A stretch of DNA of 64,000 nucleotides from assembly GCF_034421375.1 (NCBI RefSeq), contig NZ_CP139779.1, positions 1,860,001-1,924,000 on the forward strand, given 5' to 3'. A model generated the notes under the pieces. It saw only the letters and a list, made by a program, of their open reading frames with translations, searched no databases and had not been told where the DNA came from. Source of the DNA: Microbacterium invictum. Its GTDB lineage: Bacteria > Actinomycetota > Actinomycetes > Actinomycetales > Microbacteriaceae. The position numbers were made by a program, and so were the translations under genes. This document shows, piece after piece, positions 1 through 64,000 of this stretch; positions within the stretch are counted from its first letter, which is position 1, and each line of letters opens with the position of its first letter.

Positions 1-1005
1 CCCGAGACCGGACGCCCCGCCCGCCGCGACCCCGACACCATGGACACGTTCGTGGACAGCTCGTGGTATTTCCTGCGGTTCCTGACGCCGAACGACGCCA
101 CGCAGGCCTTCTCGCCGCGCGAGGCCGACCGGTGGGCTCCCGTCGACGCCTACATCGGCGGCGTGGAGCACGCGATTCTGCACCTCCTCTACGCGCGGTT
201 CATCACCAAGGTGCTCTTCGACATGGGCCTGATCGACTTCACCGAGCCCTTCACGAGTCTGGTGAACCAGGGGATGGTGCTGCTCGGCGGGTCGAAGATG
301 TCCAAGAGCAAGGGCAACCTCGTCGAGTTCGCCGCGAGCATGCGCGACCCCGGTGCCGACGTCGTGCGCGTCGCGATCGCCTTCAGCGGTCCGGCCGAGG
401 ACGACATCAACTGGGAGGACGTGTCGACCACGGGCGCCCAGAAGTTCCTCGCGCGCGCCTGGCGCGTCGCGAAGGACGTCACCAGCGAGCCCGACGTGGT
501 GTGGGCCGAGGGCGATGTCGCGCTCCGCCGCGTCACTCACCGTCTGCTGGCCGACGCCCCCGGCCTCATCGAGCAGACGAAGTTCAATGTCGCCGTGGCG
601 CGATTGATGGAACTCGTCAACGCCACGCGCAAGGTGATCGACTCCGGCGCCGGGCCCGCAGACCCCGCTGTCCGCGAAGCAGCCGAGGCGACGGCGATGA
701 TCCTCGACCTGTTCGCACCCCACACCGCGGAGGAGATGTGGGAGATGCTCGGATACGCCCCGTTCGTCGGGCTCGTGCCGTGGCGGCATCCGGATCCGAC
801 GCTCCTCGTGGACGAGACGGTGACCGCCGTCGTCCAGATCGACGGCAAGGTGAGAGCGACCCTCGAGGTCTCGGCGCGCATCGACTCCGCGGCCCTGGAG
901 GCTCACGCCAGGGCAGACGCCAAGGTGCAGCGGGCGCTCGCCGGCCGTGAGATCACGCGCGCGGTGGTGCGTCCGCCGAAGGTCGTGAGCTTCAGCACCC
1001 ACTGA
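1..1005 (+). CDS. leuS: Leucyl-tRNA synthetase, C-terminal part (cut by window edge)
   Basis: Class Ia aminoacyl-tRNA synthetase that charges tRNA-Leu in the cytoplasm. The reading frame is open from base 1, so the 5' part lies outside the window and the first ATG at 40 is internal. The 334 visible residues begin inside the catalytic core, shown by the family segment [13 protein letters not shown]. The ATP-binding KMSKS loop follows at fragment residues 99-103 (KMSKSKGN). The rest is the alpha-helical anticodon-binding domain and the small C-terminal domain, ending at TGA. A strong hairpin lies 33 bp downstream, so leuS probably ends its transcript there. Confidence 0.97.
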
Positions 1006-1037
1006 GGCACGCACCACCTCTCCTGCACACACGCGAC

Positions 1038-1067
1038 CGGCCACGATCCCTCCACGGATCGTGGCCG
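1038..1067 (+). terminator. Hairpin terminator after leuS
   Basis: Perfect 12-bp inverted repeat, CGGCCACGATCC and GGATCGTGGCCG, around a 6-nt loop just after leuS. No U-run follows, as is usual in high-GC actinobacteria. It separates leuS from the competence genes. Confidence 0.75.
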
Positions 1068-1107
1068 TCGCCGTGTCCGGTCGACCCGGCCCACCTAGCG
1101 TGTGAGC

Positions 1108-1743
1108 GTGACGGCAGACGGCGCAGAGGGTCGCCCCACCGTGCGGCGCCTGGGCCTCGGTGCGGCCGTCGTCGTGGTCCTCGTCGCCATCGCGATCACC
1201 GTCGGGATAGGCATCTTTCGCAGCGCCCTCGCGCCGGTCGATGAGATCCCCCTGCCGCCGCCGACCGATCTCACGTCAGAGCCGGGCGCGGCCGCAGCGC
1301 CGTCCCCGGCGGGTCTCGTCGTGCACATCACGGGAGCCGTCGCCGCGCCCGGCGTCTACATCCTGCCGGACGGCGCGCGCGTGCTCGATGTCGTCGCGGC
1401 GGCAGGCGGACTCCTCGAGACCGCGGAGCCACGCTCCGTGAACCTTGCGCGCCCCGTCGTGGACGGCGAGCAGCTGGTGGTGTCGCAGGTCGGAGAGGCC
1501 GCCCCCGGAGAGCCCGTCGCCCCCGTCGATGCGACGACGGGGTCGGCCGGCGGCAAGGTGAACCTGAATACCGCCGACGAAGCGATGCTCGACACCCTGC
1601 CCCGGATCGGCCCCGCCCTGGCCCAGCGGATCATCGCGTGGCGAGAGGAGAACGGCCCGTTCACCAGTGTCGACGATCTGCTCGCCGTCTCGGGCTTCGG
1701 GGAGAAGATGGTCGAGTCGCTGCGCGATCTGGTGGTGTGGTGA
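1108..1743 (+). CDS. comEA: ComEA-type helix-hairpin-helix DNA-binding competence protein
   Basis: Membrane-anchored DNA receptor of the transformation machinery; it binds double-stranded DNA outside the membrane. An N-terminal membrane helix (about residues 16-35) is followed by a Pro/Ala linker, an SLBB domain (about 70-105, VHITGAVAAPGVY) and a C-terminal helix-hairpin-helix pair (about 150-211, NLNTADEAMLDTLPRIGP). GTG codons at 1102 and 1108 are both possible starts. I chose 1108 because a TAGCGT -10 element lies 6 nt before it, the leaderless arrangement seen at many genes here. It overlaps comEC by 4 nt and is surely co-transcribed with it. Whether this organism is naturally competent is unknown. 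Confidence 0.9.
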   Translation: MTADGAEGRPTVRRLGLGAAVVVVLVAIAITVGIGIFRSALAPVDEIPLPPPTDLTSEPGAAAAPSPAGLVVHITGAVAAPGVYILPDGARVLDVVAAAGGLLETAEPRSVNLARPVVDGEQLVVSQVGEAAPGEPVAPVDATTGSAGGKVNLNTADEAMLDTLPRIGPALAQRIIAWREENGPFTSVDDLLAVSGFGEKMVESLRDLVVW

Positions 1744-4148
1744 CCGTCTCGCGCTGGCCGGAGGCCATCAGGCGGTCGCGGATGCCGGCGGCTGCGGTGC
1801 TCGTGTGGATCGCCGCGACACTCGCCACCCTTCGCCCGCAGGCCGCTCCGGCGCTCGCGGGTCTGCTGTGGGCGGCCACGGTCGTCATCCTCTCGGTGGG
1901 CGGCGTGGTAGCCGCCCGCGCGCACCCCGCTCGCGCGCGACGGCGCGGGCGCCTCTGGCTGGCCGCACTGGTGCTCGGCGTGTCGGCCGGCGCCGTGGCT
2001 TCGACGACCGTCGCGCTCGCGGCCCCGAGCGCACTCCAGGCCCAGGAGCGCATCGGGTCGGGCCGGAGCGTGGCTGCCGAGGTCATCGTCACCGGAAAGG
2101 TCGAGCGCCGCGGTCTCTCCGACTGGGCCTTCGATGCCGTCGCCGTCTCGCTCGGCACCGGAGGCGTCGATGCCGAGACCGGAACCGTACCGGTGAGCGT
2201 CATCATCGGCGATGCCGAACGCGGCAGCGAGACGCGGCTCGACGTCGGCGCCCGTATCGGGATCACGGCGATCGCGGGTCCGCCGCTTCCCGGCGACCGC
2301 GCGGCGCTGGTCCTTCGCGTCAGCAGCGACCCGGTGATGATCCAGCCGGCGACGGGCGCGCTGGCCGCGGCCTCCGATCTCCGGGCCGGACTCGTCGCCG
2401 CCGTCGACGGGCTTCCCGACCCAGGACGGACGCTCATCCCGGGCCTCGCCGTCGGCGACACGCGCCTGGTCACCGAGGAACTCGAGACGGCGATGATCTC
2501 ATCGTCTCTGTCGCACCTCACCGCGGTGTCGGGCGCCAACTGCGCGCTCGTCGTCGGTGTCGCCTACCTGCTGGCAGCGGCCATCGGGCTCAGGCGCGGG
2601 GCGCGCACCCTCGCAGCCCTCATCACCCTCGGCGGGTTCGTCCTCCTGGTCACACCCGAGCCGAGCGTGGTGCGCGCCGGGGTCATGGCGGCGGTGGCGA
2701 TGATCGCCGTACTGCTCGGCCGTTCGGGCATCGGCCTCGCGGTGCTGAGCCTGGCGGTACTCGTGCTTCTCGCTCTGGATCCCTGGCTGTCGACCTCCCT
2801 CGGCTTCGCCCTCTCGGTGGTGGCGACCGCGTCGCTCCTCGTGCTCGCGCCACCGCTCGCCGCCGGACTCCAGCGCGCTCTGCCCGCGCCCCTCGCCCTC
2901 CTCCTGTCCGTCCCGATCGCCGCACAGATCGCCTGCGGCCCGCTCCTCGTCCTCGTCGAGCCGACGGTCCCCGTCTACGGGGTCGTCGCCAACGTGCTCG
3001 CCGCCCCCGCAGCACCCGTCGCGACCGTCGTCGGTCTCGTGGTGTGCCTGACCCCCATGGCGCCGCTGCTGCAGTCGGGTGCGGCCGCTCTCGCCTGGAT
3101 CCCCGCTGCGTGGATCGCCGGGGTCGCCGAGACCGCCTCCGCGCTCCCCGGCGCCCAGTCCCCGTGGATCGGGGGAGTCGGGGGGCTGCTGACCCTCGCG
3201 ACCGCCGGTGGTGCGGTGTGGATCCTGGTGGCATGCGGGCCACGGCGCCGGGGGAGTGTCCGTCTCCTGCGGCTCGCATCCGGGCTGGTTCTCGCCGTGG
3301 TGATCGGGATCGTCGCGGGAACCACTGCGCTCCGCACGGTCGCAGGCCCCCTCACCCTTCCCGGCGCCTGGAGCGTCGTGGCCTGTGACGTCGGGCAGGG
3401 TGACGCGGTGCTCGTCCGATCCGCCGGCGCGGTGGCCTTGGTCGACACCGGGCCCGATCCCGATGCGGTCCGCTCGTGTCTGGACCGGGTCGGCGTGGAG
3501 CGCATCGACCTCCTCGTGCTGACGCACTTCGACACCGATCACACCGGCGGTGTCGACGCGGTCGTCGGGCGGGTCGACACCGTCATCCACGGTCCCCTCG
3601 ACGGCTCGGCGGCCGAACGCGTGCGTGCCGATCTCCTCGCCGGCGGCGCCACGGTCCGGGAGGTCCATCAGGGCATGTCGGGCCGCCTGGGCGACGCGGT
3701 CTGGCGCACGCTCTGGCCGCGACCCGACTCGCCGGCCTTCCCCCCGGGCAACGACGCCAGCGTGGTCATCGATCTCGTCGGTCCCGATCTTCCCCGGGTC
3801 GTGCTGCTCGGCGACCTCTCGGCGGCACCGCAACGGGCGTTGATCGCCGACGATGTGCTGAGCGATGCGTACGACGTGGTCAAGATCGCCCATCACGGCA
3901 GCGCCGATCAGCACCTGCCGCTCTACGACGGCATCGACCCCGCCGCCGCGCTGATCACCGTGGGGCGAGGGAACGCCTTCGGACACCCTCGGAGCGAGAT
4001 CCTCTCGGCTTTGGCCGCGATCGGGACCGCGGTGGCGCGGACCGACGAGGACGGTCTGATCGCGCTCTGGCTCGACCACGGTCGTCTTCGCATCTTCCGG
4101 GACGATCGTCGTGACGAATCGCACGGCACCGTCGGCGGCGGTGGCTAG
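1740..4148 (+). CDS. comEC: ComEC/Rec2 family DNA-uptake channel with metallo-beta-lactamase-like domain
   Basis: Polytopic membrane protein expected to carry single-stranded DNA across the membrane. The 802 residues hold an N-terminal membrane/OB-like region, the hydrophobic ComEC competence domain with many helices (about 220-520) and a C-terminal metallo-beta-lactamase-fold domain with THFDTDHTGG (about 595) and HHGS (about 717), proposed to degrade the non-transported strand. The frame is open further upstream, but GTG at 1740 overlaps the comEA stop (GTGA), the usual coupling geometry, and gives a normal length. With comEA it forms the only competence operon in the window; holA follows after 10 bp. 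Confidence 0.92.
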   Translation: MTVSRWPEAIRRSRMPAAAVLVWIAATLATLRPQAAPALAGLLWAATVVILSVGGVVAARAHPARARRRGRLWLAALVLGVSAGAVASTTVALAAPSALQAQERIGSGRSVAAEVIVTGKVERRGLSDWAFDAVAVSLGTGGVDAETGTVPVSVIIGDAERGSETRLDVGARIGITAIAGPPLPGDRAALVLRVSSDPVMIQPATGALAAASDLRAGLVAAVDGLPDPGRTLIPGLAVGDTRLVTEELETAMISSSLSHLTAVSGANCALVVGVAYLLAAAIGLRRGARTLAALITLGGFVLLVTPEPSVVRAGVMAAVAMIAVLLGRSGIGLAVLSLAVLVLLALDPWLSTSLGFALSVVATASLLVLAPPLAAGLQRALPAPLALLLSVPIAAQIACGPLLVLVEPTVPVYGVVANVLAAPAAPVATVVGLVVCLTPMAPLLQSGAAALAWIPAAWIAGVAETASALPGAQSPWIGGVGGLLTLATAGGAVWILVACGPRRRGSVRLLRLASGLVLAVVIGIVAGTTALRTVAGPLTLPGAWSVVACDVGQGDAVLVRSAGAVALVDTGPDPDAVRSCLDRVGVERIDLLVLTHFDTDHTGGVDAVVGRVDTVIHGPLDGSAAERVRADLLAGGATVREVHQGMSGRLGDAVWRTLWPRPDSPAFPPGNDASVVIDLVGPDLPRVVLLGDLSAAPQRALIADDVLSDAYDVVKIAHHGSADQHLPLYDGIDPAAALITVGRGNAFGHPRSEILSALAAIGTAVARTDEDGLIALWLDHGRLRIFRDDRRDESHGTVGGGG

Positions 4149-4158
4149 GCTGGGATCC

Positions 4159-5214
4159 ATGCCGGCCTGCTCCTCGTCACGCTCAGGTGGGCGCTCGACG
4201 GGCACGCGCAGCGCCATCCCGCAGCTGTCCTGGCGCGAGCCCCAGCCCGCGCCGATCGTCCTCGTCTCCGGTCCCGAGGAGGTCTGCGCCGAACGCGCCA
4301 TCGCGGGGGTCCGCGACTATCTCCGCGCGGAGGATGCCAGCCTGGAAGTGTCCGACATCCGGGCCGACGACTACGCGGCCGGAACCCTTCTCGCCCTGAC
4401 GTCGCCATCCCTCTTCGGCGAGCCGCGCCTGGTCCGCGTCCTCGGGGTCGAGAAGTGCTCCGATGCGTTCCTCACCGAGGCCCTGTCCTATCTGTCCCAC
4501 CCGCAGGACGGTGCGACCGTGCTCCTCCGGCACACCGGCGCGAGCGTCCGTGGCAAGAAGCTGCTCGATGCCATCCGGGCCGGGCAGGGTGGGGGTGTCG
4601 AGATCGCCTGCCCGGCGCTCAAACGCGAGTCCGATCGTTTCGACTTCGCCGCTGCGGAGTTCTCGCAGGCGCGGAAGAGAATCGCCCCCGGTGCTCTGCG
4701 CGCGCTGGTGTCGGCCTTCGCGGACGACCTCACGGAGCTGGCGGCCGCATGCCAGCAGCTCATCTCCGACGTCGCCGAGGACATCACCGAGCAGACCGTC
4801 GTGCGCTATTACGGCGGCCGAGTCGAGACCTCCGCCTTCACCGTCGCCGATACCGCGATCGCCGGTCGCTACGGCGAGGCCCTCATCGCCCTGCGGCATG
4901 CCCTCGCCTCGGGAGCCGATCCGGTGCCCCTCGTGGCGGCGATCGCCTCGAAGCTGCGCACGATGGCGCGGGTTGCCGGCCATCGCGAGCCGTCGGCGGC
5001 GCTGGCGGCCCGCCTGGGACTGAAGGACTGGCAGGTCGATCGCGCGCGACGGGACCTGTCGGGATGGACGGAGTCGACGCTCGGGATGGCGATCCAGGCG
5101 GCCGCTCGCGCGGATGCGGAGGTGAAGGGGGGGTCTCGGGACTCGGTGTTCGCCCTCGAACGCCTCGTCACGGTCATCGCCACCCGAGAGCCGTTCGCCG
5201 GCGCCTCCCGCTGA
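4159..5214 (+). CDS. holA: DNA polymerase III delta subunit (clamp loader)
   Basis: Clamp-loader subunit that opens the beta sliding clamp during replication; 351 residues. It has the delta-family AAA+-like fold (VLVSGPEEVCAERAI near the N-terminus, degenerate P-loop) and the helical collar domain with the family segment ELAAACQQLI. The frame is open to 4111, but ATG 4159 is preceded by TAGGCT (4146-4151) with a 7-nt gap, suggesting a leaderless internal promoter that overlaps the comEC stop. The comEC-holA-rpsT order is common in actinobacteria. Confidence 0.93.
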   Translation: MPACSSSRSGGRSTGTRSAIPQLSWREPQPAPIVLVSGPEEVCAERAIAGVRDYLRAEDASLEVSDIRADDYAAGTLLALTSPSLFGEPRLVRVLGVEKCSDAFLTEALSYLSHPQDGATVLLRHTGASVRGKKLLDAIRAGQGGGVEIACPALKRESDRFDFAAAEFSQARKRIAPGALRALVSAFADDLTELAAACQQLISDVAEDITEQTVVRYYGGRVETSAFTVADTAIAGRYGEALIALRHALASGADPVPLVAAIASKLRTMARVAGHREPSAALAARLGLKDWQVDRARRDLSGWTESTLGMAIQAAARADAEVKGGSRDSVFALERLVTVIATREPFAGASR

Positions 5215-5244
5215 TCACGGCGCCCGTACGCCCCTCAACAACGA

Positions 5245-5278
5245 CGAACGGCCCGTCTCCGAGGAGACGAGCCGTTCG
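5245..5278. terminator. Bidirectional terminator between holA and rpsT
   Basis: Long inverted repeat between convergent genes: CGAACGGC with CGTCTCC pairs to GGAGACG with GCCGTTCG around a tiny loop. The leftward side continues into a T-rich run, so it should act best for rpsT while also stopping holA. Confidence 0.8.
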
Positions 5279-5291
5279 ATGTGCCGGGGCG

Positions 5292-5552
5292 TCAGAGCGA
5301 CGCGACCTGCTTCGCGATGGCCGACTTGCGGTTCGCGGCCTGGTTCTGGTGGATGACACCCTTGCTGACGGCCTTGTCGAGCTTCTTCGTCGCCTTGGCC
5401 AGCGCCTTCTCGGCGGCGGCCTTGTCGCCGGCGGCGACGGCCTCGCGCGCACGGCGGACCTCGGTCCGCAGCTCGCTCTTCACGGCCTTGTTGCGCTCGC
5501 GCGCCTTCTCGTTGGTCTTGTTGCGCTTGATCTGCGACTTGATGTTCGCCAC
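5292..5552 (-). CDS. rpsT: Small ribosomal subunit protein bS20
   Basis: Primary 16S rRNA-binding protein of the 30S subunit; 86 residues, normal for the family. Lys/Arg/Ala-rich helices carry the family signature at the start ([20 protein letters not shown]) and [17 protein letters not shown] near the end. The frame is open well upstream, but this GTG at 5552 matches the universal bS20 N-terminus. The transcript probably begins near 5650 behind a TAGACT -10 box, leaving a leader of roughly 100 nt. Confidence 0.97.
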
Positions 5553-5656
5553 GTGTCGACGTTCTTTCGTTCGGAGGTTGGATGAGATGCCCGGCGACAG
5601 GAGAGGGCCGTCGCGAGGCGGTCGTGAGGGCGAACCCACACGCAAGCCAAACAAGG

Positions 5657-5662
5657 AGTCTA
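5657..5662 (-). promoter_or_regulatory. Probable -10 box of rpsT
   Basis: TAGACT read on the reverse strand about 105 nt upstream of rpsT, in the gap between the hydrolase stop and rpsT. The -35 region is weak (CTGACC-like). Confidence 0.45.
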
Positions 5663-5667
5663 CCAGG

Positions 5668-6483
5668 TCAGGCGGGGGCTCCCCGGCCACTGCCCTCCCC
5701 GGCACTGTCTTCCCCGGCTCTGTCTTCTCCAGCACTGTCCTCTCCAGCACTGTCTTCTCGAGCACTCTCACGTTCGATCGTGGCGACGGCGAGACTCAGC
5801 ACGGCGTTGAACACGCGGGGACGCATCGCGGTGACGAGATGACTTGTCCGCGGCACCACGATGAGCTCGGCGTGCGGAGCGATCCGGATGAAGAGCCGCT
5901 CGTTCACCCGCAGCTGGTCGTATTGTCCGTTCACGAACCACAGCGGCACCTCGATCCGAGCGAGGGCGGTCAGCAGGTCGAGCACGGAGAGGCTCCGCAG
6001 GGCGACGTCCTGTGCATCGAAGGCGTAGCCGCCGGCGCCGAAATCCGGGCGCGTCTCGGTCGGAAGAGTGCGGTCCAGCACGTAGTTCGTCAGCCACATA
6101 CCGCGATCGGGGAGCGAGTCGAAGCGACGGGCGAGGAACCGGTAGGTCGCGAGCCCCATGCCCCGGGGAATCGCCGTGCACGAGGCGGCGACGAAACCGG
6201 CGACGGGAGGCGGATCCTCCTGCCCGACGTAGTCGATGCTGACGAGGCCCCCCATCGAGTGCGCGACGAGGAGGACGGGTCCGCGCGCCGCAGCCTCGCG
6301 GACGGCGTGATCGATGGTCTCGAAGGCCCCGTCCAGGGTGAACACTCCGTCTCGACGTGTTCCGTGTCCGGGGAGGTCGACCGCGGTCGCGGTCACTCCG
6401 CAGGACGTGAGGTACTCCGTCTGGGCGCGCCACATCGTGGCCGACGTGCGGATCCCGTGGACGAAGACGACCTGGACCCCCAT
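5668..6483 (-). CDS. Alpha/beta hydrolase with a pentapeptide-repeat tail
   Basis: Probable esterase/lipase-like serine hydrolase of 271 residues; substrate unknown. Oxyanion-hole HG at residues 9-10 (VFVHGIRTS), nucleophile Ser76 in AHSMGG, a candidate acid in VNGQYD and a candidate His in TSHLV complete the triad. ATG 6483 is chosen over GTG 6492 because a TATCGT -10 element ends 7 nt before it (leaderless). The last 30 or so residues are an acidic low-complexity tail of EDSAG-type repeats encoded by tandem 15-bp DNA repeats, unlike the fold before it. Transcribed toward rpsT. Confidence 0.85.
5686..5769. repeat. Tandem 15-bp repeat in the hydrolase 3' end
   Basis: Between five and six degenerate copies of a 15-bp unit (best form AGCACTGTCTTCTCC on the + strand) in direct tandem, in frame in the reverse-strand hydrolase gene, giving the pentapeptide EDSAG and variants. 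Copy number is likely variable between strains. Confidence 0.85.
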
Positions 6484-6571
6484 GGAATCCACGATACGGT
6501 CGGGCGCCGACGGCGACGGCCCCCACCCCGAGGGATGAGGGCCGTCGCACCGTGGATGCGCCGTCAGCGGC

Positions 6572-9500
6572 TCACTGCTCGGTCGGCAGCGTCCGCCGCC
6601 GGAGGGCGAAGAACACCCCGCCGGCGACCAGGAGCAGTGCCCCGCCGAGGGCGATGCCGAGCGGCAGCTGGGCGCCGGTCACCGCGAGCGGATCGCCCGC
6701 CTGGCCCCCCGCACCGGGCTGGCCGGGCTGACCCGGCGTGCCAGGCTGACCCGGCTGACCCGGCGTACCCGGCTGACCCGGCACGGTCGGCACGTCCGTC
6801 ACGAGGACGGCGCGGCCGAGCGGCGCCGGATCGACGGTCTCCAGGGCCTGGAAGTACGCCAGGGTGGCATCCAGGTCGATCTGGCCCGTGTCGGTCCGGT
6901 CGGTCCCCTCGGTGAACGTCGGGAACCCGTCTCCGCCATTGGCGAGGAAGGAGTTCGTGACGACCGTGAAGGTGTCGGTCGGCTCGATCGGCTCGCCCTG
7001 GTAGCTCATCGAGACGATGGTCCCCGACCGGGCGACCGTCTGACCCGCCGGCGGCTGGCCCTCGACGTACTCGTAGCTGAAGCCCTCCGACACACCGAGG
7101 TGCAGCTTCGGACGATCGCCCGTGGCCTTCCACTGCTGCGTGAGGATCTCCTCCAGCTGCGCACCGGTGAGGGTCACCGTGACCAGCGTGTTGGCGAAGG
7201 GCTGGACGTCGGCCGCCTCCTTGTAGGTGACGACGCCGTCCTCGCCGACCAGCAGATCGGCGCGCAGGCCGCCCGGGTTCATCAGCGCGATCTGCGCCGG
7301 GGTTCCGCCGAACGAGGGGTTCTCGCTGGTGGCCCAGAGGTAGACGTCGGCGACCCAGTTGCCCATCGACGACTCCACGCCGCGGTCGGCACCGGGAGGC
7401 GTACCACCACGCAGGATGTCACCGGTGATGGAGCCGATCGGGGCGGATCCGAGCTCGTCGGCGGTGGCCACATAGCCGGCGACCTGGGCGGCGATCTCCT
7501 CATCGGCGGGGAAGGCGTCCTTCAGCGGGAAGGTCGTCCCCTCGATGGAGATCAGCTCGTCGGCCTCGACGTCGTAGCTCAGCGAGAGCTGACCCATGGC
7601 CTTGCCGTACTCCGAGGCCTGAATGACCGGACGGGTGCGGTCGGTGCCGTCCACCGGAACCTCGCACGCGTACGTCTGATGCGTGTGAGCCGAAACGATG
7701 GCGTCGATGAGCGGCGAGGCGCCCGTCGCGAGGTCGCCGAACCCGGCCGCATCCGCAGCGAGCTGAGCGCAGTCGCCGGTCGCGGCACCCGAGTGGGTCA
7801 GCAGCACCATGACATCGGGATCGACGGTGTCGGCCAGTTCGTCGGCCACCCGGTTGGCGGCCTCGAGCTGGTCTCCGAACTCGATGTCGGCGATACCCAA
7901 CGGGTCCACCATCGTCGCGGTGTCGGGGGTCACGGTGCCGATGAAGGCCACGCTCACCCCGTCGATCTCGCGCAGCGCGTACTCCGGGAGCACCGGGTCG
8001 GTGGTGCCGGCGGCGTAGACGTTGGCACCCAGACCGAAGTCCTGACCGGCCAGGCGCTCGGCCTCGGTGACGTTCTCGGGGTCGGTGTTGCCGCCGTAGC
8101 GCGGGAGCACGCGGTTCAGCAGGTCGTCGAAGCCCCGGTCGAACTCGTGGTTGCCGACGACCGAGAGGTCCAGCCCCGACGCCACGAGGGTGTCGATGGT
8201 CGGGTTGTCCTGCTGGATGAAAGAGGTGAAGGTCGAGGCGCCGATGTTGTCTCCGGCGGAGACGAACAGGGTGTTGGGGTTCTCGGCCTTCTTCGCCTCG
8301 ACCGCACCCGCGATCACCGCAGCGCCCGCCTCGGCGCCGGAGGGGTTGGCCTCCAGGCGACCGTGGAAGTCGTTGATCGTGAGGATGTCGAGCTCGACGG
8401 GCGCAGCGGCCCCGGCGCTCAGTCCGACCTTGACCGGGTCGTGGTCGCTCGAGCGGTACGGGTCGTCGGCGTGGAACTCGGTGCCGTGGTACCCGAACCG
8501 CGAGTACTCCAGGGCGAGGGCCTCACCGGCGTTGATGTTCCAGACGTCGGCACCGGTCTGGCGGGCGGCCGCGGCGTCGTTGACGAGGATGTGGTCCAGC
8601 GAGCCCGAGAGCCCCTGGAACACGTAGCTGTACTCGTCGCCCTGCTCCGCGTCCGTATAGCCGGCCTCATAGAGGACCTGCATCGGGTCTTCCTGCCCGT
8701 AGGAGTTGAAGTCACCCGCGAGGATGACGGACTCGGTGTCGCCCTGGATCGCGCCGACCCAGTCGGCCAGCGCGGTCGCCTGGCGCACGCGCGACTCGTT
8801 CGACGCTCCCTGACCGTCGCCGGTGTCGGCGTCGCCCGGCCAGGGGCCGGCGGAGCCCTTGGACTTGAAGTGGTTCACGACGAAGAGGAACTCCTCGCCG
8901 CCGTCGACCGGCGCGAAGACCTGACCGATGGGCTCGCGCGCGTTCTGGAAGGCGCCATCCGCTCCCGACTCGTCGCCGAGCGCACGGGCGTCACCGACAG
9001 TGACCACCTCGGCGGGCTGGTAGATGATCGCGTTGGTGATCACGTCCAGTCCCGAGGCGTCGGGAAGCTCGTCCGAAGACGCGACGAAGTCCCAGCGATC
9101 GGTGCCGGCATCGGCGTTCAAGGCGTCGACGAGGCTCGACAGCGCCTCATCGGTCTCCTCGCCGAGGGCCGCAGAGTTCTCGATCTCCATGAGGCCGACG
9201 ACCGAAGCGTCGAGGGCGTTGATCGCCGAGACGATCTTGGCCTGCTGACGCGCGAGATCGGCGTCATCCCACGCTCCGCGCTGGTCGCATCCGTCGCGCA
9301 CGTTGTTCAGCTCCGAGCCGTCCGGGCTCTGGAACGCCGTGCACGAGGCGCTGTCGGTGCCGAGGGTCGTGAAGTAGTTCAGCACGTTGAAGGATGCGAC
9401 GCTGACATCGCCACCGACCTCTTCGGGGGCGGCGGTGCGGACGTCTTCGAACTCCACCCCGTCACCCTCGCCCGATCCGTCACCGGTGAGGGGGGAGGTC

Positions 9501-10942
9501 GGGTTGAGCTTGAAGGCGTTGTTGCGATAGTCGACGATCACCGGCTCGGTGAAGGTGACCGAGGCCCCCACCACGACAGGCTCGGTGAGCGAAACGTAGG
9601 GCGGGGTCAGAGCGGCGTTGGCAGCCGAGAGGAAGTTCGTGCTCGCCCCGTCGTCGAGGACGACGCGACGCGCGGCGTTGTCGGCGGTCACGGCGGCGGC
9701 CTCGGGCGAACCGGGGAGCGCCACCTCGGTTGGCTGTACGAGCGGGCCGTCGCCGAAGGCGAGGGGAACCTCGCCGTACTGGTTCGTGCCGTAGGTGTCG
9801 GTGACGGTGAACGCACCCTCGGGCTGGATCAGCATCGACTCGAGCGCTTCGCGACCCGCGTCGTCGGCCGGCCATCCGGTGACGAGCGGCGTGACCCGGG
9901 CGCCGTCGGCGATGACCTCGACACTGCCGGTGCGGATGTCGACCTGGGTGAGGCCGTTGAACTCGGTGGCGAGCCCCGTGACGCGCACCGTCTGACCCTC
10001 GGCGACCTGACCGACCGTGGTCGGCGCATAGACGAAGACCGCATCGGACGCGGTGCCCGCAGCGGCGCCGGTGCCGGGCGTCTGGATGACGAAGCCTGCG
10101 AGGCCTCCGGTGGGGTAGTGCGCCGTGACGACGCCCTCGGTGACCACGGTCTGACCGTTCAGCGGCGTCGAGGCGCCGGTGCCCTGGATCTCGGCGATCG
10201 TGACCGTGCTCGGGCCCGTCGGCTCCGGGTCGGGTGTCGGCTCCGGGTCGGGAGTCGGCTCCGGGTCGACGGCGCCCGCCGCGCCCTCGGGTGTCGGCGT
10301 GCCCGCGGTGAAATCGGCGGAGTTGACCGCGGTGTGCGAGCTCCCCGCGTCACGCGAGACGCTCTGCGCGTTCGTCGTCGCGGGAGCCGGGCTCCCAGCG
10401 GAATCGCTGGGCGCGCCCCACCCGAGATAGTCCACGACCTGAGGAAGGACCGCCATGTTCGTGCTGCCCGAAAGCGCCTCAATGGAGTCGACGAGTGCGA
10501 CCTTGCCGCGCTCGCCCGACATCGGGATGGTCCCCTCGACATCGGCGTCGAACCCGGGAAGGGCGGTGTTGTTGCCGGTCGCCTGGCCGACGAGCACCTT
10601 CCCGCCCGGCTGGATCGTCGTCCCCGTCAGCGGGGTGACCTGCCACGAAGAACCGCCGGCGGACGCGTACTGCACGCTCCACGACCCGAGGTCGACGGCG
10701 GTGTCTCCGGTGTTGACCAGCTCGACGAAGTCGCGGGAGAACGCCGCGCCGCCATTGCCGCCGCCGCCGTAGACCTCGTTGATGAGCACGGTGGCGTCGA
10801 TGCTGACAGCCGCCTGCGCGGGCAGGGCGAGACCCACGCCGCTCAGGGCGAGGGCACCCGAGAGGAGACCGACGCCGAGCGTCCGCGCCCTCCGTCTCGG
10901 CTCGCGTGGTGGGGGGGATGGGACACCGGATGACACGGTCAC
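6572..10942 (-). CDS. Cell-wall-anchored ExeM/NucH-type nuclease fused to a 5'-nucleotidase
   Basis: Secreted bifunctional enzyme of 1456 residues, likely degrading extracellular DNA and removing phosphate from the nucleotides. In order: signal peptide ending LALPAQA (about 44); lamin-tail domain (about 48-165, LINEVYGGGGN); PDPEPT linker; OB-like domain (about 245-340); endonuclease/exonuclease/phosphatase domain (about 512-840, VASFNVLNYF, GDFNSYG, SDHDPV); calcineurin-type metallophosphatase plus 5'-nucleotidase C-terminal domain (about 847-1370, NDFHGR, GNHEFDRG); Pro/Gly/Gln-rich spacer; LAVTG sortase signal (about 1417), hydrophobic helix and RRR tail. The start is the second of three close GTG codons, 7 nt after AGGAG. 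Phosphate control is plausible but not shown. Confidence 0.93.
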   Translation of the reverse strand: MTVSSGVPSPPPREPRRRARTLGVGLLSGALALSGVGLALPAQAAVSIDATVLINEVYGGGGNGGAAFSRDFVELVNTGDTAVDLGSWSVQYASAGGSSWQVTPLTGTTIQPGGKVLVGQATGNNTALPGFDADVEGTIPMSGERGKVALVDSIEALSGSTNMAVLPQVVDYLGWGAPSDSAGSPAPATTNAQSVSRDAGSSHTAVNSADFTAGTPTPEGAAGAVDPEPTPDPEPTPDPEPTGPSTVTIAEIQGTGASTPLNGQTVVTEGVVTAHYPTGGLAGFVIQTPGTGAAAGTASDAVFVYAPTTVGQVAEGQTVRVTGLATEFNGLTQVDIRTGSVEVIADGARVTPLVTGWPADDAGREALESMLIQPEGAFTVTDTYGTNQYGEVPLAFGDGPLVQPTEVALPGSPEAAAVTADNAARRVVLDDGASTNFLSAANAALTPPYVSLTEPVVVGASVTFTEPVIVDYRNNAFKLNPTSPLTGDGSGEGDGVEFEDVRTAAPEEVGGDVSVASFNVLNYFTTLGTDSASCTAFQSPDGSELNNVRDGCDQRGAWDDADLARQQAKIVSAINALDASVVGLMEIENSAALGEETDEALSSLVDALNADAGTDRWDFVASSDELPDASGLDVITNAIIYQPAEVVTVGDARALGDESGADGAFQNAREPIGQVFAPVDGGEEFLFVVNHFKSKGSAGPWPGDADTGDGQGASNESRVRQATALADWVGAIQGDTESVILAGDFNSYGQEDPMQVLYEAGYTDAEQGDEYSYVFQGLSGSLDHILVNDAAAARQTGADVWNINAGEALALEYSRFGYHGTEFHADDPYRSSDHDPVKVGLSAGAAAPVELDILTINDFHGRLEANPSGAEAGAAVIAGAVEAKKAENPNTLFVSAGDNIGASTFTSFIQQDNPTIDTLVASGLDLSVVGNHEFDRGFDDLLNRVLPRYGGNTDPENVTEAERLAGQDFGLGANVYAAGTTDPVLPEYALREIDGVSVAFIGTVTPDTATMVDPLGIADIEFGDQLEAANRVADELADTVDPDVMVLLTHSGAATGDCAQLAADAAGFGDLATGASPLIDAIVSAHTHQTYACEVPVDGTDRTRPVIQASEYGKAMGQLSLSYDVEADELISIEGTTFPLKDAFPADEEIAAQVAGYVATADELGSAPIGSITGDILRGGTPPGADRGVESSMGNWVADVYLWATSENPSFGGTPAQIALMNPGGLRADLLVGEDGVVTYKEAADVQPFANTLVTVTLTGAQLEEILTQQWKATGDRPKLHLGVSEGFSYEYVEGQPPAGQTVARSGTIVSMSYQGEPIEPTDTFTVVTNSFLANGGDGFPTFTEGTDRTDTGQIDLDATLAYFQALETVDPAPLGRAVLVTDVPTVPGQPGTPGQPGQPGTPGQPGQPGAGGQAGDPLAVTGAQLPLGIALGGALLLVAGGVFFALRRRTLPTEQ

Positions 10943-11165
10943 AGACACTCTCCTGGTTTCGTATGCACAGCCGAACAGCGTCCCTGGGCACGACGAGACC
11001 ATCGTCCGGGGGCACGCCGTTCGATCCTGGCCGATTTCGCGATCGCGTGGGTGACGCCTGTGGAAACTCCTGGTGACGCTCTGCGCGACGCCGCGGTCGG
11101 CGGCATCCGCTCCTGTCCCTCTGCGGCGCGGACGGCGGGCGGCGCGCCCGTAGAATCGAGGGAAC

Positions 11166-13013
<1,848 letters not shown>

Positions 13014-13023
13014 GCTGACAGCC

Positions 13024-13674
13024 ATGCGCCGCGGAACCTTCAGGGACGACACGGTCGACTACGCCGCCGTCGGGGCCACCCAGGCCGCCGATCTCATGCA
13101 CTTCCCGCCGGAGCGGAGCATCCCGGCGGAGGAATCGTGGCGGATCGGCAGTGGCGAGGAGCGTTTCCGCGCCGCCGGCGAGTCGCTGCTGTCGTGGAGC
13201 GCGCAGCGCGGAGCCGGCCTGGAGCTGACCGACGTCCGCCCCGCCGCCGGCCCCATGTACGCCGGCGTCAGCTTCGATGAGAACGGCGCACCCATCGCCC
13301 CGAGCAAGCTCGAGGTCGAGCAGCGCTACGACTCCGACGGCACCCCGTTCGTCACCGCCGGGGCGACCGTGCACCTCGGCGGGCGCATCGCCGGGATGCG
13401 CGCCGACGGGGAGCTCCGGGTGATCTTCGCCGTGGAGGAACCGCGCCGCATCGGCTTCGCCCTCGGCACCGTGCAGGGATCGGTCGTCAGCGGGGAGGAG
13501 TCCTTCATGCTGGACTGGCGCGACAACGACGAGGTCTGGTTCACGGTGCGCGCCTTCGACGCGCCGCAGGCGCTGGTCTACCGGCTCTTCCCGGCACTGA
13601 CGCGGCGCCGGCGACGGGAGCTGTTCACGCGCTACCTGCGTGCCATCTCGCCGCTGTACGCCACCCCCGCCTGA
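13024..13674 (+). CDS. DUF1990 family protein
   Basis: Actinobacterial DUF1990 family protein of 216 residues; no biochemical role is known to me. The family pattern is visible in VGATQAADL near the N-terminus, FRAAGESLLSW and the C-terminal segment ending FTRYLRAISPLY. No signal peptide or membrane helix. ATG 13024 follows TAGGCT by 7 nt (leaderless), the -10 overlapping the lepA stop. GTG of hemW begins 2 nt after its stop, so the two are probably one transcript. Confidence 0.85.
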   Translation: MRRGTFRDDTVDYAAVGATQAADLMHFPPERSIPAEESWRIGSGEERFRAAGESLLSWSAQRGAGLELTDVRPAAGPMYAGVSFDENGAPIAPSKLEVEQRYDSDGTPFVTAGATVHLGGRIAGMRADGELRVIFAVEEPRRIGFALGTVQGSVVSGEESFMLDWRDNDEVWFTVRAFDAPQALVYRLFPALTRRRRRELFTRYLRAISPLYATPA

Positions 13675-13676
13675 GC

Positions 13677-14888
13677 GTGGGAGCCGCGCTTCCCCTCGCC
13701 GACCCGGCACCCGCCGACGGCGCGCTCCCCGCCGGGACGGTCATCGACCCCACGGTGCCGTTTGGCGCGTACCTCCACATCCCGTTCTGCCGTGTGCGAT
13801 GCGGGTATTGCGACTTCAACACCTACACCGCCACCGAGTTGCGCGGTGCGCGCCAGGAGGACTACGCCGACACCCTGCTGCGGGAGGTGGCGCTCGCGCG
13901 GCGCGTGCTCTCCGAGACGGGCCCGCTGCGTCCGGTCGAGACGGTCTTCTTCGGCGGGGGCACCCCCACGCTCCTTCCCGCCGACGACCTCGTCCGCATG
14001 CTGGACGGCGTGCGCGCGGCCTTCCCGGGCGCTGCCGACCTCGAGGTCACCGTCGAGGCCAACCCCGATACCGTCGACGCCGGGGTCGCGCGGCGGCTCG
14101 CCGCAGCCGGAGTGACCCGCCTGTCCATCGGCATGCAGTCCGCCGTTCCGCACGTGCTGGCGACACTCGACCGCTCGCATCGCGCGGACGCCGTCGCCAC
14201 GGCCGTCGCGGCTGCCCGCGAGGCGGGGTTGGGCGTGAGCCTCGACCTGATCTACGGAGCGCCGGGGGAGTCCCTTGCCGACTGGCGCGCATCGCTCGAG
14301 ACCGCGCTCGCTCAGAACCCCGATCATCTCTCCGCCTACGCCCTCATCGTCGAGGACGGAACGGCGCTTGCCCGTCGCATCCGGCGAGGAGAACTCGCCC
14401 TCCCCGACGACGATCTGCAGGCGGAGATGTACGAACTCGCCGACGATCTGCTCACCTCGGCGGGACTGTCCTGGTACGAGGTGTCGAACTGGGCGCGGAC
14501 CCCCGCCGACCGCTGCCGCCACAACGGCGCCTACTGGCGGGGGAGCGATTGGTGGGGATTCGGACCCGGGGCCCACGGTCACATCGCGGGCACGCGCTTC
14601 TGGAACGTCCGCCACCCGGCCGCATACGCCGGCCGACTCGCGGAGGGGCTGTCGCCCGCGGCGGGGCGCGAGGTGCTCTCACCGTCGTCCCGCGTCCTCG
14701 AGACGGTGCTCCTCCGCGTCCGCACCCGGGAGGGCCTCGCGGCATCCGCCCTGCCCCCCGGTGCAGATGACCTGCTGCCGGAGCTCGTCGCCGACGGTCT
14801 GATCGAGCCGTACACGCGGGACCGCGTGCGGCTCACCCGACGGGGTCGACTCCTGGCCGATCATGTCGTGCGCATCCTGACCGCCTGA
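13677..14888 (+). CDS. hemW: Radical SAM heme chaperone HemW (oxygen-independent coproporphyrinogen oxidase-like)
   Basis: Cytoplasmic radical-SAM protein of 403 residues. The 4Fe-4S cluster motif is C38-x3-C42-x2-C45 (CRVRCGYCDFNTY), followed by the SAM-binding GGGTPTLL and the HemW C-terminal domain (WYEVSNWARTPADRC). The Phe after the cluster CxxC is as in HemW; true HemN normally has extra N-terminal residues absent here. Inserting heme into proteins is the family role rather than oxidising coproporphyrinogen. Often found before hrcA-dnaJ in actinobacteria, as here. Confidence 0.92.
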   Translation: MGAALPLADPAPADGALPAGTVIDPTVPFGAYLHIPFCRVRCGYCDFNTYTATELRGARQEDYADTLLREVALARRVLSETGPLRPVETVFFGGGTPTLLPADDLVRMLDGVRAAFPGAADLEVTVEANPDTVDAGVARRLAAAGVTRLSIGMQSAVPHVLATLDRSHRADAVATAVAAAREAGLGVSLDLIYGAPGESLADWRASLETALAQNPDHLSAYALIVEDGTALARRIRRGELALPDDDLQAEMYELADDLLTSAGLSWYEVSNWARTPADRCRHNGAYWRGSDWWGFGPGAHGHIAGTRFWNVRHPAAYAGRLAEGLSPAAGREVLSPSSRVLETVLLRVRTREGLAASALPPGADDLLPELVADGLIEPYTRDRVRLTRRGRLLADHVVRILTA

Positions 14889-14928
14889 CATGCCGCGACC
14901 CGACCGTCCGGCATCGGGGGTGTTCCGA

Positions 14929-14934
14929 TAGAAT
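14929..14934 (+). promoter_or_regulatory. -10 box of the hrcA-dnaJ promoter
   Basis: TAGAAT immediately before and touching the CIRCE repeat, which would place the transcription start inside CIRCE, the classic arrangement for HrcA repression. Confidence 0.65.
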
Positions 14935-14960
14935 TGGCACTCGGATCCCGTGAGTGCCAG
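14934..14960 (+). promoter_or_regulatory. CIRCE operator (HrcA binding site)
   Basis: Inverted repeat TTGGCACTC, 9-nt spacer, GAGTGCCAG; the consensus is TTAGCACTC-N9-GAGTGCTAA, so only the outer T/A pair differs, symmetrically. It lies 29 bp before hrcA and implies that HrcA represses its own hrcA-dnaJ operon until heat shock. Confidence 0.92.
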
Positions 14961-14989
14961 GGGAGCGTCGGATCGCCGGAGGGGGTGTC

Positions 14990-16030
14990 ATGGTCAGCGA
15001 ACGAGGGTTGCAGGTGCTGCGCGCCATCGTGCAGGACTACGTCGACACGCGCGAACCCGTCGGCAGCAAGGCGATCGTGGAACGTCACGCCTTCGGCGTC
15101 TCAGCCGCCACCATCCGCAACGACATGGCGCTCCTCGAGGACGAAGAGCTCATCGTGGCCCCGCACACGTCGTCGGGGCGCGTTCCCACCGACAAGGGAT
15201 ACCGCGTGTTCGTCGACCACCTCGCGCAGGTGCGACCGCTCAGCCCCGCGCAGCGGACGGCCATCTCCTCGTTCCTGGAGGGTCCGTCGGATCTCGACGA
15301 GGTGTTGACCCGCACGGTGCGCGCGCTGACGGTCCTCACCGGGCACGTGGCGATCGTGCAGTACCCGTCCTTCGCACGGGCCACCGTCTCGCACGTCGAA
15401 CTCGTCCGACTCGACGCGCAGAAGGTGCTCGTCATCGTCGTCACCGACACCGGCCGGGTCTCGCAGCGACTCGCCTTCCCGGGGGTGGAGATCGACGAGG
15501 AGCGGATGCAGCGCATCCGCGGCCGCGTCTCCGACCTCGTCGTCGGGGTGCCGGTGCGGGAGGGCGTCGCCGGCGTGGCGCTGGCCGTGGCGGACGGCGA
15601 GACGGCGGGGGACCCCGACGGTCCTGCCCTGCAGGCGATCCTGCGGGTGATCGGGGAGGAACTGGACGACTTCCGCCAGGATCGACTCGTTCTGGCCGGG
15701 AGCGCGAACCTCGCCCGCAGCGAAGGCGACTTCCGTGGCAGCATCTACCCGCTGCTGGAAGCCATCGAGGAGCAGGTGACGCTGCTGAAGCTCATGAGCG
15801 AGATGGTCGCGGACGATCAGGGCCTGGCCGCGAGTATCGGCCGCGAGAACGAGCCCTTCGGTCTGAGCGAGGCCTCGGTCGTCGCGAGCGAGTACGACGC
15901 CACCGGGTCGCGTGCCCGCGTCGGCGTGCTCGGCCCCACCCGGATGGATTACCCGACGAACCTCGCGGCCGTGCGGGCCGTGGCGAGGTACCTCACTCGT
16001 CTCCTGGACGAAGACGACATCGCCCGCTGA
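14990..16030 (+). CDS. hrcA: Heat-inducible transcriptional repressor HrcA
   Basis: Winged-helix repressor of 346 residues that binds CIRCE and is kept active by GroEL. The N-terminal winged helix has [20 protein letters not shown] and [16 protein letters not shown]; the central and C-terminal parts match the HrcA dimerisation/insert domains. ATG 14990 gives the conserved [12 protein letters not shown] start; a GGAGGGGG purine run precedes it. An upstream in-frame ATG would overlap CIRCE and is rejected. dnaJ follows after 49 bp. Confidence 0.96.
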
Positions 16031-16079
16031 CGACAGCATTCCGCAGACCCCCCGCGCTCGGCGCGGCAGGAAGGTGAAA

Positions 16080-17195
16080 GTGGCTGACCACTACGAAGTA
16101 CTCGGTGTGGCGCGTGACGCCAGTTCCGACGACATCAAGCGTGCCTACCGACGGCTGGCGCGAGAGCTGCACCCCGACGTCAACCCGGGGGAGGACGCCG
16201 CGGAACGGTTCAAGCTCGTCACGCATGCCTACGACGTGCTGAGCGACCCCGACCAGCGCGCCCGCTACGACATGGGCGGAGACAGCGCGTTCGGCGGGGC
16301 TCCCGGCGGATTCGGCGGGTTCAGCGACATCTTCGAGACGTTCTTCGGCGGTGGAGGAGGAGGGGCACGGGGTGCCCGACCGCGCTCGCGTCGGGAACGC
16401 GGCCAGGACGCGCTCGTCCGGATCACCCTCGACCTGAAGGACGTCGTCTTCGGTGTGCATCGCGACATCGAGGTCGACACCGCCGTGCTGTGCGAGACCT
16501 GCTCGGGGTCGTGCTGCCAGCCGGGCACGTCGCCGGTCACCTGCGACATCTGCCACGGAACGGGGCACGTCCAACGGCAGGTCCGCAGCCTCCTCGGCAA
16601 CGTCGTCACGTCGCAGCCGTGCTCGGTGTGTCAGGGCTACGGGACGACGATCCCCTATCCCTGCGCCACCTGTCAGGGCCAGGGACGCGTCCGATCGCGC
16701 CGGACGGTGTCGATCGACGTTCCGGCCGGGGTCGAGAGCGGCCTGCGGCTGCAGCTGCCCGGGTCGGGTGAGGTGGGCCCCGCCGGCGGCCCGAACGGCG
16801 ATCTCTACCTCGAGGTGAACATCGCACCCGACCCCGTGTTCTCCCGCGACGGCGACGATCTGCTCGCGACGCTGGAGGTCTCGATGCCGGACGCGATCCT
16901 CGGCACGCACACCACCATCGATTCGCTCGACGGTCCGGTCGATCTCGAACTGCGGGCCGGCGTGCAATCGGGTGACGTGCTGACCATCAAGGGGCGCGGG
17001 ATCACGCCGCTGCGCGGTTCGCAGCGCGGGGATCTCCGGGTGGGTGTGCAGGTGGTGACGCCCACGCGGCTTGACCATCGCGAGCGCGCTCTGATCGAAG
17101 AGCTCGCCAAGCGCACCAAGCCCGCGCCGCCGCGGCTGTCGGAGTTCCACCAGGGCCTGTTCGCCAAGCTCCGGGACCGGTTCCGGAACGGCTGA
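16080..17195 (+). CDS. dnaJ: Molecular chaperone DnaJ (Hsp40)
   Basis: Co-chaperone that stimulates DnaK ATPase; 371 residues. J domain with H31-P32-D33, a Gly/Phe-rich stretch (about 68-95), a zinc-binding domain with four Cys repeats ([32 protein letters not shown]) and a C-terminal substrate-binding domain. The first Cys repeat has Cys where Gly is usual (SGSCC). GTG 16080 gives the canonical ADHYEVLGV start. It is the second gene of the CIRCE-controlled operon; dnaK/grpE are not in the window, so this is the DnaJ2-type copy paired with hrcA in actinobacteria. Confidence 0.95.
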
Positions 17196-17198
17196 GCG

Positions 17199-17927
17199 GT
17201 GGCGCTGCACTTTCTGACGGCGGAGGCCTCCTCCGCGGCCGTCGGCGACGTCGTGACCCTGACGGGAGCCGAGGCGAAGCACGCCGCGACGGTGCGCCGC
17301 GTCCGCGTCGGCGAGACGGTGACGGTCGGCGACGGCGCCGGGGTGTGGGTCGAGGGCGCCTGCGAGTCGGTGTCGCCGTCCGAGGTGGTGGTGCGGGTGG
17401 CGGAGCGTACCGAGATCCCCGCACCGGTTCCCCGCGTCATCCTCGTTCAGGCCTTAGCCAAGGGCGACCGCGACGAACTGGCCGTGCAGGCCGCCACCGA
17501 GCTCGGGGTGGACGAGATCATCCCCTGGCAGGCGGCGCGGAGCATTTCGCGCTGGGACGCGGCGAAGGCCACCAAGGGCCGCGAACGCTGGCAGACGATC
17601 GCGCGGGAGGCCGCCAAGCAGGCCCATCGCGCCTGGGTCCCCGTCGTCTCTGCGCCGATCACCACCGCCGCGATCACCTCCCGCGCCGGCAGTGACCTCG
17701 TCGTGGTCCTCGAGCCGACGGCCACCGAGCGGTTGAGCGCCCTCACCCCTGCCGGTCGGGACATCCTGGTCGTCGTCGGCCCCGAGGGAGGCATCGCCCC
17801 GGAGGAGCTCGCGAGCCTGGATGGGGCCGGGGCCACCCTGCGGAGGATGGGGGAATCGATCCTGCGCACCTCGACGGCGGGCCCTGCCGCCCTCGCGGTG
17901 ATCAGCGGCGCCCTCGGTCGCTGGTGA
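17199..17927 (+). CDS. rsmE: 16S rRNA m3U1498 methyltransferase
   Basis: SPOUT-class methyltransferase of 242 residues that methylates U1498 of 16S rRNA using SAM. N-terminal PUA-like domain (TLTGAEAKHAATVRRVRVG), then the knotted SAM-binding fold with ATELGVDEIIPW, VGPEGGIAPEE and the C-terminal LGESILR-like RMGESILRTSTA. GTG start 3 nt after the dnaJ stop, so it is the third gene of the hrcA operon. Confidence 0.95.
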   Translation: MALHFLTAEASSAAVGDVVTLTGAEAKHAATVRRVRVGETVTVGDGAGVWVEGACESVSPSEVVVRVAERTEIPAPVPRVILVQALAKGDRDELAVQAATELGVDEIIPWQAARSISRWDAAKATKGRERWQTIAREAAKQAHRAWVPVVSAPITTAAITSRAGSDLVVVLEPTATERLSALTPAGRDILVVVGPEGGIAPEELASLDGAGATLRRMGESILRTSTAGPAALAVISGALGRW

Positions 17928-17950
17928 CGCCCCGTCGGTAGACTTCCCGT

Positions 17951-18298
17951 ATGAGCGAACCGTCGGTCTTCAGCCGCATCCTCGCCGGCGACATCCCCGG
18001 AGAGATCCTCGTCGAGACCGAGAACGTCTTCGCGATCCGCGACATCGCCCCTCAGGCACCGCTGCACCTGCTGGTCATACCGAAGACCGAGCGCTATCGC
18101 GACGTCGGAGAGCTCGCTGCGGGCGACCCGGCCCTCCTGAGCGAGATGGTCGCGGTGGCGGGGTCCCTCGCCGCGGAACACGCCGACGGCGACTACCGCC
18201 TGGTCTTCAACACCGGCGCGAACGCCGGGCAGACCGTCTTCCACGTGCACGCGCACGTCCTCGCCGGGGGCCTGCAAGAGAAGGAGCTTCGTGCCTGA
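17951..18298 (+). CDS. HIT-family nucleotide-binding protein
   Basis: Histidine-triad hydrolase/transferase of 115 residues acting on nucleoside phosphoramidates or dinucleotides. The triad HVHAHVLAGG near the C-terminus provides the catalytic histidine. ATG 17951 lies 6 nt after TAGACT (17939-17944), a textbook leaderless promoter that starts a new transcript inside this gene run. It overlaps phoH by 8 nt. Confidence 0.93.
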   Translation: MSEPSVFSRILAGDIPGEILVETENVFAIRDIAPQAPLHLLVIPKTERYRDVGELAAGDPALLSEMVAVAGSLAAEHADGDYRLVFNTGANAGQTVFHVHAHVLAGGLQEKELRA

Positions 18299-19370
18299 CA
18301 CCCCACCCGCCGTCGAGCGGATTCTCGCCGACGGCGTCGCCATGGTCCAGCTGCTCGGTCCCCAGGATCGCCTGCTGCGCATGGTCGAGAAGGAGCATCC
18401 CGAGGTCGACGTGCACGTGCGCGGCAACGAGATCACCCTCACCGGCGAGGCCGGCGCCGTCGCGGCCGCCCGCGTGCTCGTCGACGAGCTCGTGGAGATG
18501 ACCCGCTCGGGGCAGAGCCTCGGTCCCGCCGACGTCGCCTCGGCCGACAGGATCCTGCGCAGCGACGGTGGACCCCGCCCGTCCGAGGTGCTGGGCGAAC
18601 CGCTGCTGTCCACGCGGGGGCGCGTCATCCGCCCGAAGACGCTGGGTCAGAAGTCCTACGTCGACGCGATCGACGACCACACGATCGTGTTCGGAATCGG
18701 GCCGGCGGGCACCGGCAAGACCTACCTCGCCATGGCGAAGGCCGTGCAGGCGCTCCAGCGCAAGGAGGTCAACCGGATCATCCTCACCCGTCCCGCCGTC
18801 GAAGCGGGGGAACGGCTGGGCTTCCTCCCCGGCACTCTCACCGACAAGATCGACCCCTACCTGCGCCCGCTCTACGACGCCCTCAACGAGATGATGGACC
18901 CCGAGGTCGTGCCCAAGCTCATGGCAAGCGGCACCATCGAGGTGGCACCGCTGGCGTACATGCGCGGGCGGACGCTGAACGACTCGTTCGTCGTCCTCGA
19001 CGAGGCTCAGAACACCACGCCGGAACAGATGAAGATGTTCCTGACCAGGCTCGGGTTCGGGACGAAGATGGTCGTCACCGGTGACATCACCCAGCTCGAC
19101 CTCCCGCAGGGCACCTCGGGGCTCCGCCTGGTCACCCGCGTTCTCGATCGCATCGACGACATCCACTTCGCGTACCTCACGAGCGACGACGTCGTCCGCC
19201 ACACCCTGGTCGGGCGCATCGTCGACGCGTACAGCGAATTCGACGAGCGGCGCCTCGCCGCACGCCGCGAGCGCGACGAGGCGACCGAGCTCGCCAATCG
19301 TGCAGAGCGCCGCGGAGCGACCCGCGCGACCGGCCCTCGCGACCGCCTGCCGAAACGGGGACGCCAGTGA
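18291..19370 (+). CDS. phoH: PhoH-like ATPase
   Basis: Cytoplasmic P-loop ATPase of 359 residues of the PhoL/YbeZ type, linked with RNA metabolism and ribosome maturation. Short N-terminal KH-like region (about 10-65), Walker A GPAGTGKT (about 140) and Walker B FVVLDEAQN (about 235). GTG 18291 overlaps the HIT stop and the next gene starts 4 nt before its stop. The phoH-ybeY-corC-era order is the widely conserved ybeZYX-era arrangement. Confidence 0.93.
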   Translation: MPDTPPAVERILADGVAMVQLLGPQDRLLRMVEKEHPEVDVHVRGNEITLTGEAGAVAAARVLVDELVEMTRSGQSLGPADVASADRILRSDGGPRPSEVLGEPLLSTRGRVIRPKTLGQKSYVDAIDDHTIVFGIGPAGTGKTYLAMAKAVQALQRKEVNRIILTRPAVEAGERLGFLPGTLTDKIDPYLRPLYDALNEMMDPEVVPKLMASGTIEVAPLAYMRGRTLNDSFVVLDEAQNTTPEQMKMFLTRLGFGTKMVVTGDITQLDLPQGTSGLRLVTRVLDRIDDIHFAYLTSDDVVRHTLVGRIVDAYSEFDERRLAARRERDEATELANRAERRGATRATGPRDRLPKRGRQ

Positions 19371-19837
19371 CGATCGAGATCACGAACGAGTCCGGGATGA
19401 CGGTCGATGAGACCGTTCTCCTGCGCCTCATGGAGCACAACTTCGGCGAACTCCACGTCAGCCCCGAGGCCGACGTCGCGATCCTGCTGGTCGACGAGGG
19501 CGCGATGGAGTCGCTCCACCTGCAGTGGATGGACGAACCGGGGCCGACCGACGTCCTCAGCTTCCCGATGGACGAGCTGCGACCCGGCACCGAGGAATCC
19601 CCGACCCCCGCGGGCCTCCTCGGCGACATCGTGCTGTGCCCCCAGGTCGCCGAGACGCAGGCGACCGCTGCTCGCCACTCGACGATGGACGAACTGGTCA
19701 TGCTGACCACACACGGCCTGCTGCACCTCCTCGGCTTCGATCACGCCGAACCCGAGGAGGAGAAGGAGATGTTCGGGCTCCAGCGCGACCTCATCGTGTC
19801 GTTCCAGATGAGCGAGCGCCGTCGCGCGCGGTCATGA
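19367..19837 (+). CDS. ybeY: Endoribonuclease YbeY (16S rRNA 3'-end maturation)
   Basis: Metal-dependent single-strand RNase of 156 residues for rRNA maturation and ribosome quality control. The zinc-binding motif H-x3-H-x5-H is complete in HGLLHLLGFDH. The family segment DVLSFPMDE is upstream of it. GTG start overlaps phoH by 4 nt; its stop overlaps the next ATG by 4 nt. Confidence 0.95.
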   Translation: MTIEITNESGMTVDETVLLRLMEHNFGELHVSPEADVAILLVDEGAMESLHLQWMDEPGPTDVLSFPMDELRPGTEESPTPAGLLGDIVLCPQVAETQATAARHSTMDELVMLTTHGLLHLLGFDHAEPEEEKEMFGLQRDLIVSFQMSERRRARS

Positions 19838-21147
19838 CCCCCGTCCTCCTCCTCCTTCTCGCGCTCGTCCTGGTGGCCTTCGGCGCCCTCATGGCCTCGA
19901 TCGACGCCGCCCTCGGGGTGACGTCCCGCGGCGATCTCGCCGAGCTCGCCGAGCAGTCGCCCCGGAACGCCACCTCGCTCCGCCGGATCGCCGCCGATCC
20001 CGATGCCCACGCGACCGCGGTGGTCTTCATCCGTGTTCTCGCCGAGACGGGTGCTGCGGTGCTCGTGACGGTGTCGTTCGTCATCCTCTTCGGCAGCATC
20101 CCCTGGGCCATCGTGGCGGCGATCGTGCTCATGACCGGGATCTCATTCGTGCTGGTCGGCGCCAGCCCTCGCGGTGTCGGCCGCCGTCATGCTCGCGGCC
20201 TGCTCCGAGGCGCCGCACCGGTCATCCGCGGCGCGCGCCTCGTGCTCGGACCCCTCGCCCACGGACTCGTGGTGCTCGGCAATCGGGTGACTCCCGGCGC
20301 GCCTCGCGGCGCCTCCTTCGCCTCCGAAGAGCAGCTGCTCAGCATCGTCGACGAGGCGGCATCCCACGATCTGATCGAGCAGGACGACCGCGATCTCATC
20401 CACTCGGTGTTCGACTTCACCGACACCTTCGTCCGCGCGGTCATGGTGCCGCGCACCGACATGGTCACCGTCGAGGCCACCACCTCCACCCGCGAGGCGA
20501 TGCAGGTCTTCCTCGATAAGGGCGTCTCACGTGTGCCCCTCGTCGACGAGGACGCCGACGACGTGGTCGGGGTGCTGTACCTCAAAGACCTCGTGCAGTT
20601 CGGGTTCCGCGACGAATCCGGCTGGCGCGACGCGCCGGTCACGCGCATCGCCCGAAAGGCCGTGTTCGTCCCCGAGTCGATGCGCGCCGAGACGCTGCTC
20701 CAGCAGATGAAGCGGGATGCGGTGCACGTCTGCCTCGTCGTCGACGAGTACGGCGGCGTCTCGGGCCTTGTCACGCTCGAGGACATCATCGAAGAACTCG
20801 TGGGAGAGATCTCCGACGAGTACGACCCCCGCGCCGACGAGGTCGTCGAGGTCGATCCCGGCCGCTACCGGGTCAGTGCCCGGCTGGGTCTGGACACGGT
20901 GGGGGACCTGTTCGGGATCGAACTGGAGGACGAGGACGTCGATTCGATCGGCGGCCTCCTGGGCAAGGCGCTGGGGCAGGTGCCGCAGCCCGGTGCGACC
21001 GCCGAGTATCTCGGGCTCGTGATGACGGGCGGCACGTCCCGGGGGCGCGGGCGCGGGCTCGCCACCGTCTTCGTCGAGCGCACCGACGAGGCCGACGCGC
21101 GGGAGCGGGAGCGCGAGCACACTGAACGGGAAGCAGGAGCACGATGA
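19834..21147 (+). CDS. CNNM/CorC-type hemolysin-family transporter protein with CBS pair
   Basis: Membrane protein of 437 residues. N-terminal CNNM (DUF21) region with three to four helices (about 1-140), then two CBS domains (about 205-335, RAVMVPRTDMVTV; VCLVVDEYGGVSGLVTLEDIIEELVG) and a CorC/HlyC-associated domain. Related proteins act in magnesium or cobalt efflux; the substrate here is inferred. ATG 19834 overlaps the ybeY stop (ATGA) and the gene overlaps era by 4 nt, so translation is coupled along the operon. Confidence 0.9.
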   Translation: MTPVLLLLLALVLVAFGALMASIDAALGVTSRGDLAELAEQSPRNATSLRRIAADPDAHATAVVFIRVLAETGAAVLVTVSFVILFGSIPWAIVAAIVLMTGISFVLVGASPRGVGRRHARGLLRGAAPVIRGARLVLGPLAHGLVVLGNRVTPGAPRGASFASEEQLLSIVDEAASHDLIEQDDRDLIHSVFDFTDTFVRAVMVPRTDMVTVEATTSTREAMQVFLDKGVSRVPLVDEDADDVVGVLYLKDLVQFGFRDESGWRDAPVTRIARKAVFVPESMRAETLLQQMKRDAVHVCLVVDEYGGVSGLVTLEDIIEELVGEISDEYDPRADEVVEVDPGRYRVSARLGLDTVGDLFGIELEDEDVDSIGGLLGKALGQVPQPGATAEYLGLVMTGGTSRGRGRGLATVFVERTDEADAREREREHTEREAGAR

Positions 21148-22061
21148 CCGCCGACCCCTCCGATCAGACGACCCCCTCGCGGTCCGGTTTCGTGACCTTC
21201 GTCGGTCGCCCCAACGTCGGGAAGTCCACCCTCATGAACGCTCTGGTCGGGGAGAAGATCGCGATCACGAGCGAGAAGCCCCAGACCACGCGCCGCGCGA
21301 TCCGCGGCATCGTCAACCGCCCGGGCGGCCAGCTCGTGATCGTCGACACCCCCGGCATCCACAAGCCCCGGACGCTCCTGGGACAGCGGCTCAACGACCT
21401 CGTCGACGACGTGCTCGGCGACGTGGACGTGATCGGCTTCTGCGTCCCCGCCACCGATCCGGTCGGCCCCGGAGATCGACGCATCGCGGCGTCGCTCTCG
21501 GGGTACCCCCGCGCGAGGAAGATCGCACTCGTCACCAAGATCGACGCGGCCACCCGCGAGCAGGTCACCGAGAGGCTGATGGAGGTCGACGCGCTGCGCG
21601 AGGACTGGGCGGCCGTCATCCCGCTCTCCGCCCTCACCCGGACGCAGCTCGACGTCCTCAGCGACGAGGTGCTTGCCCTCCTGCCGGAGGGACCAACGCT
21701 CTACCCCGACGACGTGGTCACCGACGAGTCGATCGACGACCGCGTGGCGGAGATCATCCGGGAAGCAGCCCTGGAGGGGGTGCGGGACGAACTGCCGCAC
21801 TCCATCGCGGTGGTCGTCCAGGACATCGCACCCCGCGAGGACAGCGACCTGACCGACGTCTTCGCCGACATCGTCGTCGAGCGCGACAGCCAGAAGGCGA
21901 TCATCATCGGCCACCGCGGTTCTCGGCTGCGGGATGTCGGTGCCCGCGCCCGGGCGCAGATCGAGCCGCTGCTGGGCACGCGCGTGTACCTCTCCCTGCA
22001 CGTGCGCATCGCCAAGGAGTGGCAACGCGACCCGAAGCAGCTGCGGCGTCTGGGTTTCTGA
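21144..22061 (+). CDS. era: GTPase Era (30S assembly)
   Basis: Ras-like GTPase with KH domain that binds the 3' end of 16S rRNA; 305 residues. GRPNVGKST (G1), DTPGIH (G3), TKID (G4) and a C-terminal KH domain with IIIGHRGSRLRDVGARAR. It is the last gene of the phoH-ybeY-corC-era operon. Its stop lies only 6 nt before the -10 box of the leuA leader. Confidence 0.97.
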   Translation: MTADPSDQTTPSRSGFVTFVGRPNVGKSTLMNALVGEKIAITSEKPQTTRRAIRGIVNRPGGQLVIVDTPGIHKPRTLLGQRLNDLVDDVLGDVDVIGFCVPATDPVGPGDRRIAASLSGYPRARKIALVTKIDAATREQVTERLMEVDALREDWAAVIPLSALTRTQLDVLSDEVLALLPEGPTLYPDDVVTDESIDDRVAEIIREAALEGVRDELPHSIAVVVQDIAPREDSDLTDVFADIVVERDSQKAIIIGHRGSRLRDVGARARAQIEPLLGTRVYLSLHVRIAKEWQRDPKQLRRLGF

Positions 22062-22067
22062 GCCTGC

Positions 22068-22073
22068 TACCAT
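22068..22073 (+). promoter_or_regulatory. Probable -10 box of the leuA leader
   Basis: TACCAT placed exactly 6 nt before the ATG of the leader peptide, the same spacing as other leaderless promoters in this window. No convincing -35 is visible. Confidence 0.5.
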
Positions 22074-22079
22074 GGCCGC

Positions 22080-22111
22080 ATGCGCGCCGGCATGCTTCTT
22101 CTCCTTAGCCG

Positions 22112-22133
<22 letters not shown>
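22080..22133 (+). CDS. leuA leader peptide (attenuation peptide)
   Basis: Seventeen-codon frame encoding MRAGMLLLLSRRGEASI. Four consecutive Leu codons, three of them CTT (rare in a genome this GC-rich), are the regulatory run: ribosome stalling here when Leu-tRNA is scarce would change folding of the RNA just downstream. It probably begins on a leaderless transcript. Start ATG 22092 is the alternative. Leu-rich leaders before leuA are known in actinobacteria. Confidence 0.85.
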
Positions 22134-23957
<1,824 letters not shown>

Positions 23958-23964
23958 GGCGGAT

Positions 23965-24651
23965 TCACGTCTTGATGATCGGGATCCCGGTCGTCTCGAC
24001 GGCGACCTTGCGACGGTAGAGCGCGCGCTGCTCGGGCAGTGAGATGTCGAAGATCACCGCGAGGAGGCGGATGACGGCGGTCACCGCGATCCCGATGATC
24101 GCCGCGATGACGAGGTTCGCGCCCAGCGCGTGCACGACGGCCAGTGCGGAGCACCCCACCCCGGCGGCGACCGCATAGAGCGATCCGACGTGCATGATGG
24201 CGATCGGCACGCCCATGAGCATGTCGCGGAGGATGCCGCCGCCCACCGCGGCGCACACCCCGACGAACACCGCAGGCACCACCGGGAGCCCGAGCGCCAG
24301 GGCCTTGCTCGTGCCGAAGGCGCCGAACAGTCCCATCGACAGAGCGTCGAGACCGACGATCACGGCGTTCAGACGCGCGAAGACGCCTGACAGCAGCATC
24401 CCGACGAGGGCGGCGACGGTCGCGGTGAGGAGGTACCAGTTGCTCTGCAGCGTGACCGGGGTGGTGTTCAGCAGCAGGTCGCGGATGAGCCCGCCGCCCA
24501 TCCCCAGCACCACGCCGATGATCGCCACGCCGAGGAAGTCCAGGCGCCGCTGACCGCGGAAGCCCGAGGCGAACAGGGCGCCCTGGATGCCGCCGAGACC
24601 GACCGCGGTCAGGTCTGCCCAGAGCGGAATCACGAAGAGCGGCTCGTCCAC
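23965..24651 (-). CDS. Trimeric intracellular cation channel (TRIC/UPF0126) family membrane protein
   Basis: Predicted integral membrane protein of 228 residues with two homologous glycine-rich halves, each with GMGGGLIRDLLL / AVGGGILRDMLMG, the UPF0126 signature, and about seven helices. Members of the family act as potassium-permeable channels; the physiological role here is unknown. GTG 24651 is the only well-placed start; the frame is open far upstream only as a shadow of recO. Divergent from recO. Confidence 0.9.
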   Translation of the reverse strand: MDEPLFVIPLWADLTAVGLGGIQGALFASGFRGQRRLDFLGVAIIGVVLGMGGGLIRDLLLNTTPVTLQSNWYLLTATVAALVGMLLSGVFARLNAVIVGLDALSMGLFGAFGTSKALALGLPVVPAVFVGVCAAVGGGILRDMLMGVPIAIMHVGSLYAVAAGVGCSALAVVHALGANLVIAAIIGIAVTAVIRLLAVIFDISLPEQRALYRRKVAVETTGIPIIKT

Positions 24652-24687
24652 GCGTCCATTCTGGCCCGGCGGACGCGATAATCGAGT

Positions 24688-25416
24688 GTGCCCACCTATC
24701 GCGACGAGGTCGTGGTCCTGCGGACCCACAAGCTGGGGGAGGCGGACCGCATCGTCACCGCCCTCGGTCGCCGCAGCGGCAAGATCCGCGCCGTCGCGAA
24801 GGGGGTGCGCCGGACCTCTTCCCGGCTGGGCGCACGCCTGGAGCCCTTCATGGTCGCCGATGTGCAGTTCTCGCGCGGCCGTTCGCTCGACATCGTCCAG
24901 CAGGCCGAATCGCTCGGCTCGTACGGCGCCGACATCTCCCAGCACTACGACCGCTACACCGCCGCCCACGCGATGGTCGAGGCGGCCGACCGGCTGAACG
25001 ACCCCGAAGCCGCCACCGCGCACTACCTGCTGCTGGTCGGCGGACTGCGCGCGCTCGCGCGTGGGGATCATGCCGCGCGCAGCATCCTTGATTCCTATCT
25101 TCTCCGCGCCATGGCCCTCGCCGGGTGGGCCCCCGGTCTCGTCGAGTGCGCACGCTGCGGCGCGCCGGCACCGCACGATCAGTTCGTCGCACAGCTCGGG
25201 GGCGTGGTCTGCGCCGCGTGCGCCCCCACCGGCGCCGCGCGCATCGATCCCGCCACGATCGGTCTGCTCACCGCACTCATGGCGGGGGAGTGGGAGATCG
25301 TCGACGCCGCCTCCGCCCACTCCGCGGGTGCCGCGTCGGGGCTCATCGCCGCGTACGCGCAGTGGCATCTCGAGCGCGGCATCCGCTCCCTGCAGCACGT
25401 CGAGGCCGCCCGATGA
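24688..25416 (+). CDS. recO: DNA repair protein RecO
   Basis: RecFOR-pathway mediator that loads RecA and anneals single strands; 242 residues. N-terminal OB fold ([20 protein letters not shown]), helical domain, and a zinc module CARC...CAAC (about 152-176). GTG 24688 follows GATAAT by 5 nt, a near-leaderless start. Its stop overlaps the uppS start (ATGA). Confidence 0.94.
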
Positions 25417-26240
25417 CACCGAAGCCCTACACGCACCGCGACACGGTGCCCTACCGACCGCTGGACTGGACCGGGGTGCAGCCGCCGTCGTTCCCGGGGT
25501 CCGTTCCGCGCCATGTCGCGATCGTGATGGACGGCAACGGCCGCTGGGCCAACCGGCGAGGACTCACGCGCGTCGAGGGGCACAAGGCGGGCGAGGAAGT
25601 GCTCCTGGACGTCGTCGCCGGTGCCATCCAGGCCGGAGTGCGGCACCTGAGCGTCTACGCGTTCTCGACGGAGAACTGGGCGCGGTCTCCCGACGAGGTC
25701 CGCTTCCTGATGGGGTACAACCGCGACGTGCTGCACCGTCGCCGCGATCAGCTCAACGAATGGGGCGTGCGGATCCGCTGGGCGGGGCGGAAGCCGCGGC
25801 TGTGGACCTCGGTCATCAAGGAGCTGCAGTTCGCCGAGAAGCTGACCGCCGGCAACGACGTGCTCACCCTGACGATGTGCATCAACTACGGCGGGCGCAT
25901 CGAACTGATCGACGCCATGCGTGCGATCGCCGGCGAGGTCTCCGCAGGGCGCCTTCGACCGTCGGCCATCAATGAGAAGGTCATCCGCCGTCACCTGTAC
26001 CAGCCCGATATGCCCGACGTCGACCTGTTCATCCGCTCCAGCGGCGAGCAGCGGACGTCGAACTTCCTGCTGTGGGAGTCGGCGTACGCCGAGTTCGTCT
26101 TCCTCGACACGCTGTGGCCGGATTTCTCCCGCGAGCACCTGTGGCGGGCGATCGACCTCTACCTCGACCGTGACCGTCGCTTCGGCGGAGCGGTCGATCA
26201 GCCGACATCCGACATCGCCGATCACGATCCGCAGGAATAG
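25413..26240 (+). CDS. uppS: Isoprenyl transferase (undecaprenyl/decaprenyl diphosphate synthase)
   Basis: cis-prenyltransferase of 275 residues that makes the lipid carrier for cell-wall synthesis. Signature MDGNGRWA with catalytic Asp, [10 protein letters not shown], and [15 protein letters not shown] with the diphosphate-binding Arg residues. ATG 25413 overlaps the recO stop by 4 nt. recO-uppS pairing is usual in actinobacteria. Confidence 0.95.
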
Positions 26241-26269
26241 CCGAGCGGACCACGGCGGTTGTGGTCGAT

Positions 26270-26965
26270 ATGACTGAACCCCTCCGGCTCGACGTATGGA
26301 GCGACATCGCCTGCCCCTGGTGCTACATCGGCAAGCGGAACCTCGAAGCTGGTCTCGCGCAGACCCGCGAAGACGGGGACGCCCCCGAGGTCGAGATCGT
26401 CTACCACTCGTACGAGCTGGCCCCCGACACGCCGCCGGACTACGACGGCAGCGAGGTGGACTACCTCGCCGAGCGGAAGGGCGTGAGCCGCGAGCAGGCG
26501 CAGCAGATGATCGATCGCGTGACCGAGGTGGCGAAGGGGTCGGGTCTGGCCTATCGCTACGATCTGCTCCACCACGCCAACACCGGCAAGGCCCACCGGC
26601 TGCTGCACTTCGCCAAAGAGGAGGGGCGGCAGCTCGATCTCGTCGAGCGCCTCATGTCGGCCTACTTCACCGAGGGTCGTCACATCGGCGATGACGACGA
26701 GCTGGTGACGCTGGCCGTGGACGCGGGCCTGGACGCCGGTGCGGCGCGGGACGTGCTGACGACCGACCGGTTCGATGTGGACGTCCGCCGCGACCAGGCG
26801 CAGGCCCAGGCCTACGGCATCACGGGGGTGCCGTTCTACGTCATCGACGGCACCTACGGCGTGTCGGGAGCTCAGCCGCCCGAGGCCTTCGCGCAGATCC
26901 TGCGCCAGGTGTGGTCGGAGCGCCGGTCGGCTGCAGAGACCGAACCCGCTGCCAGCACCGGCTGA
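26270..26965 (+). CDS. DsbA/FrnE-family oxidoreductase
   Basis: Thioredoxin-fold protein of 231 residues with the redox motif CPWC (SDIACPWCYIGKRNLE), a helical insert and cis-Pro loop GVPFYVIDGTYGVSGAQ. No signal peptide, so a cytoplasmic FrnE-like disulfide isomerase or polyketide-type 2-hydroxychromene isomerase relative is likely. ATG 26270 preferred to GTG 26261. Convergent with the glutathione peroxidase gene, 22 bp away. Confidence 0.9.
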   Translation: MTEPLRLDVWSDIACPWCYIGKRNLEAGLAQTREDGDAPEVEIVYHSYELAPDTPPDYDGSEVDYLAERKGVSREQAQQMIDRVTEVAKGSGLAYRYDLLHHANTGKAHRLLHFAKEEGRQLDLVERLMSAYFTEGRHIGDDDELVTLAVDAGLDAGAARDVLTTDRFDVDVRRDQAQAQAYGITGVPFYVIDGTYGVSGAQPPEAFAQILRQVWSERRSAAETEPAASTG

Positions 26966-26987
26966 CGACGAGCCGCCGCCGGGGGTC

Positions 26988-27494
26988 TCAGCGGGCGAGG
27001 TTGGCCTCGATGAGCGAGATGATGGCGGGATCGTCCGGCGTGATGTTCGGACGGAATCGGTGGACCTCGCCGGAGGGCGTGATGAGGAACTTCTCGAAGT
27101 TCCAGATGATCGGTCCCTTCTTCCCCTCGAGGTCCTTGGCCCGCTTCAGCGCCTTGTATACCGGCGCTGCGGCGTTGCCGTTGACCTTCACCTTCTCGTG
27201 GATCGGGAAGGTGACGCCCCAGGTCGTGGAGCAGTATTCGAGGATCTCGTCCATCGAACCCGGCTCCTGACCCATGAACTGGTTGCAGGGGAAGCCCAGC
27301 ACGATGAACCCGCGGTCGCCGTAGGCGCGCTGCAGCTCCTCCAGCTGCTCGTACTGAGGCGCCAGCCCGCACCGCGAGGCGACGTTGACGACCAGGACCA
27401 CCCGGTCGGCGTAATCGCCGAGCGTCGCCGTGCCGCCGTCGGCGGTCGTGAACGGGATGGAACGAAGATCGCTGAGGGTGGCTTCCGAGGTCAT
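26988..27494 (-). CDS. Glutathione peroxidase family (thiol peroxidase)
   Basis: Peroxidase of 168 residues; peroxidatic Cys in NVASRCGLAPQY (Cys, not selenocysteine), with GFPCNQFMGQEPG and WNFEKFLI supplying the rest of the active site. In bacteria without glutathione such enzymes use thioredoxin. ATG 27494 lies 6 nt after TAGCCT on the reverse strand (leaderless). Divergent from dusB. Confidence 0.93.
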   Translation of the reverse strand: MTSEATLSDLRSIPFTTADGGTATLGDYADRVVLVVNVASRCGLAPQYEQLEELQRAYGDRGFIVLGFPCNQFMGQEPGSMDEILEYCSTTWGVTFPIHEKVKVNGNAAAPVYKALKRAKDLEGKKGPIIWNFEKFLITPSGEVHRFRPNITPDDPAIISLIEANLAR

Positions 27495-27551
27495 ATCCCC
27501 AGGCTAAATCCGCTTTCGCGACCCCGGCCGCGAGGATGGGAGAATACAGAG

Positions 27552-28718
27552 GTGTCCCTTGCCGTCGCTCCCGCCCCGACCCTCCGGATCGGTCCGCTGT
27601 CCCTGGACGCACCCGTGGTGCTCGCGCCGATGGCCGGCATCACCAACACCGCGTTCCGCCGGTTGTGCCGCGAGTACGGCGCCGGGCTCTATGTCAGCGA
27701 GATGATCACCTCACGGGCGCTGGTCGAGCGCAACGCCACCACGATGCGGCTGATCACCCACCACGAGTCCGAGGTGCCGCGTTCGATCCAGTTGTACGGC
27801 GTGGATCCCGCCACCGTCGAAGCCGCCGTGCGACTCCTCGTCGAGGAGGACCGGGCAGACCATATCGACCTGAACTTCGGGTGCCCGGTGCCGAAGGTCA
27901 CGCGCAAGGGCGGGGGTGCGGCGCTGCCCTGGAAGCGCGACCTGTTCCGTGACATCGTCACCCGCGCGGCCCGCGCCGGGGGCGACGTCCCGGTGACGGT
28001 GAAGATGCGCAAGGGCATCGACGACGATCACCTCACGTTCCTCGAGGCCGGCCGCATCGCCGAGGACGCCGGCATCTCGGCGGTGGCCCTCCACGCGCGC
28101 ACGGCCTCGCAGTTCTACTCCGGTACCGCCGACTGGGCAGCGGTCAGCGCGCTGAAGGAGGCCGTCACCAGCATCCCGGTCCTCGGGAACGGTGACATCT
28201 GGTCGGCCGAGGACGCGGTGCGCATGATGGCGGAGACCGGATGCGACGGGGTCGTCGTCGGGCGCGGTTGCCTCGGCCGCCCCTGGCTGTTCGGAGACCT
28301 CGCCCGCGCCCTGGGCACGGAGGGAAGCGCCGCCGGGGATCCCGTCGACGCCACCCTCGCGTTCGTCGCCCGCGCCTTCCGACGTCATGCCGAACTGCTC
28401 GTGGAGTTCTTCGAGGACGAGGGCCGCGGCTGCCGCGACATCCGCAAGCACGTCGCCTGGTACTTCAAGGGGTACCCCGTCGGGGGAGACACCCGCGCGA
28501 AGCTCGCGACCGTGTCGACGTTGGACGAGATCGATGCTCTCCTGGCCACCCTCGACCTCGACGCGCCCTACCCCGGAGCGCCCGCCGAAGGGCAGCGCGG
28601 CCGTGCCGGGACGCCCAAGAAACCTGCGCTTCCCGACGGCTGGCTGGACTCCCGCGACATCGGAGCGGCTGCCACCACCGCCCTCGCCGAAGCCGAACTC
28701 GACCACAGCGGTGGCTGA
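27552..28718 (+). CDS. dusB: tRNA-dihydrouridine synthase
   Basis: FMN enzyme reducing uridines in tRNA D-loops; 388 residues. TIM barrel with APMAGITNTAFRRLC, catalytic Cys in NFGCPVPKVTRKGGGAAL, the HARTASQFYSG segment and FMN-binding GNGDIW and VGRGCLGRPW. The frame is open far upstream, but GTG 27552 has a GAGAAT element 6 nt before it and matches family length. The stop overlaps the dgt start by 8 nt. Confidence 0.94.
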   Translation: MSLAVAPAPTLRIGPLSLDAPVVLAPMAGITNTAFRRLCREYGAGLYVSEMITSRALVERNATTMRLITHHESEVPRSIQLYGVDPATVEAAVRLLVEEDRADHIDLNFGCPVPKVTRKGGGAALPWKRDLFRDIVTRAARAGGDVPVTVKMRKGIDDDHLTFLEAGRIAEDAGISAVALHARTASQFYSGTADWAAVSALKEAVTSIPVLGNGDIWSAEDAVRMMAETGCDGVVVGRGCLGRPWLFGDLARALGTEGSAAGDPVDATLAFVARAFRRHAELLVEFFEDEGRGCRDIRKHVAWYFKGYPVGGDTRAKLATVSTLDEIDALLATLDLDAPYPGAPAEGQRGRAGTPKKPALPDGWLDSRDIGAAATTALAEAELDHSGG

Positions 28719-30108
28719 CCCCGTGAGGGTGGGCACCGCACCCGGTCCCGGCGCGCCCGCATCCTGGAACGGCGGCGCGGGGCTCGGGGTCGCCCCCGGT
28801 CGACCGACCGGGTACGACGACGTCGACGCCGAGCGCTTCCACACCGAGACCCACCGGTCCCAGCGCGACGACTTCGCGCGGGACCGCGCTCGGGTGCTCC
28901 ACTCGGCGGCCCTCCGGCGCCTGGCCGCCAAGACGCAGGTGCTCAGTCCCGCCAGCCCCGCGGACTTCGCTCGCAACAGGCTGACGCACTCGCTCGAGGT
29001 CGCGCAGGTCGGCCGCGAACTCGCCACCGCCCTGCGGCTCTCACCCGATGTCGTCGACACCGCGTGCCTCAGCCACGACCTGGGGCATCCCCCCTTCGGC
29101 CACAACGGCGAGCGCGCCCTGAACGACTGGGCGGACGACATCGGGGGCTTCGAGGGGAACGCCCAGACCCTGCGGATCCTGTCGCGACTCGAGCCCAAGG
29201 TCTTCGACCCCGCGGGTCGCAGCGTCGGGTTGAACCTCACCCGCGCGAGCCTGGACGCCACCTGCAAATACCCTTGGACCGCCGATCACCCCTTGCCCGA
29301 TCCCGGGGGTCGGATGAAGTTCGGCGTCTATCCCGACGACGAGCCGGTGTTCCGCTGGATGCGCGAGGGCGCCCCGGGCCGGGTGCGATGCATCGAGGCG
29401 GAGGTGATGGACCTCTCCGACGACATCGCCTACTCCGTCCACGACTTCGAAGACGCCGTGGTCAACGGCTACCTCGACCCGGCTCGGCTGGCAGACCCCG
29501 CCGAGCACGAGGGCCTGCTCACGGCCATCCAGGCCTGGGTGGGGTTCGACTTCGCCCGGGACGAGCTCGCCGATGCGCTCTACCGCCTCATGCGTCTGCC
29601 GGAGTGGATCACAGAGTTCCGCGGAACCCGCCATGACCTCGCGCGGCTGAAGAACCTCACCTCCGACCTCATCGGCCGGTTCGCCCGGGCTGCCACGACG
29701 GCCACCCGCGAGGCGTACGAGACCTCGGTCCTCACCCGGTATCGCGCCCATGTCGTCGTGCCGCGCGTCATCGAGGCCGAGATGGCGGTGCTCAAGGGCA
29801 CCATCGGTGCGACGGTGGTGTCGATCGACGGGCGGAAGGCCCTGTACAAAGAACAGCGTCGCGCGCTCAAGCGCCTCGCCACTGCGCTGTGGGACGAACC
29901 GGCTCACCTCGACGCGATGCATGCCGAGGACTTCTCGGCCGCCGAGAGCGAGGCGGCGCGCCGTCGCGTCATCGTCGACCAGGTCGCGAGTCTCACCGAC
30001 CAGCTCGCGATCGCCTGGCACACCCGGCTGGTGGGCGAGATCGACGCGGCCGCCCTCGGCATCTGGGCTCCGGGGTCGCGACACGCAGCAGCAGACGTGG
30101 ATCGCTGA
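28711..30108 (+). CDS. dgt: Deoxyguanosinetriphosphate triphosphohydrolase-like protein
   Basis: HD-domain dNTPase of 465 residues that releases triphosphate from dGTP or related dNTPs. The metal site is seen in LTHSLEVAQVGRELA (first His), SHDLGHPPFGHNGERAL (HD pair) and DLSDDIAYSVHD (final Asp). Starts GTG 28711 or 28723 are both possible; 28711 gives overlap with dusB. Its TGA shares the A of the dnaG ATG. dusB-dgt-dnaG is a conserved actinobacterial operon. Confidence 0.94.
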   Translation: MADPVRVGTAPGPGAPASWNGGAGLGVAPGRPTGYDDVDAERFHTETHRSQRDDFARDRARVLHSAALRRLAAKTQVLSPASPADFARNRLTHSLEVAQVGRELATALRLSPDVVDTACLSHDLGHPPFGHNGERALNDWADDIGGFEGNAQTLRILSRLEPKVFDPAGRSVGLNLTRASLDATCKYPWTADHPLPDPGGRMKFGVYPDDEPVFRWMREGAPGRVRCIEAEVMDLSDDIAYSVHDFEDAVVNGYLDPARLADPAEHEGLLTAIQAWVGFDFARDELADALYRLMRLPEWITEFRGTRHDLARLKNLTSDLIGRFARAATTATREAYETSVLTRYRAHVVVPRVIEAEMAVLKGTIGATVVSIDGRKALYKEQRRALKRLATALWDEPAHLDAMHAEDFSAAESEAARRRVIVDQVASLTDQLAIAWHTRLVGEIDAAALGIWAPGSRHAAADVDR

Positions 30109-31982
30109 TGGCCGGTCGCATCCGTCAGGCCGACGTGGAGGAAGTGAAGGCGCGGACCAACATCGGCGACATCATCGGCGAGCGGGTGGCGTTGAAATCC
30201 GCCGGGGTGGGATCTCTGAAGGGTCTGTGCCCGTTCCACGACGAGCGCAGTCCGAGCTTCCACGTCCGCCCGCAGGTCGGCTTCTACCACTGCTTCGGCT
30301 GCGGCGAATCCGGCGACGTCTACACGTTCCTGCGGAAGATGGACCACGTCTCCTTCACCGAGGCCGTCGAGCGCCTCGCCGGGCGGATCGGCTTCGCGCT
30401 GCACTACGAGGACGGCGGCGCGGCGCCGGAGACGACCGGACGCAGCCGACTCTATGCGGCCAACGCCGCGGCGGCGGAGTACTTCCGTTCCCAGCTCGGC
30501 ACGTCCGACGCCGCGGCCGCACGCACCTTCCTCGGTGAGCGGGGGTTCGACGCCGGTGCCGCCGCGCACTTCGGTGTGGGGTACGCGCCCCGCGGGTGGT
30601 CGCATCTTATGGACCACCTCACCGGCCAGGGCTTCAGCCGCGAGGAGCTCACCACCGCCGGTCTCGTCTCGCAGGGTCAGCGTGGCGTGTACGACCGGTT
30701 CCGCGGGCGCCTGGTCTGGCCGATCCGCGACGTCACCGGGCAGGTGATCGGATTCGGTGCCCGGAAGCTCTACGAGGACGATGGCGGTCCGAAGTACCTC
30801 AACACGCCCGAGACCCCGATCTACCGCAAGGCACAGGTGCTCTACGGGCTGGATCTCGCGAAGCGCGACATCTCCCGCGACCACCGCGTGGTGGTCGTCG
30901 AGGGATACACGGATGTCATGGCCTGCCACCTCGCGGGCGTGACCACCGCGGTGGCCACGTGCGGCACCGCGTTCGGGACGGATCACATCACCGTGCTGCG
31001 TCGGGTCATGGGCGACGACAGCGCGGCGGGGGAGGTCGTGTTCACCTTCGATCCCGACGCCGCCGGGCAGAAGGCGGCTCTTCGGGCGTTCGGGGACGAG
31101 AAGCGGTTCGCCGCGCAGACATACGTCGCCGTGGCGCCCGACGGGCTGGATCCCTGCGACCTCCGCATGGCCAAGGGGGATGCCGCGGTGCGCGCGCTCA
31201 TGGACCACAAGGCCCCCATGTTCGAGTTCGTGATCGATCAGCGATTGGCGGGATTCGATCTCGCCAGCGTGGAGGGACGCGCGGGGGCGCTCGGCGCCGC
31301 GGCGCCGATCGTGGCCGAGATCCGCGATCCCGCGCTCCGCCCGGGGTACACGCGGGTCCTCGCGCGGCGGCTCGGACTCGACCTGACCGAGGTTTCGGCC
31401 GCCGTCGAACGTGCCGCGCGCGGAGCGAGCCGCGACGCCGACGCACTGCGTCGCGGCGTCGAGACCACACGATCGACCGAGCGGCATCCGGCGGAGGGGG
31501 AGGACCTCGTCCGTCCGACGGTGGACACACTCCCTCGCACGGCTGACGCCGCCCTCGAGCGCGACGCCCTGACGGGGTTCCTGCAGTTCGGGCACCGCAT
31601 CGACACGACACTGAGGTCGCGCGCCCTCGCCCAGCCGTTCCGGACGCCCGCTCTCGAGGCGGTGCGCCGGACCCTCAGCACGGTGCCCGATATGGACCGC
31701 GCGGGTTGGGCCGCGGACGCCGTCTCGGCCGTGCGCGAGCCCTACCGCTCGCTCGCCGCCGAGCTGCTGACGCGCGCATTCCCCGCTCTGACCGATGACG
31801 CCGCCGTCGCCTCCACCGCCGACCTCGCCCGCCGCGTCGTGCTGCGCGGTCTCGAGGACGACAAGCGCGAACTCCTCGGGGCCATCCAGCGGGTGGCCCC
31901 GGATTCCGAGGAGGGGCGCGCCGTACGGCTGCGCCTGCGCGAGCTCGACCACGACCGGCAGCTCCTGACGACCGAAAGCTGA
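30108..31982 (+). CDS. dnaG: DNA primase
   Basis: Makes RNA primers at the replication fork; 624 residues. N-terminal CHC2 zinc finger (CPFHDERSPSFHV...CFGCGESGD), RNA polymerase core with TOPRIM motif VVVEGYTDVMA and FDPDAAGQKAA, and a C-terminal DnaB-interaction domain. ATG 30108 overlaps the dgt stop (TGATG), implying translational coupling. Confidence 0.96.
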   Translation: MAGRIRQADVEEVKARTNIGDIIGERVALKSAGVGSLKGLCPFHDERSPSFHVRPQVGFYHCFGCGESGDVYTFLRKMDHVSFTEAVERLAGRIGFALHYEDGGAAPETTGRSRLYAANAAAAEYFRSQLGTSDAAAARTFLGERGFDAGAAAHFGVGYAPRGWSHLMDHLTGQGFSREELTTAGLVSQGQRGVYDRFRGRLVWPIRDVTGQVIGFGARKLYEDDGGPKYLNTPETPIYRKAQVLYGLDLAKRDISRDHRVVVVEGYTDVMACHLAGVTTAVATCGTAFGTDHITVLRRVMGDDSAAGEVVFTFDPDAAGQKAALRAFGDEKRFAAQTYVAVAPDGLDPCDLRMAKGDAAVRALMDHKAPMFEFVIDQRLAGFDLASVEGRAGALGAAAPIVAEIRDPALRPGYTRVLARRLGLDLTEVSAAVERAARGASRDADALRRGVETTRSTERHPAEGEDLVRPTVDTLPRTADAALERDALTGFLQFGHRIDTTLRSRALAQPFRTPALEAVRRTLSTVPDMDRAGWAADAVSAVREPYRSLAAELLTRAFPALTDDAAVASTADLARRVVLRGLEDDKRELLGAIQRVAPDSEEGRAVRLRLRELDHDRQLLTTES

Positions 31983-32026
31983 GCTCGACGGTCGCCGACC
32001 GGCCGGCGACGAGGCATGATGGGGCT

Positions 32027-32812
32027 ATGGCCCCGCCGCGAGACGACGACGTCGCGATCCACAGCCGCGACCTCTCCTTGGCGTGGAATCCCCGCCCCGG
32101 CGCCCTGCGTGTCGTCGAAGGCGTCTCGTTCCTCCTTCCGCGCGCCGGAACGCTCGCGATCATGGGAGCCACGGGCTCGGGCAAGTCGAGCCTGCTGACG
32201 GTGCTCGCCGGACAAGCCCCGGCCGATCTCGGGGTGGTCGGCGGCGACGCCGTGGTCGAGGGCATCTCGGTCCGTCACCCGGGACGCAAGCACCGCGTAC
32301 TGACCTACGTCGCCGGGTACTTGCCGCAGAGCGCCGGCGCGAAGCTGCCTGCACGGCTGACGGTGTCGGAGACGATCGCCGAGCCCGTGACGAGCCGGGA
32401 TCGCCGCGTCAATCAGCGAGCGCTGTCGATCCGGGTCGCCGCGCTGCTGGACGAGATGATGCTCCCCCTGGGTGCGGCGGCGAAGTACCCGTACGAACTC
32501 AGCGCAGGCATGCGCCAGCGCGTCGCCTTCGCGCGCGCCCTCATGCTCCAGCCGAAGGTCTTCCTCGCCGACGAGCCCTTCGCCAACATGGACATCGAGG
32601 TGCGCCGGGCGGCACACGACGCCATCCGCCGGCGTCGCGACGACGCCGGGATGGCCAGTGTGATCGTCACCAATGAGGAGGATGTCGCGCGCGACCTCGA
32701 CGCGCAGGTGCTCGTGCTGCGCGGAGGGCACCCGGTGGCGGCCGGGCGGCATCTCGACGACCTGCTCTGGACGCCCGGAGGCGCCGACGACCGGCGGCAC
32801 GCCGCATCCTGA
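32027..32812 (+). CDS. Orphan ABC transporter ATP-binding protein
   Basis: ABC ATPase of 261 residues with Walker A GATGSGKSS (about 46), signature LSAGMRQRV (about 158), Walker B KVFLADEP (about 178). The expected switch His is Asn in IVTNEEDV, where many ABC ATPases have a TH pair. No permease or binding-protein gene is adjacent, so the partner and substrate are unknown. ATG 32027 with only a weak upstream CATGAT element. Confidence 0.85.
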   Translation: MAPPRDDDVAIHSRDLSLAWNPRPGALRVVEGVSFLLPRAGTLAIMGATGSGKSSLLTVLAGQAPADLGVVGGDAVVEGISVRHPGRKHRVLTYVAGYLPQSAGAKLPARLTVSETIAEPVTSRDRRVNQRALSIRVAALLDEMMLPLGAAAKYPYELSAGMRQRVAFARALMLQPKVFLADEPFANMDIEVRRAAHDAIRRRRDDAGMASVIVTNEEDVARDLDAQVLVLRGGHPVAAGRHLDDLLWTPGGADDRRHAAS

Positions 32813-32876
32813 TGTCACGGGCACCCTCGCGGGTTTGCTAGCATGGTCGGGTTGCCCGCGCTTCGGCGAGGGACAT

Positions 32877-32949
32877 TCCTCCATAGCTCAATTGGCAGAG
32901 CAATCGGCTGTTAACCGATAGGTTCTTGGTTCGAGTCCAAGTGGGGGAG
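32877..32949 (+). tRNA. tRNA-Asn (GTT)
   Basis: 73-nt cloverleaf: acceptor TCCTCCA/TGGGGGA (one T-G pair), anticodon stem ATCGG/CCGAT with loop CTGTTAA, anticodon GTT at 32910-32912, and T-arm with TTCGAGT loop. CCA is not encoded. TAGCAT at 32838-32843 may be the promoter -10. A strong terminator follows after 3 nt. Confidence 0.97.
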
Positions 32950-32952
32950 CGC

Positions 32953-32984
32953 AAACGGCTCGGGGCTCCACCCCCGGGCCGTTT
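32953..32984 (+). terminator. Terminator of tRNA-Asn
   Basis: 13-bp stem AAACGGCTCGGGG / CCCCGGGCCGTTT (one T-G pair), 6-nt loop, then TTTCTTCG: one of the few intrinsic terminators here with a T-rich tail. Confidence 0.9.
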
Positions 32985-33097
32985 CTTCGTATCCGCCACG
33001 ACGTACGGACCGACTTCCGTCGCTGTAAGCGATCGCGACCCGTCGATGGATGCTGTGGCGGACGGCGGTGGGCGACATTTCTTGACGGGTCGCATGT

Positions 33098-33131
33098 GGG
33101 GCGGACGGCGACGTCGCCCTGTGGCCGCCCC
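33098..33131 (-). terminator. Possible terminator after def
   Basis: GGGGCGG and CCGCCCC enclose a second palindrome GGCGACGTCGCC, 33 bp beyond the def stop. The 33-kb gap from 32985 to 33097 holds nothing else I can recognise. Confidence 0.4.
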
Positions 33132-33163
33132 GTAGCCGCCCTATGGCCGCACGACGGCTGTTG

Positions 33164-33730
33164 TCAGGCGTCGAGGTCGTCGACGCCGGGCATCCACGAC
33201 GAGCCGGGGCGTCCCCAGCCGCGCTTGCGAGCGATCTTCTGCACCGTCTTCCACTCCCCGTCGTCCAGTCGGTCGATGTACAGGACGCCGTCGAGGTGGT
33301 CGAACTCGTGCTGGAGGATGCGGGCGCGCCATCCGTCCACCTCGAGCGAGACCGACCGCCCGTCGAGGTCGTGCCCGGTGACGCGGACCCGATCCGAACG
33401 GCGGAGCGGGAACCGTTCCCCGGGGAACGAGAGGCAGCCCTCCGACTCCTCGTCGGGGTCGGGCTCACCAGGAACCGTCGGCAGCATCCAGAGGTCGGGG
33501 TTGATGATCACTCCGCGCCAGGGGAGACCCTCGTCGTCCTCGTAGGAGTAGGTGAAGATCCGCAGCGGCACACCCACCTGGGGGGCGGCGAGCCCGACAC
33601 CGGGGGCGGCGTCCATGGTGTCGAACATGTCCGCCACGAGCGAGCGGATGTCTTCGGTGATCTCCTCCACGGGGGCGGCGGGGGCGTGGAGCACCGGGTC
33701 TCCCATGATGCGAATCGCTCGAACGGCCAT
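33164..33730 (-). CDS. def: Peptide deformylase
   Basis: Metalloprotease that removes N-formyl groups from new proteins; 188 residues. All three motifs are intact: GVGLAAPQVG, EGCLSFPGE and QHEFDHLDGVL, giving the Cys and two His metal ligands and catalytic Glu. ATG 33730 lies 6 nt after TAGGCT on the reverse strand (leaderless). Divergent from the DMT-type gene. Confidence 0.96.
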   Translation of the reverse strand: MAVRAIRIMGDPVLHAPAAPVEEITEDIRSLVADMFDTMDAAPGVGLAAPQVGVPLRIFTYSYEDDEGLPWRGVIINPDLWMLPTVPGEPDPDEESEGCLSFPGERFPLRRSDRVRVTGHDLDGRSVSLEVDGWRARILQHEFDHLDGVLYIDRLDDGEWKTVQKIARKRGWGRPGSSWMPGVDDLDA

Positions 33731-33772
33731 GTCTCGAGCCTATCGACGGGACTCGGCAGGTATGGTCGAGGG

Positions 33773-34852
33773 GTGCTGAGCGCGGACGTACAACTGGACG
33801 ATGTGGGCGAGGTCCTCGTCGGCGTGTTCCAGAATCCCGGACTGCTCATCGGCATCCCCCTGGCGCTTCTCGGCGCGGTGTTCATGTCGTTCGGCGCGCA
33901 GTATCAGCACCGCGGCGTGGCGAAGGTCGAGCAGATCAGCGGGGCCGGCGGCGCGGGGGGCCTCAGCGGCGGGCAGCTGCTCCGCCTGCTCTCGCGGCCG
34001 TCGTGGGTCATCGGCACGGCGATGCTCGTCCTTGCGATCCTGTGCCAACTCGCCGCGCTGTCGTTCGCCCCCCTGATCGTCGTCCAGCCCCTCGGCGCGA
34101 TCGCCCTGGTGATCACCACGTTGCTGAATGCGCGCATCAGCGGCCACAAGCCCACGAAGCGCTCGCTCATCGCCATCGGCGCGTGCGTGGGAGGCATCTT
34201 CATCTTCGTCACCATCGCCGCCTTCTTCGCCACGGAGTCGCCGATCTCCGACGGGCAGCTCATCACGATCCTGCTCATCCTCGCCGCGGTGACCGTCGCC
34301 TTCGCGGGCCTCTGGGTGTGGCTCCGCAAGCGGATGGGCGCCCTGTTCTACATCATGGCGGCCGGCGTGATCTACGGCTTCGTCGCGACGCTGGCGAAGG
34401 TCGTCATCGTGCGGATCCAGAATCAGAACTTCGAGTGGCTCACCCTCCTCTGCCTGGTGGCGCTGCTCGTCGGCACGGGCGTGGGCGCCTACTTCGTGCA
34501 GACCGCGTATTCGTCTGGACCGCCCGATCTGGTCATCGCCGGACTGACGGTGATCGACCCGATCGTCGCGATCCTGATCGGTCTCATCGTCCTCGGCGAA
34601 GCTGCCACGGCACCGCTCTGGGCCAACATCGGCTTCCTCGTCGCCGGCGTGATCGCGGTCTGGGGCGTCTTCCAGCTGGCGCGATATCACCCTCAGATCG
34701 TCAGCGACAGCAAGGAGATCCCTATTCCCCGAGGCTCCGGGGGAGACGGCACGGTCACCGGCCCCAGCACGGGATCCATCCGCGTCACCGAGGCGGTGGC
34801 CAAGGTCTGGCCCGAACCGCCCGTTCGCGATCGTGACGACCCGCGCCGCTGA
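33773..34852 (+). CDS. DMT-type multispanning membrane protein
   Basis: Membrane protein of 359 residues with nine or ten predicted helices; resembles the DMT superfamily (NIPA/EamA-like; ALLGAVFMSFGAQYQHRG and VVQPLGAIALVITTLLNA). Probably a transporter; substrate unknown. The last 45 residues are a hydrophilic tail. GTG 33773 follows TATGGT by 6 nt (leaderless); the frame further upstream is a shadow of def. Confidence 0.85.
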   Translation: MLSADVQLDDVGEVLVGVFQNPGLLIGIPLALLGAVFMSFGAQYQHRGVAKVEQISGAGGAGGLSGGQLLRLLSRPSWVIGTAMLVLAILCQLAALSFAPLIVVQPLGAIALVITTLLNARISGHKPTKRSLIAIGACVGGIFIFVTIAAFFATESPISDGQLITILLILAAVTVAFAGLWVWLRKRMGALFYIMAAGVIYGFVATLAKVVIVRIQNQNFEWLTLLCLVALLVGTGVGAYFVQTAYSSGPPDLVIAGLTVIDPIVAILIGLIVLGEAATAPLWANIGFLVAGVIAVWGVFQLARYHPQIVSDSKEIPIPRGSGGDGTVTGPSTGSIRVTEAVAKVWPEPPVRDRDDPRR

Positions 34853-34871
34853 GCCTCCGCGGCGACATCTG

Positions 34872-34945
34872 TAGGGCGGGTGGGACTTGAACCCACGATC
34901 GTCGGGTTATGAGCCCGCTGCCTTCACCAGCTTGGCCACCGCCCC
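34872..34945 (-). tRNA. tRNA with CAT anticodon (tRNA-Met)
   Basis: 74-nt cloverleaf: acceptor GGGGCGG/CCGCCCT (terminal G-T), discriminator A, anticodon CAT in loop CTCATAA with GGG/CCC anticodon stem, T loop TTCAAGT. CCA not encoded. The GGG/CCC stem is an initiator-like trait, but position 1 is paired and the D arm looks like an elongator; tRNA-Ile2 (lysidine) cannot be excluded from sequence alone. Confidence 0.9.
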
Positions 34946-34980
34946 TCGCCTCCGAGCCTAGCGGCCGGACGCATCCGTGT

Positions 34981-37017
34981 TCATCGGCGCACGCCGGTCG
35001 ACATCACCGCCCCGATGTATGAGTACTTCACGAAGACCTCCTCGGCGATGCCGGCTTCGGTCAGCACGCCCTGCACGGCACTGAGCATGTAGCTGGAGTC
35101 CCAGCCGAGATACAGGTGGTGATCGGCGTCCAGCGCGTCCCACTGCCCGGTCCACGCCCGCTCCGGATAGACCGGGCCGCCCCGGCGCGCACTGTAGGCG
35201 ACCACTGCGTCCCGCTCATCGGCCCACAGACGCGCGAAGACGCGGTGGAAGAGGTACCGGACGTCCTTGACCTCCCAGTGCTCACCGCGGTACTCGACAT
35301 AGTCCCACTCGCGCTCCCAGCCCCGCGGCCAGCCGCGTCGGCGGACGGCGTCCAGGACCGGGGTCAGCCCGTCGTCATCGATGCCCGAGACATCCGGGCG
35401 CGGCCACACGCGCACGAACTGCGCGGTCAGCGCGGCCGAGCGGGCCGAGATCTCCCTGGTTCCCCACCTGTCCCGGGCTGCCACCTCAGCCGTGGCGGGC
35501 ACGGCTGAGCGCCGGTATCCGTCGCGCTTGACGGGGAACGACGCATCGAAGACCTGCATCCCGTGCTCCTCCTCGATGAGCACCAGGTTCCCGAGGGTGC
35601 GTGCGAGGGCCCGGTGACTGTTCTGCTCGTCCTCCGAGTACTCGATCCAGGGGCGGACGCCGTCGCCGCTCCAGCCCTCTCCGGGCGTGAGGGGCACGAT
35701 GTGATCGACGTCCCACCCGGCGCCCGCGTCGACGTCGACGTCGACGTCGACGTCGAAAAGCCTTGTGAGCACGTAGTCAGGGTGGGGGAGATCGGAGTAC
35801 TTCAGGGCCACTGAGACGCGCTCGTCGCTGGGCATTATGCGAGCCAGCGCCCGGGTGAGCGCCCCCGCCCCTTCCTGCTCGGCGCGACACAGTCGCGCGA
35901 CGATCCGGTCGGTCCCGATCCCGACGATCGTCCGGCGAAGCAGCAGCGATTCCACCTGCTGGAGCAGGGCGAGGAGCGCCTCGCGCGTGAGGTCGCCGGC
36001 GCGGAAGCGGCGGTAGACCCGCATCACGAGCGGGAACGCGACCGAACCGAAGACGCCCACACCGGCCAGGCGTCGCGAGATCCGATCGTCCGGTTCGCGG
36101 CCCGGCTCGCGAAGGGTGCGGTGGATCTCGGCGTACTCCCGCCACTCGGCCGCGTGGGCGTCCAGCGATCCGGGCTCCAGGCGCGGGAACTCGTGCCGGA
36201 AGACGTCGTAGACGCCTCGACCGCCCGCATCCTCGCTCTCGCGGCCCGTCCGCATCACGAGGTACTGCTGCCAAAAGGCGGCGATGCTCTCGCCGGTCGC
36301 CTGCTCGATCGGGAGCCAGTACTCCTCTTCGATCCGCACCTGCTCGGCATGGGAGAGTCCCATCAGCACGTAGTTGTGGATCAGCTCGTGGTCGCGCAGC
36401 GGCTCACCGGTGGAGTTCAGGCTCTCGAAGATCTGCTGCGCGTTGGCGCCTGAACCCAGGCTGATGGCGACGTGCTCGAGCTTCTGCAGGCCCCGCCAGA
36501 TGTGCGGCGCCTCATCGGGGGAGACCTGGCTCCGGAAGAACGCATAATTGTCGGCGAAGCGCGATGCGCGCACCGCCGGGTCGGCGTCGTCGCCCAGGAC
36601 GACCGCGCGGAAGACGTCCGCCCAGGCGCGGTGGGGGCGCAATGTCGTCCGCGGTCCGGCGCCCGGTTCCCCCTCGCGAAGGAGGACATCCCGCAGCTGC
36701 GCGGACAGCGCGGGGTCGGCATCGCCGACGGCATGCTGGAGGGCTGCCACGAGAAGCATCAGCGTCGTGATGCGCTGCTGACCATCGATGAGGACGAGCT
36801 CCTCGTCCGAGACCGCCGAGAGGACGGAACCGATGAAGTGCATGTGCCGGTCATCGAGGTCGGCGACGGCGCGGATGTCGGTGAGCAGCTGTTCGCAGTT
36901 TCCGATGTCCCACCGGTACTGCCGCTGATAGACCGGGACGACGATCGTGCGGTCGCCGGCGGCGAGCCACCGCAGGGTGTTGACGGCGGTGGCATCGACG
37001 TTCGTGGCGGTGACCAT
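34981..37017 (-). CDS. GmrSD-like DUF262/DUF1524 protein (putative modified-DNA restriction)
   Basis: Single-chain protein of 678 residues. N-terminal DUF262 (ParB/Srx-like) with VYQRQYRWD (29-37) and the NTP-site DGQQRITTL (78-86), and FESLNSTGEPL. Then a helical linker and DUF1524 HNH nuclease with VDHIVPLT (His439), LGNLVLIEEEHG and the KRDGY/RW...R tail. This layout is that of GmrSD/SspE-type phage-defence enzymes acting on modified DNA. The last 130 residues (from about 548: Trp-rich, GWPRGWEREWDY) match no domain I know. A run of DV dipeptides before the HNH motif is encoded by a DNA microsatellite. No methyltransferase or partner is adjacent. Confidence 0.85.
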   Translation of the reverse strand: MVTATNVDATAVNTLRWLAAGDRTIVVPVYQRQYRWDIGNCEQLLTDIRAVADLDDRHMHFIGSVLSAVSDEELVLIDGQQRITTLMLLVAALQHAVGDADPALSAQLRDVLLREGEPGAGPRTTLRPHRAWADVFRAVVLGDDADPAVRASRFADNYAFFRSQVSPDEAPHIWRGLQKLEHVAISLGSGANAQQIFESLNSTGEPLRDHELIHNYVLMGLSHAEQVRIEEEYWLPIEQATGESIAAFWQQYLVMRTGRESEDAGGRGVYDVFRHEFPRLEPGSLDAHAAEWREYAEIHRTLREPGREPDDRISRRLAGVGVFGSVAFPLVMRVYRRFRAGDLTREALLALLQQVESLLLRRTIVGIGTDRIVARLCRAEQEGAGALTRALARIMPSDERVSVALKYSDLPHPDYVLTRLFDVDVDVDVDAGAGWDVDHIVPLTPGEGWSGDGVRPWIEYSEDEQNSHRALARTLGNLVLIEEEHGMQVFDASFPVKRDGYRRSAVPATAEVAARDRWGTREISARSAALTAQFVRVWPRPDVSGIDDDGLTPVLDAVRRRGWPRGWEREWDYVEYRGEHWEVKDVRYLFHRVFARLWADERDAVVAYSARRGGPVYPERAWTGQWDALDADHHLYLGWDSSYMLSAVQGVLTEAGIAEEVFVKYSYIGAVMSTGVRR
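35727..35756. repeat. Hexanucleotide microsatellite in the DUF262 gene
   Basis: Five perfect copies of CGTCGA. In frame on the reverse strand they encode alternating Asp-Val just before the HNH motif. Changes in copy number would keep the frame. Confidence 0.95.
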
Positions 37018-37107
37018 CGGCGCGGTTCTCTCCTCCGGATGTCGCGGGCGGACCGCGTCGAGTCTAATGAACGCGTGCCGCCTCCCCGGGCTCCCGCGCC
37101 CGCCGGA

Positions 37108-37123
37108 GGTAGGCTTGCCTTAG
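37108..37123 (+). promoter_or_regulatory. Possible DtxR/IdeR iron-box-like site
   Basis: GGTAGGCTTGCCTTAG contains AGGC-TT-GCCT and matches about 10 of 13 positions of the right part of the IdeR box (TAGGCTAACCTAA), but the left part is poor. It lies 47 bp before a putative iron enzyme gene, which makes iron control worth testing. Confidence 0.35.
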
Positions 37124-37169
37124 TTGGCCTGTTAAAACGTGCTGGCCACCTACGAAAGGGCATAACGCT

Positions 37170-37943
37170 ATGGGTTACATCAAGTCGGCCGCTCTCGAAG
37201 AGACCGGCTACGTGGTGCTGGACAGCTACGGCAAGGAGATCGACCCCAAGGAGTGGCTCGACCTTGAGTACGTCGACTGGAAGTCCTCGGGCGACACCCG
37301 CTTCGCACCCCTCGCCTCGGCGAAGGGCGAGATCGAGTGCAACGGCTTCTGGAACCACAAGCCGCCGCGCACCGACAAGGACGGCGTGTGGATCGACGCG
37401 CAGACCGCGATCGCACCGACCCTCACCGAGCGGGCCCTCGAGCCGGGTGCGAACGTCGGCCGCTGCCGGATCATCGAGCTGCAGCCGAACTCGTACGCGG
37501 ACTGCCTGTACAACCTCCACCAGGACGACAACAACCGCCTGAACCCGGATGGCACCGGGTGGGTCGTCCGCGGGTTCTTCAACCTCACCGACGATAAGGA
37601 CAGCTTCTTCGTCCTCCGCGAGAACCGCACCGACCCGCAGGGCGAGGTGCGCATCGCGCTCCCGGCCGGAGCTCAGCTGATCATCGACACGCAGCGCCTC
37701 TGGCACGCCGCGACGCACCTCGGCAGCGAGCCGCGCTACTGCCTCATCACGTCATGGGAGTCGGGCGCGGAGCTGGACGCCTACATCGAGAAGTACAACG
37801 GCGTTCCGCACGCCGACAACGTCGAGGTCGCGCAGGACGTGCTGGAAGCCGGCCAGGTCGAGCAGGCTCGCCGCGACGCCGCGCGCGCCGCGTACTACGC
37901 CGCGAAGGGTCAGCAGGAGAAGCTGGCCATGAGCGAGGCCTGA
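37170..37943 (+). CDS. Uncharacterised protein with HxD...H...R pattern (putative Fe(II) dioxygenase fold)
   Basis: 257-residue soluble protein I do not recognise by name. The pattern H117-x-D119 (YNLHQDDNN), H179 (QRLWHAATH) and R189 (EPRYCLI) has the order and spacing of the metal triad plus 2-oxoglutarate-binding Arg of double-stranded beta-helix Fe(II) oxygenases. The C-terminal 50 residues are Ala/Gln/Glu-rich helix. ATG 37170 follows GAAAGGGC (SD). It stands alone, closed by a strong terminator. The enzyme assignment is inference. Confidence 0.8.
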   Translation: MGYIKSAALEETGYVVLDSYGKEIDPKEWLDLEYVDWKSSGDTRFAPLASAKGEIECNGFWNHKPPRTDKDGVWIDAQTAIAPTLTERALEPGANVGRCRIIELQPNSYADCLYNLHQDDNNRLNPDGTGWVVRGFFNLTDDKDSFFVLRENRTDPQGEVRIALPAGAQLIIDTQRLWHAATHLGSEPRYCLITSWESGAELDAYIEKYNGVPHADNVEVAQDVLEAGQVEQARRDAARAAYYAAKGQQEKLAMSEA

Positions 37944-37960
37944 GTCGCCCCACCCCTCCA

Positions 37961-37994
37961 GAAGGTCCCGGTGCGCTTCTGCGCCGGGACCTTC
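37961..37994 (+). terminator. Terminator after the putative dioxygenase gene
   Basis: GAAGGTCCCGG...GCGC loop GCGC...CCGGGACCTTC: a 14-bp stem with one bulged T and a TTCT loop, 18 bp after the stop. Confidence 0.85.
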
Positions 37995-38003
37995 GGCGTG
38001 TCG

Positions 38004-38025
38004 GGAATCACACGCTTGTGATTCC
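38004..38025 (+). promoter_or_regulatory. Palindromic operator candidate upstream of the DUF3145 gene
   Basis: Perfect 9-bp inverted repeat GGAATCACA-CGCT-TGTGATTCC. Its right half contains TTGTGA (38016-38021), the -35 of a promoter whose -10 is GATAAT (38040-38045) with an 18-bp spacer. A protein bound here would cover the -35. Confidence 0.6.
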
Positions 38026-38045
38026 GCAGATGGTCGGGTGATAAT
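38016..38045 (+). promoter_or_regulatory. Promoter of the DUF3145 gene
   Basis: TTGTGA, 18 bp, GATAAT, preceded by the extended TG. Gives a leader of about 70 nt to ATG 38123, which has GAGGAAACGGAGA before it. Confidence 0.6.
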
Positions 38046-38122
38046 GGCCGCACAACCGAACACGCCGGACATGTCGTTTCACAGGTCGTAGGGGAAGACG
38101 TACCTGAGGAAACGGAGACATC

Positions 38123-38626
38123 ATGGCGACAACCACTGCGCGTGGAGTGATCTACATCCACTCCGCGCCACGCGCGTTGTGCCCCCACCTCGAGTGGGCG
38201 GTAGGCCGCGCCCTGGGTCGGCCCGTCACCTTCGAGTGGGCCGACCAGCCCGTGCTGTCGGGAAGCCGACGGGCGGAGTTCTACTGGGAGGGTCCGGCGG
38301 GCACGGGAGCCGCCCTCGCCACGGCGATCCGCGGGTGGGAGCACCTGCGTTTCGAGGTGTCCGAGGACCCCACCCCCCGCAGCGACGGCGGCCGCTGGCT
38401 CCACACCCCGGGCCTGGGAATCCATTACGCCCAGACGGATGCCGCGGGCAACATCGTCATCGGAGAGGACCGCCTGCGCTACGCGATGGAGATCGCCGCC
38501 GGCGACGCACAGGAGCTGCAGCGTGAGCTGAACGTCGCACTCGGCGCCGCCTGGGACGACGAGCTCGAACCCTTCCGTCACGCCGGCGACGAGGCATCCG
38601 TCGTCTGGCTGCACAAGGTGGGATGA
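38123..38626 (+). CDS. DUF3145 family protein
   Basis: Actinobacteria-restricted DUF3145 protein, 167 residues, no known function. Family signature seen in TARGVIYIHSAPRALCPHLEWA and in the C-terminal EPFRHAGDEASVVWLHKVG. No signal peptide or membrane helix. The gene lies tail-to-tail with the fab operon in many actinobacteria; here a bidirectional terminator separates it from fabF. Own promoter with palindromic operator candidate. Confidence 0.88.
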   Translation: MATTTARGVIYIHSAPRALCPHLEWAVGRALGRPVTFEWADQPVLSGSRRAEFYWEGPAGTGAALATAIRGWEHLRFEVSEDPTPRSDGGRWLHTPGLGIHYAQTDAAGNIVIGEDRLRYAMEIAAGDAQELQRELNVALGAAWDDELEPFRHAGDEASVVWLHKVG

Positions 38627-38734
38627 CGCGCCCGATGGTGTGACGGATGAATCCCGTGCGCGAGGCGCCACTACCGGTGGATCGGTGACTGCTCCCGGGG
38701 ATCGGGACCGCGAATCGGCGCACGGAGACAGGTG

Positions 38735-38760
38735 AGGCCCCCGACCGAGGTCGGGGGCCT
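38735..38760. terminator. Bidirectional terminator between DUF3145 gene and fabF
   Basis: Perfect 12-bp stem AGGCCCCCGACC / GGTCGGGGGCCT with a 2-nt apex, between convergent genes. Confidence 0.88.
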
Positions 38761-38783
38761 CTGCCTTCGCAGGACGGCGGCAC

Positions 38784-40022
38784 TCAGACGGTGGCGAAGG
38801 CGGCGACGGCGTTGTGTCCGCCGAAACCGAACGAGTTGCTGATCGCGAGCTGGTCGCCCTGATCGAGCGCAACCGGCTCACCCGAGATGCGGAAGGGGAC
38901 CGCGGGGTCCTGCGTGGTGATGTTGATGGTCGGCGGGGCGACGCGGTCCCGCAGTGCCAGCACGGTGAAGATCGCCTCGAGGGCGCCCGTGCCGCCGAGG
39001 AGGTGCCCGGTCGAGGCCTTCGTAGCAGAGACCGGGATCTCGTCGATCCGGTCGCCGAAGATCGCCTTCAGCGCCGTGTACTCGTTGGGATCTCCGACCG
39101 GAGTGGATGTGGCGTGGGCGTTGATGTGCGTGACATCATCGGGCGACGCATCCGCCATCTCCAGCGCCATCCGCACGGCCCGGGCGGCGCCCACCCCCTC
39201 GGGGTCGTTGGCCGTGATGTGATACGAATCCGCCGTCACACCGCCGCCGACGACGGCGGCGTAGATCTTGGCCCCGCGGGCGCGCGCGTGCTCCTCGGTC
39301 TCGAGGATCAGAACCCCGGCTCCTTCGCCCATGACGAATCCGTCGCGGTCGACACTGCAGGGGCGCGAGGCGGTGGCGGGGTCGTCGTTCCGACGCGAGA
39401 GGGCCTGCATGGAGGCGAAGGAGGCGATCGTGATCGGATGGATCGCCGACTCGGTGCCCCCGGCGATGACGACGTCGGCCAGACCCGCGCGCAGATGCTC
39501 GACGGCGTTGACGATCGACTCCGTGCTCGAGGCGCAGGCGCTGGCCACGGTGCGCGCGAAAGCTCGAGCGCCGAAGTGCAGCGAGAGGTTGCCCGCCGCG
39601 GCGTTCGGCATGAGCATCGGAACCGTCATCGGCATGACCCGACGCGGACCCTTCTCGCGCAGGGTGTCCCAGGCATCGAGCAGTGTCCACACGCCGCCGA
39701 TGCCCGTGGCGAAGTCGATGCCCAGCCGCTCGGACGGCACCTCGGGTCGCCCTGCATCCTCCCACGCCTCCATCGCCGCGACCATGGCGAACTGCGATGC
39801 CGGATCGAGCCGCTTGGCGACCGGACGCTCGAGGACGGTGTCAGGACGCACCTTGGCCTGCGCGGCGAACGTGACCGGCAGCTGATACTGCTCGACCCAC
39901 TCGTGCTCCAGAGTCCGGGTTCCGGACGCCCCGTCCAGGAGCGCCTCCCAGCTGTCGGGCGCGGTCGCGCCGATGGGGGAGGACGCGCCTATTCCAGTGA
40001 CGACGATGCGTGACGTGCTCAT
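38784..40022 (-). CDS. fabF: 3-oxoacyl-ACP synthase II (KAS II)
   Basis: Condensing enzyme that elongates acyl-ACP with malonyl-ACP in type II fatty acid synthesis; 412 residues. Nucleophile Cys in SACASSTESI, His in HINAHATSTPVGD and His in KASTGHLLGGTG form the Cys-His-His triad; C-terminal SNSFGFGGHN. Last gene of fabD-fabH-acpP-fabF. A strong hairpin separates it from acpP. Confidence 0.96.
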   Translation of the reverse strand: MSTSRIVVTGIGASSPIGATAPDSWEALLDGASGTRTLEHEWVEQYQLPVTFAAQAKVRPDTVLERPVAKRLDPASQFAMVAAMEAWEDAGRPEVPSERLGIDFATGIGGVWTLLDAWDTLREKGPRRVMPMTVPMLMPNAAAGNLSLHFGARAFARTVASACASSTESIVNAVEHLRAGLADVVIAGGTESAIHPITIASFASMQALSRRNDDPATASRPCSVDRDGFVMGEGAGVLILETEEHARARGAKIYAAVVGGGVTADSYHITANDPEGVGAARAVRMALEMADASPDDVTHINAHATSTPVGDPNEYTALKAIFGDRIDEIPVSATKASTGHLLGGTGALEAIFTVLALRDRVAPPTINITTQDPAVPFRISGEPVALDQGDQLAISNSFGFGGHNAVAAFATV

Positions 40023-40050
40023 GCGAAGGTGAATTCCTCGGTGGATCGTG

Positions 40051-40077
40051 CCGGTGGGGGCCGAAGGCCCCCACCGG
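40051..40077 (-). promoter_or_regulatory. Intercistronic hairpin between acpP and fabF
   Basis: Perfect 12-bp stem CCGGTGGGGGCC / GGCCCCCACCGG with GAA loop, immediately after the acpP stop on the reverse strand. With no U-run, it more likely protects the acpP mRNA 3' end or gives partial read-through than full termination. Confidence 0.7.
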
Positions 40078-40083
40078 AGGGCG

Positions 40084-40332
40084 CTACGCCTGGTTCGACG
40101 TGATGTAGGTGACGGCGTCGCCGACGGTCTTGAGGTTCTTGACCTCGTCGTCGGGGATCGTCACGCCGAACTTCTCCTCGGCGTTGACGACGATCGTCAT
40201 CATCGAGATCGAGTCGATGTCGAGGTCGTCGGTGAACGACTTCTCCATCGCTACCTCGTCGGCCGAGATTCCGGTCTCGTCGGTGATGAGCTCAGCGAGC
40301 CCGGCGAGGACCTCGTCGTTGGTGAATGCCAT
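40084..40332 (-). CDS. acpP: Acyl carrier protein
   Basis: Small acidic four-helix carrier of growing acyl chains; 82 residues. The phosphopantetheine attachment serine is in DLDIDSISMM, where DSI replaces the common DSL, as in actinobacterial ACPs. ATG 40332 has AGGAGAAACG before it (strong SD). Lies 68 bp from fabH in the same operon. Confidence 0.97.
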   Translation of the reverse strand: MAFTNDEVLAGLAELITDETGISADEVAMEKSFTDDLDIDSISMMTIVVNAEEKFGVTIPDDEVKNLKTVGDAVTYITSNQA

Positions 40333-40400
40333 CGTTTCTCCTGTTTTCTCGGGGGAAGCCCGGTCGGGCCCCGTTCAGTTTAGGGTCGTGGGTCCCGCGC

Positions 40401-41402
40401 TCACGGGAGCACGATCACCTGCGCGCCGAAGACGAGTCCCGCGCCGAACCCGATCTGCAGCGCCAGTCCGCCGCTGAGCTCGGGGTGTTCTTCCAGCAGC
40501 CGGTGCGTGGCGAGCGGGATCGACGCGGCCGACGTGTTGCCGGTCGTCTCGATGTCGCGCCCGATCAGCACCGTGTCGGGGAGCCTCAGCTGCTTGGCGA
40601 ACTCGTCGATGATGCGCATGTTGGCCTGGTGGGGGATGAAGGCGGCGAGATCGGATGCCTCGACACCGGCCGCCTCCAGCGCTTCGCGGGCGACCTTCAC
40701 CATCTCCCACACCGCCCAGCGGAAGACGGTGGGACCCTCCTGACGAAGCGTCGGCCACGGCGCTTTCCCGTCACGGAAATCGGTCAGCGTGTGGTTCATC
40801 CCGACCGCGTCCGACTTGGAGCCGTCCGATCCCCACACCGTCGGTCCGATCCCGGGTGTCTCACTCGGGCCGACGACGACGGCTCCGGCTCCGTCGCCCA
40901 GCAGGAAGGAGATGCTGCGGTCGGCGGGGTCCACGACGTCGCTGAGCTTCTCGGTTCCCACCACGATCGCGTAGTGCGCCGCTCCGGCGCGGATCAGCGC
41001 GTCAGCTTGAGCGACCCCGTAGGCGAAGCCGGCGCACGCCGCGTTGACGTCGTAGGCCGCCGCGGGATTGGCGCCCACGCGATCGGCGACGATCGCCGAC
41101 ACCGAGGGGGTCTGCTTGGGGTTGCTGATCGTCGCGCAGATCACCAGATCGATTGCGCCGGGATCGACACCCGAGCGTTCGATCGCCTCCCGCGTGGCTT
41201 CGGCGGCCAGGTCGATGGCATCGGTGCCCGCTCCGGCGCGCATGCGGGTGACGATCCCGGTGCGCTGACGTATCCACTCGTCGCTGGAGTCGATCGGACC
41301 GACCAGGTCGTCGTTGGGGACGGTGAGCTCGCCGCGGGAAGCGCCGTAGGAGAGGATGCGGGTGTGCGCGGCGCCGGTGGGCTGGCGGAGGGAGACGGTC
41401 AT
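40401..41402 (-). CDS. fabH: 3-oxoacyl-ACP synthase III (KAS III)
   Basis: Starts fatty acid synthesis by condensing an acyl-CoA primer with malonyl-ACP; 333 residues. Cys-His-Asn triad: Cys in VNAACAGFAYG, His in IPHQANMRII, Asn in TGNTSAAS. ATG 41402 overlaps the fabD stop by 4 nt; the frame open to 41579 is a fabD shadow. In this group branched-chain primers are likely, but specificity cannot be read from the sequence. Confidence 0.95.
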   Translation of the reverse strand: MTVSLRQPTGAAHTRILSYGASRGELTVPNDDLVGPIDSSDEWIRQRTGIVTRMRAGAGTDAIDLAAEATREAIERSGVDPGAIDLVICATISNPKQTPSVSAIVADRVGANPAAAYDVNAACAGFAYGVAQADALIRAGAAHYAIVVGTEKLSDVVDPADRSISFLLGDGAGAVVVGPSETPGIGPTVWGSDGSKSDAVGMNHTLTDFRDGKAPWPTLRQEGPTVFRWAVWEMVKVAREALEAAGVEASDLAAFIPHQANMRIIDEFAKQLRLPDTVLIGRDIETTGNTSAASIPLATHRLLEEHPELSGGLALQIGFGAGLVFGAQVIVLP

Positions 41403-42313
41403 TCGGAGGATCCTTCCCAGAGCTCGACGGCGGCGGCGAGGTCGTCGGGGGTCCTCACGGCCACGGTCGGGATGCCGCGGAGCGCCCGCTTGGCGAGCCC
41501 GGTCAGGGTACCCGCAGGGGTCAGTTCGATGATGCCGGTGACCCCGGCGGCAGCGAAGCTCTTCATGCACAGATCCCATCGGACCGGCGAGGCCACCTGC
41601 TCGACGAGAAGATCGATGAACGCCCGCCCGGACTCCACGGCGGCGCCGTCACGGTTCGTCCAGATCGTCCGCAGCGGATCACCGCCCACGGTCTGCGAGG
41701 CGGCGTCCCGGAGCGTCGTCACCGCGGGTGCCATGTAATCCGTGTGGAAGGCGCCCGCGACCTGCAGGGGGATGACCCGCGTGCCTGCGACGGGCTCGGC
41801 CGCCAGGCGATCGAGGTCGGCGCGGGCTCCGGCGGCGACGATCTGTCCGGCGCCGTTGTGATTGGCCGGCGTCAGGCCCAGCGAAGCGAGCTTCTCGAGG
41901 ACCGCGGCCTCGTCGCCGCCGATGACAGCGCTCATCCCGGTGTCGGCCTGCGCCGCGGCATCCGCCATCGCCCGACCACGGACGCCGACGAGGCGCAGCA
42001 CCTCGGCGTCGGGGAGGATCGCGGCAGCGGCGGCCGCGGTGAACTCACCGACGGAGTGCCCGGCGACGCCCGCCACCTGACGGGGCCGGCCCAGCTCGCC
42101 CCAGGCGAGGAGGCCGGCGGCGACGATGAGCGGCTGCGCGATCTTTGTGTCTCGGATGCGATCGGCGTCCCACTCCGTTCCGGCCGCGACGAGGTCGACC
42201 TCGGCGGCGTCGGAGTAGATCTCGATCGTCTCTCGGGCGCCGGGGATCTCCAGCCACGGGGCGAGGAACCCCGGTGTCTGCGAACCCTGCCCGGGGAAGA
42301 CGGCGATGATCAC
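41399..42313 (-). CDS. fabD: Malonyl-CoA:ACP transacylase
   Basis: Transfers malonyl from CoA to ACP; 304 residues. PGQGSQTPGF start, nucleophile Ser in AGHSVGEF, catalytic His in GAFHTDYMAPA. GTG 42313 has AAAGGA 7 nt before it. First gene of the fab operon; the 5' region carries a palindrome shared with aceE. Confidence 0.95.
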   Translation of the reverse strand: MIIAVFPGQGSQTPGFLAPWLEIPGARETIEIYSDAAEVDLVAAGTEWDADRIRDTKIAQPLIVAAGLLAWGELGRPRQVAGVAGHSVGEFTAAAAAAILPDAEVLRLVGVRGRAMADAAAQADTGMSAVIGGDEAAVLEKLASLGLTPANHNGAGQIVAAGARADLDRLAAEPVAGTRVIPLQVAGAFHTDYMAPAVTTLRDAASQTVGGDPLRTIWTNRDGAAVESGRAFIDLLVEQVASPVRWDLCMKSFAAAGVTGIIELTPAGTLTGLAKRALRGIPTVAVRTPDDLAAAVELWEGSSE

Positions 42314-42378
42314 GGTTCCATCCTTTCAATGATCGTGCGGCGGCTTCTGGAGGTCACGACACAGAAATGGCCAGAGGC

Positions 42379-42395
42379 TTTGTGCGTTTCGCACA
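42379..42395 (-). promoter_or_regulatory. Candidate FasR operator upstream of fabD
   Basis: Perfect palindrome TTTGTGCGTTTCGCACA (core TGTGCG-TTT-CGCACA), 66 to 82 nt before the fabD start, between fasR and fabD. A 14/17 match (TTTGTTCGCTCCGCACA) lies 61 to 77 nt before aceE. That FasR binds it is inference from position. Confidence 0.6.
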
Positions 42396-42404
42396 GGAAG
42401 GGGG

Positions 42405-43598
42405 TCACCCGACCCGTCGCGGTCCAGGAGAACGTCGACGCGTGGCATCCGTTCCGATCGATCCGAGGATCAGGGCCGTCTGCAGGATGAGGGCCTCACG
42501 GGGTCCCGTGGCATCCCACCCGATGACCTCCGACACCCGCTTGAGCCGATAGCGGACGGTGTTCGGGTGCACGAAGAGCTCGCGCGCCGTCGCCTCGAGC
42601 GACCGGCCGTTGTCGAGGTAGCTCCACAGCGTCGTCACGAGGTCGGAGCTGTGGCTCTGCAACGGGCGGTAGATCCGCTCCACCAGCGTCTGCTTCGCCA
42701 GCGGATCGCCCGCCAGTGCGCGCTCGGGGAGCAGATCGTCGGCTTCGACGGGCCGCGGGGCATGACGCCACGCGCGGGCGACGGCGAACCCGGCGAGGGC
42801 GGCCCGGGCGCTCTGACTCGCGTCGACGAGGGCGGGTACGGCAGGACCGAGCACGAGGTAGCCCGTACCGAAACCGGGTTCGAGACGCCGCGCGATCTCA
42901 TCGAAGGGCAGATCGGTGGGGGTGTCGTCACCGCGCGGCGAATCGGCGCGGCCGACGACGAGCACGAGCCGCGACCCCTGCACCCCGATGAGCACGTCGA
43001 CGCCGAGCTTGCGGGCGGTGCGCCGCAGCTGGTCGACGTCGAACTGCGGGGGGGTCGTGCCGACGAGGACCGCGACCTCGCCGTGACCGTGCCAACCGAG
43101 CGCGGCGATCCGGCTCGGCAGTTCCTCATCGGCCTCGCCGGTGAGGATGGAATCGACCACCAGCGCCTCCAGGCGCGCGTCCCACAGGCCACGGGCCTCC
43201 GCCGCGCGAGCGTAGACGTCCGCGGCGGCGAAGGCGACCTCGCGTGAATAGAGCAGGATCGCCTCGCGGAGATTCTCGTCCTTGCCCGCCACCCGCTCCT
43301 CGGTCACCTCCACGGTGACGCGGATCAGCTGCAGCGTCTGCGTCAGCGACACGCTTCGCAGCAGCTCACGGGGTGCGGCGGCGAAGATGTCCGCGGCGAT
43401 CCAGGGCGTGGAATCCGGATCGTCGTACCACTGGATGAACGAGCTGATACCCGCCTGGGCGACCAGTCCCACTGCCGACCGGCGCGCCGGGGGCATCTCG
43501 GCGTACCACGGCAGCGAATCCTCGAGACGCTTGATCGTGGCCGTGGCGAGGTCGCCCGAGATGCGCCGGAGCCATGCGAGGGTTTCGGCCTTGTCCAT
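42405..43598 (-). CDS. fasR: PucR-type transcriptional regulator, FasR-like activator of fatty acid synthesis
   Basis: 397-residue regulator with an N-terminal ligand/effector region and a C-terminal PucR/CdaR-type helix-turn-helix (about 325-380: NGRSLEATARELFVHPNTVRYRLKRV). Its place directly before fabD-fabH-acpP-fabF matches Streptomyces FasR, an activator of the fab operon. ATG 43598 chosen over GTG 43613; neither has a clear SD. Starts 25 bp after the aceE stop on the same strand, so it may be read from aceE transcripts. Confidence 0.88.
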   Translation of the reverse strand: MDKAETLAWLRRISGDLATATIKRLEDSLPWYAEMPPARRSAVGLVAQAGISSFIQWYDDPDSTPWIAADIFAAAPRELLRSVSLTQTLQLIRVTVEVTEERVAGKDENLREAILLYSREVAFAAADVYARAAEARGLWDARLEALVVDSILTGEADEELPSRIAALGWHGHGEVAVLVGTTPPQFDVDQLRRTARKLGVDVLIGVQGSRLVLVVGRADSPRGDDTPTDLPFDEIARRLEPGFGTGYLVLGPAVPALVDASQSARAALAGFAVARAWRHAPRPVEADDLLPERALAGDPLAKQTLVERIYRPLQSHSSDLVTTLWSYLDNGRSLEATARELFVHPNTVRYRLKRVSEVIGWDATGPREALILQTALILGSIGTDATRRRSPGPRRVG

Positions 43599-43623
43599 CT
43601 TCGGAGGCGTCACGGCGTCGGGA

Positions 43624-46350
43624 TCAGCTCTCGCCGCCCGCGTTCCCGCTCGTGCCTGCGCTGACGTCGTGCAGGCGGTACTTCTCGATCGCCTGCACCG
43701 AAAGGGAGCGATCCACCGTGCCCTCGGCGGCGAGGGCCTGAAGGGTCTTCACGACGATCGACGGTCCGTCGATCTTGAACCACCGCCGCGCCGCCGGGCG
43801 GGTGTCGGAGAATCCGAACCCGTCGGCGCCGAGGGTGTGGAAGTTGTGCTGCACCCAGGGGCGGATCTGATCCTGCACGGCGTGCTCGAAGTCGCTGACC
43901 GCGACCACCGGTCCCGGCGTGCCCGCGAGCTTGTCGGTGACATATGCGGTGCGCTGCTCGCCGTCGGGGTGGAGGAAATTGTGCTCGTCGGCGGCGAGGC
44001 CGTCACGGCGCAGCTCGCCCCACGAGGTCACCGACCACACGTCGGCCTGGACGCCCCAGTCGTCGCGGAGCAGCTGCTGCGCCTCGAGGGCCCACGGCAC
44101 GCCGACGCCCGAGGCGAGGATCTGCGCGCGTGCGCCCTCGCCGGTGGCGGGGGCGATGCGATGGATGCCGCGGACGATGCCCTCCACGTCGACGCCCTCC
44201 GGCTCGGCGGGCTGGACCATCGGCTCGTTGTAGACGGTGAGGTAGTACATGACGTTCGGGTCGGGATGGTTCCCGCCGTACATCCGCTCGATGCCCGCCC
44301 GCACGATGTGGGCGATCTCGTAGCCGTAGGCGGGGTCGTAGCTGACCACCGCGGGGTTGGTCGAGGCCAGGAGCGGAGAATGCCCGTCGGCGTGCTGGAG
44401 ACCCTCGCCGGTCAGCGTCGTCCGACCCGCGGTGGCTCCGATCAGGAAGCCCCGCGCCATCTGATCGCCGGCCGCCCACAGAGCGTCGCCGGTGCGCTGG
44501 AAGCCGAACATCGAGTAGAAGACGTAGACCGGGATGAGCGGCTCGCCGTGGGTGGAGTAGGTCGTCCCGGTGCCGGTGAACGCCGCCAGGGCCCCCGCCT
44601 CGTTGATGCCGACGTGGACGATCTGGCCCTGCGGGCTCTCCTTGTAGGCCAGCAGCAGCTCGCGGTCGACCGAGGTGTAGTGCTGCCCGTTGGGGTTGTA
44701 GATCTTCGCGGTGGGGAAGTAGGCGTCCATGCCGAAGGTGCGCGCTTCGTCGGGGATGATCGGTACGATGCGGTGGCCGAAGTCCTTCACCCGGAGCAGA
44801 TCCTTCAGCAGTCGCACGAAGGCCATCGTCGTGGCGACTTCCTGCGTGCCCGAACCCTTCTTCGGCAGGGCGTAGGCCTGGTCGCCGGGGAGCTCGAGGC
44901 CGACGTGGTGCGTGCGCCGCTCGGGCAGGTACCCGCCGAGGGCACGGCGACGCTCGTGCAGGTACTGGATGGTCTCGTCGTCGGGTCCGGGGTTGTAGTA
45001 CGGCGGGAGGTAGGGGTTCTCCTCGAGCTGCGCGTCGCTGACCGGAATGTGCATCGCGTCGCGGAAGAGCTTGAGGTCGTCGAGCGTCATCTTCTTCATC
45101 TGGTGCGTGGCGTTGCGACCCTCGAAGTGAGGACCCAGGCCGTACCCCTTGATGGTCTTGGCGAGGATGACGGTCGGCTGGCCCTTGTGCTCGGCGGCGG
45201 CCTTGAACGCCGCGTACACCTTGCGGTAGTCGTGTCCGCCGCGCTTGAGGTTCCAGATCTGCTCGTCGCTGTAGTCCTTCACGAGGGCGGCGGCGCGCTC
45301 GTCGCGCCCGAAGAAGTGCTCGCGGACGTAGGCGCCGTTCTCGGCCTTGTAGGTCTGGTAGTCGCCGTCGGGCGTGACGTTCATGAGGTTCAGCAGCGCG
45401 CCCTCGCTGTCGCGGGCGAGGAGGTCGTCCCACTCGCGGCCCCAGATGACCTTGATCACGTTCCACCCGGCGCCGCGGAAGAAGCTCTCCAGTTCCTGGA
45501 TGATCTTGCCGTTCCCGCGCACGGGGCCGTCCAGACGCTGCAGGTTGCAGTTGATGACGAACGTGAGGTTGTCCAACCCCTCGTTGGCGGCGACCTGGAG
45601 CTGACCGCGGCTCTCGACCTCGTCCATCTCGCCGTCACCGAGGAACGCCCAGACCTGGCTGTCGGAGACGTCCTTGATCCCGCGGTTGGTGAGGTACTTG
45701 TTCGTCATCGCCTGGTAGATGGCGTTGATGGGACCCAGGCCCATCGACACCGTCGGGAACTGCCAGAACTCCGGCATCAGGCGAGGGTGCGGGTAGGAGG
45801 GGATCCCGTTGGGGGCCGCCGACTTCTCCTGACGGAAGCCGTCGAGCTGGGCTTCGGTGAGACGGCCCTCGAGGAAGGCCCGCGCATAGGTGCCGGGCGA
45901 GGCGTGACCCTGGATGAAGATCTGGTCACCGCCGGATGGGTGGTCCTGCCCGCGGAAGAAGTGGTTGAATCCGACCTCGTACAGCGCGGCCGAGGACGCG
46001 TAGGTCGAGATGTGGCCGCCGACGGCGATGCCCGGGCGCTGCGCCCGGTGCACGGTGATCGCCGCGTTCCAGCGGATCCACGCACGGTAGCGCCGCTCGA
46101 TCTCCTCGTCACCGGGGAAGTCCGGCTCGTTCTCGGCCGCGATGGTGTTGATGTAGTCGGTGGTGGGAACCATCGGGACGCCGAGGTGCAGCTCCTTCGA
46201 CGCCTTCAAAAGGCTGAGCATGATCTCGCGACCGCGCTGGGGTCCCTTGGCCTGGACCAGCTGCTGGAGCGATTCCTGCCACTCCGAGGTCTCTTCCGGA
46301 TCGCTGTCCTGCGGGCCCTGAGAGTACGGATCCTGGTCGTGAACAGTCAC
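43624..46350 (-). CDS. aceE: Pyruvate dehydrogenase E1 component, homodimeric type
   Basis: Thiamine-diphosphate enzyme that decarboxylates pyruvate and passes acetyl to E2, supplying acetyl-CoA; 908 residues, normal for the AceE type. TPP motif GDGEMDE...NLTFVINCN (about 245-275), transketolase-like central domain and C-terminal domain. The ORF is open to 46431, but GTG 46350 ([12 protein letters not shown]) with AAAGG upstream fits. Adjacent to fasR and the fab operon, which use its acetyl-CoA. Confidence 0.95.
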
Positions 46351-46367
46351 AAGAGACCTTTCTTCGG

Positions 46368-46384
46368 CTGGCAGATCGTGCCAG
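46368..46384. promoter_or_regulatory. Inverted repeat in the aceE 5' region
   Basis: CTGGCA-GATCG-TGCCAG, 18 to 34 nt before the aceE start, overlapping a TTATCT -10-like element (46388-46383, reverse strand). Could be an operator or a 5'-UTR hairpin. Confidence 0.4.
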
Positions 46385-46410
46385 ATAATCACCATGGACG
46401 TGCGGATCGC

Positions 46411-46427
46411 TTTGTTCGCTCCGCACA
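46411..46427 (-). promoter_or_regulatory. Second copy of the candidate FasR operator, upstream of aceE
   Basis: TTTGTTCGCTCCGCACA, 14/17 identical to the fabD palindrome, at almost the same distance from the start codon. It also forms part of a larger repeat GTGCGGA...TCCGCAC (46400-46426). Confidence 0.5.
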
Positions 46428-46520
46428 ACACACCGTCGACAAGCCTAGCGACTCCCTGGTTCGTCGAGAGCGCGGGCGGGCCACGGGCGCGCGAAAGTCT
46501 CGCCGTCGAGGAAATCGCGC

Positions 46521-47738
46521 TCAGCGGTAGGTCATCACGTCGCCCGACAGCGGTCCGACCGCCTCCCGTGCTCCGGCCTCAGCCGTCTCGACGTCGCACG
46601 GCTCCGGCTCCGAGGCGCACGCGTCGATGCCGTCCTCGGGGACGATCCCCTCGAGCTCGAACGATTCGAACACGAAGGGCCGGCCGTTGGAGGCAAGGGG
46701 GAGCGGCGAATCCATTACGTGGAAATGCAGGTGCGGCTCGTCGGTGTTGCCGGTGTTCCCCAGGCGCGCGATGACGTCTCCTGCCTGCAGCTCCTGACCG
46801 ATCTCCACGCCCAGCGGGTTGTCGGGCTGGAGGTGGGCGTAGAAGGCGTAATGGCCGCCGCCGATGTCCTGCACGATGTGATTCCCGCCGTACTCGGCGA
46901 CGCTCAGCCCGGTCGGATTGGCCCCCGGCGTCTGCTCCGGCAGGTCCCACACCATCGCCACGATCGGACCGTCGGCGACGGCGTGGATGTCGGCGCTGTA
47001 ATAGGCGTAGCTCTCCAGCTCGTCACGCGGCCCGTCGAAGATCTGGCCGTCGGCGTTGAGCTGGGCGTAGTCGATCGCGTAGCGCTCGGGGGCGTGAAGG
47101 GCCCCGTTGATCGGATTGATCGCGGCACGATGCGGCGTCACCCCGCAGCAGCTGTTGCCGTCGAACCACCCCTCACCGCGAAGCGGCGGGCTGATGACGA
47201 TGGGTTCGGTCGACGAGACCGCCGTGGGCGCGATCGTCTCGGTCATCGGGGAGGTGACCACCGGTTCGATGGTCGTCTCGGGGGAGATCTGCACCTCGTG
47301 CACGATGGTCTCGGGGATCTCGTCCATCGATGGAACCGTGACATCGAGCCAGACCAGCGCACGCTGCCCGGGCCCCATCACCAGCGATCCGGCATCGCCG
47401 CCGTAGATACGCACCCAGGGCGCCAACGCGTCGCCGCCGAGTTCGAGGAGCGTGTCCTCACCGTCCGTGACTCTCACGACGTCGAGGGTGACGTCCTGAC
47501 TGAGCACGTTGCTGAGCACGAGTTCGTAGGCGATGTGAACGAGACCGTCCGTCGCCGGGTACGCCTCGGGCTCGGCGAGCACCGATCCGAGGACCGGTGT
47601 GAAGACCTCCTCGAGGCCCGCGTCGGGCGACGCCTCGGGACTCGGCGTCGACGTCGACGCGGCGGGCGTGGTGCACCCCGTGAGGGTGAGGGCTGCGATG
47701 GCGGCGACGGCGGCCAGCCGGGTACGACGGTGTGACAC
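46521..47738 (-). CDS. M23-family metallopeptidase lipoprotein
   Basis: Exported lipoprotein of 405 residues: signal peptide with lipobox LTLTGC, a Ser/Thr/Pro linker, a beta-rich domain (about 45-190) and a C-terminal LytM/M23 peptidase domain with RYAIDY and HLHFHVMD (about 334). M23 enzymes cut peptidoglycan cross-links; the HxH and Asp ligands are present, but the first His of the usual HxxxD motif is Arg (APERYAID), as in a subset of the family. GTG 47738 start. Transcribed away from tRNA-Val. Confidence 0.88.
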
Positions 47739-47787
47739 GCGGCCCAGTCTGAACGGTGAAAGTCAGCGTGGCAAGAGATTTCCGCGG

Positions 47788-47860
47788 TGGGCCCTGCCGG
47801 GATCGAACCGACGACATCCACGGTGTAAACGTGGCGCTCTACCAGCTGAGCTAAAGGCCC
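47788..47860 (-). tRNA. tRNA-Val (TAC)
   Basis: 73-nt cloverleaf: acceptor GGGCCTT/AGGGCCC, anticodon stem CCACG/CGTGG, loop TTTACAC with anticodon TAC (47827-47825), T loop TTCGATC, discriminator A. CCA not encoded. Confidence 0.97.
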
Positions 47861-47892
47861 CTCAGCTCAGTCTACGAGGCTGCGAGAAGCCC

Positions 47893-48858
47893 TTACAGCG
47901 CGCGCAGCCGTTCCAGCAGGGGACCGGCGGCCTCGGCGAGGAAGCGCTCCTGGTGGTCGCCGCCGATCTGCACGAGGGCGACGTCGGTGAACCCCGCCTC
48001 GATATAGGGCCGCACGCTTTCGGCGATCTTGTCGAGGTCGGGCCCGCAGGCGATGCCGTCGGCGACGTCCTCCGGCCTCACGAACTGGCTCGCGGCGGCG
48101 AAGCTCGCCGGCGTCGGCAATTCGGAGTTCACCGGCCAGCCCAGCCCGAACCACCGGAACTGCTCGTGAGCGCGTTCGATCGCAGCATCCTCATCGGGAT
48201 CCCAGCAGATGGGGATCTGGCCGATCTTGCGCGACGGGGTCTCGTGGGCCTCATCCCACCCGGACACGAGCTCGGTCTCGGGTTCGACGGCGATCATGTG
48301 ATCCACGAGTGAGGCGAACCGCGCGATGGACTTCGGCCCCGACACCGCCGTGGCGAGCGGCACGCCGCCGTCGGGGGCGTCCCAGACGCGGGCGGAGTCG
48401 ACCCGGAAGTACTGTCCGTCGTACGTGACGAGATCACCGGTGTGAAGGGCCCGGATGATCTCGATCGCTTCGACCAGCATGTCCTGGCGCACGTCCACGC
48501 CGGGCCATCCCTCGCCGACGACGTGCTCGTTGAGGCTCTCACCCGACCCGAGTCCCAGCGTGAAGCGGCCGTCGGAGAGAAGCTGCAGCGTGGCCGCCTT
48601 CTGCGCGACGACGGCCGGGTGATAGCGCACGGTCGGGCAGGTGACGTACGTCATGAGCTCCACCCGCTCCGTCACGGCAGCCACCGCCCCCAGCATGGTC
48701 CACGCGTAGGGGGCGTGCCCCTGCGAGGTCAACCAGGGCGAGTAGTGATCGCTGGATACTTCGAAGTCGAAGCCGACGTCCTCGGCCTGCGCCGCGTGGC
48801 GCACCAGGTCCTTCGGTCCGCTCTGCTCGGTCATCAGGGTGTAGCCGAAGTTCGTCAT
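47893..48858 (-). CDS. F420-type LLM-class oxidoreductase (TIGR03557-like)
   Basis: Luciferase-like TIM barrel of 321 residues of the F420-dependent glucose-6-phosphate dehydrogenase-like group (GYTLMTEQSGP start, VSSDHYSPW, LGLGSGESLNEHV). Substrate unknown. ATG 48858 follows GGAGAAGCG (SD). Stands alone, divergent from the zinc-ribbon gene. Confidence 0.88.
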   Translation of the reverse strand: MTNFGYTLMTEQSGPKDLVRHAAQAEDVGFDFEVSSDHYSPWLTSQGHAPYAWTMLGAVAAVTERVELMTYVTCPTVRYHPAVVAQKAATLQLLSDGRFTLGLGSGESLNEHVVGEGWPGVDVRQDMLVEAIEIIRALHTGDLVTYDGQYFRVDSARVWDAPDGGVPLATAVSGPKSIARFASLVDHMIAVEPETELVSGWDEAHETPSRKIGQIPICWDPDEDAAIERAHEQFRWFGLGWPVNSELPTPASFAAASQFVRPEDVADGIACGPDLDKIAESVRPYIEAGFTDVALVQIGGDHQERFLAEAAGPLLERLRAL

Positions 48859-48988
48859 CGCTTCTCCTCAGGGTCGATGGCGCCCACGCTACGGACCGGC
48901 CCGCGCCCCGGCAGGGGGTTGCGTTCGTGGACGTGATGGGGAAGGGGACTCCCGACGGCAAGAGGGAGGCGGCGGGTAGGTTGGTCAC

Positions 48989-49720
48989 GTGAACGCCACT
49001 CCCGCCGATCAGCGCCGACTCCTCGAGGTGTCCGACCTGGACACCCGTATCCGTCAGGCCGAGCACGCCCGGCGCAACCCGCCGCAGGCGGAGCGGGTCA
49101 AGGAACTCCTCGCCCGCCGCACCGAGCTGACGCAGGAGCTCAGCCGCCGTGCCGGGGCTCGCGACGACCTGCGGGCAGAACTGGCGCGGATCGAATCCGA
49201 TGTCGCCGTCGTCGACGCCCGCCGCGCACGTGATGAGCAGCGACTGGCGGCCAGCTCGAACTCGCGGGAGGCGCAGGGGTTCGAAAGCGAGCTCGCCTCG
49301 CTCGCGCGTCGTAAGCGCGACCTGGAGGACGCCGAGCTCGAGGTCATGGAGAAGCTCGATGTCGCGGAGGCCGCGGTGGTCGAGCAGGAGGAGCTGATCC
49401 GCGCCACGAACGAGGAGGGTGCCCGGCTCAGCGCCGAGGCCAAACGCGCGGTGGCCGAGGCCGAGGCTTCGCTCACCGCCGCCCAGCGCGACCGCGACGC
49501 CGTGGCCGGATCGATCGCATCCGACCTGTTGGCGATGTACGAGCGCCTCGCCGCCCGCGGCGTGGGTGCGGGTCTCCTCCGCCGTCAGACCTGCGAGGGG
49601 TGCCACATGGTGCTGTCCGGCACCGATCTGCAGCGGATCCGGCAGACCCCGGATGACACGGTGGTCACGTGCCCGGAATGCGGTGGCATCCTCGTCCGCA
49701 CCGAGGAGTCCGGAGTCTGA
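48989..49720 (+). CDS. Zinc-ribbon domain protein with long coiled coil (CdsZ/DUF164-like)
   Basis: 243 residues: antiparallel coiled coil (about 10-180, Glu/Arg/Ala-rich) then a C4 zinc ribbon CEGCH...CPECGG (about 202-234). Proteins of this family lie near nif3 or RNase H genes and are thought to act as adaptors or in nucleic-acid binding. GTG 48989 follows TAGGTT by 6 nt (leaderless). The polymerase gene starts 34 bp later, likely same transcript. Confidence 0.9.
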   Translation: MNATPADQRRLLEVSDLDTRIRQAEHARRNPPQAERVKELLARRTELTQELSRRAGARDDLRAELARIESDVAVVDARRARDEQRLAASSNSREAQGFESELASLARRKRDLEDAELEVMEKLDVAEAAVVEQEELIRATNEEGARLSAEAKRAVAEAEASLTAAQRDRDAVAGSIASDLLAMYERLAARGVGAGLLRRQTCEGCHMVLSGTDLQRIRQTPDDTVVTCPECGGILVRTEESGV

Positions 49721-49754
49721 GACCGCCCCGGACCCCGCGACCGGCGGCCGCGGC

Positions 49755-51488
49755 ATGAGCGCGCCGGCGACGGACATCGCCTGGGTGGCACTCGGCACCA
49801 TGGCCGACGGCTGGGAGGCGGTGATCCTCGATGCGGCCGGGGCGGAGTGCGAGCGACGCGCGATCGCCTCGACCGACCTTGCGCCCTGGGTGGCGGAGAC
49901 GGAGGTTCGGCGCGCGCCGCGCTGGGTCTGGTCGGACACCGCGGCGCTGTATCCTCCGCTGCTCGCCGTCGGCGTGCGCATCGCGCGATGTCATGACCTC
50001 CGCCTCGCGCACGCGATCCTGCGCGGGCGCAGCGACCTGCCCGAGGACCTGTCGGCGATGACCGACCCGAGGTGGGACGCGCCGGCCGAGGTCGCCGAGG
50101 CGGAGAGCGCCGACGCCCTGTTCTCCCTCGATTCCGACGCCGGGGGGTCGTCTCCGACGGACGCGATCCCCGCTGTGCTGCGCGAGTTCGCATGGCAGCG
50201 CGACGCGATCGCGGCGAGCAGCTCGCCGCGCGACCTGCGGCTGCTCCTCGCCGCCGAATCGGCCGGGGCTCTTGCGGCGGTCGAGATGAGGCAGGCGGGT
50301 CTGCCGTGGGATGTCGACACGCATGACCGCGTGCTCGCGGAGATCCTCGGCCCTCGCCCGCGCACCGGCGCGCTGCCCGACCGGATGCGACGGCTGGCCG
50401 ACGAGATCCGCGGCGCGCTCGGGGACCCCGGGGCGTCGCTCGACTCGCCTCCCAAGCTCCTTCGTTCACTGCACCGGGTCGGGATCGAGGTCGAGACGAC
50501 GACCCGCTGGGAGCTCGAGCGGCACACGCATCCCGCGATCGCACCGCTGGTCGAGTACAAGCGGATGTCCCGGCTCCTCACGGCCAACGGCTGGTCATGG
50601 CTCGACGACTGGGTGCAGGACGGGCGCTTCCGACCGGTGTACGTGCCCGGCGGCGTGGTGACGGGGAGGTGGGCCTCCTCCGGTGGGGGCGCCCTGCAGA
50701 TCCCCCGGGTGCTGAGACAGGCCGTGCGCGCTGATCCCGGATGGTGCCTCGTCGTCGCCGATGTCGCTCAGCTCGAACCGCGCGTACTCGCCGCGATGGC
50801 CGGCGATCTCTCCCTGGCCGCCGCGGCCCGGGGACGGGATCTCTACGAGGGTGTGGTGACGACGGGCGCGGTGGCGACGAGATCGGACGCCAAGATGGCG
50901 CTGCTCGGCGCGATGTACGGCGCGACGACGGGGGAGAGCGGGCGCCTGGTGCCGAGACTGCGGCGGTCGTTCCCGCGGGCGATGGCCCTCGTCGACGAGG
51001 CTGCTCGGGTGGGGGAGGACGGCGGTGTCGTCCGGACGAGGTGGGGAAGGACCTCCCCGCCACCAGGGCCGGGATGGCGTGCGGCGCAGAAGCGCGCCAG
51101 CGAATCCGACGCGTCGTCGGCGGAGCAGCAACGGGCCAGGCGCAGCGCCCGCGACCGAGGACGATTCACCCGCAACTTCGTCGTGCAGGGCACCGCCGCC
51201 GAGTGGGCACTGGCCTGGATCGCAGACCTGCGGGGGCGCCTCCACGCACTCGGCGGCGACGCGGTGGATCCTCCGGCAGAGGCTTCCGGACCGGTGTTCT
51301 CGCGACATCCTCACCTCGCGTTCTTCCTGCACGACGAGATCATCGTCCACGCCCCGCTCTCGCACGCCGAGGACGTGGCCGATGCGGTGCGCGCGGCATC
51401 CGTCTCGGCCACTCGGCTGCTGTTCGGCGACTTCCCGCTCGATTTCCCCCTGGATCTTCGGATCACCGAGACTGCTGCCAAGGCCTGA
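49755..51488 (+). CDS. Family A DNA polymerase (bifunctional exonuclease/polymerase-type)
   Basis: 577-residue polymerase of the short actinobacterial PolA-like group. Motif A VADVAQLEPRVLA, motif B DAKMALLGAMYGAT and motif C FFLHDEIIVHAP are intact, so polymerase activity is expected. The N-terminal 190 residues should be the 3'-5' exonuclease-like domain, but no clear DEDD acidic set is visible. No 5'-3' nuclease domain. ATG 49755; the frame further upstream is a shadow. Followed by rnpB after about 40 bp. Confidence 0.88.
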   Translation: MSAPATDIAWVALGTMADGWEAVILDAAGAECERRAIASTDLAPWVAETEVRRAPRWVWSDTAALYPPLLAVGVRIARCHDLRLAHAILRGRSDLPEDLSAMTDPRWDAPAEVAEAESADALFSLDSDAGGSSPTDAIPAVLREFAWQRDAIAASSSPRDLRLLLAAESAGALAAVEMRQAGLPWDVDTHDRVLAEILGPRPRTGALPDRMRRLADEIRGALGDPGASLDSPPKLLRSLHRVGIEVETTTRWELERHTHPAIAPLVEYKRMSRLLTANGWSWLDDWVQDGRFRPVYVPGGVVTGRWASSGGGALQIPRVLRQAVRADPGWCLVVADVAQLEPRVLAAMAGDLSLAAAARGRDLYEGVVTTGAVATRSDAKMALLGAMYGATTGESGRLVPRLRRSFPRAMALVDEAARVGEDGGVVRTRWGRTSPPPGPGWRAAQKRASESDASSAEQQRARRSARDRGRFTRNFVVQGTAAEWALAWIADLRGRLHALGGDAVDPPAEASGPVFSRHPHLAFFLHDEIIVHAPLSHAEDVADAVRAASVSATRLLFGDFPLDFPLDLRITETAAKA

Positions 51489-51514
51489 CCCCGGACGCGT
51501 CGCGGGTCGGCGAT

Positions 51515-51520
51515 AGACTC
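51515..51520 (+). promoter_or_regulatory. -10 box of rnpB
   Basis: TAGACT about 8 nt before the predicted RNase P RNA 5' end. Confidence 0.55.
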
Positions 51521-51527
51521 GGACCGC

Positions 51528-51897
51528 GAATGGGTCGGCTAGACGGTCGCGTCGCGGGTTCGCCCGCGCCGAGGAACGTCCGGGCTCCACAGGGCAGGGC
51601 GGTGGGTAACACCCACCCGGAGTGATCCGCGAGACAGTGCCACAGAGAACAGACCGCCGGGGGAGACCCCGGTAAGGGTGAAACGGCGGTGTAAGAGACC
51701 ACCGGGGTCGTGGTGACACGACCCGCACGGTAAACCTCGCCCGGAGCAAGGCCAGACAGAGGATGCTGACGCGGCTCGCCGAGTCCTCGGGTAGGCCGCT
51801 GGAGCGGCACGGCAACGTGTCGCCGAGAGAGATGACCGTCCACGGGGCTCACGCCCCCGGACAGAACCCGGCGTACAGGCCGGCCCATTCGCCTCTC
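51528..51897 (+). ncRNA. rnpB: RNase P RNA (bacterial class A)
   Basis: Catalytic RNA that trims tRNA 5' leaders; about 370 nt. Conserved blocks GAGGAACGTCCGGGCTCCAC, GAGAACAGACCGCC, GGTAAGGGTGAAACGGC, AGAGAGATGACCGTC and ACAGAACCCGGCGTACAGG appear in order. The ends pair (CGAATGGG with CCCATTCG), fixing the boundaries to within a few bases. Confidence 0.96.
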
Positions 51898-51918
51898 CCC
51901 ACCCCGGGCGAGGGCGGA

Positions 51919-52101
51919 TCAGTCGGTCATGCCGCAGCGGATCCAGTTCTGGATGGACCAGATGACGTTGTACAGGTTCAGCGGCGCGACGTCGTAGGTG
52001 TCCCAGCGCTGACCGACGTGAGCGGTCCATTCAGGGATCCGACCGCAGCAGGCACGGTGGCCGAACAGGCGGAAGAGGGTGTTGCAGAGCACAGCACGCA
52101 C
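51919..52101 (-). CDS. Small Trp/Cys-rich protein of unknown function
   Basis: 60-residue frame, GTG start (RAVLCNTLFRLFGH...), with GAAGGGA about 9 nt before it. It has four Cys and four Trp (HRACCGRIPEWT; VIWSIQNWIRCG). Third-position GC is high and synonymous choice matches neighbouring genes, which favours a real gene over chance. Located between rnpB and ppgK. Function unknown. Confidence 0.65.
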   Translation of the reverse strand: MRAVLCNTLFRLFGHRACCGRIPEWTAHVGQRWDTYDVAPLNLYNVIWSIQNWIRCGMTD

Positions 52102-52197
52102 AGGGGCGTCCCTTCGTCATGGGCGGCCCCGGGATGGGGCTACCGTTGACGGGCCTGCGGGATCCTCTCCATCGTCATGACGTCAGCCTGCCTCATC

Positions 52198-52995
52198 TCA
52201 ATCGGCCACGGTGACGTCGGCCAGCTGCGGTGCCGCACCGAGCGACAGGGCGGCGGCGCCGATGATCCCCGCGTTGTTGCGGTGCGTCGCGGGCACGATC
52301 GGCGTCTTCAACGACAGCAGGTGGAGGAATTTGTCGGCGTGCTTGCTGACGCCGCCGCCGACGATGAACAGGTCGGGGCTGAAGAGGAACTGCACGTAGT
52401 CGTAGTACCACTGCAGCCGCTCGGCCCACTGCTCCCACGAGAGCTCCTCGCGCTCCATCGCCGAGTAGGCGGCGAACGCCTCGGCGTCCTTTCCGTGCTT
52501 GGCGCGCTGGAGGTGACCGAGTTCGGTGTTGGGGATGAGCACTCCGCGGTACATGACCGCCGAGCCGATCCCCGTGCCGAGGGTGGTGAGGATGACGAGC
52601 CCGTTCTGGTCCCGCGCGGCGCCGTAGCGCATCTCGGCGACCCCTGCGACATCGGCATCGTTGGCGAAGTAGATGTCGCGACCGAGGCCGTCCTCGAAGA
52701 ACTTCTCCGCCTCGAACCCGATCCATTTGTCGGACACGTTCGCGGCCGAAAGGGTCGTGCCGTTCTTCACGATGGCGGGGAAGGCGACGCCGAGCGGAAT
52801 GGCGTCCTCGCTGATCTCCAGGCGCGAGAGCACCTCTTTGACCGCCTCGAGGACATCCGGCGGTTCGGCACCCTTCGGAGTGGAGACCTTCACCCGATCG
52901 GTGAGGAGGGTCCCGTCCTTCAGGTCCACCACCGCACCCTTGATGCCCGTGCCGCCGATGTCGATGCCGACGGCGCGCGTCGCGTCAGAAGCCAT
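52198..52995 (-). CDS. ppgK: Polyphosphate glucokinase (ROK family)
   Basis: Phosphorylates glucose using polyphosphate or ATP; 265 residues. GIDIGGTGIKGAVVDL phosphate loop, ANDADVAGVAE with catalytic Asp, TLGTGIGSA. No ROK CxCGxxGC zinc motif, as expected for PpgK. ATG 52995 follows TAGGCT by 6 nt on the reverse strand (leaderless). Confidence 0.94.
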   Translation of the reverse strand: MASDATRAVGIDIGGTGIKGAVVDLKDGTLLTDRVKVSTPKGAEPPDVLEAVKEVLSRLEISEDAIPLGVAFPAIVKNGTTLSAANVSDKWIGFEAEKFFEDGLGRDIYFANDADVAGVAEMRYGAARDQNGLVILTTLGTGIGSAVMYRGVLIPNTELGHLQRAKHGKDAEAFAAYSAMEREELSWEQWAERLQWYYDYVQFLFSPDLFIVGGGVSKHADKFLHLLSLKTPIVPATHRNNAGIIGAAALSLGAAPQLADVTVAD

Positions 52996-53073
52996 GGCGC
53001 AAGCCTATCGACGCCACCGTCGATCAGTAGGATCGACCCAGCGGATGATCCGTGGGCGATCCGAGGAGTCAAC

Positions 53074-53295
53074 GTGGCACACGACAGCGAGAAGTACTGG
53101 TACAACCTGACCACCGGCGAGGTCGAGAAGGGCTTCGAGTCGCCCGCGATCGACCGCGCGGGGCCCTTCGACACCCCGGAGGAAGCGGCGAAGGCGCCCG
53201 ACGTCCTGCGTGAGCGCTCCCGCGCGTGGGCCGAGGACGAAGCCCGCGAGGACGGCTGGGAGAGCCGTCCGGCCGGCAGCGACGGCGCGAACTAG
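53074..53295 (+). CDS. Small acidic SPOR-related protein
   Basis: 73 residues (AHDSEKYWYNLTTGEVEKG...). Matches a short actinobacterial family often called SPOR-domain protein; role unknown. GTG 53074 is preceded by GAGGAG at 6 nt (good SD). Precedes glnA2 by 63 bp. Confidence 0.8.
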   Translation: MAHDSEKYWYNLTTGEVEKGFESPAIDRAGPFDTPEEAAKAPDVLRERSRAWAEDEAREDGWESRPAGSDGAN

Positions 53296-53358
53296 TCTGA
53301 CCTCGGCGCGGCGGCCGGCACGGCCCCCGCGCCCGCGAAACCTGGCGGAAGGGAACCC

Positions 53359-54696
53359 ATGGACAAGCAGCGGGACTTCGTACTGCGCACGATCGAGGAA
53401 CGCGGCGTCAAGTTCGTCCGCCTGTGGTTCACCGACGTCATCGGCACGCTGAAGTCGGTCGCGATCGCGCCGGCCGAGGTGGAGGGCGCGTTCTCGGAGG
53501 GGCTGGGATTCGACGGTTCCGCCATCGAGGGGCTCACGCGGTCGTACGAGTCGGACCTGCTCGCCCACCCCGACCCCAGCACCTTTCAGATCCTGCCGTG
53601 GCGCGGCGAGATCGACCCGACCGCTCGCATGTTCTGCGACATCACGACCCCCGATGGCCAGCCCGCCGTGGCCGACCCCCGCCACGTGCTCAAGCGCGCT
53701 CTGGCGAAGGCCGCCGACGCGGGGTTCACCTTCTACACGCACCCCGAGATCGAGTTCTACCTGCTGAAGTCGTCGTCGTTCGGCACCGAGGGCCCCGAGC
53801 CGGTCGACTCGGCAGGATACTTCGACAACGTGCCCGGTGGGACCGCCCACGACTTCCGTCGCCGGTCGGTGCGGATGCTGGAGGATCTCGGCATCTCGGT
53901 GGAGTTCAGCCACCACGAGGGCGGACCCGGTCAGAACGAGATCGACCTGCGCTACGCCGACGCCCTGGCCACGGCCGACAACATCATGACCTTCCGCACG
54001 GTCATCAAGGAGGTGGCGATCGAGCAGGGCGTCTACGCGACGTTCATGCCCAAGCCCCTCGGCGGCAAGCCCGGCAGCGGGATGCACACCCATATGTCGC
54101 TGTTCGAGGGCGACGTCAACGCCTTCTACGAAGAGGGTGCGCAGTACCAGCTGTCGAAGATCGGGCGTCAATTCATCGCCGGGCTGCTCCGACACGCCAA
54201 CGAGATCTCCGCGGTGACGAATCAGTTCGTCAACTCCTATAAGCGCCTGTGGGGCGGGGACGAGGCACCGAGCTTCATCACGTGGGGCCACAACAACCGC
54301 TCCGCGCTCGTGCGAGTACCCCTGTACAAGCCGAACAAGGGTCAGTCCTCCCGCGTGGAGTACCGCGCGCTGGACTCGGCGGCCAATCCCTATCTCGCCT
54401 ACGCGCTCATGCTGGCGGCGGGCCTCAAGGGCATCGAAGAGGGCTACGAACTGCCGCCGGAGGCCGAGGACAACGTCTGGTCTCTCACCGACGCCGAGCG
54501 CCGTGCCCTCGGTTACGCACCGCTGCCCGCGAGCCTCGACCACGCCCTGGAGTACATGGAGGAATCCGAGCTCGTCGCCGAGACCCTCGGTGAGCAGGTC
54601 TTCAGCTATGTGCTGCTGAACAAACGGCGCGAATGGCAGGAGTACCGCTCGCAGGTGACCCCCTTCGAGCTGAAGAGCAACCTCGAGATGCTCTGA
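53359..54696 (+). CDS. glnA2: Glutamine synthetase, GlnA2 type
   Basis: ATP-dependent ligase-type enzyme of 445 residues: GLGFDGSAIEG, PEIEFYLL, HHEGGPGQNEIDLRYADAL, GSGMHTHMS, NNRSALVRVP and EYRALDSAANPYLAY. It lacks the KxxYxLPPEE adenylylation tyrosine region (here YELPPEAEDNVWSL without the preceding KDLY), unlike glnA1 in this window. Related actinobacterial GlnA2 proteins may make other gamma-glutamyl products; not resolved here. Followed by glnE after 7 bp. Confidence 0.93.
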   Translation: MDKQRDFVLRTIEERGVKFVRLWFTDVIGTLKSVAIAPAEVEGAFSEGLGFDGSAIEGLTRSYESDLLAHPDPSTFQILPWRGEIDPTARMFCDITTPDGQPAVADPRHVLKRALAKAADAGFTFYTHPEIEFYLLKSSSFGTEGPEPVDSAGYFDNVPGGTAHDFRRRSVRMLEDLGISVEFSHHEGGPGQNEIDLRYADALATADNIMTFRTVIKEVAIEQGVYATFMPKPLGGKPGSGMHTHMSLFEGDVNAFYEEGAQYQLSKIGRQFIAGLLRHANEISAVTNQFVNSYKRLWGGDEAPSFITWGHNNRSALVRVPLYKPNKGQSSRVEYRALDSAANPYLAYALMLAAGLKGIEEGYELPPEAEDNVWSLTDAERRALGYAPLPASLDHALEYMEESELVAETLGEQVFSYVLLNKRREWQEYRSQVTPFELKSNLEML

Positions 54697-54703
54697 TCCC
54701 CGC

Positions 54704-57700
54704 ATGAGCACGGGCGAGCGCACGTCGTCTCTCACCGAGCTCGCTCGGCTGGGCTTCAGCGCTCTCTCCGAGAGCGCGGAGATGCTGGATGAGCTCGCGA
54801 CGGCGCTCGACGTGCCTCGCGGCGACCTGCTCCGAGCCGCGGCGGCGGCCGCGGACCCCGACGGTGCGCTTCTCGCCCTCACGCGGATCGCCCGTCGCGA
54901 CGCGCAGCCGGTGCGCGCCGTCCACAGCGACCCGCAGGGATGGCGTTCGCTCTGGGCGCTCCTGGGGGCATCGACGGGGTTCGCCGAGTTCTTCCTGCGT
55001 CGCCCCGACGAAGTGGCCCAGCTCGCCGGCGCCGGTCTGGGCCTGCCGAGCCCCGAGACGCTCCGCGAGGAGATGCTCGACGCGATCGGAGCGGAGGACG
55101 GATTCGCGGCGGAGGGCGGGGAGGAGGCCTGGGTACGACTGCGCGTGCGCTATCGGCGTCTCCTCGCCCGGATCGCCGCGTTCGACCTGCTCCACCCCGA
55201 CCCCCTCGAGGTGATGCCCGATATCGCCGCGCGCCTGGCCGACGCGGCGGGGGCGGCCCTGGAGGCATCGCTCGCGATCGCACGGACGCGGGTCTCCCGC
55301 GGTGCCGCAGGAGCGAGCCTGTTCCCCGCAGAGCAGGTGGCCCGGACGAACCTCGCCATCATCGGCATGGGGAAGGCCGGCGCCCGCGAGCTCAACTACG
55401 TCAGCGACGTCGACGTCATCTTCGTCGCCGGCGCCGATGACGACACCCTCGCGAAGATCGGCGAGAGCCGGGTCGTCGATATCGCCACGCGGCTGGCCGT
55501 GCAGACCATGCGCGGCATCTCAGGGGCCGAGATCGAGCCGCCGCTCTGGGAGGTCGACGCCAACCTCCGGCCCGAGGGCAAGCAGGGGGCGCTCGTGCGC
55601 ACCCTCGGGTCGCACCTGTCGTACTACGACCGATGGGCCAAGAGCTGGGAGTTCCAGGCGCTGCTCAAGGCCCGACCGCTCGCGGGCGACGCCGCGCTCG
55701 GCGAGCAGTACGTCGCGGCTCTCGCGCCCAAGGTGTGGACCAGCGCCGCGCGAGAGAACTTCGTCGACAGCGTCCAGCGCATGCGGGAGCGAGTGACCGA
55801 CCACATCCCCGCCGAGGAGGTCTCCGTTCAGATCAAGCTCGGGCCCGGCGGCATCCGAGATGTGGAGTTCACCGTCCAGCTCCTGCAGCTCGTCCACGGT
55901 CTGACCGACGACCGCATCCGGCAGCGCGGAACCCTCCCGGCATTGGAGGCGCTGGCCTCCGAGGGGTACATCGGCCGCGCCGAGGCCTCCGCCTTCTCGC
56001 GCGACTATCGTGCTCTCCGTGTGCTGGAGCACCGGATGCAGCTGCGGCACCTGCGCCGCACGCACCTCATGCCTCGGACGCCCGACGAATTGCGCGTGCT
56101 CGCCCGTGCCACCGGACTGGCGGAGACGGGGGAGCGGGTCTGGCAGACCTGGGAGGCGATCAAACGCGAGGTCCGCGACATCCACGTCCGCCTGTTCTAC
56201 CGTCCCCTCCTCTCGGCCGTCGCGAGCCTCCCCGAGGCCGAGCGTTCCCTGTCGCCGGCGCAGGCACACGATCGTCTGGCGGCGATCGGATTCACTGATC
56301 CCGCGGGCGCCCTGCGTCATATCGGCGCGCTGACGAGCGGTCTCAGTCGGAAGGCCACGATTCAACGGCATCTGATGCCGGTGATGATCCGCTGGTTCGC
56401 CGACGGCGTGGATCCCGACTACGGGCTCCTCGCCTTCCGCCGTATCAGTGAGCGGCTGGGCGACACGCCCTGGTTCCTCCGCATGCTCCGCGATTCGTCG
56501 GGCGCCGCCGAGAGTCTCACCCGCGTGCTGTCGGGTTCGCGATACGTCGGCGAGCTCATGGAGTGGATCCCCGAATCCGCGGCCTGGCTGGACGACCCCG
56601 ATCTGCTGCGCCCCCGAAGCGGTCTCGCCTTGCAGGAGGAGGCGCGAGCGATCCAGACCCGACATGACAATGCGGATGACGCGATGCGCGCCGTGCGGGC
56701 GCTTCGCCGCAGAGAACTGCTGCGCACCGCGATGGCGGCGATCCTCGGCACCCTCACGATCGAAGAGCTCGCGGACGCCCTCACCACGATCACCGAAGTC
56801 ACCATCCAGGCGACGCTCCGTGCCGTACGGCGCGACGTGCTGGAGCCCGAGGACGCGCCACTGGACTTCTCGGTGATCGCGATGGGTCGTTTCGGCGGCG
56901 CCGAACTCGGGTTCGGATCGGATGCCGACGTCATGTACGTCTACAGACCCAACGGCATCGACCCCGAGCGTGCGGCGCGAAAGGCGCTGCAGCTCGTCGG
57001 AGCGCTCCGGCAGTACTCCGAGGATCATCGCGCACCGCTCGACCTCGACGCGGGGCTGCGCCCCGAGGGACGCAACGGACCGCTCGCGCGCTCCTTGGAC
57101 GCTTTCGAGGAGTACTACCGGCGCTGGTCGCTGTCGTGGGAGGCCCAGGCGCTCCTGCGTGCCCGTGGCGTGGCGGGCAGCGTCAAGCTCATCACCGCCT
57201 TCACCGGCCTTGCCAACGAGGTGCGCTACCCCGCTGCGCCCGACCCGGCGGGACTCCGCGAGATCAAGCGCATCAAGGCTCGCGTCGAGAACGAGCGCCT
57301 GCCGCAGGGGGCTGATCCGGCCAGGCATCTCAAGCTCGGACCCGGCGGCCTCAGCGACGTGGAATGGCTCGTGCAGCTGCTGCAGCTGCAGTACGCCCAC
57401 ACCGTGCCGGCACTGCGCACCACGTCGACGACCGTGGCCCTGACGGCCGCCAGAGACGCCGGCATCGTGCCCGAGGCCGACGCTGCGCGCCTCTTCGAGG
57501 CGTGGCGGCTCGCCAGCCGTCTGCGCTCGGCCAACACGCTCCTGTCCGGGCAGACGAGCGATGTGCTGCCGACGGACCGGAAGAAGCTGGACGGGATCGG
57601 CCGACTGCTGGAGTACCCCCCTCGATCTGCCACCCAGGTCGAGGAGGACTGGCTTCGCACCGCGCGGCGGGCACGGCGGAGCTTCGAGCGTCTCTTCTAC

Positions 57701-57706
57701 GGCTGA
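54704..57706 (+). CDS. glnE: Glutamine synthetase adenylyltransferase/deadenylase
   Basis: Bifunctional nucleotidyltransferase of 1000 residues that switches GlnA1 off and on. Two homologous halves, each with the GxG...DxD motif: GKAGARELNYVSDVDVIFV (about 225) and GRFGGAELGFGSDADVMYVY (about 730), joined by a helical domain. ATG 54704. Co-transcribed with glnA2; its target glnA1 is 4 kb away on the other strand. Confidence 0.96.
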   Translation: MSTGERTSSLTELARLGFSALSESAEMLDELATALDVPRGDLLRAAAAAADPDGALLALTRIARRDAQPVRAVHSDPQGWRSLWALLGASTGFAEFFLRRPDEVAQLAGAGLGLPSPETLREEMLDAIGAEDGFAAEGGEEAWVRLRVRYRRLLARIAAFDLLHPDPLEVMPDIAARLADAAGAALEASLAIARTRVSRGAAGASLFPAEQVARTNLAIIGMGKAGARELNYVSDVDVIFVAGADDDTLAKIGESRVVDIATRLAVQTMRGISGAEIEPPLWEVDANLRPEGKQGALVRTLGSHLSYYDRWAKSWEFQALLKARPLAGDAALGEQYVAALAPKVWTSAARENFVDSVQRMRERVTDHIPAEEVSVQIKLGPGGIRDVEFTVQLLQLVHGLTDDRIRQRGTLPALEALASEGYIGRAEASAFSRDYRALRVLEHRMQLRHLRRTHLMPRTPDELRVLARATGLAETGERVWQTWEAIKREVRDIHVRLFYRPLLSAVASLPEAERSLSPAQAHDRLAAIGFTDPAGALRHIGALTSGLSRKATIQRHLMPVMIRWFADGVDPDYGLLAFRRISERLGDTPWFLRMLRDSSGAAESLTRVLSGSRYVGELMEWIPESAAWLDDPDLLRPRSGLALQEEARAIQTRHDNADDAMRAVRALRRRELLRTAMAAILGTLTIEELADALTTITEVTIQATLRAVRRDVLEPEDAPLDFSVIAMGRFGGAELGFGSDADVMYVYRPNGIDPERAARKALQLVGALRQYSEDHRAPLDLDAGLRPEGRNGPLARSLDAFEEYYRRWSLSWEAQALLRARGVAGSVKLITAFTGLANEVRYPAAPDPAGLREIKRIKARVENERLPQGADPARHLKLGPGGLSDVEWLVQLLQLQYAHTVPALRTTSTTVALTAARDAGIVPEADAARLFEAWRLASRLRSANTLLSGQTSDVLPTDRKKLDGIGRLLEYPPRSATQVEEDWLRTARRARRSFERLFYG

Positions 57707-57764
57707 GGCGCACGAGCCGCTGTCGACCTTGCGCCGCCGACCGATTCAGGCGCATCCTTCTGAC

Positions 57765-57977
57765 ATGACTCGTGAGATCCCCGACGAGGATGTCGTCTTC
57801 ACCGAGATCGCCGACCGCCTGCGCGAGCGCTACCCGCAGGCATCCCCCGACGATATCGAGCAGGCTCTCGATGTCGCTCGACACCATTTCGACGGCGCCA
57901 AGGTGCGCGACTTCGTTCCCGTTCTGGTCGAACGCGAAGCACGCGCCGCCCTCGATCAGACGCTGTCATCGGGATGA
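57765..57977 (+). CDS. Small three-helix protein
   Basis: 70 residues, acidic N-terminus, helical throughout (TEIADRLRERYPQASPDDIEQALDVARHHFDGAKVRDFV). Resembles the three-helix dimerisation domain found at the N-terminus of some actinobacterial arsenate-reductase/phosphatase-like proteins. Stand-alone function unknown. ATG 57765. Confidence 0.75.
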   Translation: MTREIPDEDVVFTEIADRLRERYPQASPDDIEQALDVARHHFDGAKVRDFVPVLVEREARAALDQTLSSG

Positions 57978-58001
57978 TGTCTCCCGGGATAGGGTGTCGG
58001 C

Positions 58002-58676
58002 GTGACGGTCCCACCCGCGGCACCCGCCCCCGACGCGCCGCCCCCCTCCCGGAGTGCATGGATCGCCCGCACCTGGGATCGCATCCCGACCGGCTGGTTC
58101 GCCGGCATCCTCACGGCTGTCTTCCTCGCCGGCACCGCGGCATTCGGAGGCCTCGCGCAGGCCGCCGTGCCCCCGCTTCCCGAACTCGAACCGGGTGAGA
58201 CCCACGTCAACGAGCAGTTCGCCCTCACGGTGGAACGGGCCGTCCTGATCGACGAACTGCCGGAGGCGGGGATCACCGTCGAACCCGGTCAGCGAGTGCT
58301 TGCGGTCGTCCTGACGGCCGAGAACGTCTGGGACCGCGCCCTTCCGTCCGAGAGCTCCGGCGGGCTGAGTGCGGGGATGCGCGTCGCGGAGCTGGCGGAC
58401 GCCCCTCCTGCAGCGATCGCCCGGTTCGACGACACCACGTTCGCGCCGTACCTGCAGCCGCGCGTTCCGGCTGAGCTGGTGGTGACGTGGGCGGTAGATC
58501 GGAACGCCCTCGCGGAGGGCGATGAGATCGAGATCGTGCTCCGGGATCTCAGCCTTCGCGAGGGCGCACTCGTCGTCGCCGGCGAGTACTGGGAGTCGCC
58601 CGTCACGGCCGCGACGATGACCCTCGAGGTCACAGACGTCGGCGCAGGATCAGACGCCGAGGGGGATGAGGGATGA
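58002..58676 (+). CDS. Membrane-anchored extracytoplasmic protein, first of three
   Basis: 224 residues: Pro-rich cytoplasmic N-terminus, one membrane helix (about 30-52) and an extracytoplasmic beta-rich domain (NEQFALTVERAVL, VLTAENVWDRAL) of the DUF4352/telomere-repeat-like kind. GTG 58002 follows TAGGGT by 6 nt (leaderless). Overlaps the next gene by 4 nt. Function unknown. Confidence 0.8.
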   Translation: MTVPPAAPAPDAPPPSRSAWIARTWDRIPTGWFAGILTAVFLAGTAAFGGLAQAAVPPLPELEPGETHVNEQFALTVERAVLIDELPEAGITVEPGQRVLAVVLTAENVWDRALPSESSGGLSAGMRVAELADAPPAAIARFDDTTFAPYLQPRVPAELVVTWAVDRNALAEGDEIEIVLRDLSLREGALVVAGEYWESPVTAATMTLEVTDVGAGSDAEGDEG

Positions 58677-59218
58677 GGCGGTGGCTGGCGTGGACGATCG
58701 GCGTCGCGCTCGTCGTGTCGGCCTGGGGAGTTCTCCAGATCACTCCCTCTCAGGATGACGCCGAGGCGCCCTTCCCTCTGGCGGCAGCGATCGACGAGGC
58801 GACGTCCGCGCGCGGATTCGTCGTGACCGTCACGGACGTGCGACTGGCCTCACGAGCCGTCGCCGGCGGCTGGTCGGCCGAAGGCACCTGGCTGGTCGTC
58901 GATCTCCGGGCCGAGGCGACCCAGGACGAGACCGGCACGATCCTGGCGCACGCCGAGCTCGTGATCGAGGGCGTGGCCTACCGCGCCAGCGAGCGACCCG
59001 CATCTCTTCTCCGCGGCGGTCTCACCCCGGGCATCCCGCGGGAGGGAAGCCTCGCCTTCGAGCTTCCGGGCGACGTCGCGCGCGACACCGCGACTCTCGA
59101 GCTGGGCATCAGTGACGATCCCCGTCTCGACAGCCTCGTGACCCTCGACCTCGACCTCGGTACGCTCGACGCCGAAGACGAGGTCGAACTCCTCGAGACC
59201 GGGTGGACGGAGCGATGA
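58673..59218 (+). CDS. Membrane-anchored extracytoplasmic protein, second of three
   Basis: 181 residues: membrane helix at 4-22, then a beta-rich domain similar in kind to the preceding protein (GFVVTVTDVRLASRAVAGGWSAEGTW). Overlaps both neighbours by 4 nt, so the three are translationally coupled. Function unknown. Confidence 0.8.
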   Translation: MRRWLAWTIGVALVVSAWGVLQITPSQDDAEAPFPLAAAIDEATSARGFVVTVTDVRLASRAVAGGWSAEGTWLVVDLRAEATQDETGTILAHAELVIEGVAYRASERPASLLRGGLTPGIPREGSLAFELPGDVARDTATLELGISDDPRLDSLVTLDLDLGTLDAEDEVELLETGWTER

Positions 59219-59781
59219 CACCCGACCAATCCACGCAGGCGCCGCCGACGCCGACCCCATCGAGGCAGGGATGGTGGCGACGCAACGCCCTCGCCCTGGG
59301 TGCGATCGCGATCCTGCTGCCGGTGGGAGTCCTCGTCCCGACGGGCGTCGAGTGGTGGCGCTGGAGTCAGGCCGACCCCGTGTTCCCCACCACGGCCGCC
59401 CAAGGCGAGAGCGTCGACTGGGCGGGCGCGTCGTGGGGTCCGGCCACCGCGGTCGACGAGACCGGCACGTTCGCCGCCGACGCACCGGCCGGGACCCGCG
59501 TACTCGTCGTCGAAATCCCCGTGGATCCGGCCGACGAGACCCCCGGGTGCACCACCCCGGTCCTTCGCGAGCTCGGCGGCGCGGGCCGCGAGTGGGGTGC
59601 CGCGATGACCGAGGTGGATCGGCGCTATGAGCAGCCGAGTTACTGCGAGACGGGTTCAGGGGCTTCGTTCACCCTCGGGGTGCCCTTTCTCGTCCCCGAC
59701 GACGCTCGCGGTCCGTTCGGCGTCGAGCTCACCGTCCCGGACGAGCTGCCGGGCTTCCTCCGACTCGAGGTCGTCCCCTGA
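59215..59781 (+). CDS. Membrane-anchored extracytoplasmic protein, third of three
   Basis: 188 residues: Thr/Pro-rich N-terminus, one membrane helix (about 27-47) and a beta-rich exterior domain with two Cys (PGCTT, SYCETG) that could form a disulfide. ATG 59215 overlaps the previous stop; M at 59203 is upstream of that. The last 126 nt overlap the end of the convergent membrane-protein gene. Function unknown. Confidence 0.8.
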   Translation: MTPDQSTQAPPTPTPSRQGWWRRNALALGAIAILLPVGVLVPTGVEWWRWSQADPVFPTTAAQGESVDWAGASWGPATAVDETGTFAADAPAGTRVLVVEIPVDPADETPGCTTPVLRELGGAGREWGAAMTEVDRRYEQPSYCETGSGASFTLGVPFLVPDDARGPFGVELTVPDELPGFLRLEVVP

Positions 59782-61002
59782 CGACACCACCGGCGCCCCG
59801 ATGAGCGCACCCACCGTCGCGTCATACGTCGCGGCGATGAGGACGGTGCGCAGCGGCTCGACGACGAGCGGGACGATGAGGAAGACGGGCGTGGCGGCGA
59901 TGACCCAGAAGCCGAAGAGGTCATGGGGCCCGACCAGTCGGGTGAGGAGCACACGGAGCCCCTCGCCGACGAAGAGGATGACGGTGTAGATCAGCACGTA
60001 CCCGCCGACGAGAATCGGTCCTCCGCGCCACATGAGGAGGATCGCCTGCCAGATCGGACGGAATCGGCCACCGACCTCCGAGCCGAGATCGACCAGGCGG
60101 CGGCGAAGCCGCTGGGGGAGCGAGCCGTAGCGGCTCCGGGCGCGGTCGACCAGCGCACCGCGCAGCTGCACCCCCTGCGGCGAGACGGTGCGACCGTAGA
60201 TGACGCCGGCGATCGTCAACCAGGCCAGGGGCACGAAGAGGACCGCACCTGCCTGGCCGAGCAGCCACTCCACGGCGTCCCAGGTCCACCCGAGCGGTGC
60301 GAACAGCTCACCGACCGCCCGCCGCAGATCGGCGAGCCAGACCATCGCCTGGCGGGTGTCGATCCACGCGGTGACCTGCCCGAAGGCCTCACCGAGGAAG
60401 TAGGCGGCCAGGAAGATCCAGAGCGCCTCGAGGTACGTCGCTCCGAGCGCGGTCCAGCGGGGAAGCGCCTGCTGCCAGCGCTTCCATGCCCAGCGTCCGC
60501 CGAAGGCCAGGGCCACGACGATGATCGTCCAGGGCTCCCACGTCAGGCTGTCCACCGCACCCGAGGTGTCGAGCGTGGTCTCCTCGAGGATTGCCGCCCA
60601 CTGTCGATCCGTCTGGACTGCGAGGGCGACCTGAAGATATGCGGCGACGTCATCGATGAGGAAGCCCAGGATGGCGTACACCGCGATGAACGGCAGCACA
60701 GCCGACAGCAGCGCGTCGCGGAACGAGCGCAGGCGCTCCCCACGGTCCACCGGGTTCGGCGCGATCGCGCTCAATCGCAGCATCCCGTCTCTGAGAACGA
60801 GGAACATCGCCACGACGCTGACGAGCTTGGCGAGGATCGCCAGCGGGAGGAGCAGGATGCCGCCGAGCGCCGTGTACCCGCCCACGTAGCCCGCCAGCTG
60901 GATCGACAGGTATCGCCCGAGCGAACCCGCGAGGTACCACGCCAGGAGCGCGGGCCAGTGGGCAGCGAGGAGCCGCAGCCCCATCCGGACGATCTCCCGC
61001 AC
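59656..61002 (-). CDS. Large multispanning membrane protein
   Basis: 448 residues with about eight hydrophobic helices (ALLAWYLAGSLGRYLSIQL ... FWVIAATPVFLIVPLVV) and a polar 40-residue tail. No family recognised. GTG 61002 start. Tail-to-tail overlap of 126 nt with the three-gene operon, both frames fully open there. The shared function of the two transcription units is a guess, but they always oppose each other in this layout. Confidence 0.82.
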   Translation of the reverse strand: MREIVRMGLRLLAAHWPALLAWYLAGSLGRYLSIQLAGYVGGYTALGGILLLPLAILAKLVSVVAMFLVLRDGMLRLSAIAPNPVDRGERLRSFRDALLSAVLPFIAVYAILGFLIDDVAAYLQVALAVQTDRQWAAILEETTLDTSGAVDSLTWEPWTIIVVALAFGGRWAWKRWQQALPRWTALGATYLEALWIFLAAYFLGEAFGQVTAWIDTRQAMVWLADLRRAVGELFAPLGWTWDAVEWLLGQAGAVLFVPLAWLTIAGVIYGRTVSPQGVQLRGALVDRARSRYGSLPQRLRRRLVDLGSEVGGRFRPIWQAILLMWRGGPILVGGYVLIYTVILFVGEGLRVLLTRLVGPHDLFGFWVIAATPVFLIVPLVVEPLRTVLIAATYDATVGALIGAPVVSSGDDLESEEARQLVRDGELDAERTASVVGDEKGHPEGERSP

Positions 61003-61033
61003 CGTTACACCGTAGCGGTGCCGGGGCAGTGGC

Positions 61034-61267
61034 TCAGCAGCTGCCCACGTCGTGCGTGTGCATGCCGGCCAGGTGCCCCTCGCCGTCGAAGTCGGCGTAG
61101 ACCTCCGTGAGGACGTGGTTGTGACAGACCTGACCGAGCAGGTGCCCGCCGATCCCGCCGCCGTCCTCGGCGTAGCCAGTGAAGGGGGTGCCGTCGGCGT
61201 TGACCAGCATCACGAAGGGGCCCGATGCCTTCTCGCCGGTGCTCTGTGCGTCGTCGTTGATCGTCAT
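61034..61267 (-). CDS. Small His/Cys-containing protein of unknown function
   Basis: 77 residues, ATG 61267 with AAAGGCGACATC before it. The C-terminal half has CHNH and GMHTHDVGSC (two Cys, four His) plus several Asp/Glu, a possible metal site. No signal peptide. Lies between glnA1 and the membrane protein; function unknown. Confidence 0.7.
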   Translation of the reverse strand: MTINDDAQSTGEKASGPFVMLVNADGTPFTGYAEDGGGIGGHLLGQVCHNHVLTEVYADFDGEGHLAGMHTHDVGSC

Positions 61268-61354
61268 GATGTCGCCTTTCCCTGCGTGAGCGTGCACTCG
61301 TGCGCACACGAGGGAGAGCCCTGGAGCGGGCCGGGTGATACGCCGCGATGACGA

Positions 61355-61394
61355 ACTCCCCCGAGCGCCCGCCGTCTGCGGGGCTCGGGGGAGT
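61355..61394 (-). terminator. Terminator after glnA1
   Basis: ACTCCCCCGAGC and GCTCGGGGGAGT form a perfect 12-bp stem with an internal GC-rich loop, 16 bp beyond the glnA1 stop. Confidence 0.88.
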
Positions 61395-61410
61395 GAAGTC
61401 GCTCCGGGTG

Positions 61411-62835
61411 TCAGACCCCGAAGTACAGCTCGAACTCGAACGGGTGCGGGCGTTGCGCCATCGGCCGGATCTCGTTCTCGATCTTGTACTCGATCCAGGT
61501 CTCGATGAGCTCGGGCGTGAACACGCCGCCCTCGAGGAGGAACTGGTGGTCGGCCGCGAGGGCGTCGAGCGAGTCCTGCAGCGAGTTCGGCACCTGGGGG
61601 ATGCCCTTGGCCTCCTCGGGCGGGAGCTCGTAGAGGTCCTTGTCGACCGGCTCGTGGGGCTCGATGCGGTTCTTGATGCCGTCGATCCCGGCCATCAGCT
61701 GGGCGGCAAAGGCCAGGTAGGGGTTACCTGAGGCATCCGGCGCGCGGAACTCGATGCGCTTGGCCTTGGGGTTGGAGCCCGTGATCGGGATGCGGATGGC
61801 CGCCGAGCGGTTGCCCGCCGAGTAGACCAGGTTCACCGGCGCCTCGAAGCCCTTCACCAGACGGTGGTAGCTGTTCAGCGTGGGGTTGGTGAACGCGAGG
61901 ACCGCCGGGGCGTGCGCGAGGATGCCGCCGATGTACCAGCGGGCGATGTCGGACAGCCCGCCGTAGCCCTTCTCGTCGTAGAAGAGCGGCTTGCCGTCGT
62001 TCCACAGCGACTGGTGGGTGTGCATGCCCGAGCCGTTGTCGCCGAAGAGGGGCTTGGGCATGAAGGTCGCGACCTTGCCCCACTGCTCGGCGGTGTTCTT
62101 GACGATGTACTTGAACTTCAGGATGTCATCCGCCGCGTGCACCATCGTGTCGAAGCGGTAGTTGATCTCCTGCTGGCCGCCGGTGCCCACCTCGTGGTGC
62201 GCCCGCTCGAGCTGCAGGCCCGACTCGATGAGCTTGAGGCTGATGTCGTCGCGCAGATCGGCGGTCTTGTCCACGGGGGAGACGGGGAAGTAGCCGCCCT
62301 TGTACGGGGTCTTGTTGGCCAGGTTGCCGCCCTCTTCGACCCGGCCGGTGTTCCAGGCGCCCTCTTCGGAGTCCACCGAGTAGAAGCTGGAGTTCTGCTT
62401 CACCTCGTAGCGGACGTCGTCGAAGATGTAGAACTCGGCCTCGGGAGCGAAGAACGCGGTGTCGGCGATGCCCGTGGAGGCGAGGTACTTCTCGGCCTTC
62501 TTGGCGACCTGACGCGGGTCCTTGGCGTAGATCTCACCGTTGCGCGGGTTGTAGATGTCGAAGACCATCACGAGCGTCTTCGCCTCGCGGAACGGGTCGA
62601 GGTACGCCGTCGACACGTCGGGGATGAGCTGCATGTCGGACTCGTGGATGTTCGCGAACCCACGGATCGAGGAGCCGTCGAACAGCTGCCCGACGGTGAA
62701 GAACTCCTCGTCGACGGTGGCGGCCGGGATGTTGAAGTGCTGCTGCACACCAGGGAGGTCCGTGAAACGGATGTCGAGGAACTTGACGTCCTCGTCCTTG
62801 ATGAACCGCAGCACCTCGGATGAATCACTGAACAT
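61411..62835 (-). CDS. glnA: Glutamine synthetase type I-beta
   Basis: Main ammonium-assimilating enzyme; 474 residues. [72 protein letters not shown], and the adenylylation site Tyr402 in [10 protein letters not shown], the expected GlnE target. ATG 62835 has CTGGAG before it (SD); the frame open to 62940 is upstream noise. Confidence 0.96.
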
Positions 62836-62971
62836 GGAGACTCCAGAGGTAGGGCATCGGGAACTGCCGCCCGTCGAGCGGGCCTGGTGGCACGGTATCG
62901 GCAGGGGATTGCCCGACCGTGACACCTTTGTTTCCGGCATGTTACGCGCCCGGCGCGGGTAGGGTGGAATC

Positions 62972-63364
62972 GTGGTCGCCAGCGCACAGGACTATCCCGG
63001 AGAGCGGCTGGGGCGCCCCCGCGAGGGCGCCGGATCGATCGGTCGCCTCGGCCGCCGGGTGGGCGCGCTGTTCATCGACTACGGCGCCGCATACCTGATC
63101 TCGGGCTTCTTCGGCTGGGACGCCCTGGCGATTCTGCTGATCTTCGGCGCGATCCAGATCGTCTTCCTTCCGACCCTTCAGGGGAGCCCCGGGCACCGCA
63201 TCTTCGGGATGCGACTGGTGCGCCTCGACGGCGGGTGGGTCGGCCTCTGGCGGCCGGTGCTGCGCACCATCCTGCTCATCCTCGTCATCCCCGCCGTGAT
63301 CTGGGATGCCGACCAGCGGGGCCTCCACGACAAGGCGGCGGGCACCGTCCTCATCCGCGACTGA
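62972..63364 (+). CDS. RDD-family membrane protein
   Basis: 130 residues with two or three membrane helices and the RDD signature ([30 protein letters not shown]). GTG 62972 follows TAGGGT by 6 nt (leaderless). The glnA-RDD-DUF4191 order recurs in actinobacteria, usually next to lipA/lipB. Function unknown. Confidence 0.88.
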
Positions 63365-63383
63365 CGTCGGCGGATGCCCTGGC

Positions 63384-64000
63384 TCAGCGGGGACGCGGGG
63401 CGCGCACGCGCTGCGGGTCGATGCCCTTCGGGATCGGGAGCGACGCGACCGACTGCGACACGGAGTCCATCCGCTTGATGACGGCCGCCATGGTGGCGCG
63501 GTCGATCTTCTTCGGGAGGGACTTGATGGCCGGCGCGAGCTTGCCGATCGGCACCTCGTCCGCGCCGTGGCCGACATAGAGCACGGTGACCGGAACACCG
63601 GATGCCACGCGCTGCGCCTTGCCGCGCTCTTCGTTGACGAGTCGGGTGAGGCGGCCGCGCGCCCCTTCACCGACGATGACGATGCCCCCGCGGCCGATCG
63701 CGCGGTAGACCGCCTCCTGGGTCTTGGGGTTGATGCCCACCGGCATCTCGGACGCACGCCAACGCCGGCCCAGCGCGCTGGAGAGCACGTAGCCGGTGGC
63801 GCCGGGCATGCCGTCGATCTTGCGGTACATCGCCTTCGTCGATAGTCGCGTCATCGACATCAGCGCCGCGAGGATGCCGAACATGAACCCCGTGACACCC
63901 CAGAGGATGATGCTCCAGATCGCTCCCGGAGGGATGAGCGCGCCGATCGCGACACCGAGCAGCGTTCCGCCGATCAGAATGCCGACGAGCGCCCAGGGGA
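63384..64000 (-). CDS. DUF4191 family membrane protein (cut by window edge)
   Basis: Open from the window edge to its stop, 204 codons visible, so the N-terminus is missing and the first ATG at 63884 is internal. Two membrane helices (GILIGGTLLGVAIGALI; IWSIILWGVTGFMFGI) precede a soluble domain (RRWRASEMPVGINPKTQEAVYRAIG). DUF4191 proteins lie beside lipA in actinobacteria. Function unknown. Confidence 0.88.
   Translation of the reverse strand, partial: PWALVGILIGGTLLGVAIGALIPPGAIWSIILWGVTGFMFGILAALMSMTRLSTKAMYRKIDGMPGATGYVLSSALGRRWRASEMPVGINPKTQEAVYRAIGRGGIVIVGEGARGRLTRLVNEERGKAQRVASGVPVTVLYVGHGADEVPIGKLAPAIKSLPKKIDRATMAAVIKRMDSVSQSVASLPIPKGIDPQRVRAPRPR

Follow-up and report, generated by a model that had tools for sequence, protein, structure and literature searches.

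Paired palindromes before fabD and aceE are probable boxes of the FasR/MabR-type regulator encoded between them in Microbacterium

In the 64,000-nucleotide stretch of Microbacterium invictum DNA analyzed here (the window), two related palindromes, one before fabD and one before aceE, are probably both recognition boxes for the PucR-type regulator whose gene separates the two, a protein that would activate fabD and restrain or autoregulate aceE-fasR. The original prediction was accurate as to the sequences, coordinates, strand, and 14/17 identity of the two palindromes: the first lies 66 to 82 bases upstream of the fabD GTG start at 42313, the second 61 to 77 bases upstream of the aceE GTG start at 46350, and fasR lies between the two genes, all on the minus strand. 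The order along that strand is aceE (pyruvate dehydrogenase E1; 43624..46350; PDH_E1_M, 1.4e-77), the fasR/mabR-type PucR regulator gene (42405..43598; HTH_30, 4.5e-21; GGDEF_2, 5e-16), and fabD (malonyl-CoA:ACP transacylase; 41399..42313; Acyl_transf_1, 5.4e-17), the names being backed by Pfam. The regulator has the GGDEF-like domain and the PucR C-terminal HTH that the FasR/MabR type requires, and its gene stands directly upstream of fabD, as expected for that type. It matched solved Rv2242/MabR chains (9f80, 3.2e-46; 9fb1, 1e-21), and the latter match, made by sequence only, places residues 7 to 134 on the Rv2242 N-domain, so that the regulator appears to carry the MabR-like N-terminal globin-like domain. 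Only 25 bp separate the aceE stop from fasR, and the two genes probably form one transcription unit.

Comparisons were made with loci hand-picked from search matches, mostly one per genus (60 of 94 genomes plus 80 stretches). The genus set comprised 81 rows (80 loci and the window), of which we used the 77 with both promoters and at least 200 bases before aceE; the tree of these 77 rows is a quick one, in which 22 of 74 inner branches are starred. The family set held 64 rows, 62 of them with enough sequence before aceE, and its matrix and box counts cover 59 loci, excluding the window, L129, and L130. Another 77 rows came from other families, with enough sequence before aceE in 19 for the box and in 21 for the hairpin described below. 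Among these, fasR/mabR is preceded by aceE, at a distance of no more than about 4 kb, at 63/64 family loci and at 51 of the 77 sampled from other families, and fabD is present in the retrieved stretch at 57/64 and 73/77 loci, respectively. The gap from aceE to the first aligned fasR residue has a median of 29 bp in genus and family alike, ranging from 18 to 2042 bp in the former and from -2 to 2208 bp in the latter.

The palindrome before fabD (CCTGT-N9-ACAAAG; 42378..42397, minus strand) is, in position and layout, the orthologue of the known FasR/MabR box. It is a TGT-N9-ACA inverted repeat at a fixed place: outside the Microbacteriaceae, 71 of 73 loci match TTTGTAGGNNNCCTACAAA in at least 11/16 positions (1.4 percent of shuffles), and the box starts at -81 to -87 in 72/73, compared with -84 in the window. 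On the tree, its half-sites changed 1.4 times per site and its interior 17.8 times, where the neutral reference, third codon positions of fasR, has a median of 20 changes; an inner dyad is also present, with C before ACAA in 64 of 69 boxes. Downstream of the box, at a distance of some three helical turns, stands a second conserved, presumably functional element (TTTCTGTG...CCAGAAG; 42344..42367, minus strand), whose TGTG and CCA changed only 1 to 4 and 0 to 3 times per site, respectively. The putative -10 of fabD is AAGGAT (42320..42325, minus strand), with no changes at its second A or last T, and that T precedes the GTG by 7 nt, a distance that points to a probably leaderless transcript.

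A report on MabR (PMC5541348) describes this mycobacterial relative as essential, gives the box of the mycobacterial fasII operon as TTTTGT(N)9ACAAAA, and mentions a predicted Streptomyces coelicolor FasR site at about -67 relative to the start of fasII. As in these accounts of MabR, the window has a PucR-type gene directly before fabD, an inverted repeat with a 9-base spacer, and a position that fits an activator, and its boxes match the MabR half-sites given there in 9/12 (fabD) and 10/12 (aceE) letters. The likeness to S. coelicolor FasR, as described in the same paper, extends to the family and to the activator-type position before fabD; unlike there, Microbacterium has a further, proposed site within the aceE-fasR leader.

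That second site, the proposed FasR box TTGTGCGGAGCGAACAA (46412..46428, minus strand), is likewise a TGT-N9-ACA inverted repeat with conserved half-sites (4.25 changes per site, against 17.4 in the interior), and this shared evolutionary footprint suggests that the same protein acts at both. The form TTGT-N9-ACAA is found before aceE in 67/77 Microbacterium loci, while TGT-N9-ACA arises in 2.5 percent of shuffled leaders. When the 64 kb are scored with a matrix built from 76 fabD sites, the window left out, the fabD and aceE sites rank first (25.8) and second (17.2), ahead of a third at 11.8, and 56 of the 77 genus aceE upstreams exceed the 99th percentile of shuffled sequences (23 the 99.9th). 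The aceE box does not share the inner dyad of the fabD type, having G or A before ACAA in 54/67. A slow-fast-slow contrast in substitution peaks at the aceE box (13.2; next offset, 12.1) and reaches 16.3 at the fabD box and 16.9 at an offset between that box and the second element; since other gap lengths score alike, the contrast alone is unspecific for a 9-base gap.

That the motif might be common genome-wide had been named as grounds for doubt; in the 3.53-Mb genome, TGT-N9-ACAAAG occurs exactly twice, at the aceE and fabD sites (four times for the reversed control). Exact TTTGT-N9-ACA occurs five times (control, six) and TTGT-N9-ACAA in three places (control, 17). The looser TGT-N9-ACAA is common and unenriched genome-wide (80, versus 138 for the control), and hence a wider FasR regulon cannot be read from that pattern. 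Across 39 genus genomes, exact TGT-N9-ACAAAG matches consist of the aceE/fabD pairs, scattered matches, and a few recurring strings. There are four other exact GGCANRAYCTGCC matches in the genome, and that of L260 runs antisense within a long ORF.

The aceE box is not general in the family: in other Microbacteriaceae, where a motif search had been proposed as a check, TTGT-N9-ACAA precedes aceE at 1 of 59 loci. It is absent from the other families sampled, with 0/19 loci reaching at least 10/16 and 0/25 having TGT-N9-ACA, the latter count covering 25 of 30 loci (five Microbacteriaceae excluded; the orientation of L306 may be wrong) and bases 200 to 40 upstream of the first aligned residue rather than of the start codon. 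The box is thus best seen as a genus-level addition, and a dispensable one, given this rarity and the failure of the strict pattern in 10/77 Microbacterium loci (five changes on the tree). The strict pattern is missing at fabD in eight loci, and these and the 10 aceE failures overlap only in L185, so the failures do not go together.

The two boxes stand differently toward their promoters. The putative -10 of aceE, TAGGCT (46442..46447, minus strand; predicted transcription start at about 46435), reads TAGGCT in 72 of the 77 loci, TAAGCT in three, and TAGGGT in one, with none in the last; it changed 0 to 3 times per site, and it starts 18 to 21 nt before TTGT in the 66 loci with both. By the start predicted from this -10 alone, the aceE box would lie downstream, at about +8 to +24 of the transcript. 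A shared promoter geometry, as the similar start-codon distances (-61/-66) might suggest, is therefore not borne out: the fabD box lies upstream of its putative -10 and the aceE box downstream of its own. The Shine-Dalgarno-like GAAAGG of aceE (46357..46362, minus strand) shows no changes at any of its six sites.

The idea of a single regulator linking pyruvate dehydrogenase (PDH) to fatty acid synthesis survives in part. It keeps a fabD box of known type and an aceE box with the same footprint in Microbacterium, and it loses generality; with the box in the presumed aceE leader, autoregulation or a restraint on aceE-fasR is more likely than simple co-activation. We suggest FasR as the protein acting at both boxes. 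At fabD, it would sit some 75 bases before a leaderless-looking transcript start and could activate transcription, while at aceE a dimer at about +8 to +24 would hinder promoter clearance or elongation. With fasR 25 bp after aceE, the aceE box would feed back negatively on fasR, and bound FasR would lower PDH as well. The least secure part of this explanation is the sign of the effect at aceE. Binding of MabR to its box is modulated by long-chain acyl-CoA. A fuller scheme, which we offer tentatively and regard as rather doubtful, would be a two-sign FasR switch that activates fabD-fabH-fabF from about -75 and blocks aceE-fasR at +8 to +24, acyl-CoA status setting fatty acid synthesis, PDH, and FasR level, with the leader hairpin as a second, post-transcriptional control of PDH.

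This hairpin, CTGGCA-CGATC-TGCCAG (46368..46384, minus strand), stands just before the Shine-Dalgarno and has an NRAYC pentaloop. It is found, sometimes in tandem, in 36/62 aceE leaders of Microbacteriaceae versus 1.7 expected. Rfam gave no match at the leader, either in window positions 46000-46700 up to E 5 (one weak match lies elsewhere) or, with E up to 1, in eight of the family's 62 loci. Conserved RNA elements upstream of aceE are known as the aceE motif in gamma-proteobacteria (PMC2864571) and the aceE-II motif in Thioalkalivibrio (PMC11109978); the Microbacteriaceae hairpin resembles them in being such an element but occurs in other taxa and is a small hairpin with an NRAYC pentaloop.

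The aceE palindrome itself could instead be a 5' leader RNA element, with an ACAAA loop on a short stem (GGC-nnACAAA-GCC) or TTGT/ACAA pairing, a reading we judge unlikely. The site does fall inside the presumed transcript and overlaps a possible stem, UGUGCGGA/UCCGCACG, that in the window is part of the minimum-energy fold. Offsets 8-20, 9-19, and 10-18 are paired in 76 percent (shuffles, 70; slid versions, at most 49) and show 14 double changes (shuffles, 6.3); none of 500 shuffles was as high on either measure. However, slid controls have more double changes (19 at -1 and 20 at +2), 494/500 shuffles have at least as many pair types, interior columns change near the neutral rate, and the leader fold is no better than shuffles (z -0.21; 77/200 as good). 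Further, all 67 of 67 loci chosen on TGT-N9-ACA alone retain the outer T and A, and the failing loci have, by eye, no compensatory TTGT/ACAA pair. A quite improbable alternative is that another DNA-binding regulator with a TTGT-N9-ACAA site acts on aceE, its likeness to a FasR box being coincidental. TGT-N9-ACA is a low-information layout that could suit other dimeric regulators, the aceE and fabD interiors differ, and loss of one box does not go with loss of the other; against this stand the low shuffle rate in the leader, the restriction of TGT-N9-ACAAAG to these two places in the genome, and the fact that aceE shares its apparent transcription unit with the gene of a regulator that has a site of this kind.

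Very improbable, in our estimate, is that the conserved letters are codons of an AceE N-terminal extension in Microbacterium, in a frame open from a GTG at 46431. This frame is open in the window, and at 66/77 loci the 28 codons upstream contain no stop in the aceE frame, compared with 44 and 34 loci for 27 codons in the other frames. Between the hairpin and the GTG, the bases at third positions of the window frame evolve faster than the rest (7.9 versus 4.3 and 4.0), and the two loop letters that vary, N and Y, are third positions of His and Asp codons. Over the box, by contrast, no three-base periodicity is seen (12.4, 10.6, 12.4), 28/77 loci lack an in-frame start codon (ATG, GTG, or TTG) from the -10 to the hairpin, and TTGT is out of the aceE frame in 29/67. 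In 14/77 Microbacterium loci the hairpin lies in another frame, with NRAYC retained in 13 of them, and its frame in other genera is spread 16, 15, and 8. An extension is thus not favored, although the weak codon-like periodicity from hairpin to GTG lends it a little weight, and a FasR box remains our preferred reading of the aceE palindrome.

A MabR box at aceE appeared in none of the sampled other-family loci or texts of the literature searched, which also held no account joining a FasR/MabR regulator to PDH. If real, the second box in the aceE leader would be both an autoregulatory site for fasR and a direct link between the supply of acetyl-CoA and its use. Independently of the box, the leader hairpin gives another approach to the setting of PDH levels in these bacteria.

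Our results confirm the two similar palindromes noted in the original prediction, whose sequences, coordinates, start-codon distances and mutual identity (14/17 letters) proved correct. Both lie on the minus strand, the fabD-side 17-mer at 42379-42395, 66-82 bases 5' of the fabD GTG, and the aceE-side 17-mer at 46411-46427, 61-77 bases 5' of the aceE GTG, in genes ordered aceE, fasR, fabD, fabH and fabF on that strand of a 3.53 Mb, one-contig genome (closest named relatives: Microbacterium sp. AK009 and M. kunmingense). Judged by its position and layout, the fabD palindrome is the known FasR/MabR box, for which PMC5541348 gives the MabR site before fabD as TTTTGT(N)9ACAAAA and reports a similar site for Streptomyces FasR. 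Further, the window's regulator has both PucR-type domains and matches solved Rv2242/MabR chains across both halves. Beyond Microbacteriaceae, 71 of 73 fabD loci match TTTGTAGGNNNCCTACAAA at 11 or more of its 16 letters (1.4 percent among shuffles), with the box starting at -81 to -87 in 72/73. The letters are weaker within Microbacteriaceae (mean 9.9 vs 8.4 when shuffled; 57 loci), where the best match falls at -83 to -85 in 33/57; in the window, the box occupies about -84 to -66. Within Microbacterium, TGT-N9-ACAA precedes fabD in 69/77 loci and, on a quick tree of the 77 fasR genes, its half-sites show 1.4 changes per site against 17.8 in the interior. About 32 bases 3' of the fabD box lies a second slow-evolving element, TGTG...CCA (window 42344-42367, minus strand), which may be where the activator or RNA polymerase makes a second contact. 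The putative fabD -10 ends 7 bases ahead of the GTG, pointing to a leaderless transcript.

The aceE site appears to be a well-conserved, genus-level second box, in an unexpected location, beyond the already known kind of site at fabD. TTGT-N9-ACAA was found before aceE in 67/77 Microbacterium loci, while only 2.5 percent of shuffled upstreams contained even TGT-N9-ACA. In the 77-row alignment, changes per site came to 4.25 in the half-sites and 17.4 in the interior, against a median of 20 for third codon positions of fasR; as at fabD, the half-sites are therefore kept while the interior is nearly free. Contrasts of like size arose at other offsets and with other gap lengths, so the weight rests on the match to TGT-N9-ACA rather than on contrast alone. 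The right half tends to extend to ACAAAG at both genes (A in 44/67 and G in 57/67 at aceE; 52/69 and 50/69 at fabD). The strict pattern is missing in 10 Microbacterium loci, including the window's close relatives L195, L208 and L229, which requires 5 changes on the tree. Outside the genus, TTGT-N9-ACAA occurs in only 1/59 aceE loci of other Microbacteriaceae, and TGT-N9-ACA in 8/59 (0.9 expected), four of these matches being hairpin stems of the form TGTCG-N5-CGACA; in other families, 0/19 loci reached at least 10/16 letters of the box and 0/25 had TGT-N9-ACA. Thus, as far as sampled, the box is a Microbacterium trait. The same tree yielded two observations on records: L238, whose title reads Planococcus sp. 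APC 4015 (Bacillota), has a fasR region of the Microbacterium type, falls within Microbacterium and is probably mislabelled or contaminated, and L185 and L252, both titled Microbacterium aurantiacum, lie far apart, so one of the names may be wrong.

Because the half-sites are kept, the spacing is fixed and the interior is near neutral, we favor a DNA site at aceE over an element acting in RNA or protein. A short RNA stem around ACAAA would be 76 percent paired, with pairing and double changes above 500 shuffles, but slid versions of the stem gave more double changes, and shuffles fold as well as the leader does (z -0.21). Were the letters conserved as codons, a period of three would be expected, but the rate of change over the box has none (12.4, 10.6, 12.4). 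Counting against a plain FasR site are the inner dyad, which is missing at aceE, and losses that are not joint with those of the fabD box.

Strict forms of the motif are rare in the genome. Relative to the reversed motif as control, exact TTTGT-N9-ACA occurs 5 times (6 reversed), TTGT-N9-ACAA in 3 places (17 reversed), and TGT-N9-ACAAAG twice (4 reversed), exactly at fabD and aceE, while the looser TGT-N9-ACAA is frequent (80 vs 138 reversed). A matrix trained on 76 Microbacterium fabD sites, excluding the window, gave its top score among all window positions to the fabD site (25.8), followed by the aceE site (17.2), with third place at 11.8. A different palindrome, TGTGGTCAGACCACAAAG, in two Microbacterium genomes (G297 and G311), looks like the site of another regulator. 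The open-access literature searched (MabR, Rv2242 or FasR with aceE or PDH) did not describe any FasR/MabR site at aceE, and neither PMC5541348 nor PMC11617747 uses the words aceE, Rv2241 or pyruvate in its main text.

The aceE leader also carries a hairpin, CTGGCA-CGATC-TGCCAG (46368-46384, minus strand), just 5' of the Shine-Dalgarno. Defined as an NRAYC pentaloop with at least 4 pairs, it occurs in 73/77 Microbacterium aceE upstreams (1.9 expected; other-strand loop, 2) and in 36/62 across Microbacteriaceae (1.7 expected; other strand, 1), the latter including three Microbacterium, all with the hairpin. Control regions of the same family loci gave 2/57, 0/62, 0/62, 1/62 and 0/62, and six of the 62 leaders hold two in tandem (0.0 expected). 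Pairing in the genus stem reaches 97 percent, and its double changes number 11, spread over 4 pairs, against 1.5 in shuffles and at most 7 in slid versions; the loop changed 22, 2, 1, 10 and 0 times at N, R, A, Y and C. Conservation as codons would fit the window's frame, where N and Y fall on the third bases of His and Asp codons, as well as the weak codon-like period between hairpin and GTG (4.3, 4.0, 7.9). However, the hairpin's frame differs in 14/77 Microbacterium loci, 13 of which keep NRAYC, no in-frame start precedes it in 28/77, and across other genera the three frames hold 16, 15 and 8 hairpins. Other families showed it in 7/21 and 6/25 loci (overlapping sets; 0.9 expected each; upstream control, 1/25). 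At the aceE leader, Rfam gave no match either for the window or for any of the 8 family loci scanned; five of these eight (L037, L041, L058, L081 and L083) have a tRNA gene roughly 700-900 bp 5' of aceE on the opposite strand, by positions worked out from the scan. The aceE leader motifs described in PMC2864571 and PMC11109978 are from gamma-proteobacteria and Thioalkalivibrio, respectively, in contrast to this Microbacteriaceae hairpin, for which a role in controlling how PDH is translated, or how stable its mRNA is, would be the natural guess.

The position of the aceE box bears on what a bound regulator would do. A TAGGCT-type -10 is present in 76/77 Microbacterium aceE upstreams (72 TAGGCT, 3 TAAGCT, 1 TAGGGT), with TTGT beginning 18-21 bases downstream of its first base in the 66 loci having both. 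The usual spacing from this -10 would place the transcription start near 46435 and, thus, the box at about +8 to +24, where a bound dimer would be expected to hinder transcription rather than activate it. The aceE stop lies 25 bp from fasR in the window (median 29 bp to the first aligned fasR residue, in genus and family alike), a gap short enough that the two are probably co-transcribed, in which case the box would be autoregulatory. FasR survives as the candidate protein at both boxes. The proposed design, a single regulator linking PDH to fatty acid synthesis, likewise survives as an idea, although the box position and the aceE-fasR gap would reverse its likely sign at aceE and add autoregulation.
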